The translations under genes and the position numbers were made by a program. Shown here piece by piece: positions 1-64,000 of a DNA stretch of 64,000 nt (position 1 is the stretch's first letter; every line of letters starts with the position of its first letter). The DNA lies in assembly GCA_024305745.1 (NCBI GenBank), contig JAHRBS010000012.1, forward strand, positions 2,836,001-2,900,000. Direction: 5' to 3'. Origin of the DNA: Polyporus tsugae (lineage: Eukaryota > Basidiomycota > Agaricomycetes > Polyporales > Polyporaceae). Under the pieces are notes generated by a model. It saw only the letters and a program-made list of their open reading frames with translations. It was not told where the DNA came from and did not search any database.

Positions 1-3000
1 GTGAATGTTTTGTTTATTCTTCTCGGGCGATTCCTTGATCAATGCTGCGGATCATGCATCATGCCTCGCCTCCTCTCCGTCCTTCCTCGTCCATTCCCGC
101 TCGGTTAGCTCCTCGTTAGCCTCCCGCCCATCCACCTATTCTTGGACCCCGCATCGCCACACGCACACCACCCTCGCCAACTCTCTTCTCACAATTATCA
201 TCAGTCTACTTCGACCCCCAATCTCAGAATCAATGCAGCTGCTTTTTTCCTAGATACTTATCATCCAGCACCAGCTGACTCTCAAGCCAGGCCCCCATCA
301 ATGCCACCAGCATTCCGTCCTTCACCGCCCCCGCCCACATGAACACCTCAACGTCTACTCGTCGTCATCCTCACCACCACGTTCCCCTCCCCAAATCTCC
401 CACCAACAGCCCACATCGATGCCGCTCACCGCCCATGGCGGTCACAGCTCTGCTACTGTAGCGCTTTTACATCATCCTTCCGACTGCGCCGTCCCCACAA
501 TTGAATATTGACGGATGGCCAGCTCTTCTCGCAGCCCATCCACCCCTCTTTCGAATTCCCTCGCAAAAATCGCACCATCACCCCACTTCAACCTCCATGC
601 ACGTCCATCGGCCCCCGTCCTTCCCAGCTGTCCACGCTGTGACTGTGAACCCGAACCGACCCTCAACTGCCGACTTCCCTGTCCTGCTGCAGTCTGCAGT
701 TCACCTCCGCGCACGACACGATGCGCCGCTCGACGCCAGCTCCGCGGCACACGACCAGACTCCTGCGATCCGCTTGAACTTCTCTCCCTCAGGCCTCAAT
801 GGGCCACGCCCATCGGCCCGTTGCAGTAAGCAAACGTGTGTCCTGCGGTCTCCTTCGGTTTGCCCGTATGCTCCATCATCAACCTCGTGCACTTGTGCAA
901 GTATATTGACAGTTTTGTGCGTGCGGGCGCCCGCTGTAGGTCCAGGTCTGGCGGAGATGCCCGGTGTACTTGCTGCTACTGGACGCCCAGGACGCCATCC
1001 TGAGTGATCGTGGCACTTACAGTACAGTACCGGCGTGCATGTGCGTGCTCGTTGCGAAGATTTCCTGCGTTCGCATCACCCCGGGAATCGGATCACACAG
1101 AAAGCCATGTCGGACAGACTGAGAACGCTGTCTCAGGTGGTGGATGCCGGATGTGCCAACGGAAGCACGCGTTGGCGCAGACGAGCGGATCGGTACTGTA
1201 CGCATCATCGAGAGTCTGGGCATTTATCGCAGAGAGTGGCAAGTGTCCCGCCGGCGCTGACAGTCTTTTCCAGCACGACGTCCAGATCAGCTCATGCACT
1301 CGCCCACCACGCCACGAAGAAGAAGAAGAAGAAGTAAGTAAGTAAGTACCACCGCATCTGCCCAAACGGCAATCCGGATTCCTCCCGTTCGGCCGCCGAA
1401 GAACCGTGCACCTCCCTGGACAGTCCCCGAGGTCATATGCATCGTCGCTCGATCGCATATGCCGAGTCAATGTCATCGTCATCAAGCCCACACAGGCGCC
1501 GCGAGCAGGCCATGGGCCACGCCGTCGCGGGCGAGTCCGAGCCCGAGCCCGAGCCCGAGAGCCGCTTCTGTCTGGCATCTGCCCGTGGCCAGCCACTCGG
1601 CAGAAGACGAGAAGCAAGGCGCAGAGCGCCACGGAATCCAAACAGATTGCCCGCATCCGTTGCCGCGCTCGGCGACGGGCGACGTGCGACGGCGAATCAA
1701 TTCAAGAGTACGTACGGATATGGATCCTGGCTTGCTCAATCCCGATTCTTGGCTCCCGGCGCCTGACACACGCGCATATGCTTATTGTGTGTGTGTTTTT
1801 TTTTTCGTCGACAGAGCGGCTGCTCGCGAACCCGCGGCATCATCTATTAAGTGTGCGGTGTGGTGTGGGTGGACGATGCCGTCGCCCGACCCTTGGTCCC
1901 GATTCCGATTCCGATTCCGATTCGGCATCGTCCCCAAGATCCTGAGTCCCCGAGCCCCGAGCCACGGGCCACAAGCCGCTTCGGCGAATGTGGATGACCC
2001 ACGGCGTTGACGACGGTCTGCCAGCGGAAGACTGTTGGTACGCCGCATCCGCATTGTCCTATAGTCCTTCGGCGAAGTTCGCTCACGGAAGCCTGTCTCC
2101 CGGCATGTCCATGTCCACGTCCATCCAGCGTCGGAGACGCGAGGTGCCGCTGCGGTGGCTACGGGCAAGCTCTTGCGGTACTGTAAGTACATACAGGAAG
2201 CGTCATCTGCGAGTCATCCCCGAACGCTAAACATAGCATATGTACATAGGCAGGCATCGACCGACGACGGAGTAATACATCATGCATCAGGCGCTGCGGC
2301 AGGTGCGTATGACCGCCGCACAGGTTCTCGTCGGAGTTCGTGCGCACATCAGCGACAGAAGGGCCAAGTGCTGCACTTGCATGCGCCTCCCTCGCTTCTC
2401 TCGGGACGCCACGGAGCCAGGACGTCGCCGTACGCCCACTTCCGCCACTCGCCCGGTTGCCTCACGGCAGATGCCCGCGGAGTCTCGACTCGTTCGCAGC
2501 GAGCTAGACTCAGCGGCGGACCTCACCTCCAGCCCTCGTGTGGACGGGATGCCGCACACAGGACCAGCACAGGACGCTCATTTTCGACCTCCCGCCTGGG
2601 TCACTCTGAATCAATGGACCTCTTGTTCACCCAGAGGCTCGCTCTATCGCTCCTGGCGCCCTACCTCTCGACATCCCGGACGTTCCTCTCCCTGATCTGC
2701 ACTCCGCGCTCCGCTCCGCGTGCTACGAACCTTCGCGGACCGCCCGCTCGGAGCGAACGCGGGCCAACGATACTGATGGTTGCCGGTAACCCTCCCACCC
2801 ATCGCAACACGATACGTCCTCCCTCCCGCCGCACCTCGCCATGTAACCGCCTTTTCAAGCCACAGCCGAGGACGACTCCAGAAAGATTCAAGGCTGACCC
2901 ACTTCGGGGCCGGCTTCAGGCTTGTCTTCCCTGCGTGTGCGGTTTCGCCGACCGACGGCGACGTGTCGGACGCTTTACGCTCCCCAGCGGACGCTGCCAA

Positions 3001-6000
3001 CCTGGCGGACCCATGACTCGCTGTTCAAGTTCTCGGGCGCCCGGCTCTTGTCTGGCGTATGCTCTTCATTGGCTTGTCGCGTCTTGTGTCTTGTATCTTG
3101 ACCTTGTGTCATACCCGTATACGGCTGCCGTCGCTGGAATCGGATTGGCTGATCGGCTTCTTCGACCGTGTTTCGGTCCTGGCCGTCCTGACGCTCGAGC
3201 ATCCGTCGCCGTCGCTCGCGATCGCCGTCTCGTCGGCTCGGTATACTTTGCTTGCTTGCTGGGGAGCGCACCACGTTAGTGCCTCCCACGTACGGGCGCA
3301 ATGACTGACGTCATTCTCGGTACCTGCAGGTCTCGGGTCTGTTTCAAACGTGCGCGCGAACGATAAGTACGCCTACTTCGACGCCGAGTTCGCTTCCGGT
3401 TCCGGACGATACGCGATGCCCGCGGCTGTCAACCGCCGCCAAGTTGACGCCGATATTACCTTCAACCTTCATGGTCCTGACCGACAGGCATGCGGCACGG
3501 ATGCCGTGGCCAGGCCCCGGGACCTTTTTCTCTGCTTCCCGCTCGGGACTTGCCAGACCTGACTCGGTCTTGGTCTTGGCTACCGCCTTCTTCCTCCGTC
3601 GGCTGTCGCTGCCCTCAGGACGCTCTTGCTCTCCCCCAAGGTTTCAGCCCCCAGGACTATCCGGATCAGCCACTCCTCACCGGCCATCGTCTCGCCCTCG
3701 CAGTCTATAAACGTCCTCGTGCTCAAACGCCGGCCACAATACTGCCCGTTACGGCCCTGCGAACCGATCGCCGTGCGTCGTCCAAACAAGGGCCAGGGTT
3801 ACACGTGAGTTGTTCAGATGTTCGCTCCTGCTGCATGATCCGTGTTTCCCCAAATTTCCAGAATGATGATCAGTTTTCCCTATGCAGGCTCGCCTAAGTA
3901 CGCACTTAAGTGCATCGTCCCGGCAACGCGAGGCTCTCCGTGCCTGGACAATTCAACGCTGCACTCGCCGGGGTCCCGTCCCATCGATGAACGCCGGATA
4001 AGTAAATACGTCCATCATCATTTACCTACATACTGTAAGTACGGCCCTACGCCGCGACGCGACGCGAAGTTCGAACGTTGCTGTGTTGCCCGGACAATAC
4101 GTACGTTACCGGTTCGCACTGATCGCACATCGCGCGCTATTATGCATGGCGCTCATCACGCTTCTTCGAGGAACAGATTACTTACCGAGATACATACTTG
4201 GAACAGAAGTTCAAATTCAACGTCCAGCACCTGGCTCCAGCCTCCGGGTCTCGGTCCTCCCGGCAGTCGCGGTCGGATTCTGAGCTCGTCAGAGCTGGAG
4301 TCTCTGCGCGACTCCATTAGTCAACGGGAACGCTTGTCGGTGTTCCGCGACCTCGACCCTCGCTCGGGGGCCCTCGACCCTGCGCCTGGGCCCCGACCCT
4401 GCACGTCTGGCGGGGGGGCGTGACCTCACCTGCTCCACGCTATTGCCGTGAGCGTATCTCGGATTGTGTAGGTACTCGTGTGCGCACCCCCTCCAGACGG
4501 CGTCGCGCTCTCAAGATCTCAAGGCTCGAGGCTCAACTTGAAGTCCGCGAATTGCATCCCATCCTGATCTCTGCGCCAGAAGCAGGCTTTAAGACATGGG
4601 GCGCGGATGATGGATGGGAGTCCACGAGCTCGTCTTTCACAGTGTACAGCGCTTACGGCTGGCAGATGCAGCGCGCGCGGTCTGCGTGCAAAACGCACTT
4701 GCAATTGTCCGCTGACTAGAAAACCGTGAGGTAAGTCCGAGTCCCGCGCGATCGCGCATCGATGATATCGTTTTGTCGGAATCATCCTCGGACCCTGCTT
4801 GGATGCATGGTAATCGACATGCCCCTCCCCCGCATGCGCACCTACGTTCAACTCCCCGAGAGCCTTCGAACTGTCTCGAACATCGGCCTCTCACGTCCGC
4901 CTTGGACGTGAACGCCCACGAGATAAGTATATATCGTTCGTCCGACGTCATCGGGGACACCCCACTGGCTCAGCATGAGTCTCCATGGCCCACGCACCAA
5001 GTCGTACATGGATTCAAGTTGCCAGCATCCCGGGCGGGCGCTACGACGCCAACAGGTAGGCCTGCCGGCAGTGCCATCAGTACTGTCAAGAGACGTTTCC
5101 ATAAGACCAGCCGGGCGCGACGTCTCGTACGTATACCGTTACGTGCTGTGACATCGGGGACACTTAGCCTTTGCCCAGCCTATCCTATACGGGGGCTCCG
5201 TCAGCAGCGCGCACCGCCTTCGAATCATCCCTGCGCCGATAAGTATCGATGACAGCGACAGCTGCAATTGCAATTGCCCGTCGATGTCTAGGTTCGGTTC
5301 AAGTTCGTCCTACTGGGTACTACTTAGGGGGCGGTACGTGCATGGATGCTGCCTTCTTCGCGGCGCGCTCCGTCGGGCTCACCAAAGTACTGAAGCACTC
5401 ACGTATCGTTCGATGGTTTCTATCTTTCGGTGGACTCGTGTAATTATAGCTGCGTCGACGTCATTTGTTCCGTATAATCGTCCGTATCGTCCGACGTCGG
5501 CCATTTCGAGTTGGAACCTTCGCCCGCGGCCCGTTCCCTGCTCGAAGAGCAAGCAAAGGTTTTTCAGTCTCAGCGCTAGCAGCGGCACTACTCACCTACT
5601 TTCTTTCCCGATCCGGCCTATATTGAGACGTCCGCAACGATATGAACAACAAGGATCTTTCGCGATGTGCACGGTCACGTCCTCCCCCGGGTCATCGCTG
5701 TGGCCAACCCAACCTACTGATTCCCAGCAGTTCACGGCGCACACCGCTTTTGAGGCATGGCAGCGATGAAGCTGTTTATGGATCCGGACATCTTGGACGA
5801 TATCTTGGACGAGATGTACGTGACGTACACAAGTTAATCGCACCATCCGGGCTCCATTATGGAAAGGGTCCTGGGCTTCGTCGTCGACTCGGGAAGCTAC
5901 GCGCCATCGGTGGGATGTTCTACCTAAAATTAGGGAGACCGGCGCAGACTGTCAGCAGATCTAGGAGGATGCTAGCTAATAGTGAACGCGAGATGGATGT

Positions 6001-6875
6001 TGTATTGTCATCGGCAAGTAGGGGGGTCGATGTGATAGCGCCGAGTTGACCGCTGCGGCGATACACACTCGTGCTTGCCGGGAACCATCACGTTTTTTGC
6101 CATACGCACGATGTCGGACGCCACCGTACGCGTCCCAACGCGAGTCAGTGGTTGGGGACGGACCCTCGGAGCTCTCGAAGCGTTTGAAGCTCGATCTTAT
6201 CTAGTTCAACTTGATGACGTCCTTGTCAGTGCCGCTGGTCATGTCGGATGGCTGGTCGCATCAGAAAGGTTGACTGACGGTGAGTAGGGCCATGGCCAAT
6301 TGACACCTCGACAAAAGGCCCACCAGGTTGGTCCGAGAGAACTGGGGCACGCGACGACTGCCCACCGTACGCGTGGAAGGTTGCCGAATCCGACCCCACG
6401 CCTCAGAGTCCACGCTGCTGACAGGCAGACGCAATCGCGCTAGTAACAGGGCAGAACGTCAACAGCCAGTAACTTGGGGGAACTGTCCGAGTAGCGGCGC
6501 TGGAACAACGGTTGCGATTCTTTCGAAGGGAGTGAGTAACTTGAGATGTCGGAGGGTGCGCCGGGTCCTGACGTCTTGGCACTGGTAAGTATCCTGGAAA
6601 ACCGCCTGGGTGAATGGTGGACCAGCCATGTCGTACGCTGAAGAAGACCGCCAGAGACCTACAACTCGACTGGACCCGGCAGACATGGAGTCGGACACCA
6701 TGACCATAGCCTTGAGCGAGTGGCGGTGGCGGTGGTTGGGCGGGCCGGTGGGGCCGGCGGTACGCGAACACGGCGAGTCGGAAGGACAGGCCACCCACGC
6801 TAGCTACCTCTCACCCCACCATCCCCCGCCTTTCATCTTGCCTCCTGCACGGACACAGGTCATGCACAATCCGTC
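1..6875. other. No supported gene (6.9 kb)
   Basis: I see no protein family here on either strand. Many overlapping open frames exist, the longest on the + strand at 2155-3279, but their translations are rich in Arg, Ser, Pro, Thr and His with no domain, no helix-like pattern and no convincing exon chain, as expected of GC-rich non-coding DNA. The first 450 bases are pyrimidine-rich and could be a 5' leader. A short (GAA)n/(GTAA)n run lies at 1318-1346. Non-coding RNA or a degraded gene cannot be excluded. Confidence 0.5.
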
Positions 6876-9800
6876 ATGAAGCCCACCAACGTCCTTCCCG
6901 TCTCAACAAACGCCGCTACTCGCACCAGTCGCAAGCCACCTGCGCGTCGCCGCATCATCGGTTTGTCCCGCAAGCTCGGTTCCTTCTTATCTCTCCTCGT
7001 CCTCGCGGCGGTGTTCCAAGGATACCGTGTCCTTCTCTCCGCCTCCCTCTCCATCTCCATCTCTAGCTCCCGGCCCAATGCCCTCGACGCCGCTGGAATA
7101 CTCGACAAGTGCAGTCTTCTCGACACCAAACCAGGTCCGCCCCCAGATTTCTATTCGCGTGCTCAGAACGATCGCTTCGTCGGCGGGACGAAACCCACAC
7201 TTATCAAGGTCGGCCTCCACTCCTTCCCCCCCCCGTCGTGCAAGTTCAGACTGATTGGAACTATTGTCAGAACGCGACCATTTGGACTGGGGGAGACAAC
7301 GGCTTCGAGGTCCTCCACGCAGACATATTCTTGGATCGCGGCCTGATCACGCAGATCGGCCCAGTCGATCCCACTTCTTTCGCCCAAGGCTCTGTTTATC
7401 ACGTCGACGCAAGGGGAAAATGGGTATCCCCTGGGTGAACACTCCACGTCGACCCACCATCTTCCATTCGGACATGCTAACGCGTTTGCTATAGAATCGT
7501 CGACCTGCACAGCCATCTGTAAGATCATCCTTCGAGTGGCAGGGACAGTCAAAACATTGTTTTATTGACGAATCCGTCAGCGGGGTGTATTCCGTGCCCT
7601 CTCTATCAGGCTCTTCAGACACCAACTCCCGCAAAGGCCCCGTCCTCCCAGTACGCCCCAAATACTAAGACTGTCGTGTCATGTTACGCAGCCATGACGC
7701 TCACCTCACCCTTCATAGTGGTTGCGCGCCCTAGATGCCCTGAACACCCACGACGACGCATACAGGCTTAGCATCTCCGGAGGCATTACCGTTCGTGGTT
7801 CTCTCCCGGTCTGCCCTCTTGTCTGTGCTAACAACGGAAGGCAGACCTCGTTGGCTCTCCCTGGCTCTGCCAACGCCATCGGCGGTCAAGCGGCCATCAT
7901 CAAACTTCGCCCGACGGAAGAGCGCTCCCCCACATCAATGCTGCTCGAGAACCCGTACGAGAAGAACACGACGCTTTACGACCCCAAAGTGTCCTTCCGC
8001 TACCGGCAGATGAAGTGAGTGGATGAGCTGTGCAGGTCTCGGATATCGTTGCTCATGTCGCTGGTAGGCATGCTTGCGGCGAGAACCCCGGTACTTGTCA
8101 TCCGTGGAAGCTCGTCTTCGCAATGTTCTGATTTGAGTTCATGGACCTCAGACAGGGTGTACTCTGGCACTCGCATGGACACCGCATGGGCGTTCCGTCA
8201 AGCGTACGTTGGATTCTCGAATCAACTGCCTATTTATTCACCGGCCTTTGACAGATACGACAAGGCTCGCCAGATCAAGGAGGCGCAGGACGAGTACTGC
8301 GCCAAGGCTACTCGAGGCGACTGGGTCGGACTGGGTGCATACCCCGAAGACCTCCAGTGGGAGGCTCTGGTGGACGTCCTCAGAGGACGCGTCAAGGTGC
8401 AGCATCTGTCACGCTTCTCGTATGGTGCGGGCTGACGGGAAGGTCATGACATTGACAGGTTCATACCCACTGCTACGAGACCGTCGACTTGGATGACTTG
8501 GTCCGAGTGCGTCTTCGACGACTACGCTTCATGGGATGTTCCTTCGACTCAATTGTGCGTGCCAGATCACGAACGAGTTCCAGTTCCCGATCGCAGCCTT
8601 CCACCACGCGCATGAGACGTACCTCGTCCCAGACACGCTCAAGTCTGCGTATGGTAAGCCCCAGAATTGGCCAAGGCAACTGTGCTCTCTCACCACTCTC
8701 ATTCGACAGGCCACGCGCCGGCCGCAGCGCTCTTCGCGTCGCACGGCCGGTACAAGCGTGAGGCATACCGTGGCTCCGAGTTTGCGCCTCGCATCCTCGC
8801 CGACAACGGCCTGCAGGTCGTGATGAAGGTCTATCCTGCTCCCCACTTCACCCTTGGCCCCAGTTTCTGACCAACTTGTCCTTTTACCGCAGTCGGACCA
8901 CCCCGTGCTCGACTCGCGCTTCCTCCTCTGGGAGGCACAACAAGCCTACTACCACGGTCTCCCGCATAACCTCGCGCTCGCCGCCGTCACAAGCACGCCC
9001 GCGACTATCCTCGGGCAGAGCCACCGCATCGGATTCCTCAAAGAAGGTACACCTCAGACCTACGTATACATGTTCATTCATCGTTAACGCTACTCGCAGG
9101 CTACGACGCCGACGTCGTCCTCTGGGATAGCCACCCACTCGCGCTCGGCGCGACCCCGCACCAAGTCTGGATCGACGGCGTCCCGCAGCTCTCCCTCCCC
9201 GGCACCCTCACCACCACGAAACCCTCCGCGCTCCAGGGCCTCCCGAAAGTGCCCAACTTCGACAGGGAGGCGGCGGACGCGCTGAAATACGATGGCCTCC
9301 CGCCGTTAGAGCCCAAGGCCACGCACGCGCACACGGTCGTCTTCGCCAACGTCAGCGCCGTCTTCGTCCGCTCCCCCTCCGGCTCGGGCGTGGAGCAGCT
9401 CGTGAACGCGGGAAGCGAGGGGGACGTCCCGCTGAGCGTCGTCGTCGTGGTGCGCGCGGGCCGCCTCGTGTGCGTCGGTGTACCTTCGAGCCCGTGCGTG
9501 CGCGATGCGCTCTCCTACTCCTCCTCCTCCTCCTCCTCCTCCAACATCAAGGTCGACGTGGTGGACCTCGAGGGCGGCGCGATCTCGCCTGGGCTGACGA
9601 CGTACGGCTCCGCGCTCGGGCTCGAGGAGATCCAGGGCGAGGGCTCGACGAGGGACGGGCGCGCCCCCGACGGGCTCAGCGCGGCGGTGCCGGGCATCGC
9701 GGGAGGCAGGGGGGCGCTCGTGCGCGCGGTGGACGGGCTGCAGTTCGCGACGCGGCACGCGTAGTGCGTATCTCCGTCTTCTCCTACCGGTTTCGTCTCT

Positions 9801-10817
9801 GCATGTGCATGGCTGACGGCCGGGAACTGATCGACAGCACCGCGTACCGCGCGGGGGTCACCACGGGCGTCGTCGCACCGCAGAACGCCGGGGGGTTCCT
9901 CTCGGGCCTGGGTGCTGCGTTCTCGCTTGCGGCCCCGCACAAGCTCGCGCGGGGCGCGGTCGTCCAGCGCATGGGGGCCGTGCACGTCGCGATCCACCGC
10001 GGGGAGCCGCAGAGCGTGAGCACGCAGGTCGCTGCGCTCCGCCGCCTCCTCCTTCTCGACCAGACGGAGACGGAGGGGGACCTTGGAGCGTGGTTCGCGA
10101 AGGTCAGGCAAGGGGAGGCGACGCTTGTCGTCGAGGCGGAGAGCGCGGACGTCATTGCCACGATCGTCGAGCTGAAGCAGGAGGTGGAGGGAGCGTTGCG
10201 GTCGGCGGGCGAGGGCGGGAAAGCGCTGAAGGTGACGATCGCGGGCGGGCGCGAGGCGCACCTCCTCGCGCGGGAGCTGGGGGAGGCGGGCGTGGGCGTG
10301 CTGCTCACGCAGCCGCGGCCGTTCCCGAAGGAGTGGGAGGCGCGGAGGATGTGAGTGTGTTCACTGTTCGGGTGGGGAGACGTTGGAGTCAGGCCGGTTG
10401 CTGACCGAGGGACCACGCAGACTCCCTGGGCCGCCTTTATCTGCGAAGAGCCAGGTCGTTACGCTGCTCGAACACAACGTCACCGTCGGCGTGGGGACGC
10501 CCGACGCGGACAAGGCGCGGAACACTCGGTTCGACGCTGGTTGGGTGCGTACCTCAATATATGTATATGCGTGTCATCCGTCCGCACGATATACTAACAT
10601 CGTGTTCTACACCATGCAGGCGGCGCTGGAAGCAGGCGGGGCGATCTCGAAGGCGCAGGCGATCGCGCTGGTGTCGACGAACGTGGAGAAGCTTCTGGGC
10701 ATAGAACGGGACGAGGACGAGACGGAGCTCGTCGCGACGAGCGGCGGGGATCTCCTCGAGTACAGCAAGGTCGTCGCAGTGGTTTCTCCGACCCGTGGCG
10801 TTGTGGATGTCTTCTAG
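6876..10817 (+). CDS. Amidohydrolase, CE9-like, membrane-anchored metallo-hydrolase
   Basis: A multi-exon gene (about 14 exons, roughly 930 aa) for a metal-dependent amidohydrolase of the large fungal type often labelled carbohydrate esterase family 9. The N-terminus is a basic stretch followed by a hydrophobic helix (about residues 34-60), suggesting a type II membrane anchor. Metal-site-like motifs appear in order: IVDLHSHL (exon at 7492-7519), HTHCYETVDL after the intron ending near 8459, AFHHAHE near 8600 and SDHPVLDSRF near 8894. The usual C-terminal composite domain resumes with EGYDADVVLWDSHPL. A second hydrolase-like half (9840-10800) follows. Exons join at canonical sites, for example AAG/GT at 7208 and CAG/AAC at 7270. 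A (TCC)n run at 9520-9542 encodes a serine tract. The substrate is unknown. A decayed copy of its middle part lies at 31.3-33.5 kb. Confidence 0.85.
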
Positions 10818-11535
10818 CTCTAGATCTGACGCGAATTCGAGGAACTTTCAGTCTAGCGACGGCGAATACATATGTTTCTTCCACCGTGCTTCGGTTAACC
10901 GTATCGGTTTGCTATGTTATATCGCATGCACGTGCACATGCAAGCACTGACGGCGTCATAGGGAAATAAATTATAAGGTGAGCAGACTTTATTATTGGTT
11001 GGATCCAAATCGTCTGAATGTCCCTGACAATAACCTAGGGCCCGGTGGTGTTAGCATCATGTTCACCAAGCCCCATCCGACTCTAATTACTCAATAGTTT
11101 CAGTCCCAGATGCGTCTTACCGTTTCATGCCGTCTGATAGCGATGTCGACGCTTGAGGACGGTGTCGCGGACGAGCTGCGTACGAGCAGAAGGAACACGC
11201 GCACAACACGCGCCTGACCGGTGTGGTCCTCTTTCAAAAGCACAGCGAAGACCGAATCCTCTGATCGTTATCCGGTTGTTTCCCACCAACTTATCGCAGC
11301 CATCCAGCACTTGCCCCTCTAGCTGCCTGCCCAACCCCACTGCGTAACTGATTGCTTCCCAGTTGTTCAGGAGCTCCCTTCACTCTCCGCCATGTCTCCG
11401 CTGATGCGTTCCGTTGATGCGTTCCGTGTGACTGGTTCCAGCCTCCAGCCTCCAGATGCCATACGCCTGCCACACACACTCCAGTTTATCTCCTCCATAT
11501 ATAGCGGAACGGCTCGGGCCCCATTCCTCAGAACC
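10818..11535. other. Intergenic, 3' end of hydrolase and transporter promoter
   Basis: No gene is visible. The distal part holds the likely promoter of the transporter gene: TATATAG at 11498-11504, about 32 bases before the ATG, and GATA-type hexamers (TGATAG near 11136; AGATAA on the minus strand near 11486). GATA factors repress siderophore genes in other fungi, so these could be regulatory, but such short motifs are common by chance. Confidence 0.35.
11498..11504 (+). promoter_or_regulatory. TATA box of siderophore transporter gene
   Basis: TATATAG lies 32 bases upstream of the ATG at 11536 in a pyrimidine-rich leader. Its position fits a core promoter; there is no direct evidence of transcription. 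Confidence 0.4.
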
Positions 11536-14029
11536 ATGTCCTACAACAACGAGAACTTGCCCAACGTGGGTCCCATTCACGACGGCATTCCAGAGGACGT
11601 GATTCACAAACTCGACCAGGAGACCCTCCAAGTCCTCCAGGCGGAAGAGGACGCCCACCTCGGTGTCAAGGTCGTCGAGGCTGCAGAGAAGGTCTACGGT
11701 CGCTACTCCAAGTGGTTCCTTTTCGTCGGGTCCGTTCATCCTCTTCCTCCTCCATACATCCCTCAAATCAATTCCGGCTTACCTCTCACCTTCTACTCTC
11801 GCCTGACTCACCATTACAGAATCGGCTTGACGTCCTACATCTATTCACTAGACGGCACGGCGACCTACAATTATCTTGCGTTTGCCACCTCCGCATTCGA
11901 CAAGCATAGTCTCATATCCACCATTCAGGTCGCGCAGTCCGTCCTCAGTGAGCGTTCGATGTCTTCTTTCCTAGCACCTCTCACTCAGCTGTCGCTCCCA
12001 GTCGCGTGTATAGGGCCCGTCATCGCCAAGGTTGCCGATGTCACCTCCCGTGCAATGGCGGTTGTCCTCGTCCGTATGTAACTCCGGATCCTTATACTTC
12101 TAGGAGCGAGCTCACCGGCGATCAATCTCAGTGACTTTCTACGTCGTCGGTGCGTGAACCCAAGTATCGTAGTCAACTCGAATGTGTATTCTGACCTATC
12201 GTCCTTCAGGGTACATCGTGATCGCGTCCGCACAGAACGTCGGGACCCTTGCTGCTGGCATCATTCTCTACGCTGTGTCCGTCCCACCTCAATCGTTCAG
12301 GATAACTCACGCAGCTGACCACGAGCTACCTTCTCATCTAGCGGATACACGTACGTCTCCCGTTCTTCCATCGCGCGTCCCGACTCCTCCGCAGGACTAA
12401 AATTTATCGCCCTTATCCACAGCGGACTGCAGCTACTGACATCCATCATCATCGCCGATATCACCACTCTCAAGTGGCGAGGTCTCGTCACCGCCCTCAC
12501 CGACGCACCCTTCATAATCAACGCCTTCGTCGGCTCCAATGTCGCGACCCAGGTCCTCGAGCGGTCCGGTTGGCGCTGGGGCTACGGTATGTTCGCCATC
12601 CTCGTCCCCGCCGCGCTCGCGCCCCTCATCGTCACCCTCTTCTGGGCGGAGCGGAAGGCGAAGAGACTCGGACTTGTCCACGCGCCCTGCAACCAGCCCG
12701 AGGAGACGACTTCCATCGGCCGGCGCGTGGGCTGTCGCTCAGCAGCTCGACGTTATCGGATTGCTGTTGATCGGCGCGAGCATCTCGCTCATCCTGCTTC
12801 CGCTCACCCTTGCGCCTCGTGCGACGAATCAGTGGCATAATCGTAAGTTGTCTTATTGCTCAATCTATGAACGCGGTGTTCATCCTCGTCTTCACTAGCC
12901 TCCATGATCGCCATGATCGTCGTCGGATGTATACTGCTGCCCACGGTTGCAGGTTGGGAAATCTACGTCGCGAAGCGGCCCGTCATCGCGCGCCGTTTCC
13001 TGACTAATAGGACCGTCATCCTTGCGGCCTTGCTCTCCTTCTTCGAGTTCTTCTCGGCCACCCTTACGCAGACCTACCTGTACTCGTTCATCCTCATCAC
13101 GAAGGACTGGTCTCTCATCAACGTCACGTACTTCAACCAGGCCCAGTCCGTCGCGCTCACCTTCTTCGCCATCCTCGCCGGTCTCAGTATGCGCTTCCTC
13201 CACCGCTACAAGTGGATCCTCATCGTCGGGCTCTCCATCCGTGTCCTGTGAGTAGTCCGTCCGTCCGTTCGTTCGTCCGTCCGTTTCCTCCTCCTCCTCT
13301 TATCGATCTAACTAACGGACGGCGTGCGCGACGCTCGCAGGGGTGTCGGCCTGATGATCCACTCGCGCGGCGCAGACGGGTCGGATGCGGAGATCGTGTG
13401 GACGCAGATCCTCCAGGGCATCGGGGGCGGGTTCTCCGCCCTCGCCGTGTCAGTCGCGGCGCAGGGCGCGGTCCCGCACGTCGACATGGCCGTCGCGACC
13501 GCGGTGATCTTCCTCTGGAGCGAGGTCGGCAGTGCTGTCGGCAGCGCTGTCGGTGAGTGTCCATGTCGTCGTTTATCTCCATTCCACGACTCGGAGTAGG
13601 GCTCGGCTAACGACATGCGCACGATACAGCGGGTGCGATCTGGACGAGCGAGATGCCCGTCAAGCTCGCGGAGCACCTCCCGAACGCCAACCAGACCACG
13701 CGCGACGCGCTGTTCGGCTCCATCACGGACGTCATGGCCTTCTCCTTCGGCGACCCCACGCGCGAGGGCGTCATCGCCGGTATGTCCCTCCCCCGCCTCT
13801 CTCATTGACTAAAGCTGACGTGCGGTTCACAGCGTACGGGGACGTGATGAAGCTGATGATCATCGCCGCGACGGTGCTCTCTGTCGTGTCCCTCGTGCTG
13901 TCGTTCTTCATCCCGAACTGGTACCTCGGCGACAAGCAGAACGCGGTCGACGCCATGGACCTCAAGGGCGAGCGCACCCTCCCCGAGACCGAGATGCGGG
14001 AGGAGAAAAGCATCACTGCGGAAGTATAA
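11536..14029 (+). CDS. MFS siderophore-iron transporter (SIT/ARN family)
   Basis: A multi-exon gene for a 14-helix major facilitator of the siderophore-iron:proton symporter family (Sit1/MirB type), expected in the plasma or vesicle membrane. Family-typical stretches: a cytosolic N-terminus ending EKVYGRYSKWFLFVG, the first helix TSYIYSLDGTATYNYLAFAT, the conserved GPVIAKVADVTSRAMAV loop, ITTLKWRGLVTALTDAPFIIN after the fifth helix, and SGWRWGYGMFAILVPAALAP. The last exon (13833-14029) ends with a helix, FIPNWYLGDKQNAV and a charged tail. The start at 11536 gives the usual acidic N-terminus and sits 32 bases after a TATA box; an upstream ATG at 11392 is in frame but lies before the TATA box. 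A (GTCC)n/(GTTC)n run fills the intron near 13257. No siderophore synthetase gene is nearby. Confidence 0.88.
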
Positions 14030-14522
14030 GTACTAGGGAGTAGGGAGTAGGGAGTAAGCATGAGTATGTAGGCCGTAGGACTGCGTTGCCGTTGTGTATA
14101 CCCTGGCATCTCGCGACGATCGTCGCGAGACATTGTAGCTATAAATATGTGTTCTGTCCGGTGAATGGGCCATGCCGTCTCGACGTCTAAGTGGATCCGC
14201 TCTGGCTTTGGGACGTCCAGGGTTAATATATCACGGCGTCCACGAATTCGAAGAGGAGTTTGGTGTTTCCTGTCAACCCGGAAAACCGCGCGCGGCATGG
14301 TCGGCCCTGTTGCCCGAGCCGAGACTGAGGAGGTGAGCGCAAAGCGATTGTACATCATGATCCACAGGGCGGTGGAGTACGCTGATATCGATTCGACAAG
14401 TGGGTGGTATGTGGACAGCGCCGAGGGCTCAGGCCGCTGCGATACGTAACGTTTGGTTCGTATCTCAATACATGCATATCGCACGGCGGGTCAGTCCAGA
14501 ACTGGCGCACACTGAATAAGGT
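14030..14522. other. Intergenic, no gene seen
   Basis: The transporter 3' flank. It starts with a (GGGAGTA)n repeat at 14036-14056. Nothing else is recognised. Confidence 0.4.
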
Positions 14523-15230
14523 TCAGTGAGCTTCTGACGGTTCGCGAATAATATAAAGGAGGTCAATGAGGGGAACGAGTTGGATGGGATGAATGCAACG
14601 TTTCACAACACTGGCAAGCATCAGACGGAGCCTTGCCCCACGACCCACCGAGAATCCGATGAGGGAGCCTGTCCCCAGTTCCGAGCCCATACCGGGAGAT
14701 CCTTGCGAAAGAGCTCCATAGAACCTGGAAGGGTTCGACGTTGGGAAAGGGAGTACTGTAGAAAAGAACCGTGAGGCTATCGTAGTCCCCTGGGCGTTCC
14801 GAGTCGGAATCACCAGCGACGGAGAGCTCGCGCACCGCACACGATCACGATGCTAAGTGACCACGGCCATCGGTTCCTCTGAGACGCGGGTGTCCACGTC
14901 CATAAACAGCGGTCCGTTGGTCGCATTGGTGGATGTAGTGACGCCATAATGGCGCGCTCGACAGCAGAAATTCCAATTCCAGTCCGTCGACGGGGTTTCG
15001 GCCTGCAGAGGGCGTGTCCAGCGCGACCTGCCGCCAGTATCGGCACACCTGCGTCATGGGCCGTAGGTCGTCAGCACGAATCATGGCGTATGATTGGTGA
15101 GGGAAGTGGGAAGTGTTGGATGGGTTCTTGCATGCGCGTGGGACGAGCGAAGCGAAAATATTGTCGACAGGGCTTCGGCGGGAAGGCAGTTTGCTGGAAG
15201 AGAAGCATCGATGAGTCCCCCAATTAACGA
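14523..15230 (-). pseudogene. F-box protein relic
   Basis: Read on the minus strand, fragments of the common Agaricomycete F-box family appear in different frames: LPAEALSTIFSL near 15190-15155, then DDLRPMTQVCRYWRQVALDTP near 15080-15010, then PLWRHYIHQC near 14950-14920, and TRVSEEPMAVVT in yet another frame near 14890-14860. No intron with usable sites restores one frame, and the Leu-rich repeats that should follow are not recognisable. This suggests a truncated, frameshifted copy. An intact gene with unusual introns is the alternative. Confidence 0.45.
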
Positions 15231-16065
15231 AGCTGCATGTGTGCTCGTGTCGTAGAGCGCATACGCCTATGTGGAATGTCTGCAGTTAGGCACAAAACAT
15301 AGCGGCCGACAGACCTGATGGTGCACCACTTGCGCCATCTACGTCGATGACTGAACTCAAGAGTAAGGTCGTTTGAGTCAACTACAGCATATGAGTGAAT
15401 AGAGTTCGTGCACACCTTTGCCTTCATTGTTTGGATTATGGTGTGTGCGTTCGTGACATCCCTGAGGAGCTCTTGAGCGAGGGCGACAGTGCTAGCTCTC
15501 GGAAACAAACGCTTGGATGGCGACTTCGAATTGCAGAGAGGGCCGGGGGTCAACCCTACATCCGTGGCGGACTGTGTCATTGAGACATCAGCTCCATGCA
15601 TCGGAGTGCTGAATCAAACACACCGATCGAACCGACCGTCTACCTCCTCAGCGTCGAGAAGACAGAGGACGGCGTGAGCAGCCACAAGCTCCGATATTGA
15701 TGGCTTGAGTTTAAGGTAGCATAAAGCATAGTTCCTCCGCGTGTGACCCGCGGGTTGGTGACTATACGTCTGCGCTGCTGGGGGGCAGATAAAATCGCAC
15801 TGGCCGTATAGAATCGACATGAGCGAAACGACTCAAACGGCGGGCAGTTAGTGTCCACCATCTGCACGCTCAGACACTGGAAGGGGTCATTCGAGTTACG
15901 ATAGATGGTGAAAACAACGTCTACGAGAGCAAGACAGCATATATACGATACACACACGGAACAGAACAGATCCAGCCAGGACGGCCGACTGGCGACTAAG
16001 TATCACTGCAAACGTGATGATGCACCGTTCAGCACACACCACCTCACCCCCAAGCAGAAACAAAC
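15231..16065. other. No gene seen
   Basis: Scattered short open frames on both strands with no recognisable domain. It may hold the missing 5' part of the F-box relic on the minus strand, but I cannot read it. Confidence 0.35.
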
Positions 16066-17311
16066 TCAAGTACGCACCCGGCCATTTTCATGCCCATTCG
16101 CCGCGGCGGCGGCAGCAGCAGCCGCGCCCCTCCCTCTACCCCTCCCTCTACCCCGTCCCCGTCCCCTTCCCCTCCCAGTGCCCGTAGTCGCAGTAGTCGG
16201 CGCAGACCCAGACGCACCTCCCCTCCCACGCCCGCGTCCCCGCCCACCTGAAGCCCGCGCAGGGACAGGCGTCGGGACGGGCGCACTGACACTCACCGCC
16301 TCGAACGTATGCGCATGCACATGTGGGTGCGGGGGTGGAAGCGGGATCGGGATCGCGTGGCTATGGCCGTGTGCGAGCGGGTGCGGTTCCTGGCCGAGCT
16401 GGTCGATCGCGAAGCCGGGTATGGGCTGCAGGCGCGCTGGGGGGGGCTCTTGTCGGCCTGGCGGGGGTACGTGCACGTACATGTGTTCCGGGAGCAGGTG
16501 CTGCGACGGGGGCGGGGGCGGGAGGTGGTGCTGGGCCGGGAGGTGGTGTGGGGGCGGGGGAAGGGGAAGGGGATGGCCGTGCGGGTGCCCGTGGGTGTGC
16601 ATGTGCACTGGGGCGCCGGGACCCATGCTCGGGGAGGAGGGGCGGGGCGCACCTTCACCTTCGTGGAAGGGTGGCGGGGGCCCTTCGGCGCCTGCTGGGG
16701 GGACGGGGACGGTGTAGGAGTAGTAGGCCGGGGCTATGGGGTCGCTCTTGAGATAGTGGACGAGGCTGGGTTGGGCGGGGACTGCGATGTCGACTGCATC
16801 GAGGAGTAGGCTGTATGTCGGATGGGGATGTTGAGTCGTGCGAAAGACAGGGTGAAGGAGACCGGTGGGGAAGACGAGGAGGACGAGAGAATGAGAGAAA
16901 GGGACGTACTTGCACTCCTCCTGGAGCCGTTTGAGCTTCTCGTCAGCACGCGCGAGTGCGCGTTCGTACTCTGAGTGGGCCTGGACACGCGTTAACGCGT
17001 CGAGGATGGGTATATGCGATCTGAACACGTACCGCCGTGACCTGGTCGTACTTCTCCCTCAACGCTTGGAACCTGTACGCCGTCAATTCTCTCGAGGCAG
17101 TCGACTCGACCAAAACGTCACCAACTTCTCCTTGTAGCGTGTCCCTCCACGATGCGATGCAGATGGCTGGAATGGATAGATAAGCGGCGTGATCCTAGTA
17201 GGACGATGGGTTATGGTACCAGACCTTTAAGCTGCCAGCGGAAGGAGCGTGTGTGATTGGAGGTGGCGGGTAGGGAGCGGAGGTGGTCGGTCGGGACATG
17301 TCTTCAGACAT
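16066..17311 (-). CDS. INO80 complex subunit F-domain-like protein, His/Pro- and RG-rich
   Basis: My model starts at 17311 (MSEDMSRPTTSAPYPPPP) and has short canonical introns; exons of 87, 41 and 40 nt bring the reading frame to KEKFQALREKYDQVTA, then AHSEYERALARADEKLKRL and, after an intron, NLLLDAVDIAVPAQPSL. This heptad-rich coiled coil followed by an LLLDAV core resembles the domain of INO80 subunit F, a nuclear chromatin-remodelling component. The long last exon (about 16830-16066) is low complexity: many HGHPHGH and PPPP runs, then alternating Gly-Arg repeats (about 16130-16220 on the + strand) and a poly-Ala run before the end. RG tracts often bind nucleic acid. Family assignment rests on the coiled coil only. 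Confidence 0.6.
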
Positions 17312-17472
17312 TGTGTGAATTCGCTGCTGGCAGATACACTCCAATGCCGGCGCAAGAGCGGATTCAATGTCAAAACAAAGTCAAGGCTGCAGCTTCGTAA
17401 GTACCGTGGCAGTGGTAGTGCCCTGAACTCTCAGCACAACTCATAAAAACTAATTAATGGTCAATACTCTAG

Positions 17473-17543
17473 TCCGATATGGTGTAGTGGCTAACATTAT
17501 CGCCTCTCACGCGATAGCCCGGGGTTCGATTCCCCGTGTCGGA
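17473..17543 (+). tRNA. tRNA-Glu (anticodon CTC)
   Basis: A cloverleaf fits: acceptor strands TCCGATA and TGTCGGA (one G-T pair), anticodon stem ATCGC/GCGAT around loop CTCTCAC with anticodon CTC, and T arm with GGTTCGATTCC. The length of 71 nt with no intron matches tRNA-Glu. A second, inverted copy lies 1.13 kb downstream. Confidence 0.93.
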
Positions 17544-17768
17544 AGTGATCTTGCTGGGACTGAAAGATCTTTTTGCGTCCCGTTGCGCATTATAATTGAA
17601 GACGATGGATGACGCCGCATATGACGATCAAGAAATCGCCCGAGCACGGTGTACGTAGCGGTATGTCCTATGATGTTGCACGACGTACAGGAGTGCTGTG
17701 CCAATCAAGTCCTAGTCCTTCGTCACCCCCGGCAGTCGCAATATTGCCGGAATCAGCGATAACACAAA

Positions 17769-18413
17769 CTACACATCGCGAGGCGGGAGAGGCGGCGGGG
17801 CGGTAGCTTTCTCCGACATTGGCTGCGTTGGGGCGTCCTCGGTGCCAGCCCCGCCACCCGTGCCAGTAGTACCAGCCTCTCCGGCAGGGTCCCTCGTTGG
17901 CTCGGAGGAGCGGACGGCGGCATCGTCTGTATGGCCGGCCGCCGACGTCGAAGAGCGGGCAGCAGCGTCGTCGGGCCCGGGGTGGCGGGCGGCACCCCCG
18001 GTTGCCCTTTCCGCTTGGGTCGCGCCTCCGTCAGACCTCGCGGCGCCGGTGCCGATCTCGGGATGGCGCGGGGTGCCGAACATGGTGTCGACAAAGTCCA
18101 TCGCGTTCTCCCGGACCGTGTCGCTGATACCTGGCCGGTCGGAGGGAGGATGTGCCAGTGAGGGGCGGGCGTTCGGCCGTGAACATTCGCCGCACAAGAG
18201 AGGGGAACACAACCTGCCACTGGCAGAGGCACGACGAACCTTGGATATTGTGGACAGTCTCTCTGGTAGACGGCGGAAGGCACGGTCGGGTTAGGGTGGT
18301 TGCGCGAGCACTGGGGACGAAATAGCGACTCACTTGATAGACTCGGCGGCGCCAGCACCGACGGTGCTGCCGCGCGTCGGCGCGGTCCCGGTAGTCGACT
18401 CGTGGGTAGACAT
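17769..18413 (-). CDS. Small conserved fungal protein of unknown function
   Basis: Three exons join at canonical sites: MSTHESTTGTAPTRG... starting at 18413, ending SIK at a GTGAGT donor; a tiny exon reading ETVHNIQ; then GISDTVRENAMDFVDTMFGT and a long Ala/Gly/Thr/Ser-rich tail ending PPRDV at 17769. The product is about 165 aa. The core resembles small soluble Agaricomycete proteins with an amphipathic helix around VHNI.GISDTVREN. I know no function. It lies wholly between two inverted tRNA-Glu genes. Confidence 0.6.
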
Positions 18414-18673
18414 GTGTGGTCGGATGAGACACTCGCGAATATCAGGCGGGTCGCGAAAGGTTTGCGCAAACAAGGTTATGTATGGCCAGAGTCGGGGGTG
18501 TGATGACGTAGGGCCGAACCATACTAACAATGACGTCACCACGAACGCTAGTCTGCTCGCAATCTAACTCTTCTGGTGTGTCTGTATAATACATATTTGG
18601 GAGTAGAAGCGTGGAATACGGAGGTTGTTCTGAAGTGAAGGACAAAAAAGGCGAAGCAGAATCTTCGACCACT

Positions 18674-18744
18674 TCCGACACGGGGAATCGAACCCCGGGC
18701 TATCGCGTGAGAGGCGATAATGTTAGCCACTACACCATATCGGA
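18674..18744 (-). tRNA. tRNA-Glu (anticodon CTC), inverted copy
   Basis: The sequence equals the tRNA at 17473-17543 over its full 71 nt when read on the minus strand, including the anticodon loop CTCTCAC. Flanks beyond the mature tRNA do not match, apart from a few bases after the 3' end. The two tRNAs point toward each other. Confidence 0.93.
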
Positions 18745-19018
18745 TTGAAGTCAACCGTTGCATCTCACCACTGGACCTCGCCCGACCCCCTCGAACTTCA
18801 AAGTGGGGGTTTCGGACCCGGAAGGACGAGCTTGGGATGTCTCTACCGAGTTGTGAATGACCGGGCTCGACATTGCGTTCCCTACGTTTCGCGAGGCAGA
18901 GCTTGTGTGGGATGCGGCAGGAGGGGTGAGGGACGGGGATGATGGCTGCGAGGATGTACGGGAAAAAGTCAATTGACGAGCGCCCCCTTCGAGTGCAGCT
19001 TTCGTGGATTAGTGACTA

Positions 19019-20013
19019 CTTGTCTCGTACCCACCCGTAGTAAGCTCGCACCCCACCACCGCATCTAACACGTCTGGGGCAATAGAAGTTAGAACCGGCG
19101 CACCCCCCCTGCCAATTAGCGCCTGATTGGCGCTCGATAGCCGATCCCGATCCGGAAGGCAGTCTCGCGCCTCTCTTCGCGCGACGCGCGCGGGTCGCTG
19201 CTCACCCATCGGGCAACGCGCGACCAGTATGTAGCGGTAAAACCAATTGTAATTCGAAAGAATACGAGTACAACACAATTTTTGAGTCTTGTAAAGTTTT
19301 ATTTGAAGCCCGATAAACCACTGCCAGCTTTAGGACTCCTCAAATATAGGTCACCGGTTCTCACGATACTAACCAAACTTGTGCAGAAATTATCGCAATC
19401 CACACAGACAAATCCCAGGAGCTTTACAGAGCTTGCAGTTGCATTACTGAGACGTTAGCCATAGGGCAGGGCCACCGTGCAAGGGTAAGGTGGACTTGGT
19501 AGATAGACCACTCTAAGTAGTGATGGCAGGTGTTTACAGACTCTGTTCCAGCTTCAACTCTTCCCGGACCTGCTGAAATATGCACTTGGACTCTGCTTGT
19601 GCATTTTTCAGAGTTGAACATCCTTGTGAATGGTCATGCAAGACGACAACCAATTATTGTTGCTCGATTCCGACCGTGGTCAGTGTGAGCTTGGGCTTTG
19701 CTGTTGCATCACAGTCTGTGCTTTTTCACACCTTTCCTTGGCACATTTTATCCTCCTCAATGTTCCACAGTTTTTCCCAAACGTATTACAGATATTTTTA
19801 CCGCTACATACTGGTCGCGCGTTGCCCGATGGGTGAGCAGCGACCCGCGCGCGTCGCGCGAAGAGAGGCGCGAGACTGCCTTCCGGATCGGGATCGGCTA
19901 TCGAGCGCCAATCAGGCGCTAATTGGCAGGGGGTGCGCCGATTCTATTGCCCCAGACGTGTTAGAGCATGCGGTGGTGGGGTGCGAGCTTACTACGGGTG
20001 GGTACGAGACAAG
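19019..20013. mobile_element. Foldback DNA element with ~220-bp terminal inverted repeats
   Basis: 19019-19242 and 19796-20013 are near-identical inverted repeats (about 220 bp, a few small indels) starting CTTGTCTCGTACCC and enclosing about 550 bp without a recognisable gene. The flanks TGACTA (19013-19018) and TGATTA (20014-20019) could be a 6-bp target duplication with one mismatch. There is no transposase, so it would be non-autonomous. Open frames within the arms translate identically only because the arms are repeats. The superfamily is undecided. Confidence 0.65.
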
Positions 20014-20307
20014 TGATTACGCGTAGATGGCGAGCACGCACCCGTTGTTTCGTGGAGCGTGTTGAAGAGTATTTGCTAACCACTCTATCGCTACATCGTC
20101 CACGCTGGCCTCTAGCCTATCAAACGATCGTGACGGTGTTGATTGCGAAGGGGGTGATAACACAACAAACACACTCGTCCACCCTCGACGATGCTCTTTT
20201 CTGATAAAGCTCGAGGCCTTCCTTCCGTCGACCGTCCGGAAGGTAGGCAACTGTACGGTGGTAAGAAAACTTGTCCCCTCGGCGATGACGAGGATAAGGC
20301 TCGCCGA

Positions 20308-21290
20308 TCAATATCTCAAAGAATCCGCAATGAAGCAGAACATGGAACGATGCCCCCGGACCTCCTCGGCATAAACACCCGACGTGACCCTCTCGTGCAT
20401 GAACCAGCCCCAAGCGCGCTGGGGCAGGATCGCCGTTATGGTGACTTCCCAATAGTCTGGAAGCCAGGCGGCGGACTCCCAGTCGATGATGTCAAGAGAC
20501 ACGCCCATCGGGACCGACCCATGATGTTGTGCCGATTGAGATCGCCGTGGGTGAAGACAACGGCGTGAGGAGGGAGTGCGACTCAGCACGTTTCGGCGCG
20601 AGCTACCTTGTCCTGGCCTTTCGCTGCGAAGTCCCCGATTTCACGAATGAGCTGGTAGAACGTTGGCGGCCTCGTTTGGACATGCCTGAAGCGGCGATAG
20701 AGGAACCAAAGGTCCCACGATTGGACCGTCGTCGACGCCACATACTGTGTCGGAGAAGGAACGCATCAAGGTGAGAATACGCACGAGGTGGTCTCTGATG
20801 ATGTCCAAGTCGACCTCTTCGTCGTTGAGCGCGTCCAGCTCAGATCCTGGGAGCCTGGGCATCAGGAAAGAGGGCAGAGCAACCTCGATCCTTTCGCTGA
20901 ACACGTAGCCGGGGGGAGGTTCGGCGAATGAGACGAACTTGGAAGGGGGGATGCCCATGGCGCATGCGAGGATCATGGCGAAGCCTTCTTCCTCGCGGAC
21001 ACGAGGGTCATTCTCGAGGATGAGGCTGAAGGGAAGGGGATAGGTGCCAGGTTGCCCCGAGATGTCATGAAAGCGACAGTACCATCGGGAAAGGGGATTC
21101 AGAAGCCACTGGCGGCTGTAGAAGTAGATAGTACACCTGGATAGCAGAGAAGAAGGGCACCGGATCCGAGGACATGGCCGCGGTTGGTAGTGCAGAAGAG
21201 GGACCAGTCGCTCGGGAGGTCCTTCAGCCGGGGCGTCGGTAGGTGCCGAGTTTGCATCGCCACCGCCGAGTTGCCTTGAGCGAGTCTCAA
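20308..21290 (-). pseudogene. Aminoglycoside phosphotransferase (APH)-family kinase, decayed
   Basis: On the minus strand the pieces run in the right order for the fungal APH/choline-kinase-like family: RLKDLPSDWSLFCTTNRGHVLG and GSGALLLCYPG near 21250-21140, TYPLPFSLILENDPRVREEE and GFAMILACAMGIP near 21040-20945, FLMPRLPGSELDALNDEEVD near 20870-20815, VVFTHGDLNRHNIMG (catalytic loop HGDxxxxN) near 20560-20520, then IIDWESAAWLPDYWE and the usual C-terminus ending at 20308. The frame changes between about 20670 and 20640, an in-frame TGA lies just before the catalytic loop (20576), and two single-base shifts separate the loop from the DW motif. Such lesions in the most conserved part indicate a pseudogene, unless the assembly has errors. 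Confidence 0.65.
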
Positions 21291-24200
21291 ACTTGAACTT
21301 CAGCCATATCCTGGGTCTAACGGTAGTGCCACGGTGCCACCATAGAGGACTCGGAGACGGTAGCGGCTCTAAGCCGTTAACTCAGTCCCAGGAAGCACTT
21401 ACGCTCAGTATGCCCTATGGGCGGCGGTCAGGTTGCCTCGTCAACGCACCACATTGGACCGATCGTCGCCGGCTGTCGTCGTTAAAGGGGGGCCTCAGGT
21501 CCAACTTCCTTCTATCAACCTTCCTTCAGAAGATTACATTGCGTACTTCGAAACCGACGGTCGACATCTGCCCGGTTCGTCCAATGCTAGTGAGTACGAT
21601 GATGGTGCTTGTTGGAATGCTGACCACTTGCTCCAGGACGAGCATTGGACGTCATTTAGAACAGACTTTATCGATTTATCCCGTTAGCTAGCTATAGATG
21701 GGATAAATGGTAATGTCGCCTGTGGGCTTCGGCGAGTCCCTTACCAGGCGCAGTCGTGCGTATCCAGAGCGGAACCAGGCGCGATTCCCCGTTGGTCCTA
21801 TCTCGCTGCCCCCGTCAGCGCTGTATGACTCAAGGTGCGACCCATTTCCCCTCGCAGCACCTTTTTGCGTGGCCAATATGCCTAACCCACACCTCCTACG
21901 CCCCACCAACTTTTGTACAGACCCTCCGCGCCATCCCGCCCTGGCCAGCGTTGGCATATAGGTTATACGCAGTCGCCCTACCGCTCAGGCCGCGCGGCGT
22001 TCCCTTCTTTGTGGCCATGTTCCGCCGGGCTCCCGGGCATTGCGGCCGCTGACACGCAACTACCATCTGGTCGGGCTACCGCGTATGTGCCGAGACCTCC
22101 GCCAGCACTCGTGCCAGTGGTGATGATGGTGCCTAGTCCGCTGGCAGCAAGCTTCGCCAAGGCGCGCTCGAGTCAAGACGACCTTGACAATGCTTGGCCG
22201 GATGGAGTGCTCCGCGTGTTGGAACGTTGAACCTCAGCCACGGGTCCATGACACGGATGACGCATCCTCGGATGGCGTGTCCGTGGCCTGGAGAAAGGAA
22301 GGCATCAAATCTCCGTGTGAAGACCATATCATCGGAGGGTCCAGCGTACTCCTGCAACGGTCTCCATGCTCCCTATGGAGGACGACCCCTCTCAGGGCAC
22401 TCGGAAGAAAGCAGGACGCAAGATCCGACTGCAATATAATTATAGCCCATCCTGGGCCGCTGTCCCCGCCCGCGAAGCAGCCGTTGCGTTTGGTGGCGTA
22501 TTAGTTGTGTCGTGTTCGGCTCAGCTGCAGCCTGTAGACACGACTGTGGAGATAAAGGTGTTCTGCTTCAGCCACTAGGAACTCGCGCGCCATGCGTATA
22601 CGCTGCGGAGGGCATGGACAGGGTTCAACGTTCAACTTCGTTCAAAATTTCAATGCCGTCGCCTGTGGAACAGCGATCATGGTGAACCTTATCCCTGTCA
22701 CTGGCAGTCGGACGAGCGAGTAGAGCCTGGCATGACCGTGACTCCCCATCTCGGTGTATTCTCTGGTTGCATCGTAACAACTTGGACTCCTCGCGATGCG
22801 CGGCGATGGGGGAGATAGCTCACTAATACTGCTCTGAAAATTAACTGTACATTCTCCAACGTGTAGGTTTGGCCTGCGTTTTCAAGGTTCGCTTCGCTGT
22901 ATGTTGCCTGGGCGCAGCGTCGGCGGCTCGCGGACCCGGGGTTTGTCTTCTCGCGCACTCTAGCTCCTCCCACCGAAACATATCGCGGCTCCGCTATATG
23001 TAGTCCAAATATATTGCGCATACAGGTGGCTTCTCGAAGACGAAGCGGAGTTGAGAATAAAACATTGTTATCGCAATACAAACTCCGGGGTCGCTCGCAA
23101 CGGAAGAAGGGGCGCCTTACTTCGCGCACGTCCTCTGGGCTCTGATAGACCAGGTATGCTATGCTATGTATGACAGCATAACACTGTCATGCAGATCGTA
23201 AGTGGCTCCGACGCGAGGTACTTACTGGTCGCGATGAGAACTTTGAGTGATAGCTTCGCCTGGAACTACCGATTCGTGCCAGAGCGCCTTCCTTGCACCA
23301 TGTTTCGCGATCCTGGCGCTCGCGGTCGACTGCCCTTTCTGATGTCGCCTTCCCGGCCTAAGTTGAACCCCTTCCGCCCCTGCGCGCACTTTGAATGTGC
23401 AGAACGCCTGTCTGAGCGGCCCGCCCTGCATAGGACTGAGTTGATGTTAATTTCCCCAAGGTCCTGCAGGGTCGCGCGCCCGTCGCGCGAGGGGAGGCAC
23501 AGTATCAGCCCCATGGACACCACTCGCGGCACTAGAAGCGTGTTGGAAATTGGAATTCGCGTTTGTTGGAAACCGCAGACGCACGGGCTTCTGCGGGGAG
23601 GGGCGCGGCTGCAGGCGCGATTGCGTCAAGTCCTCGCGCGCGATACGGAAGGCCGTCGTGCGACGGAAGGCTTTGGACATATGCAGGCTAGCCCGGGGGT
23701 CTATCTGGATCTCGCGAACCTTCGGAGGAGGCGGACGATGATTCGGTCGGCCCACTGTCGCGTACACGTACGCGCGTGCTGATGAGCTTGAGCTTGGATG
23801 TCCGCCCGAAGTCGGGCCACTCATTGGGCGTGGGGCGTACAGTAAGTATAAAGGGACAGAAGAGTTCGCGCCAAAAGTAAACTCAAGCCCAGCCGTCGAC
23901 GTCTCGCCTCACCGGCACCCTTCACAGCAGCAGCTATCCCGTCCTTCGTGGGGAACGTTCGGGCGGTATGGGCCTCCATTCTCTGTCGTCATGGAATGCG
24001 GTTTCAGTTTCATGTCGGGCCTTTGTTGGGGTGCCACCCGGGTCTGCGCTCCGCGCAAGGGTCTTTGTCGGACCTCCCGGCGAGGCCGCGCAGTGGCAGT
24101 GGCCACAGCGCGCAGACGGGGGTATAAAGCAGGCGAGTGTCTCGTCCTCTCTCCCTCACTACTTCCCCATCCTCCAGCCTCCTTCCTTCTATTTCTACTT

Positions 24201-26015
24201 CTACTTCTACTTCTACTTCTACCTTTCGTCTTGGAGGTTGGGCTTACTGGTTGGGTTTGCTGGGGGAAGAGGCGTGTTCGCTGTCTGCGTCCACGACAGC
24301 CGGGTGCACCCCGTACCTTTCTTGGGTGCCACAAAACTCATGCCTCGCGAGAGCTCTCCCTGTCGGGTCTGCATCGCTTGCTGAGTTGTGGCGGCCGCAA
24401 GGATTGGTACGGGCGAATCGACCGGTTGTGGTGGAGGGAGGGGCGGCTCGCGGGTATGACTTGGGTTTTGCATGTGGCCATCTGAGAGGACGCTGGCCGG
24501 CAGATGGGCTGTGCGGCGCAGATATGGTAGGGGGCTGTGGCGGAAAGCACGGGGGGGGGGGTTGTTTGTGATAGTCGCGCGTGGTGGAATATTGGAGCGA
24601 GGACGGATTGTGTGTACCTGTCGACGGTCGCGCCTTCGAGAGTGCGCTTATACTGTACAGACGAATGGCGTATTTTAGAATGTATTGAAGACCTGGTTCT
24701 GTTCTGAAGATCAGGAGCAGAAATGATGTTACCGGACTTCACGCAACGTAACGGTTCCTGACCGAAGAGAAGCGTAGGAAGATCAAGCTCCTTGGGCTTG
24801 CGCACGGGGGAACCAAGCTTCGCCACTTTCTGCAGAACTGAAGGTCCGTCGCGCGTCAGTCCCAACGAGCTGGCTCGGCGACTCGCTCAAGACCATACAG
24901 GGTCGCAGTGCTAGATAACGAGGTGCCGGCTTGTCGCCCCGGACGCAATTGTATGTGAATAATGCGCCGCACCTCAAAGCAACCGTTGCATATGCTGTCA
25001 AAACCGAGTGTCACCGTTGGTTGGCACGATGGGCAGACTCGCTCGCACTGGGCACAACATGATATCACGTACCGTTGCCCGGTGCGACGTGGTTTGTGCG
25101 GTCTAGAGTGTGTAAAGCCGAGCGCAGCACACGCTCGTCAAATACGCATGAAATGCAATCCACCACATGCCATACGACGTCCTACAGCTGGTGCGTCGAC
25201 GTTGGGACGCCAAAAAGAGTTACTTGGCGCACCATGTGGTGAACTGTATACAACACATTGTACAGCACAGATTTCGAGCTTGCGGTTATCTGACAAGCTT
25301 CTGTCAGAAAACCAGACACCGGAATGGTCAGCGGATGACAGGGACTCGGCTCAGGTACGAGAGGCCTAGAGGTGCGTACTTATGACAAAATGGCGTCTCT
25401 GTGGTGACGCCAGGTTGCCATCCCAGCTGTCAAGCATCCGTCGCAGGGCCCATCGGTTTCAATGTGCAAAGGCCGCAATGACGGAGCGTATTAACCAACC
25501 ACCGATAGCATCGGACTGAACTCTGGTGCAAAATTCTTTAGTCGTGTGGAGCGACGATCTTGGTGGGGAAGATATTACTAACATCAAAGGTGGGTAACCA
25601 TGGATGGGGTTTCTAGAGGCCGGAGCGAAGGACCGATAGTCAATCAGCGCACCAAGTTTGGCTGGATAATTATGAGACTGAGAGGGAACCTGTGTCAATT
25701 ACGTCCGCGTGAAGTTTGAACGAGTGGGCCGCAACCAACCAGCTGCTGCAGGTTCAACAGATCCTTGTTTGACGTGTGTGCGGCGCGACGGTGTGAGTCG
25801 AGGAAAATGGGCACCGCTCGCCAACCCGGCCCGGGTATGAAACGGATCCGAGATGGCGAATCAGTCGGAGCCCAAACAAGTCGCGCGCGCGGCCCGCTAT
25901 TTGAAGCGGAGATATCAGCCCCAAAGACGCGCACGAAAGCTTGTCGCTGCTATCGCGTCTCATCCATCCTCAAGCCGACACCCGTCAAGTTACCGTCAAG
26001 ACACCCCCAACAACA
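21291..26015. other. 4.7 kb without a supported gene
   Basis: Only short, compositionally random open frames occur on both strands. Notable bits are a (CTTCTA)n microsatellite at 24190-24232 and a G run at 24550-24560. The last few hundred bases are the promoter of the ribosomal protein gene. I recognise no domains, tRNAs or transposon ends. Confidence 0.4.
24190..24232. repeat. (CTTCTA)n microsatellite
   Basis: About six copies of a pyrimidine-rich hexamer, in non-coding sequence. Confidence 0.8.
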
Positions 26016-27376
26016 ATGGTGAGCACCCATATACCACCTTCGAGCATCGGGGTGCACACGGAGCAGTGGGGGATCCTGCCAGAATGAAGGATTTGGGATG
26101 GATGGTACGTCTTCTGTCTGGATAACTCTCTGGTCTGTATCCTAACCGGCATGGTCGTTTTGCAGGCAGGATTCTCCCGCACTAGCAAGATTTTGCTCTA
26201 GCTGAGCTTCCTTTGATGCATATGCTCGAGGGTCGCGAGGACGCAGAGCGGTTGCTGGGCTCGCATCGACTCGTCTTCACCGACGAGGAGATGTGGGCGT
26301 TAGAGCTCCGGGTGCACATCGATGGCGGCGGCTTCTTTATGCTGCTAGAACATGCCATCCTGATTGCCTCGTCTCAATGACCAGCCTAAGGCCACCAAGG
26401 GTTCCAGCAAGAAGCCGGCCTCCGCGCCGTTCAGCTCCAAGGCGAGCTCGAAGACCCAGAAGAACCCTCTTTTCGAGTCTCGTCCCAAGAACTTTGGCAT
26501 CGGTGCGTCCTCCCGTTCTATCTCGCGCGTTCTCTCCCACTGACCCTTACCGTGATCGATCGTGGTCGTAGGCCAGGACATCCAGCCCAAGCAGGACCTC
26601 ACCCGCTTCGTGAAGTGGCCCGAATACGTCCGCCTTCAGCGCCAGAAGGTTATCCTCAGCCAGCGCCTCAAGGTCCCCCCCGCCATCGCCCAGTTCTCGC
26701 ACACGCTCGACAAGAACACTGCCACGCAGTTGTTCAAGCTCGTCAACAAGTATCGCCCCGAGACTAAGCAGGAGAAGAAGACTCGCCTCGACGCTCTTGC
26801 CAAGGCGACCGCTGAGCAGAAGGAGGCCCAGGCGAAAGTGCGTTGCACCCATGCACAGAGCAATATTTGTTGCGCTAACCATCTCTCGTTGTAGGACTCT
26901 AAGAAGCCCCTCTTCGTCAAGTACGGTCTCAACCACACCGTCGCCCTGATCGAGGCCAAGAAGGCGTCGCTCGTCGTCATCGCCCATGATGTTGATCCCA
27001 TTGAGCTCGTCGTCTTCCTCCCCGCGCTCTGCCGCAAGATGGGTGTTCCCTATGTCATCGTGAAGGGCAAGGCTCGTCTTGGCACGGTCGTCCATAAGAA
27101 GACTGCCGCCGTCCTCACCCTTCAGGACGTTAAGAGCGAGGACCAGCGCGAGCTCGCTACCCTCATCAGCGCCGCGAAGGCGAACTTGTAAGTCACGCAT
27201 GTTGTGTGCGGGTTGCGCCTGCTTTCTCACTATGAGCTTTTAGCACCGACAAGTACGAGGAGCAGCGCCGTCAATGGGGTGGAGGTGTCCGTGGTGCGAA
27301 GTCCACCCAGATGCTCCGCAAGCGTGCCAAGGCGGCCGGCCAGACCCTCTCCGTTGCGAACGCGCAGAAGCTTTAA
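26016..27376 (+). CDS. RPL8: 60S ribosomal protein eL8 (L7a/L8)
   Basis: A cytosolic large-subunit ribosomal protein. Exons: ATG alone at 26016-26018, 26385-26502, 26572-26837, 26896-27187 and 27244-27376. The reading starts [13 protein letters not shown] and contains family blocks [72 protein letters not shown], the L7Ae-domain core [20 protein letters not shown] with [18 protein letters not shown], and [14 protein letters not shown] near the end. I chose 26016 because the ATG is followed directly by a GTGAGC donor and the next exon begins CCTAAGGCC, giving the expected MPK start. The 366-nt first intron right after the start codon is much longer than the others (58-69 nt) and may carry expression signals. 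Confidence 0.96.
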
Positions 27377-27630
27377 GCTGCTTGCCTTCACCCTGAGGTC
27401 GACCTGGGTTTGCATCGACTCCCAAAAGACGGCCCATCGTTGGCGTCATTGTCTTTCGTGCATGTACCGCATATATGTTCATGAGCCAAAATGTATGCAT
27501 TATGTTTACCTGTCGTGCGATATCCTCGGGCGTCTTGTGTATTGTATTGTTTGGACTAGTTGAACACTGTATATTACCATCTCTCTCTCCGCATCCACCA
27601 CCACGTCCGAGAGTGTGCAAGTGAGACGAC

Positions 27631-28320
27631 ATGCAGCAACAGACATTTTATACCCACGGGGGCTCTAGCTTTTCTTCGATGAACTTCGATGTGTCGGGAG
27701 GTTTAGGCTTGCCTGCGTTCTCGTCGCAGGTGTCTTTGGCTTCACAAGGCGGCGGACTGCAAGGCGCAGACCTCAACTCGCCAGAGGTGTTCAAGCAAAA
27801 CATACAGATCGCGCAGGCGCATGTCGCCCGTGTTCAAGAGTTGGCGGGTAGTACATTAGCTGGCATGTGAGCGTGTATCCGATCTTCGTCGTTTGAACAG
27901 CATCGACTAACCACTGGCATTCCTTCGCAGCGAGCACGCATATCATCACGGGGCGAGTCCTCTACAAACGGCAGGTACGCCGTGCATACCACGGGCCGCG
28001 CAAACGCTCGCTGACCATGCACGATCTCTCCAGCGGACGTCGCGACGGTGAAACAGGCTGTGCTCGCGCTCGTCGAACACCTGCGGCAGTCGGGCGTCGG
28101 GGCGCTCCCGCTCGAGGCGCCGCCGGTGCCCGACCCGCGCTCGGACGAGCAGATGATCGGCGAGGCGACGAGGACGGTGCAGGTCCTGTACGAGAGGCAG
28201 AAGCGGATCCAGGACGGCGCGGGTGTCGTCGCGGGCTTGTTGGGCCAGGGCTTTGGGGCGGGCCTGCCACACGGCGCGGGGGAGCAGCTGAGCCAGGGCT
28301 CCGTCACGCGGAGGACGTAG
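27631..28320 (+). CDS. Small helical protein of unknown function
   Basis: Three exons: 27631-27866, a short exon reading EHAYHHGASPLQTA (from about 27931 to 27972), and about 28033-28320. Phases agree at both introns. The product is about 190 aa: a Gly/Ser-rich start, then LNSPEVFKQNIQIAQAHVAR and further amphipathic helices (ADVATVKQAVLALVEHLRQ; MIGEATRTVQVLYERQKRIQ), then a Gly-rich tail. It looks like a nuclear or cytosolic helical-bundle protein with no motif I can name. It lies tandem to the ribosomal gene, about 250 bp downstream. Confidence 0.6.
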
Positions 28321-28497
28321 ACAGAGGCCCGGAGAGTGGTGGGAGCTTGACTTCAATTTTCGGAATCAGGGGAACGCGGCATTGTATGTGGGTGGGGTTT
28401 GAAACTATTTGGGCTGTCTCGTGTGAACGCTCTGACGCCTCCTCGTCTACTATAGGACTTCTTCTACTACCACCTGGACCTCTACCCTCTCTACGTT

Positions 28498-29811
28498 CTA
28501 TGTCCAAGCCCCTGCAGAAGGATCTCTTTTTACGAACCAAAATGTCCAACTTCTCGGCAAGAGCTTTGTGTGTGTAGACGTGAAGAGGCGCGTCACCGGG
28601 CTGGTTTCCTCTATGTCCTCCGGGTCGTCTTCGGTTGTATCCACACCCTCCGCGTCTGAGTTCTCCGCGTCCGCGTTGTTCTCATTCCTCTCTGCGTCGA
28701 CGGCGTTCGAGCGGCGGTGACCTCGGACTGCCTTTCCTCGGCGAAGGCGAGAGTGCGACCCTCGAGGAGGCTCCCCGTGTCTCGTCGCTGCGAACAGCCG
28801 CTTGGATTCATGCATCAAGGGCTCATGAAGGGGATGGATATCCGGCGGTAGACCGCGTAGAAGGCTCAGGGAGACCAAGTCGAAGGACTCGAGATCGTGA
28901 CTGAGTGTGTGCAATAAAAGGCTGCATGTGCTCTATACTCCACAGCAGTTCGCTAGCCATGAAGAACGGGGGGTGTCCTGTTGGCAGTGCGGTGCGGTGA
29001 GCGCGATGATGACCGAATAAATTGGTGGTTTCGGGACTGATCTCCCCAGGAACAATGCGACTGTCTGCGAATGGATTCCTCCCGGGGATCCACGATCTTG
29101 GCACCGTCGAAGTCAGCGCGAAACCCGTCAAGGGCACCCGAACGATAGAGCGCTTCAAGAAGCTCTGGGTCGTCATCGTAGCGCGCGTGGGCGAGCGTCG
29201 TAATATTCTCAACAGAGATGTTACGATGAAGGATGCCGCGAGAGTAGAGTATCCCATGCGCTGTGGCATGTTAACCCGATGTTCGAGGGTTCAAACATTC
29301 ATGAGTAAGTTGCTACATACCTTTCAATGTATGCTGCAAAAGAGCTCCGAGTTCTGCCCTGGGGGAATGATGGTATAGTAGAGGCTGCCCAACTTCCCGC
29401 GACAAAGTATCCTCCGTGCAGATCTGCTGGGCGCGTTGGGGAGTCTCTAACGAGGACGTGCAGCTGTTCCCTGACATGGGTGCCGGGGCACTCACCACCG
29501 TATCGTCCGGAGAAGGGAGGAGGGGGGCCGTCATGAAGTCTTGGATAAATAACTTGTAGCCTAAACTCAAGTGACGACGATGAGAGTAGTAAGTAGTATA
29601 CTACTGGCTCTGTCTGCGGTCGCCAGTCCTGTACGAGTATATAGAGAATGTATAAGGGGGCCAAACCGAAGACTCGTCGGACGTCCTTGCCGGGGAAGAA
29701 ATATCGGAGGAAGGCTGAAAGGCGACCTGAGGGCCACGTATGGATGGGCGCTACGATTGCCAAAACACCTCGAGGGACACCCCGCCTCGTGCTTTTTGGC
29801 CTCCATGCCAT
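28498..29811 (-). pseudogene. FunK1-type protein kinase relic
   Basis: The minus strand carries kinase pieces of the fungus-specific FunK1 family: HGILYSRGILHRNISVENI (about 29263-29205), an ADFDGAK activation-loop start near 29120, PPFFMASELL near 28970, and HTLSHDLESFDLVSLSLL near 28920-28870, which is the family's H..SHDLESF block. The catalytic HRD is HRN here. The block HTLSHDLESF is one base out of frame with the preceding exon, with no room for an intron. Upstream exons in several frames (29299-29811) probably include the N-lobe. The C-terminal tail (28820-28600) is acidic. It is probably inactive. Confidence 0.5.
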
Positions 29812-29889
29812 TGCCCTCCACCGACTGGACCGTTCAGATACTCACGCTTGCTGACTGCCTCGAGCTTTTGTATACCTTCTGATCCGGCC

Positions 29890-31063
29890 ATGGTGGAGTA
29901 CACCGCTGCTATAGAACGTCACCCGCAACTCTACTTTTTCGACGGCGACGTCGTCCTCGCAGCAAAAATATCGTCAACGGCCAGCTCGGACTCGCCTCCC
30001 AGGTATCAGCTGTTCCGCGTCCACAGGCCCGTTTTACGGCACAACTCGACCGTCTTCGCACATCTCTTTGCAGATGCTGCACCTGGGGAGTTGTATGACG
30101 ATGTACCGTTGGTGGAGATGATAGGGGATACGGCGGAGGCCCTTGCCAGCTTGCTTGCGTTCATTTACAACCCATTGCGCGTTATATTTGACTTCCGTTC
30201 TTAACTCCACTCACTCTTTCAATAGGGAAGTAAAAGTACGTCGCTGGGATCCCGATACGCCTATCATCGTCAGTCCCACGGTCCGCATTGCAAACAAATA
30301 TCTCGTCGACGCACTCCACCGATACCTCGTGCGGAAGGTCAAAGAGGATTGGCCCCTCACTCTGGAGGGGGACAAGCGAGAGGCTGAGATCAAGGTGATG
30401 AGGTACGCCGAGTACACATCAGGTCCGCGCTCCTCTTCCAGCAAGCCTCTTGCACAAGCTGTCCCCGAGCCTGCATCCGCAATCCGCTTCGCCTTCGAGT
30501 TCGGGTGCCCGGAGATCCTCCCAGGGGCGTTCTACCAGCTCGCGCGCACGGACGTGACAAAGGACTGGGACAACCCGAGTTCGTACCCAGCGGTCTCAGA
30601 CATGCCTGCCCGTTGATCGCTCCTCGAAGCTCCGGACTTCTTATGCTACCTCCGCGGCGGGAAGAAGCTCTCGCAGTACGCTGCGTCCGTCATCAGCGAC
30701 GAGACGTTTACCGATATTCTGAGCCACCACGGTTGCCTCCCGTGGTGGGAAGATGCCAGCATTCCTGAGGATGTGCGGTGGGAGGTGGAGGACGAGCGGA
30801 AACCGGAGGAGTATCCGTGCTACGCTCTCTTGAAGCGCATCTTCTCAGCCGTCTTCCGCGAGGTTCCGCTTGGTACCCGGGATCCGCTGAAGGCACTGAA
30901 GGACTGCATACACTACGAGAGGATACCGGAAGTCTCGACGGCGTCCACAAAGAGTTTATGCGCAACTTGCGAATGGAGATTCAAGCAATGGGTCCCATGG
31001 GCACGACAGGAGCTGTGGCAGAGGCTGCCTGAGTACTTCGAGGTGCCGACGCCTACGTCTTAG
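29890..31063 (+). CDS. BTB/POZ-domain protein with an in-frame TGA
   Basis: An Agaricomycete BTB protein. Exon 1 (29890-30176) holds the BTB core: FFDGDVVLAAK, LFRVHRPVLRHNSTVFAHLF and ETL-like VPLVEMIGDTAEALASLLAF. The only frame-preserving junction to exon 2 uses a GC-AG intron at 30177-30225 (GCGCGT donor). Exon 2 continues WDPDTPIIVSPTVRIANKYL; a second intron (about 30402-30440) has normal GT-AG ends. The reading then meets TGA at 30614-30616 but stays open in the same frame for 149 more codons (SLLEAPDFLCYLRGGKKL to the stop at 31063), all family-like. So the gene either carries a nonsense mutation or is mis-sequenced at one base. BTB proteins mediate dimerisation and Cullin-3 or transcription partnerships; the target here is unknown. 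Confidence 0.7.
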
Positions 31064-31255
31064 TACGTATGTATTTCTACACGGTGCAATGTCCCAGACC
31101 TCGACCATTTTTCCTTGTCTCTATTCGAGTGAAGTCTCGTGAAGTTACCGTGGTTGCTTTGGCGGGATGTCTCCTTCGGACACCTTCAACTGCGTGGCGG
31201 TCTCCAACATTTTCGCAGACGCTCCGTCCGTAGGGGCATGGTCGAAGATGGCACT

Positions 31256-33480
31256 TACCGACCTGCACAGTCATCTGTAAGATCATCGTCCCAGTCGCAG
31301 GAACAGTCAGAACAGTTTTCATTGACCAATTTGTCAGCGGGGTGTATTCCGTTCCCTCGCTGTCAGGTTCTTCGAACGGGCAACTCTCGCAAAGGCCCCA
31401 TCCTCCCAGTACGCCCCAAATACTAAGACAGTCATGTTACATAGCCATGACGCTCACCTCACCTTTCATAGTGGCTGCGCGCCCTAGATGCCCTGAACAC
31501 TCACGATGACGCATACTACAGGCTTAGCATCTCTGGAGGCGTTACCGTTCGTAGTTCTCTCCCGGTCTCCTCTCTTGCCTGTCAATGTGCTAATGGAAGG
31601 AAGGTAGACCTCGCTGGTTCTCCCTGGCTCTGCCAATGCCATTGGCGGTCAAGCGGCCATCATCAAACTTCGCCCGACGGAAGAGCGCTCCCCCACATCG
31701 ATGGCAGATGCTGCTCGAGAACCCGTACGAGAGGAACACGACGCTTTACTACGACCCCAAGGTGTCCTTCCGCTACCGGCAGATGAAGTGAGTGTATCAT
31801 ACGTACTGTGCTGATCTCGTACACCGTTTCTGGTAGGCATGCTTGTGGCGAGGACCCTGATTCGTATTAAATGTGGAGGCTTGTCTTCGCAGTGGTTCAT
31901 GTGCTGATTTGAGTTCATGGACCTTAGACAGGGTGTACTCTGGCACTCGCATGGACACCGCATGGGCGTTCCGTCGAGTGTACGTTGGGTTGAGTTCTCG
32001 AATCAGACGCACATCGATTCACCCGCTCTTGACAGATACGACAAGGCTCGCCAGATCAAGGAGTCGCAGGACGAGTACTGCGCCAAGGCTACTCGCGGTG
32101 ACTGGGCCGGACTGGGTGCATACCCCGAAGACCTCCAGTGGGAGGCTCTGGTGGACGTCCTCAGAGGACGCGTCAAGGTTCAGTATCTGTCACGCTTGTC
32201 GTGTGGTACGAGTTGACAGAACGTCATGGTAGGTCCATACCCACTGCTATGAGACGGTCGACTTGGATGACTTGGTCCGAGTGCGTCTTCGACGACTACG
32301 CTTCATGGGATGTTCCTTCGACTCATTTGCGCGTGGTAGATCACAAACGAGTTCAAGTTCCCAATCGCAGCCTTCCACCCTGCGCATGAGACGTACCTCG
32401 TCCCGGACACGCTCAAGTCTGCCTACGGTAAGCCCCAGACTTGGATAAGGCAACTGTCTTGTCTCACCATTGTCATTCGACAGGCCACGCCCCTGCCGCA
32501 GCGCTCTTTGCGTCCCACGGCCGATATAAGCGCCAGGCGTACTGCGGCTCCGAGTTCGCGCCCTGCATCCTCGCCAACAACGGCCTGCAGGTCGTCATGA
32601 AGGTTTGTCCTCTACTTCACCCTTTGCCCGGGCTAATTTATCCTTTACCGCAGTCGGACCACCCGGTGCTGGACTCGCGCTTCCTCCTCTGGGAGGCACA
32701 ACAAGCTTACTACTACGGACTCCCACACGACCTCGCGCTCGCCGCTGTCACAAGCACGCCCGCGACTATCCTCGGGCAGAGCTACCGCATTAGATTCCTC
32801 AAAGAAGGTATGTCTCAGCCCCACGCATACATATCCATCGCTGATGCTACTGGCAGGCTACGACGCCGACGTCGTCCTCTGGGATACCCATCCGCTCGCG
32901 CTCGGGGCGACCTCGCACCGATTCTGAATCGACGGCGTCCGGCAGCTCTCCCTCCCCGGAACCCTTACCACCACAAAACCCGACGCGCTCCAGGGCCTCC
33001 CAAAAGTCCCCAACTTCGACAAGGAGGATATGACGGCCTCCCGTCGCTCGAGCCCAAGGCGGCGCACGCGCACAGGGTCGTCTTCGCCAACGTCAGTGCC
33101 GTCTTCTTCCGCTCCTTGGGCCAGATCGCTAGCACAGACGGGACACGGGACATCTCGCCAAGTGTCGTCGTGCGCCGGCCGCCTCGTGTGCGTCGATACA
33201 CCCTCCAGCCCGTTCGCACTATCGTACACAAATAAAGGTGATGTGGACGTGGTGGACCTCGAGGGCGGCGCGGTCTCGCCTGGGTTGACGACGTAGTACG
33301 GCTCCGCGCGCGGGCTCGAGGGGGTTCACGAACTCACCCGAATCGTCCTCATTGCGCTCGACCGGCGGTCCGCGTTCGACAACAGCCCGCACATCCATCG
33401 CGCAACGATGATCGACAGCCCGCTGCGCGGCCGAGATCGTGGTCACCCTCGGGCATATCCATCGTCTAAACTCGGACTCG
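31256..33480 (+). pseudogene. Decayed partial copy of the 6.9-kb amidohydrolase gene
   Basis: The sequence matches 7502 to about 9870 of the amidohydrolase gene, introns included, from the DLHSHL exon to beyond the composite domain. Lesions visible against the parent: a 7-base insertion near 31703, 3-base insertions near 31516 and 31751, a Trp codon turned to TGA near 32925 (in the stretch before IDGV), a deletion of the block corresponding to 9270-9288, and an insertion creating a stop near 33295. The first exons, with membrane anchor, and the final third are missing. Similarity fades by about 33480. Retention of introns shows a DNA-level duplication, not retrocopying. Confidence 0.88.
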
Positions 33481-33938
33481 GGGGATCTCTCAGACGACTG
33501 CACGATGGTCGCCACTTGCACTCATCAACTCGACGAGTACGGTGCACGCGCATGAAGCGGTGGGGGCGAGGTGCGCAGGAGTGGCCTAAGCATGTGAAGT
33601 GCCTTGTATTATCATGCATATCGACAAGATGGTAGTTTAGCACGCCGCCTGCCAGTTCCTTCAATCACAGTACTACTACGGTTCTGATCATGAGTTCCTC
33701 TGGCGGGGTAGTATCTACATATGTATTGTAACGTATCCATGGTCCAGCGGGTAACAAGCGTCGAGTTACATTGGAGAGACGATACATACGGCCGTATTAT
33801 TACTGCGATAACGGATCAACTTAGGTATCTCGAACGGGCAAGAAATCGTATGGGATGGGACCCCTACCGCTAGAGTACGACAAAGAAATAGATAGAGATA
33901 TGCAGCCTAGCTCTTCTATTCGCGACCACCAGCATTGT
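33481..33938. other. Intergenic, no gene seen
   Basis: 458 bases between the hydrolase pseudogene and the 3' end of the membrane-protein gene. Nothing is recognised. Confidence 0.4.
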
Positions 33939-36193
33939 TCAATTGAACAGTGAAGGATCTTTCAAGTCAGATACGCCCGCACCGGCGAGCGGAATGGGTA
34001 GAGTGCGGGGTGCGACCAGGGACGGTTCATGAAAGCTAGCCGATCCATACGCCGTGGATAGAGGAACAGCGCTCATTGTTTGCGCACCAGAAACCTCCGA
34101 GCTCGGGAAGTCGGATGTCGGCGCGGACAGAGAGCCCGCGCCGGGATGAGTACGTCGGCCATGTTCATCATCCCAAGATGCATTGTACGCAGGCGGAAGT
34201 CGTCCCGAGTTCGAGCGAGTGAGCCCTGTCATAAGCGGACCGCCATCGTGGTGTCGGAGAGCTGATTCGGTAAGAGAGGCGGAGGGCTGGGTCACGGCGG
34301 GGCTCCACATTCCAGGTGTTCTCGGGGAGGTTCCGGACATGAAGGGGTCGTCGTCAGACGTGACTTGGGAGGTCGGACCTGGAGGTTGATAAGTACGGCA
34401 TGCCAGGTGTAAGTGAACGCAAGTGGCACAGCGAATCGGAGACGACCCGGGGCCAATACTCACGTCCTTCTGTGCTCGGCCTTCTGTTCGGGGTGAGCGA
34501 CTCCGCTGGCGCACTGACAGGCGGTGCTGTTGGGGCGGACTTGTACTCGAAGTAGCCACCGCGTGTCCCCTGGAGTCCTTCGCGGCTCGTCTTCCTGCGC
34601 CTCCAAAGGAAGCCTGCGAGCACGATGGCGACAAGGCCCAGCACACCCCCAACGACCGCGCCGATTAGGGACGCGTGTGACTTGGACTTGGATTGTCCGT
34701 CGGCTCCGTTCGCTCCCGAGCCTGCGTCCAAGGTTTGGACTGGTGCGGTTGACGAGGAAGTCTAACACACGGTGCGAGAAGAGAGTAGTGAGAACGTGAG
34801 ACACATTGTGCAACGAGAGGAGGGCTACCGACCGAACTCGAAATCGAACTCAGTGTTGGCCCGCCTGAGGAAGGTGGAATAGTCATTTCCTTAACACTTG
34901 TCTTTAAGACAAACGGAGATGTCTGATCCATGCAATGCGTGTTAACGTTGTAATGAGCCCACGGAATACATCACATTGTGAAGGTGCAGCGACTGACCGA
35001 CATCGGAGACGCTCCAGACGTAGAGGTGGAAGTCTCTTCCATGCGGCTTGTGACAGGCGTAGCAATCGAAGAGACTTCCGAAGGCGGGGTGGTAGCCTGA
35101 GTCTGTTGGACCGTGCTGGAAGATGTGGACGTGGGGGTCGGGGACGGAGATATCTGGTCCGGGCAGTGCGTGAATGTGTTGTTGTTGTTCGCCGCATGCA
35201 AACGCTCGACGTTCTCCATCGTCCACACGCTGGAAGAATCGGGTCGAGTTAGAACACCGGCGATTGTAAAAGGTAATCGCGAACACTTACTAGAACCTGG
35301 CAAATTTGCATATGCCGTGAGAAAGCACAAACGACGGGACTGAATATTCGGAAAAGCGTACCAAGTGCCATCATCCCAACTGTCATAGAGGAAGTTGTCT
35401 ATCCGGATATTCTCGTTGCATATCGCAGACTGGAGGTCGCTCGGGAGCCTACAAGACAATATCATATGACACCCATGCGTGCACACTCACTTTGTGAGGC
35501 ACTCACGTGTGGTTGACACCCGCACCGCACGTCCCCCTATACACTGTGTACGTTCCTGGTGTGGCTAACATTGCTGCGAAGTTAGGTCTTGTGCGGCGAG
35601 AGTGTTGAATAGTACCCACGGGCATCGATCCCGATACCACCAGAGTCTTGCTTATCCTGCTGGCACCTATGCGCCGTTAGTACAGGTAGTCGACAGACAG
35701 CGTCGACACTCACACCATGCATAGCATGCTGAGTTGGAAGGCAACCATGTTGCAACAACATTCGGCTAAAAGATGCACTAGTAAGCGCGTGCGAGCGCCG
35801 AACGCTAGACTCTGAACTACTCACATACTTGGTCGTCGCACCGATCGCCGGGGACTGTTGAAGAGAAGGTTGGTACTTGGTCTAAAGGAAGTATCCCGCA
35901 AGAAGTGAGCTCGATCTATGGATAGAAATACAGCAGAATTGCTTACAGTCGTTATTGCATATTTGACGAAGACGCTGATACGTCATGCCTAATCAAGAGC
36001 AATCGTTCATGAACGGGAGGTACAAAGGACACTACTTGCGTAGTTACTCACAGGGTGACTCTCCCACGACGCTGGTATACCAGCTAAGCTGGTTACTGAC
36101 GCAAGCGGTGTTACCCGCTTGCGCAAGCTGGACCCACAGCGCAACGGCAACTGCTGCCGAAAGGGAAGAATTCGACCGCCACTTGTAGGCCAT
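33939..36193 (-). CDS. Secreted-type single-pass membrane protein, Cys-rich ectodomain
   Basis: I traced about seven exons. The start at 36193 gives MAYKWRSNSSLSAAVAVALW, a signal peptide ending near QLAQAG, followed by NTACVSNQLSWYTSVVGESP. The next exons continue CMTYQRLRQICNNDYQVPTF, PGDRCDDQVSECCCNMVAFQ, LSMLCMVCQQDKQDSGGIGI and, near 35580-35525, LATPGTYTVYRGTCGAGVNHT. A Ser/Thr-rich stalk (35110-35000) precedes the membrane helix SLIGAVVGGVLGLVAIVLAG with stop-transfer WRRRK near 34680-34600. The cytoplasmic tail ends at 33939. This layout (GESPC...CCCN..AF.L...C..CQ ectodomain) recalls a common unnamed Agaricomycete family; a cell-wall or surface-sensing role is inference only. Confidence 0.7.
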
Positions 36194-39100
36194 TGACTCG
36201 GAAGCGTTGAGCACGACGGTTGCTACTGGCTCGAAATCAGAGAGTGTCGACTGCTAGAAACTGGGCGTGGAATGGGGAGGTGAACGGCATGGGAGGACGA
36301 AGAGACAGGGCAGGAGGAGAGTCCGGTCGGGGATAAGGTTCTGCAGATGAAGAAGACCCGCGTTGATGCGGTCATCAGCGAACCGACATGGCGCCGTCAC
36401 TGGCACCTATACACGACATAGTGCCCACCGGTGATAGATGCCGAATGCTAGAGCTGTCTTCCCTCCACCTGATGGTGCGCCGCCCGCGTCTGCCAGCCCG
36501 GCAGCCGACATCGAGGCGTGGGTGCACGGTTTGGAGGGGTGACGTTCGAAGATGGCCAACCTCGCCCGTATCGTACAGTGCCACACTTGAAAGACGCTGT
36601 CAATGTGCTGGGTGATGCTGTAACTCGCATCAAGGTCCCGGTGACAGTAGGATCATTAACACTGTAGTAAGGCGTACCTGAGAGTTCGGAGGTGCGAACA
36701 GTGGCTGACCGCTGTACTAACCCGGGATCCCGAGTCCTGCGACGACTCAGGAGTTGTGATATGTCTGAAGGGCGGTCTAGGTCTGGCCAAGCGTTTCAAG
36801 AGCGGTCACCGGGAGGTCCGTTACCTATGATTGTTCCGGGCGTGCCAAAATCGACTCTTTTCACACAGATTCGACTCTGGGCAGCGGCCGACACCGCCGC
36901 TGTCAACGCGCACATGCAATCGTTATATAAGAGGTATGAGGCTTGCATACAACCCCCAGGATCTCCTAAAGAGTAAGCCAGCGCGACGGAATAGATCGTG
37001 GCACAGCGGGATGAAAGCGTGGGAGGGAAAGAGGTTGAGGTATGCCGTACAGCCAAAGTTAGTCCACCCGCACTGCAACAAAGGCGCGACTCACCATAAG
37101 GTCCTCAGGGCCCTGATGCTCTTCAATGGGCGATGAAGGAACAATACAGAAGATTGCTTTAAAGTGAACCAATACAGATGCGGAGCATGGCCCACAGGCG
37201 GTATCATTGTGGTAGCCCCTAGCCCTGCGAGGAAGGCAAATGATGCAAATGCATCGCATCGTTTCCGATAGAAGACGCCGCAGACGCTCACGCAAGATAA
37301 GTAAAGCGTCGTCGGCTGGAATGTCAAACTCTAACTGTGATGCACTGCCCACGACAAGCTCGTCGGTGGCCGCCCCCGTTAAGCAACATGTTCGGCGGCC
37401 GAGCAGGAGGACAGCTCTGCTTGACGAGCTGAACATTGACCGGCACCACTCATCAGCACATCAATTGCGAACCCCCAGTCCAGCAAAGAAAATGTGCGGT
37501 ACGTACATCGCGGCGTTGAAGTACCGTACCGTCCCGCTCAACATTATACACGGGCACTCGTCTGACCAAAAGGTTTGGTTTCCGAGACAAGGAAGAGCCG
37601 AGGGCGCACGCAACCGCGGTGATCACGGCATCAGCTCGACTTGAGCAGGTGAATCGCTTCAGCGCTGTGTCGAGCTGTGCACAAAGCCAGGACTCCGAGC
37701 GCGCGGAGGGGACAGACCACAAGCACGGAGTCCAACAAGCAGGACTACGAATAAGCCAGGGAATCGTCAGTCTATGCAATCAAAGAGAGAGGGAGAAAGG
37801 AGAGTGCCTCACCTTACAGAACCTGCGCATACGTTCTCGCAGATGAAGCATAGACGAAAGCGAGAGAAAAAGTGTGCCCACCATAGACGGTCGGAAGGTC
37901 ACTCAGAGACCCACCCGACCACTTGACGGAGGTGTTGTTCTTGACGACTTGGAATGTCTGTATGTGCCCGCATGAGTGATACTCGGACTAGCTATTGCAA
38001 AAATATCGGTGTGGAGCGGCTGCAGGATATCGCTTTGAGCTAGGGGCGAGCCCACTGGCCCGTGCGATGGGAAGAAAGTGTGCATGTTGCGTACAGCATC
38101 CATGCCCATGCGAGTGTACGAGCGAAAGCAGAGCACATTAGGACTGAATCCACGTACCAATGAGCGACAACGCCCCCCATGTCTATGTATTCTCCGCCGA
38201 GTCCCTGATATCTAGCATGCGGGCCGTACATCGCTGTCACCGTCCAACCGAAGTCCGTCAGCACAAATCCTGGCGTCAAGCACAACCTCTTAGGAAAACT
38301 CACAGGTCCGCGTGGTCGCACTGCTCATGCTCGTCAACCTGGCACTAGCATGCGTAGGATAGGGAAAGTCTGAGACAAGCGAATGTCAAGCGGGTATCCC
38401 AGTCAGCTGTACAATTCGACACGGTAATGGATATGATACATGCCGGTGCATTGCGCGTTGACGAAGTGGAGGTGGACACACCGAAGGGTCATGGGAAGTC
38501 GATGCAGAGACGAAGGCTTACTGGGATGCCGCAGGGGGCCAATAGCGGTTAGCTGCACGCACCGTGAACTTGGGGGGCTACAGCCTGAATAAAAGAGAGG
38601 ACTCACAATTCGCTTTCCTACATTTATTTCTCCCTCTTGTACCCTTGCTAAAATCCTACAGTTCTGATTCTCCGACCAGCAAGTTTTGAAGTGAGGGTGC
38701 CGAATTTGCGGGTCGCTGATGGAAGGGTGAATACTGAGTGGATAACGGTTGCAGTGGGCGGATGGGGCAAAGTCCATAGCAGCGTGCTGGTTACATCAGG
38801 CCAGACGGAACTAGGGTCGGTGTCCAGACGCGAAATGGAGGATTCTTTGTTGTGAGGGTCGAGTCAATCGGTCAGTGAGACTTTGACGGCGGAGGCGTCA
38901 GAAGCTGTGACGTCACGAGTTGGCGACGCGTCACCCAAGTCACGCACGGAGTCATGGCCTCAGGGTGGAGTGATGCTAGGTGACCGCGTACCATCTCCAG
39001 CTCTGTCTCGCGCACGTCTACCTTAGCGGTGGCTCCAGATTAGATGACCATACTCCCTACCTAGCGAGTCCGCGCTCCCGGAACAATGCAAAAGTAAGTT

Positions 39101-40109
39101 CAAGAAGGTATTCCCGTCCTCTAGGCCAACTCATGCACTATATTCCACTCCGTTATTGACGTGCACCTGTCCTGTCACGTCTGGCTTTAGCTATAGGTAA
39201 CTCTTGCTGAACGTTCAGCACTCAGGCCTCCGGGCTCGAAGTGTGATGCTGCCTATTCCCCCTTGTCTCCTCGCTCACCTTGGCTTGCTGCGTTGCTCCG
39301 TTCTCGCGCCATGTCCGAGTCATCCCCGGCCATCGAGCGTCCGTCATTGTCAGCTCCGGAAGCACATGGTAAGCGTTCTTTTCGGCTTGCAGGGTTAACC
39401 CTATAGCCACATGACACTCACAATCTGAACCATATAACAGGCATTGGCTCCTGTAAGCTTCTCCGAACCAACTCGACCGGGGTGAAGGCGACTCGGAGCA
39501 TGCGTTCCATACAAGTGTACGCCCTCCCGCTCGCTTTCTCCCATCAATGCTCTATTGAGAGATCGACATGCACCTGACGAGGCTATCCCCAGATCCCATG
39601 GAGGACTCCCGCTCAGTGATCTCGGATAGCGAGTACCGCTCATCCTTGCTGGACTCAAAAAAATGGTACGTCATGCTTAGGCATCAAGTTCTGTAATCGT
39701 TTTACAAGCATCTCGCGCTCCTCATTAGTCAGTATCTCTTCATCGGCGGAGCGCTATAGCATGTCGCTCAGCGTGACGATAAGGCGTTCGTGTCTGGTAT
39801 GGAGGCCCTGAACTCACACTGACGTGCGCAGTGCGCCGCAATATCGGCGCCCATGTTTATTCCACCTTATAGGCACTTCTCATCGGAAGGACCTTTCTTC
39901 CACGCCACGAGAAACCTTGCACCGTAGCGGCGTGTATTCAGCAATCAGTGGAACGATTCTGCAGCTGCGACGGTCTCCTCACACTACAAGGTTTTCTCCA
40001 TTGCCTGGGGTGATGGCGTTCTCCCTGTCGTTTATATCTTGCTAACCAGTGGCACCTTCCTTCGTTCAACGCCACTCGTCAAGGCCACCCATACTGCGAC
40101 CCCATTGCC
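36194..40109. other. 3.9 kb without a confidently called gene
   Basis: Several minus-strand frames between 37059 and 38780 have protein-like stretches, for example PGFVLTDFGWTVTAMYGPHA and YQGLGGEYIDMGGVVAHWY near 38300-38160 and FQVVKNNTSVKWSGGSLSDL near 37960-37895, separated by possible short introns. I cannot join them into one model or name a family. This could be a diverged or broken secreted-protein gene. From 38.8 kb to 40.1 kb I see nothing but the P450 promoter region. Confidence 0.35.
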
Positions 40110-42264
40110 ATGGACGTGAAACTACCTATCTTCGCGGCTCTGGTGCGTTTCCTCTAGCCGCGATCCTGCCTGATAATTCACCATAAATCTCCTAGGCCGT
40201 GCATCAGCTCCTTCGTCGCTATGAGACGTACGCTTTTGCCTTCTATGGACTGGCTCTCTTCATCCCACCCGCCTTGATTGTTGCCCTGCCGTTCTACAAG
40301 GGCCATTCTGCGACTCCCACCCTGGGCTCGTTCCTTCAGTGCCTCGCACTCTACTTGACTACTCTCGCTGGTTCGATCTTTGCCTATCGACTCTCCCCGT
40401 TCCATCCCCTCGCGCGCTACCCCGGCCCCCTCATCGGCAAGCTGTCCGGCTTCTGGATGGCGTACGTGAGCACGGGCGGACGCCAACAGCACTACCTCAA
40501 GGCGCTCCATGACCGTTATGGGGACGTAGTGCGGATAGGTGCGTTTCCGAGCTACGCTGTGGCGCCAAGGCTGACAGATCGAACCTATACTGGCAGGCCC
40601 GAACACCGTTGTGATTCGCAAACCGTCAACGGCGAACACCCTCATCGGAGGGTCCGGTCTCCCCAAGGGACCTCGTACGTCGCCATGTTATGTTGGTCGA
40701 CGGAGGGAGGCTGACGCTCGGCTTTGCACAGAGCAGCTCGGAAGGTTCCTCTCCGACAGGAACCTCGCCATGATCGCGCTGCAGGACACGGAGCTCCACA
40801 TTCAGCGGCGGCGAGCCTGGAACAGGGGCTTGAGCCCTGCCGCATTGAAAGGGTACGAGGACCAGATCGCGAAGAGGGCGAGTCAGCTCGTGAGTCGAAT
40901 CGAGGAGCACAAGGGAGAGGTTCTCCTCGATCACTGGTTCGGGTACTTCACGTGAGTCCATTTCGCCGTGTAGCGACGAGGATGTCGGTACTGATCAGTT
41001 TGTTCTACGCGCTCCTGTCAGGTACGACTTCATGTCCGACATGGCGTGAGTTCTCTATCTATTCGGTTATGCGTATTATTCTGATGGCACATACTAGTTT
41101 CGGAGGAGGAACGTCTGAAATGCTCAGCGGGAAGGGTGACACCAGTTTCTGGGACGGTTTGGAGAAATCCGCTAGGTGAGGACGCATCCCCCATAGGTTA
41201 GAAGCGATAGCTGAATGCCTTTCAGGAATGCGACGTTCTTCGGGCACGTACCATGGTTTGGGGTCCTGCTCGGACGTATCCCCTTCGTCATGACAGGCAG
41301 CAAGGACTTCCTCGGAAAGTGCAAGGACAGCGCCGCCCGCCGCCTCCAGCGAGGCTCTGTTACCCGCGACTTGTTCCACTATCTGGTAAGTGTGGTCTAA
41401 TGGTGTCATAGGCAGTCTCACGCTAAGCCGGTATAGAACTACGAGGACGTACAGGACTTGAAGCATCCCCGGCCGCCCTTCCAGCAGCTCGTCAGCGACG
41501 GCATCCTCGCGATGGTCGCCGGCTCGGACACCGTCGCTAGCACGATGACGAGTCTCTTCGCTTGTCTTTTCGCTCACCCTGAGATGTACGAGAGGCTGCA
41601 GGAGGAAGTCGACAAGTACTATCCGCCTGGCGAAGCTCTCCACACCAAGCACCACCGAGATATGCACTACCTTACCGGAGTAATGTAAGAAACTACGTCT
41701 AGAACCTATGTGCGCGATCGCTGACACTGCCTCCAGTAACGAGACGCTACGTATCTTCCCGGCTGTCCCCAATTGCACTCAGCGCCAGGTACCTCGGAAC
41801 GGCAACGGTATCACGGTGGACGGAGTGTACGTCTCACTGAATTACTATGTAACGCACTCAACTGATAGTGATTTCACCCGTCCAGGTACCTCCCTGTGGG
41901 CACGGCGTTCTGGATGAACGCCTACTCGATGCACCTCGACCCGAACAACTTCTCGCCTTCGCCCGAGGCGTTCCTCCCCGAGCGCTGGCTCCCGAAGTCT
42001 GACAGCCGTTCTCTGTGCCACGGCCCAGGTTACGCGCACAACGAAACGGCGTTCATGCCGTTCTCGATCGGCCCGATGAACTGCGTCGGGAAGGCGCTCG
42101 CGTTGCAGGAGATGCGGACGGTCATGTGCGCGATCCTCCAGCGCATCAAGCTGCGGCCGGTCAAAGGGTGGGTGTTGGAGGACTACGATCGCGGGTTCAA
42201 GGACTACTTCGTCACCGTGCGTGGAGAGTTGGCCGCTCTTGTGGAGGTGCGCGGGCGGGCGTGA
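40110..42264 (+). CDS. Cytochrome P450 monooxygenase
   Basis: An ER-anchored haem-thiolate monooxygenase of about 540 aa in some eight exons. The start at 40110 (MDVKLPIFAAL, then a GT-AG intron) puts hydrophobic helices at the N-terminus, then the proline hinge HPLARYPGPLIGKLSG. Catalytic motifs: C-helix WNRGLSP, I-helix AGSDTVAS (oxygen-activating Asp-Thr), ExxR as NETLR in the exon at 41737, PERW near 41980, and the haem loop FSIGPMNCVGKALALQE near 42060-42105 with the Cys ligand present. Everything needed for activity is there. The HRRRAWNRG-type C-helix and the FSIGPMNCVGK loop fit the large fungal CYP group that includes CYP67/CYP5037-like enzymes; the exact family is a guess. No pathway genes flank it. 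Confidence 0.88.
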
Positions 42265-42933
42265 ATGCGGCGAGGCGGCTCGGGTGGCTGGTGCCATGAG
42301 GAGGAAGATGCACAAGGCGGGGTCTGTGGCTCGGTTCGTATAGATGTATCAGTATCGCTGTATGAAGGAGATCATTTTCCGACGACGCACAGCTGGGTGT
42401 GCATTGTTCACAACTTCCGCGCCGGGGCTACTAGCACTTAAGTACTGGAGGCGGGCTGGAGGCTGTACGCGACGGTCATCCAGCCACGAGATCAACAAGT
42501 ACAAATAATGCCACATACCTATTGTTTTTTTTGCCGGCGTGGCTTCTTCTTAGGATCGGACCTTTCTCGCAGTCGATATCTATTCATTGCAGCCAAATCG
42601 TCCGCGATTTGTGGTTTAGGGGTCCTGCAGTGAGTAGTAGGCACAGTCGTAGGGATGGTAGGGTTATGGGAAGATGTTCAGTGGATGGACCCTAGGGTCG
42701 AGATAACCCCTAGTCTAGGGTTAAAACCTGGTAGGACGAGCGCTGGGTTGCCTTATAAGGCAGTATGTAAGTAGAAGACAAGACAAGACTGAGTGAATGA
42801 ACTCGATAAGCAACTTATCGCTCTGCGGACTGGGGCATGAGCGGCCTGCACCACTGCTAGATTAAGTACATGTGAAAGCTTGGATTGGTGATCCAGCCTT
42901 CCGAGAAGTCCACTCACTCCTATCTCTATAATA

Positions 42934-42958
42934 CTGGCCCTAAGCCCCTTAGGGCCAG
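42934..42958. repeat. Hairpin, 10-bp arms, 5-nt loop
   Basis: CTGGCCCTAA and TTAGGGCCAG are exact reverse complements around GCCCC, in non-coding DNA. Confidence 0.75.
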
Positions 42959-42997
42959 AGTTTTTGCAGTATTCAGCTTCTAGAGTGGGAAAATTAG

Positions 42998-43560
42998 GGG
43001 GCGACAGGGGGCGACCTAATATTCTGGATACCTAATAACAATGGCTATCCTTTCTAGGTAGTTTTAAGGGTGCCACTATCTTTGCTCTTGCTCACCGGCT
43101 CTCTGACTGCATTGTAGTGGTGAATTTTGCAAGTAACTGGCTCATAGCGTAGAGACGAGTGAGGGCGACAGGGGGCAACCTTGCATTCCAGGTGTCTATA
43201 CACTATAGTTACCCTCCCCAGGTAGTTTTGTGGCTATTGCCCTCTCCGTTCTTGCTTGCCGGCCCTTGGAATACCGTGCATAGAGGTAAAAATCACAAAT
43301 CTGGCTGTGTTGGTCCTCTGGTACAGCAACGGGTGGGGGCGACGAGGGGCGACCTTGTATTCTAGATGTCTATAGACTACAGCATCCCTCCCTAGGTGGT
43401 TGGGTGGTCGTCACTGTCTTTGTTCCCGCTCACCAGCACTCTGACTGAAAATACGCAGTATTGCACATTTAGCTGTGTCGGTCCTCTGGTATAGCAACTG
43501 GTGACAGTGATGGAGGCCAACCTTGAGTTCTCCCAGCCTCTTGACTATAACTATCCTTGA
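42998..43560. repeat. Degenerate ~167-bp tandem repeat, four units
   Basis: Units begin near 42999, 43162, 43335 and 43500 with variants of GGGGGCGACAGGGGGCGACC and share downstream blocks: ATTCTAGATGTCTATA-like, CCTAGGTAGTT-like, and GCTCACCGGC..TCTGACTG-like. Spacing is about 163-172 bp. Divergence between units shows it is old. Confidence 0.6.
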
Positions 43561-43706
43561 TAAGTTTCTTTTTTGGCATCTAGCAACCTCCCATAAGTCG
43601 AACAAAAGGGTGCTGTAGCTAGATTTCCGTCAGTGACATTATCTGAGTATTTGAGCCAATTTTGGGCCTGTTGCCTTACTTATCCGCTTACTAATGGTGA
43701 ATTAAG

Positions 43707-43737
43707 CGCCCATATGCCTCGCCGAGGCATATGGGCG
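43707..43737. repeat. Perfect 31-base hairpin, 15-bp arms
   Basis: CGCCCATATGCCTCG and its exact complement CGAGGCATATGGGCG are separated by a single C. It lies 154 bases upstream of the zinc-finger gene start. It could be an element end, a binding site or a terminator-like hairpin. Confidence 0.85.
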
Positions 43738-43890
43738 TCTTTTGGGCGCTTTTTCGGCCCTAAATAAGCTCCCAAAAGTCGAACACAAGGGTGCTGCAGC
43801 TGAAGCACCTTAAGTTAGCTCCAAAGTTGCTTCAGCTCCTCCTCCCTCTTGACCTTCAACCACCACCATCCCCCATCTCTGTTCGTCATC

Positions 43891-44337
43891 ATGGCTTCCA
43901 CTTCCACCTCCACTGACAGTAAGAAGTGCACCTTCTGTGACAACTTCTTCACTGGGCATCCTGCCAACCACTACCGTACCTGCCGTCACTTCACCTGGAA
44001 GATCTCTCATCTGTTTGCAGAGAAAAAGGGTCCCATGGTCACTGTCACTCGTAACAGTAAAAGTGATATTATTTGCAAGTGTGTGTCGAGCAATGGCAAG
44101 GCCTGTACTAGGACCTATGTCAGCCGCACAGCTCTGGATAAGCACTTGACCAAGGTCAAGCCTGTCTACTGGGTCGTAAGTGCACTTAGCAGAACATATG
44201 CATCTCTTTGCTGATGCTGGCTACAGGCTCCGGATGCGCTTGCTGCAGCCCTTGCTGCTGAACAAGAGGTGCCTCCTCCTCTTCCGGTCGACCAGATTAC
44301 AGAGGTACAAAGTAGTGACCCTTCGGGTTATCCTTAG
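43891..44337 (+). CDS. Small zinc-finger protein, island gene
   Basis: Two exons, 43891-44175 and 44227-44337 (285 and 111 nt, GTAAGT donor, CTACAG acceptor) give 131 aa. After a Ser/Thr leader comes CTFCDNFFTGHPANHYRTCR (C-x2-C ... H ... C), then a second Cys-rich finger, CKCVSSNGKACTRTYVSRTA followed by LDKH, where the Cys and His spacing suggests a C2H2-like finger. The C-terminus is Ala/Pro-rich and ends PSGYP. DNA binding is the obvious inference. It resembles the short DNA-binding modules carried by transposon-derived genes, but no transposase follows. It sits at the left edge of the repeat island. Confidence 0.55.
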
Positions 44338-45562
44338 GTTTGGCATAGGTCGAGGGCTAATTTCCGCGCGCACGCACAGGCCCTGCATCTGCGCAGGATT
44401 ATACAGTGTGCAAAACACGTCAATGACAGCGCAGAGGCAGTGTCTGTGCGTTTGCGGACATACTGAACGAGGTTGAGGACAACACAAAAGGATGTTTAAT
44501 TTCGATGTGGTACGGCTGGTGTGGGGAGGCAAAACGCGCACAGGCACTTGACGTGCATGTGCGCTGCTGCTGAAACTGGAGGACACCTTTGTATGAACCC
44601 AGGAGGTGGGTGTATCCATCTACAGATTGGCGCGAATGCACAGGGGTGTGCCTTTGCGCCAGAATATGGTATAAGTATTGTATAGGATAAAGATGTATAT
44701 TGTATATGAAAGGACAGGATGTATCTTGATGTGGAATGAACACCTGAAGAGTGCATATACTGCACACTGAATCAAACATAGGTTACATGTTATACATGTA
44801 CGCTGAAATCTGTACAACATTATTATAAACTACGTGACACAGATGATATGTATATGATAGTAGATATCCTCATGTTGACACAAATAAAAGGTGATGGTTG
44901 AGTGCTCTACCGATGGATAACAACGCTGAATAAAAAAGGACTGTATGACAGATTGCGACATACAATAAGCAGGAGTGGAACATATGACCAGAAGTTAATT
45001 GCAAACCGCTCGAAGTACCACAACGATGTAGTTGGTGAAAACTGCAAGTGGCAGTCGGAAAGAATGGTGAATACATAGAGGAGTATGCTCTATGTTTTGT
45101 AGAGGAAAGAACTATGTATGGAAGAGATCTCAGTGCTGACTTTTGTGGCATAGAAAGGTGTAGGATGCGGTGGTTCTCTGTCCTGAACAAGTTGTAAGTT
45201 GTAGGCTGTGGGCAGTGTGGGAGAGAGATTGAAGTGGAGGAAGGAGGTAAGGTAAGCAGAAGGGTTATGGGAACATCTCAGCCCTCTATCCCTAGGGATG
45301 AAATAACCCCTAGGGTAGGGTTTAGCCCTCCTAAGCGACCGGCTAAACCGCACTAAGCGCCTGCCTAGCCAGCGCTAAGCGCTTGGCTCCTAAGCGAGGG
45401 ACCATTAGCGCCAGCACCGTACAAAGAGAACAGTAAGTCGGATGTGATAAGGGAGTAAGGAGTCCGGTATTAGCAACTGAGAATCGGAGTGGTAAGTGGA
45501 CTTACATCCACATTGATGGAGTGAGCAAGGAGGATATAAAGAGGATAAGGGTGGGAAGATAG
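44338..45562. other. AT-richer spacer without a gene
   Basis: No coding signal. Composition is AT-richer than the flanks. It contains a block at 45265-45325 (GGGTTATGGGAA ... CCCTAGGG ... AACCCCTAG) that resembles 42658-42725 in the same orientation, and a CTAAGCG-rich stretch at 45330-45400. Confidence 0.4.
45330..45400. repeat. Interspersed CTAAGCG motif cluster
   Basis: CTAAGCG or a close variant recurs five times in 70 bases, with GGCT spacers. It is non-coding. Confidence 0.55.
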
Positions 45563-46230
45563 AGGAGAGCAGGGGGCAGAGCAGGGGTATCCGTCCTGGA
45601 CGGACAGCTGAGTATAGGACCACGCACATGTGGTGGGGCAAGGGCAGTCCCGCAGGTGTCCGTCCAGGACGGACAGGTCCGGTGTTAGACCTGGCTCATA
45701 TTGCAATGATGTGCCAACCTGCATGGTCATTACATAGTACTTATCCCTTTTGCTTCGTTCAATGCCACTATTGAGAATAAAGGAGAGCAGGGGGCAGAGC
45801 AGGGGTATCCGTCCTGGACGGACAGCCGAGTATAGGACCACGCACATGTAGTAGGGCAAGGGCAGTCCCGCAGGTGTCCGTCCAGGACGGACAGGTCCGG
45901 TGTTAGACCTAGCTCATATTGCAATGATGTGCCAACCTGCATGGTCATTACATAGTACTTATCCCTTTTGCTTCGTTCAATGCCACTATTGAGAATAAAG
46001 GAGAGCAGGGGGCAGAGCAGGGGTATCCGTCCTGGACGGACAGCTGAGTATAGGACCACGCACATGTGGTAGGGCAAGGGCAGTCCCGCAGGTGTCCGTC
46101 CAGGACGGACAGGTCCGGTGTTAGACCTGGCTCATATTGCAATGATGTGCCAACTGGCCTGCATGGTCATTACAAAGCACCTATCTCTTTTGCTTCGTTC
46201 AATGCCCCTATTATGCGGTGCATTGATGCA
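45563..46230. repeat. 218-bp tandem array carrying paired palindromes
   Basis: Three units (from 45564, 45782 and 46000; the last degraded after about 46150). Each holds two cores of the island palindrome CCGTCCNGGACGG: 45591 and 45660, 45809 and 45878, 46027 and 46096. The pair is always 69 bases apart and the unit period is exactly 218. Between pairs lies a block resembling the left arm of the foldback element at 49564-50112. Units are nearly identical, so the array is young. Confidence 0.9.
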
Positions 46231-46580
46231 TTAACATTAACTGATCTTTAAGTCTTTATTCGGCTGAATTATTGGTAGACTAGTGCCCATATCTTGTTGT
46301 TCTGCCCATCGGTAGTGCGTGTGCGGTCAGGCGTCGGGCCATAGGTCTCCATCCTGCACGGACACACTGTGCATGGGGTGCGACCAAGTGCAGTACTTAG
46401 CTGATATACTGCTACTAATGAATACTGTCCCGTATGCTAATAACACGGCGGGGTAAAGACATTGATGCATTGATCAATTGACCACTTAATAGTGGCATTG
46501 AACGAAGCAATACTGATATAATAACCTTGCAAGCCAGTTTGCAGCGGGAGGCAGGACAAGCATCTGAGCTGTCCGTCCAC
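46096..46580. mobile_element. Degenerate foldback element (relative of 49564-50112)
   Basis: A palindrome core at 46096 forms the left end, a mutated core (CATCCTGCACGGACAC near 46350) lies at the centre, and a half core GTCCGTCCAC at 46571 forms the right end. The right arm (46440-46575) is clearly homologous to 49986-50112. The arms no longer pair well, so it is an older copy. It flanks gene L on its 3' side. Confidence 0.55.
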
Positions 46581-46711
46581 TTCATTGACTAAGTCCATCT
46601 CCTAGACCAAGACAGGCCATGACATTGAGTTACAATATGCAATGCGACAACATATTAAGCAATACACGCAGTACAGACACCGTCCTACTTTCTCACCCAA
46701 GACATCGGCGC

Positions 46712-47340
46712 TCACGGTGCCGCTGCTGTGTCCCAGTAGACACCGTGCCTGACAACAGTGGTCACTGCAGAGAAAACAGTTAGTAACTCTATACCGCGAA
46801 CAGATCGGGTTGATACTCACACTCGTTGCGACTCGTGATGTCTTCTTTGAGGTGCGCCAAAAGACGCGCCTTCGCCTCCGTGACCTCCGCATCCGCCATG
46901 TGCAGCTTGCCCTCCGTCCTCTGGTTCATCTCCTCGGCGTACTCAGCGGCGGCTTCCTCGGCCTTTCCGCGTGCTTGCAAGTACGCGTGCATCGCTGCGC
47001 AGAAGTTGTCTTGCGTCGCCTTCATCCGCCTGACCCGCGTAATGATGGAGTATTCCTCACCAAACTCCCGCAGATCCCGAAGGCCAGGCCGCTCGTGATA
47101 CGGCAGGCTGGCGAGGTGGCTGTACAGCGTGCTGAACTCGCTATCCACATTCACCAACGGAGGCAGCGCGCGCACTAGCATTAGGAACGCCGACATCGTG
47201 TACGACGCGTTCAAACTAGCAGGCTGCAGCGTCGCGCCTGTGATGGGGGTCGATTGTGTAAGTGTGGATGGGTGGCGGGAGACAGTCCGGGTGACGTAGT
47301 TGATGACCTCCTGGTGCACAAAGTCGTCGATGAAGCTCAT
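46712..47340 (-). CDS. Island gene L, divergent paralogue of R, coiled coil
   Basis: Exon 1 is 47340-46821, the intron has GTGAGT/CTGCAG ends with a CTAAC branch site, and exon 2 is 46764-46712. The coding sum is 573 nt, 190 aa. The longer open frame from 47454 is rejected: its first 38 codons lie in promoter DNA that includes a TATA box. The product starts MSFIDDFVHQEVINYV, has a variable N-terminal third, then SYTMSAFLMLVRALPPLVNV and DSEFSTLYSHLASLPYHERP, which R shares, then an Ala/Glu/Lys-rich coiled coil (about 110-165) and a C-terminus TTVVRHGVYWDTAAAP. No signal peptide, homeodomain or known motif. It shares a palindromic bidirectional promoter with R. Confidence 0.7.
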
Positions 47341-47390
47341 AGCGGTGAGAATGACAGTGATGCGATGGCTGCTCTCCCAACTTGCGGTCC

Positions 47391-47397
47391 CTTTATA
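47391..47397 (-). promoter_or_regulatory. TATA box of gene L
   Basis: TATAAAG on the minus strand, ending 57 bases before the ATG at 47340. The same box at the same distance precedes gene R in the other promoter arm. Confidence 0.6.
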
Positions 47398-48035
47398 TTC
47401 ATCGCCAGGCGGGCTCATCCATGCGGCCAGCACCTCCACGGCCTTCCTTTTCACTTCACCATCTATCCCATAAGTCCTCCCTTCTTGCCGGGGTCTCCAT
47501 CAACACTCCTTAGTACATTCAAGTCCATCAGGTTCATTCTATACATAGACAGTCATGTTCCTCGGTACCGCGGAACATCCCTTCCCTTCCTTCCTTCTAC
47601 AACAGAACACGTAATTCCTATATCAGGCCACTTCGTGTCCGCTTCAGAAGCCAATGTGGGCGTGAACCTACTATATTGTTAATTGACAGAATATGACGTC
47701 CTCCCACACTGTGCTATATGTTTTCTACTCTTTGTGTTTCACCTACACATATGTTCTCACTCAATTGTAAATGGGATTGAACTCCTGTGAGAAGTGTGTG
47801 ACGAGACGGTTGTCGAAGTCCTCACCAGCCGAGTGAGTGTCTCTAGCAGCAGTCCTCCAAACCTATTCTCGGTTCTACCATCAGTGAAGTTTGTACTCGC
47901 AACTGGTGCACATTTATTGTGTTCTACCCGTCTTAGCCAACAATTAAAGAGGTGAATGCGACGCTACTTTACGGCATTAAAGGAAGCTGATTGTAAGACT
48001 AAGGGCAGTATGGTCAGGCGTCATGACAGCGGTGT

Positions 48036-48048
48036 CCGTCCGGGACGG
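48036..48048. repeat. Island palindrome core in the L/R promoter spacer
   Basis: CCGTCCGGGACGG within GTGTCC...GGACAC, at the centre of the 243-base spacer between the two promoter arms. The spacer around it resembles the central part of the foldback element at 49564-50112. Confidence 0.85.
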
Positions 48049-48650
48049 ACACTCTGCACGGGTTGGGACCAAGTGCGGTACTCGCTGAGCCGCCAAAACA
48101 GCAAACGTCTCCAACTGACGTACTGCCACTAATAGATACTGTCCCTTGCGAGTGCAAACTTCACTGATGGTAGAACCGAGAATAGGTTTGGAGGACTGCT
48201 GCTAGAGACACTCACTCGGCTGGTGAGGACTTCGACAACCGTCTCGTCACACACTTCTCACAGGAGTTCAATCCCATTTACAATTGAGTGAGAACATATG
48301 TGTAGGTGAAACACAAAGAGTAGAAAACATATAGCACAGTGTGGGAGGACGTCATATTCTGTCAATTAACAATATAGTAGGTTCACGCCCACATTGGCTT
48401 CTGAAGCGGACACGAAGTGGCCTGATATAGGAATTACGTGTTCTGTTGTAGAAGGAAGGAAGGGAAGGGATGTTCCGCGGTACCGAGGAACATGACTGTC
48501 TATGTATAGAATGAACCTGATGGACTTGAATGTACTAAGGAGTGTTGATGGAGACCCCGGCAAGAAGGGAGGACTTATGGGACGGACGGTGAAGTGAAAA
48601 GGAAGGCCGTGGAGGTGCTGGCCGCATGGATGAGCCCGCCTGGCGATGAA

Positions 48651-48657
48651 TATAAAG
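48651..48657 (+). promoter_or_regulatory. TATA box of gene R
   Basis: TATAAAG followed 57 bases from its start by the ATG at 48708. A half core of the island palindrome (GGGACGGACGG) lies about 70 bases upstream and is mutated in the L arm. Confidence 0.6.
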
Positions 48658-48707
48658 GGACCGCAAGTTGGGAGAGCAGCCATCGCATCACTGTCATTCT
48701 CACCGCT

Positions 48708-49328
48708 ATGAACTCTGTCGACCAGTTTGTGTCCTATGAGCTCAAGGCCTTCGTCGGCCGCATTGTCACCAGTAACCTATCCCCACCATCGACCCCCATC
48801 CCAGGCCCGAGGCCGCAGCCTGTTAGGTTCAGCGCGTCGTATGCGATGTCAGCATTCCTAATGCTAGTGCGCGCGCTGCCTCCGTTGGTGAATGTGGATA
48901 GCGAGTTCAGCACGCTGTACAGCCACCTCGCCAGCCTGCCGTATCACGAGCGGCCTAGCAGTCGGGCGCTGAGGGAGTTTGGTGAAGAATACTCCATCAT
49001 TACGCGGGTGAGGCAGATGAACGCGGCGCAAGACAACTTCAGCAACGCGATGCACTCGTACTTGCAAGCACGCAGGAAGGCCGAGAAAGCCGCAGCTCAG
49101 TATGCCCAGGAGGTGACCAACGGGGCAGAGTTCGCGCTGCAAATGGCGGATGCGGAGGTCGTGGACGCGAGGGTGCAACTGTTGGTGTACCTCAAACAAG
49201 ACGTTACCAGTCTCCGCGAGCGTGCGTATTACCCGATCTATTCGCGGTGTAGAGTTGCTAACTGTTTCTCTGCAGTGACCACCGTTGTCACGCACGGTGT
49301 GTTCTGGGGCTCGACAGCCGCGCCGTGA
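48708..49328 (+). CDS. Island gene R, divergent paralogue of L, coiled coil
   Basis: Exon 1 is 48708-49221, the intron is 49222-49275 (GTGCGT donor, GCTAAC branch, CTGCAG acceptor) and exon 2 is 49276-49328. The coding sum is 567 nt, 188 aa. The product begins MNSVDQFVSYELKAFVGRIV, then a Pro-rich variable stretch, then SYAMSAFLMLVRALPPLVNV and DSEFSTLYSHLASLPYHERP identical to L except one residue, a variable coiled-coil region (NAMHSYLQARRKAEKAAAQY), and TTVVTHGVFWGSTAAP at the end. Variable and identical blocks alternate, as expected from gene conversion or diversifying selection. The function is unknown. Confidence 0.7.
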   Translation: MNSVDQFVSYELKAFVGRIVTSNLSPPSTPIPGPRPQPVRFSASYAMSAFLMLVRALPPLVNVDSEFSTLYSHLASLPYHERPSSRALREFGEEYSIITRVRQMNAAQDNFSNAMHSYLQARRKAEKAAAQYAQEVTNGAEFALQMADAEVVDARVQLLVYLKQDVTSLRERAYYPIYSRCRVANCFSAVTTVVTHGVFWGSTAAP

Positions 49329-49563
49329 GCGTTGATGTCGTCCTCCGGCGGCCGTCCTCGATACCCTCCAGTGGGCGAGAAAGCAGGCGAAGAGGACGGA
49401 GAAGGCGGGAGGAGGGTGCACGCGTGATGGTTGGGTCGGCGACAGCGATGTTTGGCGGGGGTGTCTGTATTTTGCGCATGGAGTTGGTTGATACGTTGTC
49501 ATATCGCATATTGTTTTGTAACATAATGTCATGGCCTGTCTTGGAGATGACTAGTGCATGAAG

Positions 49564-50114
49564 TGGACGGACAGGTCGGATGTAAGGCCCTATGCAGACT
49601 GGCCTGCAAGGTTATCATTCGACGCTACTATTAAGTGGTGGATTAATGAATGCATCAATGCCTTTACCTGGCCGAGTTATTAGCACACCAGTGCGCATTT
49701 ATTGGGTTCTACTGGTGTTAGCTAATGATTAATAAAAGGTGAATGCGACACTACTCTAAGGCATTAACGGAAGCCAGTGGTAAGTTCACGGTCAGTGGTG
49801 GGAACACGGTCGGGCGCCATGCTAGAGGTGTCCGTCCTGGACGGACACCACTAGCGTGGCGCCTGACTGTGCTCCCACCACTGATCGTGAACTAATGACT
49901 GGCGTCCGTTAATGCCATAGCATCGCACTCACCTCTTTATTAATCATTAACTAACACCAGTAGAACCCAATAAATGCGCACTGGTGTGCTAATAACTCGG
50001 CCAGGTAAAGGCATTGATGCATTCATTAATCCACCACTTAATAGTAGCGTCGAATGATAACTCTACAGGCCAGTTTGCATAGGGCCTTACATCCGACCTG
50101 TCCGTCCTGGACGG
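49564..50114. mobile_element. ~550-bp foldback element centred on the island palindrome
   Basis: Imperfect inverted arms of about 270 bases run from the half core GTGGACGGAC at 49564 to the full core at 50102-50114, with another full core (49832-49844) exactly at the symmetry centre (49838). Arms read GGATGTAAGGCCCTATGC... and ...GCATAGGGCCTTACATCC. There is no coding content. Related partial copies lie at 46096-46580, 47903-48145, 51680-51845 and inside the 218-bp array. This is a MITE-like, non-autonomous family. Confidence 0.8.
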
Positions 50115-50725
50115 ACACCTGCTGCACTGGCCCTGTCCACCACATATGCGTGCGGGGCTTAACCTCAGCAGTTGGAGTGAATATTAACAACAAACTAAGG
50201 GTGTACTTCGCTGTCAAGGCTTCAATTTCGTTATCACATTGCGTCATGAGCAACTTATAGGGCAAGAGTCTGCGGGCACTGCGCGAACGACGGTGGTGGC
50301 CGACACATTCCTCAAGTACGGATACCATGCACGAAGGTGCTGACATTGAACCGTAGTCAATGTTCTTCCTCAATGGAGAGGCCTGCCCTGTTGGACTTAG
50401 TCCCAGAACCGCAGTATAGCTTCGACGGATATCTCGAACCTCTACTCCGTCATGCGCACTCCGCGGCAGTGATATAATGACGTAAGGTCGAAGTCCGAGA
50501 ACTGGCTGACATCGACCTTTCCTCGGCTGTGGTTTGGCTGGAACCTTACCGTAAACGGTAGCTTCGCATACCTTCGCTTGTGGGCTAACTATTTTCCCCC
50601 TAGGCCAGCTTCCGGACTTCGGCCTTACTTTGTCGTCCTAGCCCTTGCCGTAAGGAAGGCACGACTCTCACACTTTCGGGATATTTAATCCAGTCCCGAC
50701 CTCACTGACCCCGCATTGAGTCACG

Positions 50726-51294
50726 ATGCGCCCCCTCCCCGTAGCGTCACGCACCAGCACCAGTACCGACGAGACTGTCCGCCCCCCCGTGCGTCCGCGG
50801 GACGTGGATGCTCAGAGCCTTCACCCGCTCTCTGCGGAGGATGCTGACGAACATGGAGAGGATGGGAGTCTCACTTCTACGGAGTCTGGCACCAATGACT
50901 CCGGGCAGTGCTCCATTGTTCTCACCAACAACCTCGGGGTCGATTGCTTGGTATCTGGGCGGGAGCTTGACGACGAAATTGAACTCGCCAACTACAATGC
51001 AACACAGCATCGTGGGGTTAGAATACGCTCACTTGAAAAGGTCAGATCCACATGTTTGTCAGGATGCCAACCCCTCTGATGAATATGGTTTGCTAGCTCC
51101 CTCCGTGCCGCCCTCCTCCTCTAGGCCCATTACCACCCCCTCCTATTCAGCCTCTGCCTCCTGTGCGCTTCAGCGAGGCTCCACCTCCTGCTCAGCCTAT
51201 GGGCATTGTCGACTCTTCTCCCTGGCGTCTTGCAAGGGCTTACAGTCCCGTTCGCCCCACTACTCGCCTGAGGGACGTAAGCACCCCACCGTAA
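50726..51294 (+). CDS. Small proline-rich protein of unknown function
   Basis: Exon 1 50726-51040 and exon 2 51097-51294 (315 and 198 nt, GTCAGA donor, GCTAG acceptor) give 170 aa. The N-terminal half is acidic (AEDADEHGEDGSLTSTESGT, then SGRELDDEIELANYNA), the C-terminal half Pro-rich (PPLGPLPPPPIQPLPPVRFS; SPWRLARAYSPVRPTTRLRD). Coding-like residues continue in another frame to about 51427 (FKREVNKKPWYDGCC), so a further exon or a frameshift is possible. A TATTTAA sequence lies about 45 bases upstream of the ATG. It could be the gag-like start of a degraded retroelement, but no LTR pair or pol domain is seen. Confidence 0.4.
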
Positions 51295-51822
51295 GCCCAA
51301 GTTGTCTGTTTCTAGAGGCGTTTGCTTACCGGAATCTAGCTTTGACAGTGGTGGACCGTCGAGGGCTATTTCTTTCAAGCGCGAAGTGAATAAGAAACCT
51401 TGGTATGATGGATGCTGTTTCCAGTAGGCAAAAACTGCTACAGCTTATCTTGGCTTGTGAGGATTAGTAGGACGGCCTGTGGGTTACAAGTTGGGAGTTA
51501 CATTGATTTGTGTTAGGCGAATATTGTGTATAATGTGATGATCTGTCTGGAGCTTAACGCCCTGAGGTGGCTGTAGCTAATGAGCTGCTTATGTGAACAC
51601 CACGTAGACGTAGAACTTGATGGCGAAGTAGTGAGTTAGTCATCAACTTTTTACTAGATAAAGACGGAGCAGATACACTCTACACCAGTGTACCAATAAT
51701 AACACACAGGGTGTCAAGACTTGATGTTAATGCGTCTATTGATGCAATGTTTAATAGCAGCATTGAATGAGAACAAAGCAATACATAGTAATGCCAGTCG
51801 GTATAGCATTGTGGTGTGAGCA
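51295..51822. other. Spacer with half a foldback element
   Basis: No gene. From about 51680 the sequence (ACCAGTGTACCAATAATAAC, then ATTGATGCAATG and TTTAATAGCAGCATTGAAT) matches one arm of the foldback family and ends at the palindrome core at 51833. Confidence 0.45.
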
Positions 51823-52085
51823 CCCGTCCTGTCCGTCCTGGACGGACACCTGCCGCACTGCATGTGCGTCCCACCATCCTCGGCCGTCCGTCCTGGACGG
51901 ACACCTGCTACACTGCATGTGCAGGACGGATACCACTGGGGTGTGAGCACCCGTCCTGTCCGTCCTGGACGGACACCTGCCGCACTGCGCGTGCGTCCCC
52001 CGATCCCCAGCCGTCCGTCCTGGACGGACACCTGCCACACTGCATGTGCAGGACGGATACCACTGCTCTGTCACCTGCTGCCATT
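51823..52085. repeat. 127-bp tandem duplication with four palindromes
   Basis: Cores at 51833, 51888, 51960 and 52015: two units of 127 bases, each with two cores 55 bases apart. Each core is followed by ACCTGCyrCACTGC. Units differ at only a few positions. Confidence 0.9.
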
Positions 52086-52273
52086 TACATCTGTACAATT
52101 GCGAGTGTGATTCGTCATAATGAAATTCGGCAAGTAATAGTTATTGGATAACGAGAAGTTGCGCTAATAACAAGTGGCACGCTGAACAACGACCCATAGA
52201 ACTTGAACACGCACGAACGGCTGCTTTCACACGTGGCTGGACATGGGCCAGACAGGCATGGGTGCGTGGCCGT

Positions 52274-52343
52274 CCGTCCTGGACGGACAGGTGTCGTGCG
52301 AGGGGTGTGTGGGTGCCCGTGCAGCCGTGTCCGTCCAGGACGG
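52274..52343. repeat. Two island palindromes downstream of the SNF2-like gene
   Basis: Cores at 52274-52286 (CCGTCCTGGACGG) and 52331-52343 (CCGTCCAGGACGG), 57 bases apart, close to the 55-base and 69-base pair spacings elsewhere. Both are about 400 bases beyond the stop codon of the SNF2-like gene. Confidence 0.85.
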
Positions 52344-52740
52344 GCTCTTCTGGGTGCACAGCGCCAGCAGCACACACCTGTGATATTCCGCGTGAGCACA
52401 GCCTTGAGGATTGATAGACGCGACAGTTCGTCGGGGAGAGGAATGTAGATGAGCTGGTCGGGAGGGGATCTGTCAGGCCTGTTCGTCAAAAGGTTTGGAA
52501 TCCGTCATGGACAAGGCAGGTAAGCCCTACATCCATTTATTGTACCGCGCAATTCAACCCGTGCTGTTCTGTTGAAGGGGGGGTCACAGATTGAGATTAA
52601 GAGGTATGGATAAGGTAAACATATGGGAAGATACAGTCCTATCAACAGTCCAACAAACAATCTCAGCCGTGCGTCGTATCCAGAATGCTATAGTACAGTT
52701 GTCCGAGTCAAACGAGAGCGATATGCGAAGAATAACAAGT

Positions 52741-55700
52741 CTACTTGCGGCCGAGCTGACTCGCCTTACCAGGCCGGCCGCTCCCCGCGACCCGCTTCAG
52801 AAAAATGTCCTTGGCCTCCATTGGCCGATCGCTGTCGCTATCGTCGCGCCTAGATGCGCGGCCGCCAGAAGCCCCACCACCACGACCGCCGGCGGGAGAA
52901 GAGCCAGAGGCACCCGCGCCGCTCCCAGAGGCACCCGCGCCGCTCCCAGAGGCACCCGCGCCGCTCCCAGAGGCACCCGCGCCGCTCCCAGAGGCACCCG
53001 CGCCCTCTCCTGCAACCCTCTTCGCCGGTGGGCTGCGACCTTCGGGCGCCGGGTCCACGTCGAAGTCGAAATGAAAGTTCTGGGGGAGGGTGACTGCCTG
53101 GGCCAGTTGCTCTCTCTCGGCTTCCTCGCGTTTGCGCTTTAGGGCCTGCCTCTCCTTCTTCTCCTTCTTCTTCTGCCGCTTGGCCTTCTGCTCGTCGTCC
53201 ACCTCTTCATCGCGATGCCCTGACACGTTGGCCGTGCGCTTCAAGGGGGGAGCGTTGGGGGTGGCGGGGGCGTCGGGACGGGTCTGACGCGAGGGCCCGG
53301 GCTCCGCGCGTGTGTCCTCGGTGCGCGCCGACGATGAGGCCGCTGGTGCCCTCGGTGTAGGCCTAACCTTGGGCTTGGACACCTTGGGCTGGGGGGCTAG
53401 CTCGGGCACGGGCTCGGGCACGGGCTCGGGCGCGGGCTCGGGCGCGGGGTGCTTCTTCTTGTCCTTCTTGCTGTTCTTCCCCGCCGGCGCAGACTGGGAC
53501 TGGCGCGATTCGAGCACCACTTCTGGCAAGAGCTTCCTGCGGTCGCGCTTGGAGGGCTGGGTTGGGGCAGGCTCAGGCTGCTGGTCGTTGTCATCCTCGG
53601 GAGCGACCCTTGCGGTGGCGGCGACCTTGCTCTTGCCCTTGGCTCTCGGTTGCTCGGCCTCCTCGCCCTCGTCAGCGACGACGGTGGGCGACTTGGGCTT
53701 GGGCTTGGGCTTGGGCTTGGGCTTGGGCTTGGGCTTGGGCGTGGATGCACGGGTGGAGGCGGGGGGGGCTGCCTTGGCCTTACCCTTAGCCTTGCCTTTC
53801 GGCTGCTCGTCCTCGCTCTCCTCGTCGTCGCTCTCCTTGCTCTCCTCGTCTTCGTCAGCGACGACGGCGGGCGACTTGGGCTTGGGCTTGGGCTTGGGCT
53901 TGGGCTTGGACGCGGGGGGGGCTGCCTTGGCCGCAGGCTTGGCCTTGCCTTTCGGCTGCTCGTCCTCGCCCTCCTCGTCCTCGCTCTCCTTGTCCTCGCT
54001 CTCCGAGCTCTCCTTGTCCTCGTCAGCGACGGCGGGCGACTTGGCCTTGGCCTTGGACGTGGACGCCCGGGTGGACGCCTGGGTGGATGCACGGGTGGAT
54101 GCCCGGGTGGCTGCCTTGGCCGCAGGCTTGGCCTTGGTCTTCGTCGCGGGCTCCGGCTCGGGCTCGTCATCCTCGTCACTGTCATCCCGGAGCCCGGCCG
54201 GAAGGAGATGACGGAAGATGGATTCTACAGTACATTAGTAAACAGCTGTTAGAGTCATAAAGATAATAATTAAAAACTTACTTGTCTGCTTCGACGACTT
54301 GGTGAAGGCGGTGAGGAGCGCGTTCTTCGAGAACGAGAGAACGCTCAGGAACATGTCCGTGGCGTGCTCGAGGCAAGGCTGGTAAACCAACACCTGCTTC
54401 TTCTGGGGGTGGCGCCAAATGCGACCGATCAGTTGAAGCAAGTCCTGGTGCGACCACATTTGATCCTGTTTGGATGTTAGGTAAGAAATAACAACAGTAA
54501 GACATAGAACCTTACCAAGGCGACGAGGATGTTGGCCTGGGGGAGGTTGAGGCCCATCGTGCCAACGTTCGACAACAGGCAAACACGGGGTCCGTCGCGG
54601 TCGGAGTTGCGGAACTTGGCTATGTCCTTTGAGCGCACGGACATGCGCTTGGAGCCGTTGACCTCGATGTACTTGATGCCGTAGAAGCTCAAGACCTGCG
54701 AAATCAAAGTGTATAAGTAATGATAACGACAGAAGAAAAGTGTTAATTGCCTTCGTGATGAGGTGGTTGTTGGAAGGGAAGGCGACGTAGACGATGATGC
54801 GGTCGGGATAGTCGGTTTCGTCGTCGCGCTCCTGCATTTTCCATTCGGGATCCGCCTCCAAGTCGTTGCTGTCTTGCGAGGGGCGGCGAAGGAGCGGGGC
54901 GTTGTCGTCGGCGAGGTGATGGAGGAGGATGTCGATGAGGTTCTGGAGCTTCGTAGAGGTGGTGGCCTCCCACTCCTCCATATCTTTCGGCGCCCAGAGC
55001 GGGTCATCAAGGAGCTTGTAGTGGAGGTGGCTGCGGCGGAAACGACCGTAGAAAGCCTGGATGAACAGTGTGTGAGCAACAGTGGAGATGAACAAAGTGT
55101 GTCCGTCCCGGACGGACACCGGGGGATGGGCCCCTGCGGTTCAATAACAAATCGACGTGAAATCCACCACGCCGCATTTCACGAGGTCTCAGTGGAAATC
55201 TATCCGTCCAGGACGGACAAGGAGAGCGAGGGGCCTGCCCGATGTCTTCTCGTCTCCCCACGCGCCAATGGTATCCGTCCCGGACGGACAGGTGAGAGGG
55301 AGGGGCCCGCCTGCCAGTGGTCTCGCGGAGATCCACGACACTCTTGGCGGCATCCGGCCCATAGACAGGAGTCAGCGCAGAAGTGTCCGTCCCGGACGGA
55401 CACCTGCAGCCACCGTGCTTGCATCACGATTGCCACCAGTGCGAAACCGTGAACAGGCATCGGCGCGCTATGTGTCCGTCCTGGACGGACACCTCTGACA
55501 CTCCAGCCTGCCGCATGTTGGGACGCGGCACTGTGCCCCTGTGTGTCCGTCCAGGACGGACACTTCGAGACCCGGTCGTGTCTCGAAGCGTCCGCCCTGT
55601 GTGTCTTGAGTATCAACGAGAACGAGAAGACTTACGTGTCCTTCAGCCTGCGCAACCATCGCGGCAGTGCGCGCGGTGTCGTGCTCAGCGACGATCGCGG

Positions 55701-58225
55701 CTGCTGTCGCCTCCAACACCTCCGACTCCTCGTCCAACGGCGTGAGCATTATTTGTTGGGCGACGTAAGGGCTCAGCCCCGAGATGGGACGCCCCTCCCA
55801 GTCGACGGCGTCCAGGGTGCGGCGGATGGTGTGGCCGTTGAACATCTTGCGAAGCGCGACGGTGTACGAGGTCATTTGCTTGACCTGCTCCTTCTTGGCC
55901 GGGAGGTCGATCTCGCCGTTGAGGATCCCCTGTACGAAGTCGCCGTCCTCGCAAGCGTTGCGGAACTCGATGTTGGACTTGCGCGCGGCGGCCATGAGCT
56001 TCTTCTTCATGTCGACCAAGAGTGTTTCCTCCTCGCAGGCGGGGATCCCGATACACCGGCCGATGTACACCAAGTCCTGTTAAAGGGCAGTCAGTATGGT
56101 CCCACAACCAGCATAAGAAACGTACTTACCAAGGGCGAGTTCGTGATGGGCGTCGCCGTCGCCGCGATGGTGCAGTGGGAGAGGAGGGAGAGCTCGTTCA
56201 TTGTCGTCCAGTGGTGGCTGGGGTTGCGCATCTTGGCCGCCTCGTCGATGGTGGTGATGCCGAACTGGTAATCGTACAGCATCGACCTCATGGGCAGCGC
56301 GGAGTCACGTTCGGGCCGCTGGGGAGCGATCTTCTTCGTGTTCGTGAACCGCTGCGAACAATCGGACTCGGCGGCCTACAGACGTTAGCATGCATATTCA
56401 GAAGTTAATAAACAAAGCTGGGCTGCTTACCGTGTACGCGACGAGCAGAACCTTGTGGCTCAGCGTCTGCTTGTCGTCCTTGAGGTGGAACACTTCGTCC
56501 CAGATCGCCATCCTCCCGGACTGGGCCCACTGGTGCTTGTACGGGTAGATGTCGACAGAGCCGAACTTGACGTACCGCTTGAACTCGAACATCCATTGGT
56601 CGAATAGCGGGACCGGGACGATGATGAGGTGGGGACGGTCGGGCAAGTTCCCGTCCGGCGTGTCGCACTTCAGGCCCTCTGTAATACACACTGTTAGTAA
56701 ATGCAAGTAACGAGCAGAAAAGGCAAAGACTTACTGAATTGCGGGGGGAACCTTTTGTTCCTCTGGTAGTACGCGCGAAGCATCGGGTACATGACTATGG
56801 CGCCGACGATCTGGAGCGTCTTGCCGACGCCGACTTGGTCCATGAGGAGGAGGGGTTTGCCCTTGATGATGAGCTCGCACATCTTCGTGATCCCGACGAG
56901 CTGATGCCACCGGGGACCGAAAGCGAGCGCCTTGTCGGTGTTGACGAACTTAGCCCACTGCGTCGGGTCCCAGGGGTTGACCTCGCCACGCGGATCCTCG
57001 ACCTCGTTGAACCCAGGGATCTGCTCGTTGTTCAGCCCAAGGCCGGCCCAAAGCTCCTGCGGGTCCTTGTCCTGGAGGTCCTCGACGCCCGTCAGCCAGT
57101 CCGAGAAGTCGAACTCGTCGGCAGCTTCGGCGACCGCGTCGAGGTAGTGTTCGGGGAGGTCGTCCATCGCTTGCTCGAGCTCGCACAGGACGATGTGCAC
57201 CGTTGGCGTGTCCGCGAGGGCCTTGAGGGCCTTCAGGAGGCCGGCGGGAATGCCTGTAAATCAAACGCGTCAGTAACACAAATGTAAGAACAGTAACAAA
57301 AGGTGTTTACGGTCGTGCTTCGCCTCCTTGACTTTCGCCGCCACCTCGTACATCTGCTCGAGCCTGGTCTTCCACGCAGCGACGAGCTCCACCATGGCCG
57401 CGTCGCCGAACAATTCCGACTTGGTGACCGTCCGCTTGATACGCTGGATGATCCGAGCGATCTCGGAGGGGGTGGGCACTGCGTCGGGGGACTCGAGTGC
57501 TACAAACAAAGGTCAGCCTGCAAGCTGCGAAATGGGACTTGGGGCTTACCTGCAACGTCCCGCGCCAACTTATCCTCGTTCTTGACCGCGCCCGCACGCG
57601 CCCGCTTCCACGCCCGCCCCCTCGAGTCCCACGCCGAAACGATGAGACCCCCAACGACCGGCATGAGGGGGATGTGGACGACCTGGATCGACCCCACCCC
57701 CGTGACGCAGTCGGGGCCGAACATCGCAAGGGCGAGGTTGGGGGCGACTACGTCACGGATACCGAGGTCCGTCGCATTCGGCCACTGTGCACATAAGTCA
57801 GTAAACCGTATAATAAACAACTACACTAAATAAACTACTTGGTCGCGCTTGAGGGCCTTGGGGACGTCGAACGTCTTGAAGCTGCAGGTATCGAGAGTCG
57901 AAGCGACCAACTCCGAGATCTCCCATTCCGCCCACTTGTCAGCCGCCCACTTCTTCACGATCACGCGCCCCTCCTGGTGCGCGTCGGTCCGCCCGCGAAC
58001 AAACTGCAACCGTTTGGCGGACCCCACTTCCTCCAACCAGCGCCGATAAAAAACCTTTGCTAATTTGTATTCCTTTTTGTTCATGCCGGCCGTCTTGTAA
58101 GTCGCCTCTGGGCCGAACGGCATCGCGAGGAGGCCGGTACGGTCTTGCCAAACGTTCCACGTGAACGACTCCGGCGTGTCCGCGCAGATGGTGAGGAGGT
58201 GGCTGACGTTGTCGAGGGAGGGCAT
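52741..58225 (-). CDS. SNF2-like helicase/ATPase with long charged tail
   Basis: A gene of about 11 exons, roughly 1,480 aa. The ATPase half contains RWHQLVGITKMCELIIKGK, Walker A LLMDQVGVGKTLQIVGAIV (56815-56875), HLIIVPVPLFDQWMFEF (motif Ia), a variant DEAD box TTIDEAAKMRNPSHHW (56200-56245) and ATATPITNSPL (motif III). The second lobe has CLLSNVGTMGLNLPQANILV and motif VI LLQLIGRIWRHPQKKQVLVY with the Arg finger. The last exon (52741-54222) is a disordered tail of acidic blocks, STRAST repeats, (KP)n runs and a GAGASGS repeat. I prefer the ATG at 58225: a TATA box at 58311-58317 sits too close to the alternative ATG at 58297. The intron at 55057-55634 is ten times longer than the others and carries six palindromes. 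It may remodel or translocate on DNA; a transposon-associated role is inference. Confidence 0.8.
52909..53012. repeat. 21-bp coding tandem repeat
   Basis: Five copies of a 21-base unit (AGAGGCACCCGCGCCGCTCCC on the + strand, last base variable) encode GAGASGS repeats in the SNF2-like tail. The units are identical, so slippage is recent. Confidence 0.85.
53690..53748. repeat. Hexanucleotide (GGGCTT)n encoding (KP)n
   Basis: About nine hexamers; shorter runs recur near 53874-53910. They encode alternating Lys-Pro in the disordered tail. Confidence 0.85.
55103..55559. repeat. Six island palindromes inside one intron
   Basis: Cores at 55103, 55204, 55275, 55387, 55476 and 55547 lie in the 578-base intron (55057-55634) of the SNF2-like gene. 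Central bases are C, A, C, C, T and A. Spacing is irregular, 71-112 bases. Sequences between them are not obviously repeated. Confidence 0.9.
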
Positions 58226-58310
58226 GCTGTCGAGTTGGTGGGTGCTGGTGAGCTTGAAGGTGGTGGGGAGAAAGGGGGTTGGAGGGAGCGGGCGCATCGA
58301 ACTCTGTCTG

Positions 58311-58317
58311 ATATATA
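58311..58317 (-). promoter_or_regulatory. TATA box of the SNF2-like gene
   Basis: TATATAT on the minus strand, 86 bases before the preferred ATG at 58225 and 14 bases before the alternative at 58297. The position decides for the downstream start. Confidence 0.5.
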
Positions 58318-58680
58318 CCGCCCAACATGAGGCGGCGGCGACCACAATGAGCCCTGGCCCGACCCTGAACACGCGGTGTCCTCAACGATCCCTCGAGGAA
58401 GTTGCATGGCCTTTTCGGGAAAAGAACCTCGTGGAGGTTGCAATTGACTTCCTAAATAGAAACCTCGACGTGATGGCCGCGGACACAACGACCACATGCT
58501 CCGTGGCCTGCCTGTCACGTCCTCGGACTCCGAGTCTCGCGGAGATCCACGATACTCTGGGCGGTATGTTTCTTTGTACCCAACGCGGGTGCGGGGCTGC
58601 ACTTGTTGATGGGCTTGTTATTTACTTCTAGGAGGTCAAGCAAAAGCACCTCTCTGGCAATCCATTCCCGGGCTGAGACA

Positions 58681-58693
58681 GCGCGTCCTGGAC
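58681..58693. repeat. Island palindrome, variant copy
   Basis: GCGTCCTGGACGG followed by ACAC: one substitution in the left arm of the core. It lies just outside the large palindrome. Confidence 0.7.
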
Positions 58694-58794
58694 GGACACG
58701 CACAGTGGAAACTGGCATTCGCTGGTGCATGTCACCGTACCTCAGCTGACTGATGGCTTCACTCACCGCGCCGCACCGCGGGGCGAGATGAGTC

Positions 58795-59475
58795 TGTCCT
58801 GGACGGACACAGACAGAGGCGGGGATGTTCTGCCATAGTTCAACTGGCAAGACCGGCAAATGTGTCCGTCCTGGACGGACACATAGGGAGGGAGCCCTGC
58901 ACTGTACTTTGCTCCAATGATCACATTTCAGGGAGCAGAACTGTCCGTCCTGGACGGACACATGGGGTGTGGGAGCTGTTCGGGCGCTCTCAGGCCTCAC
59001 CGACTCTTTATCCGTCCTGGACGGACAAACTGGGCTTATGGCCTGCACTATATTTGACATATCATTTGTTAATCCTCTGTCAAGTGCTGGGCCCCAGAGG
59101 CTGCTGATCCTCTGTCAATGGCTCGGCCAAGGAGGTTGCTCCGTGGCTTAGCCATTGACAGGGGATCAACAAATGCCCAGCGACTGAGGATTAACAAATG
59201 CAAATGATATGTCAAATATAGTGCAGGCCATAAGCCCAGTTTGTCCGTCCAGGACGGATAAAGAGTCGGTGAGGCCTGAGAGCGCCCGAACAGCTCCCAC
59301 ACCCCATGTGTCCGTCCAGGACGGACAGTTCTGCTCCCTGAAATGTGATCATTGGAGCAAAGTACAGTGCAGGGCTCCCTCCCTATGTGTCCGTCCAGGA
59401 CGGACACATTTGCCGGTCTTGCCAGTTGAACTATGGCAGAACGTCCCCGCCTCTGTCTGTGTCCGTCCAGGACGG
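58795..59475. repeat. ~680-bp near-perfect palindrome
   Basis: 58795-59068 and 59202-59475 are inverted copies with very few differences (for example one C/T near 58829). A less perfect inner part continues to a centre near 59135. Cores lie at mirror positions: 58866/59391, 58945/59312 and 59012/59245, plus a variant at 58794 matched by the core at 59463 at the outer ends. Open frames reading VSVQDGQ or CVRPGRT are only translations of the repeat. It lies between the SNF2-like gene promoter and the orphan gene 3' end. Confidence 0.9.
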
Positions 59476-59576
59476 ACGCGTCTCGACCGAGCCACGCGTG
59501 AAACGAACACTCGCAGCTGAGAATCAAACTACGCATATATTTGTATGAAACACGTTCGGTGTACTTTCACGAAACA

Positions 59577-62500
59577 CTAAACATCACTGTACGCGTCGAA
59601 ATCTACGAAACGGTCAGAGTTCACGCGGCGGCGCTTCGGGCCCCGTTCCTCGTCAGACGCGTCAAGTCCGTCGAAAAGGGCACACTCAACGAGCTCCGGG
59701 CTAGAAGGGAACATGAGTACGGGCGAGGGCGGCGGGCTCCAGTCGTCGTGACCGCGAGTGAGTCCGATGGAAAAGACATCCACCGGGGGCTCGCTCAGAG
59801 CCCGGCCCACTTCGACCCCACTGCTAGACTCCTCTTCTTCTTCGCGACGATAAGCGTTACCGCGGCCCGCCCCTCCGGCCTGACTGGCACTACTCCCCGC
59901 AACGCTCGGGGAACGTTCACGCTCGCGGGCATGCCCACCACCTGGGAGGCTGCGAATGCTGTCGAGGAGGGGACCGACGCTGTGGGCGAGATCGAGGCGA
60001 GGCTCTCCGTGGGTCATGTTGATCGTTTGGAGGCGTTGGGCTAGCTCGACCCACGCGGCGTCTTCCTCGTCTTCCGGCTCGGCCTCCCGAGCGCGCGGGT
60101 TAGGCGCGCCGAGCAGAAAGACGGCGCGAGGATCGGGGCACTTGGCGCTGTTGACGACGATATGAACGGCTGGTTCGTCGTGCCCGGGAGGAAGGGCCCT
60201 CCAGCCTGCAGGGAGCGGATGCCAGGCCTTGCTCTTCCACATGCGATCCGAATAAGGATGCGGGAGCCAGGACAGCCCTCGGAATAGAATCCAAAGCTCA
60301 TCGCGGATAACCGTGGCGTCGTGGTCTGAGAGGCGGCCTATCTCGCCAATGTAGCTCGAGAAATAGCGGGCGTTGCGGAAGTTCTGAAGGCGATCGGAGA
60401 GAACAGTCCCTTTGGGCGGGAAGAACTTGTCGAAGACGAGTTCTCTCCATTGCTGCTCATTGCAAAGGCGCAGGTACGCGGCCTCGAAAGGAAGCTCGAC
60501 AGCTCGGAAGAAGTCGTGGGTCACAGCCTCGCGCGCAGCTTGGCTCAGCTTGATGTACGAAGGCTTGTGCCGATTCTTCTGGTTCGGGGAGCATTGGATG
60601 ATGTCGGAAGGGAACTGGGCCCAGAGAAGAGAGAAGGCGCGATCCAAGGAAACTTCTTCGTCCTCCGGGTCGTCGAGGTTCTCGATGTCAGGGCCCGTCA
60701 TTTGCATGGTGGGGATGCGCGCGACGCCGTGTTGAGTGAGGGTGAAATTGTGAAGGGTAAGCTGACCTCTGACAGCCTGGATGGGGACGGTGGGCCGCCT
60801 GGTGTTGGTCCGGTCCTTGTGTGATCAACTGTAGATGGAGAGGCCAAAAGAACGCCCGCCGAAGGCCTTCGCGATGTCGTGTAGGTTGGGCTTCTTGTAG
60901 AGGATAGCGAGTTCCTCCCGTTCTAACTGACGGACAGCGGCGAGACGGAAGACGCCATGAGTTTCGTCGCGCACGAGACCGGCGATGAAGTAGAGGCCAC
61001 GGTCGAGGGTGCAAGGGACGAGGTTGACGTTCTCGAACTCGGCATCCGCATAGTCTGCCTCGTAGGGGTGGACGTGGGGATGGGTCCAAAACGCGCACTG
61101 CCTGCCAAGCTCCTCCTCGATCCTCTTCCCGGAAGGGCGGTAGATGACAGCGTTGAACATGTAGACGCAGACAGCACCCAACATGAGGCTGGGTGTCCAA
61201 GAACGAGCATCGGGAGGGGAGCTTGCCAACTCTTTGAAGAGCCGGTAGAGCGCCGATGCGCGGAAGAACTTGAAGTACCTTTATAAATGAACTATTAGAA
61301 AGCTTACAGGTAACCATAGACAGAGGACTTACCACCAGATGGCGGAGTCCACGGCGAGAATCGACTCCGTGACGAGGTCGTCGGGGATGTCTGCGAGAGC
61401 CTGCTTGGCATACAAGAGGCCGACGCGGGCCTCCATACGAGCTGCACCGTTCTGGAGGACACCGGAACCCCCTGCGCAGTCGGCGAAGGTCTCTGCGACG
61501 GTGTCGACGTCGGAAAGGAACTTCTCGAAAGGGTTGGGCAAGAGGTCCTGCGCGGTGCGACGCCGATAGGTCCCTGCGTGCTGCTGATAGGTCGCTGACT
61601 TGTCGGTGGTGTAGACGTTGATATAGGAGACATGGTCAGCGCGCCCTTTCGTCCCCGTCTCGAGGCGGAAGCCGGACAATGCTGTGAGGTGTCCGCTGAG
61701 GTCCTCCTTGAAAGCTTTGCTGCGCTTCAAAGCGATGGCCTGGTCCTCTGAGATAGAGGGAAGCATGTGTCGAATGAGCCGGGTGTGACTTTCGGTCAGC
61801 CATTGCATAACCCGGCCCTCAGCGTGAACTTCCAGGGCAACGTCGACAAACCAACGTGACTCCAACTCCTCGTCGGGAATAAGCTGCTGGTCGATGGGGT
61901 CCAAGACCGCTGCAAGGGCCTCACTGCGAGCCCACCAATCCTGGGGGTTGTGAGCGCTGGAAGCCTTCACGCCTTTGGCCTCGATCTCGAAGAAGGCATC
62001 CGCGAAGCTCTCGTCGAGCTGGGCCAGGCGATCGAGGAGCTCGCGCGCGAAGGCCTCAAGAAAGACCTGGGTGATGTCCTTGGTAAGGGCGCCGAGCTGG
62101 CCAGTGCGGCTCCGAACGAGACGAGTGACGTGACTGAAATTCACCGGCCACTGGACTGCGAGTTCGGGGGCGACAGCCCCGAGGGCGGGACGGATGGCAT
62201 CATCGTAGATGGAGGCCAAGACCTCGTTACTAAGCGTGGGAGGGACGTGCGGGTCGTATCGCTTTGGGAAGAAGAGACGACCCTGGTGGCGGGTCCTGAA
62301 CTTGAAGCAAAGGCAGTTCGGAATTTTGTGAAGCGGGACCTGAAGGGTGGCGTTCTGAATAACAGAGTGGGTGAGAGTGGTGACGATTGATGTAGGTTAT
62401 TTACTTACATTTCTGGTGATAGGCCACTTGATGTGGACGGAAGTGGTAAGGGTCTCGGAGAAAGGGGGAAACAAGTGCCAGGTGATAGACTTGCTGAATG

Positions 62501-62771
62501 GAAGGAGACGAGTGAGACCGATAACAGAGTCAAAGTCGCCAAGAATGGTGTAACATTCGGGAAACTCGCATTCGTAACGGGGATTAATGAAAAGACGGCG
62601 TTGGTTGGTGTTCGCATTGGGGCGGGTTATGGGTGCGCGACCCGCGAGGACTAGGTTGACGAAACGGTCGATGTTCTCGTCGTTACAGTACTGTTCAGCG
62701 AGTTGTACGAACTCCGTAAGGCCGATGGTTCGAGGAGGGAGAGGCTCATCAGGGAACAGCGGTGGCGCCAT
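59577..62771 (-). CDS. Large orphan island protein, interrupted by in-frame TGA
   Basis: It starts at 62771 (MAPPLFPDEPLPPRTIGLTE), 33 bases after a TATA box. Two short introns (near 62412-62360 and 61331-61280) connect exons reading IKWPITRN/NATLQVPLHKIPNC, LFFPKRYDPHVPPTLSNEVL, VMQWLTESHTRLIRHMLPSI and SAIWW/YFKFFRASALYRLF. After ...FGLSIYS comes TGA (60825-60827), but the same frame stays open for 415 more residues to 59577 (RRPTVPIQAVRGQLTLHNFT; HIVVNSAKCPDPRAVFLLG; then an acidic, Ser-rich tail with KRRR). The total is about 1,030 codons. I see no known domain. It resembles uncharacterised multicopy proteins of polypores (recollection, not checked). It is either a nonsense mutant, read through, or two genes. 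Confidence 0.65.
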
Positions 62772-62803
62772 GGTTGCAGATCGACTTGCACGGAGCGATG
62801 TGA

Positions 62804-62810
62804 TTTTATA
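62804..62810 (-). promoter_or_regulatory. TATA box of the orphan gene
   Basis: TATAAAA on the minus strand, 33 bases before the ATG at 62771. An island palindrome core (62840-62852) lies 30 bases further upstream, a typical place for an activator site. Confidence 0.55.
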
Positions 62811-62839
62811 CCGAGGCCTGCACTGGGATACAGACCTGT

Positions 62840-62852
62840 CCGTCCTGGACGG
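62840..62852. repeat. Island palindrome core in orphan gene promoter
   Basis: CCGTCCTGGACGG within TGTCCGTCCTGGACGGACA, 69 bases upstream of the start codon. Confidence 0.85.
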
Positions 62853-63078
62853 ACACGGAGGACAGGACACCTGTCGACTTTGCGGGTAGGTGCCCGCTGG
62901 GCCGCTGGGCCCCGACACGCGGTGACGAGAGGCTCGTCGTTGCGACTGGAGTGATACAATAGGTGGAATACAGTGTCCGTTGCTAAGGCGGCCTCGAGGA
63001 CTCAACATGTGTCGAATTCAGGACCAATGTGCAACATGAGGACGATGGGCCGTGAGCGGGAAACAGTTGAACCTCCCT

Positions 63079-63462
63079 GGGCGGTGGCGGATGTGTCCGT
63101 CCAGGACGGACAGCTGCGGTGGGACGCACGCACTTTGCCTCGTGTCTGCCGCGTTGAACGTAAGCTTAGAGGTATCTATCACACGAGGACAATACTCAAC
63201 GGTGGATAAATGTTCAACAGTCGGGGACAGTGCCCGACGTTACCGTCCAGGACGTACACCACGCTGTACTGGGCGGTGGCGGATGTGTCCGTCCTGGACG
63301 GACAGCTGCGGTGGGACGCACGCACTTTGCCTCGTGTCTGCCGCGTTGAACATAAGCTTAGAGGTATCTATCACACGAGGACAATACTCAACGGTGGATA
63401 AATGTTCAACAGTCGGGGACAGTGCCCGATGTTACCGTCCAGGACGTACACCACGCTGTACA
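63079..63462. repeat. 192-bp tandem duplication with palindromes
   Basis: Units 63079-63270 and 63271-63462 are almost identical. Each holds a full core (63097, 63289) near its start and a variant core CCGTCCAGGACGT (63243, 63435) near its end. Confidence 0.9.
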
Positions 63463-64000
63463 GATATGCCTCATGGCCAGACCCTCAGTTACACATGAGA
63501 GTCCGAGGAGCCTAGAAACTTGACGACAGCGGGAGCTTATGACACTCCTCTTCGCCTAAAAACACGTTGAACAAGGGCATTATTATTACTCATCTAGTGG
63601 GGCAGACAAACACGGTAGCGTCCTCGCTACTGCCATCTCCCCTTGTCCTGTCCAATGCCATGATACTTGCCGAATTCCCTTGGTGCCGCCAGCACTCGAG
63701 GGTGCACTCGTGGACGAGAATGGACGGGATACCACCTAGCTTTTGGGGCAGATGTGAAAATTCGATATTTGCCAACGTGTCGAGACCAACATCAACAACG
63801 CAATTGCACCACCTCAGTCACCTTCCAGCGTTGCAGGCAAGAACCGGATCCCCAGGGACCTCGCAACTTCGAAGACGCTGAGCGTCTCATCGGTCGCAAG
63901 TTCCGAAAGCCAAGGCAATACCGGGTGATTTTACGGGTTGGGTAGTGGTGGCTACTGGGCAACACAGCGAAGAGAGACCGATCAATTCATGTGGGGCGCA
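63463..64000. other. Right end of window, no gene supported
   Basis: Short open frames only. The palindrome does not occur after 63447. The region may belong to ordinary flanking genome. Confidence 0.35.

Follow-up and report, generated by a model that had tools for sequence, protein, structure and literature searches.

Selfish DNA in which a short motif and the protein that reads it evolve together is known from one plant transposon group. In Arabidopsis, the VANC proteins of VANDAL transposons act on family-specific motifs and have an anti-silencing effect, according to the portions of the account used here (PMC5735166). Terminons, giant telomeric retroelements of rotifers, are described in the excerpts used as large multi-gene elements that are stacked at chromosome ends and have telomere-unit sequence at their attached edge (PMC6431247), and the cited parts of the work on the blast fungus present MoTeRs as fungal telomere elements with truncated and internal relics (PMC8381367, PMC7367193). 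Here we describe mushroom-fungus elements that resemble each of these systems in part. Judged by analogy, and within the portions cited, VANDAL/VANC appears to be the closest described system, and Terminons and MoTeRs the closest described setting. Among the open-licence papers listed and the portions of them used, we found no description of such chromosome-end elements, and none by title among the listed matches to the string TGTCCGTCC.

The window, the whole 64,000-base stretch analysed, corresponds to C16:2836001-2900000 of the 2922500-base contig C16, in a genome of 43.2 Mb and 18 contigs. An initial annotation had listed 31 copies of a palindrome, CCGTCCNGGACGG, and all 31 positions were exact on recount, with 0 expected and a maximum of 0 in 100 shuffles. 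The earliest copy lies at 45591 and the upstream part of the window has none, as had been claimed for everything before 45.5 kb. The annotation placed the palindrome "usually" inside a longer 19-base sequence, a fair description of the 19/31 copies that have the full 19-mer, and the few variants it mentioned are represented by four one-mismatch copies (58683, 58794, 63243 and 63435). The centre base is free (T in 16 copies, A in 11, C in 3 and G in 1). No exact copy overlaps an exon (0/31), again as first reported, when 8683 of 18288 bp are taken as coding from an exon table that is partly hand-set.

What had been called an 18-kb island is indeed a real repeat-bearing region, but it is not a closed unit. 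It is the visible part (45262..64000) of a chromosome-end element, family A, which continues past the window toward the end of C16. The inner edge (45262..45330, plus strand; GGGTTATGGGAACATCT...) starts with a telomere unit, is exact at 45262 with the telomere-like sequence GGGTTATGGGAAC, and is common to two places on C3 and one on C5, where the flanks differ. The copy of the block at the left end of C3 is 99.4-99.7% identical to the window, part of it reading as N, and telomere repeats stand at the starts of C3, C5 and C2. Genome-wide, the A palindrome has 327 matches and the reversed pattern 6, an excess explained by the island being part of an element whose SNF2-like gene is present in 9 near-identical copies. 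Among the 50 matches listed out of 327, three are interior (on C1, C2 and C4); the complete list of 41 palindromes with a C or G centre includes 2 interior ones, and a longer sub-pattern has 194 matches, none interior among the 100 listed. The copies are thus non-uniform, and the uniform genome-wide scatter that the annotation had named as evidence against its reading was not found. Its proposal of a functional or mobile unit is right on both counts, since the island forms part of a mobile element at the chromosome end and the palindrome behaves like a conserved site. A viral collection gave one record (L031) with a single site, which we took as chance.

The edges of these elements show a strict orientation. 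There are 14 exact edges in the genome, 13 A-type and one C-type (the related families B and C are described below), and in 14/14 the element lies on the side of the edge toward the nearer contig end. The distance from edge to contig start is 25.8 kb on C3, 27.0 kb on C13, 24.9 kb on C16 and 19.2 kb on C8 (the outer of two edges), and for a one-mismatch edge on C6 it is 22.8 kb. We read 17 junctions, a set that omits five edge-like places: a partial tandem at C2:17074, a cut edge at C16:38808 and three interior places (on C2, C5 and C17) without element sequence. Their 60-base flanks are unrelated, with no pair more than 47% identical. The base preceding GGGTTA is A in 15/17 junctions (background 0.21), TA precedes it in 9/17 (background 0.036) and TTA in 6/17 (background 0.006), which gives the junction a likeness to the telomere unit TTAGGGTTA. 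This pattern could have arisen through microhomology, through healing by telomerase or from a variably trimmed element end.

Elements are also stacked. On C5, the B element joins onto an A that is broken; on the right of C13, a C-type edge is followed 476 bases on by an A edge and 14 kb further by a second A edge; on C17, three B palindromes stand ahead of an A edge; and in the window itself a C-type edge fragment (42661-42920) lies ahead of the A element. Homology extends to the inner edges of the three families, which read GGGTTATGGGAACATCT in A, GGGTTATTGGATACTG in B and GGGTTATGGGAAGATGT in C. The annotation's suggestion of a foldback-element terminus is disfavoured, as the readable edge is a different, telomere-like sequence.

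Three kinds of gene were found in the visible part of the element. G2 (52741..58225, minus strand) is an SNF2-like ATPase gene whose joined exons match SNF2-rel_dom (E 7.5e-16) and Helicase_C (E 5.1e-12) in Pfam; it is not a RecQ-type helicase by these matches. G1 (59577..62771, minus strand) is a multi-exon gene for a protein without a recognised domain; in the window copy an in-frame TGA (60825-60827) stands at a point where its relatives read on. G3 (46792..47340, minus strand) likewise has no recognised domain, has relatives in Ganoderma leucocontextum, and is accompanied by a second, diverged copy (48708..49328, plus strand; 66% identity to the first). Genome-wide, there are 9 places with A-type G2 and 8 with G1, and the nearest protein relatives are in Ganoderma adspersum, G. 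leucocontextum and Steccherinum ochraceum. Domain scans gave no known DNA-binding domain for G1 or G3, and neither a Zn2Cys6 nor, in Pfam, a transposase domain for G1, G2 or G3. An AlphaFold2 model of G3 (3 rows; mean pLDDT 59.5) is fairly confident only for a predicted long C-terminal helix, residues 87-174, which might form a coiled coil as in a coiled-coil dimer; we treat this model-based suggestion as a weak lead. A model of G1 from the Steccherinum homologue (5 rows; mean pLDDT 36.6) was not used. When a G1 profile was compared with solved structures, the one match (E 0.48) was rejected, as were weak family matches of G1 to 2OG-FeII_Oxy_2 (0.055), of P0012 to Cytotoxic (0.021) and of G3 to ABA_GPCR (0.13) and F0F1 subunit B (0.12).

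The same genome contains two diverged relatives of family A, B on C5 and C on C2, with paralogous G1 and G2 genes and a related edge. For the searched G2 exon, identity to A is 51% in C and 36% in B; for the searched G1 exon, identity to C is 56% in A and 53% in B. Families A and B carry G3, which was not seen in C. The A palindrome is absent at the C2 and C5 G2 loci, and each family has a palindrome of its own: ACCCGACCWGGTCGGGT in B (31 copies) and TGGNCYTCCNGGARGNCCA in C (about 34, mostly imperfect). The B element (C5:15244-31570) holds 31 copies of CCGACCNGGTCGG, always with A or T at the centre (31/31); with this centre the B palindrome occurs 42 times genome-wide, 31 in the B element, 3 on C17 and 8 scattered, and the reversed pattern once. 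In the C element, 35 places lie within 3 mismatches of GGCCYTCCNGGARGGCC, 12 of them exact and one inside G1, compared with 0 or 1 such places in each of four control stretches; exact C sites number 12 on C2 and 1 on C13 genome-wide. These motif arrays are family-specific and lie in non-coding parts, as in a VANDAL/VANC-type system, and suggest a private means of DNA recognition for every family.

The three palindromes are built on a common scaffold. Read outward, the half-sites are GGACGGACA in A, GGTCGGGTg in B and GGARGNCCA in C, with GG at +1/+2 and G at +5 common to all; A and B always have G at +6, which reaches only about 63% in C. Information drops outside the core despite diverse flanks (36, 39 and 49 non-redundant half-site flanks in the three families). 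A and B also have CCG-N7-CGG, that is, everted CGG triplets. Such triplets, 7 apart, are sites of some fungal Zn2Cys6 factors, and in A and B they could mean that the sites serve a host protein, either a transcription factor or one that binds subtelomeres. We regard this as distinctly unlikely, since the triplets are not kept in C and each family has its own motif within the same nucleus; one host factor is argued against because families in one genome have different motifs.

The placement of the sites is shared between the families. The clearest case is a long G2 intron (55058..55635, minus strand, in the window), which occupies the same place in all three families (578 bases in A, 646 in B and 607 in C) and is loaded with each family's own palindromes: 6 exact sites in A, 5 exact and 1 imperfect in B, and 7 imperfect in C. 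Eight other A G2 introns, as mapped by rule, are 50-57 bases long. The long introns do not align with each other, the best between-family match (E 0.003) overlapping a motif. One-to-one pairing of intron sites across families was considered and dropped, being unprovable because the spacing is even. A cluster also lies inside each inner edge, at about 240-600 bases in C, 165-363 in B and 335-840 in A, where six palindromes fall in three 218-bp tandem units (45591..46108). Upstream of G1, A has 3 exact and 2 one-mismatch palindromes (62840..63447), the first centred 75 bp before the ATG, compared with 160 bases in B. Further clusters lie upstream of G2 (in A, 7 exact and 2 one-mismatch palindromes at 58683..59475, most within a 288-bp inverted repeat), and others on the outer side of each element (A on C3:2064-2499, B C5:15393-15757, C C2:2856-3735). 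The simplest history is that an ancestral set of arrays had its letters replaced throughout in each lineage.

This placement also bears on a possible role of the arrays in the element's own replication or attachment. Sub-terminal repeats serve such machinery in many DNA transposons, and here, in elements that attach to many different sites, each family shows one cluster 165-840 bp in from the inner edge and a second toward the outer side; the promoter and intron copies would then be secondary. We consider this explanation unlikely overall, as most sites are internal, by gene starts or in an intron, neither of the breakpoints that we read (C5:31570 and C3:29621) is at a palindrome, and no transposase or reverse transcriptase was recognised (Pfam on G1-G3; for C, frames of at least 90 residues in gene-free parts, in which no reverse transcriptase was noticed by eye).

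The remaining A sites include a six-palindrome cluster of exact matches (51833..52343), one palindrome between the two divergent G3 copies (48036..48048), near the centre of an inverted repeat (47262-47902 / 48146-48786), and two at 49832..50114, the first near the centre of another inverted repeat (49565-49736 / 49936-50107). Palindrome-primed inverted duplication was considered; palindromes are near these two centres (48042 and 49838) and absent from a third, at about 59135. The flanks have a mean symmetry of 0.33 and 0.31 for A sites and of 0.26 and 0.31 for B sites, where 0.25 is the background; this rise comes partly from single sites.

Several clusters are tandem or inverted duplicates, with units of 218, 192, 127 and about 70 bp, as would be expected if a functionless palindrome had simply been multiplied by minisatellite growth and subtelomeric exchange. 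Between A copies, moreover, the palindrome is not more conserved than its surroundings. In nine short loci compared across A copies, differences affect 6/855 motif bases and 43/26523 bases outside; comparisons beyond C3 cover short stretches only. These six differences are two positions, one of them the centre base, in three copies with a 68-bp insertion. Window and C3 copy differ at 0/570 motif bases and 20/17455 others, which is uninformative. Four internal A duplications speak for a conserved site: motif changes number 0/152 apart from one centre base, compared with 21/662 in the flanks, a count that leaves out the second 218-bp pair (out of register through an indel) and the I4 arms, which have no motif bases. 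Against such neutral spread, most sites have unrelated flanks and similar numbers of sites occupy matching non-coding places in three families, and we think it highly improbable.

We also examined whether the arms of the palindromes covary. Across 34 C sites, leaving out the one inside G1, the arms agree at ±4 in 18 sites (18.2 expected by independence), at ±6 in 13 (15.4), at ±7 in 27 (27.4) and at ±9 in 30 (28.5); agreement is 24/31 at ±8 in A (24.4) and 9/31 at ±9 in B (12.4). Because the variable half-sites vary independently, the palindromes look like putative half-sites for a dimer and not hairpins, and the dimer-binding site is the best fit among the options that the annotation offered. 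Its hairpin hot spot loses favour for want of arm covariation. As DNA hairpins, the A and B cores do fold better than shuffles (z -4.0 and -3.1); one asymmetric C site does not (z -1.3), and the palindrome has no Rfam match. Neither covarying arms nor a palindrome at the terminus that was read, the inner edge, was found. That a hairpin or cruciform is what matters, whether as foldback element, hairpin hot spot or RNA stem, therefore seems to us the least credible explanation, with very little chance of being right.

We instead favour, with some confidence, the interpretation that the palindromes are putative site arrays to which a dimeric factor encoded by the element would bind, its specificity having changed jointly with its sites, much as in VANDAL/VANC of Arabidopsis; the support comes from one genome and three families, with many C sites imperfect. 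An element-encoded homodimer would bind about 30 non-coding sites of its own element: those close to the inner edge, those preceding G1 and G2, those within the single conserved G2 intron, those surrounding G3 and those of the outer array. G1 and G3 are the first candidates for this predicted factor. Once bound, it might keep the element genes active in silent subtelomeric chromatin, by activation or anti-silencing, and/or recruit the SNF2-like motor G2, which could remodel chromatin at the sites, and the end clusters may have an added role in attachment. Each family would have replaced its site letters throughout together with its own factor, and for this reason the families should not cross-react.

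More tentatively, and with less than even confidence, we propose that these elements could form a new class of chromosome-end mobile elements without reverse transcriptase, with a TTA-GGGTTAT edge, stacking, a private CC-nn-CC-N-GG-nn-GG dimer-site code and a re-targeted element-encoded reader plus SNF2-like motor. Such elements would attach to broken or eroded ends via the TTA-GGGTTAT telomere-unit edge, and the families would be insulated from each other because sites and reader change together.

If the dimeric-factor interpretation is right, motif/reader co-evolution of selfish DNA extends to fungi, with palindromic dimer sites, and a single genome with three natural sets of sites and three of proteins provides a ready experiment on how some 30 dispersed sites and a binding specificity change jointly. 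How elements attach to chromosome ends would likewise become open to direct tests, thanks to a fixed telomere-like edge that abuts many unrelated flanks. Among known systems, subtelomeric RecQ (TLH) genes are similar in being helicase-superfamily genes with duplicates across chromosome ends, Ganoderma and Agaricus included, but they are RecQ and not SNF2-like and, in the portions cited, come without a palindrome array or fixed edge (PMC7473861, PMC10817607). MoTeRs, in contrast to the elements described here, are reverse-transcriptase elements, and palindrome arrays are not mentioned in the cited parts of their description (PMC8381367, PMC7367193). From Terminons, as far as the excerpts describe them, the fungal elements differ in having no reverse transcriptase noticed by eye, in their other genes and in an edge whose G-rich unit reads outward. 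They nevertheless share with telomeric retroelements (Terminon, MoTeR and HeT-A) the attachment to chromosome ends in one orientation, seen at 14/14 edges. The VANC21 motif is not a palindrome, and VANDALs encode a transposase, according to the sections used (PMC5735166), whereas the fungal elements carry an SNF2-like gene and G1, lie at chromosome ends and have a binding that is putative. The likeness to VANDAL/VANC, within those same sections, lies in short family-specific motifs that occupy non-coding sequence, introns among it, frequently as tandem repeats, and that differ between related families of one genome (PMC5735166).

A 259-base fragment of the inner edge of family C, that is, of the telomere-like boundary on the chromosome-interior side of this chromosome-end element, lies at 42661-42920 of the window and matches, at 99.2% identity, the edge that family C has on contig C2. 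The distance from this fragment to the family A element is 2.6 kb, with the fragment lying first; it is what remains of an earlier chromosome end.

In its window copy, G1, a gene without a recognised domain, has an in-frame TGA at 60825-60827, where the frames of families B and C stay open; in the 60-base stretch around this codon the C3 copy is not identical to the window. The SNF2-like protein encoded by G2 has a long, low-complexity C-terminal tail rich in repeats (52900-53000 and 53390-54100). By eye, we also found short serine-rich frames in family A (window 50720-51076), family B (C5:27035-27697) and family C (C2:15583-16017), all in a comparable position between the inner edge and G2, and these are possibly a fourth small gene.

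Near the telomere of C3, seven of the family A palindromes form a tandem array with a unit of ~70 bases (C3:2064-2499). Runs of exactly 5000 N with round coordinates, at C3:2501-7500 and C16:2900001-2905000, may be assembly gaps or sequence that was withheld. A 26-base even palindrome, CCTGGCCCTAAGTACTTAGGGCCAGG, belongs to a further chromosome-end repeat, which is found at C1:7465, C1:9771 and C2:19885.
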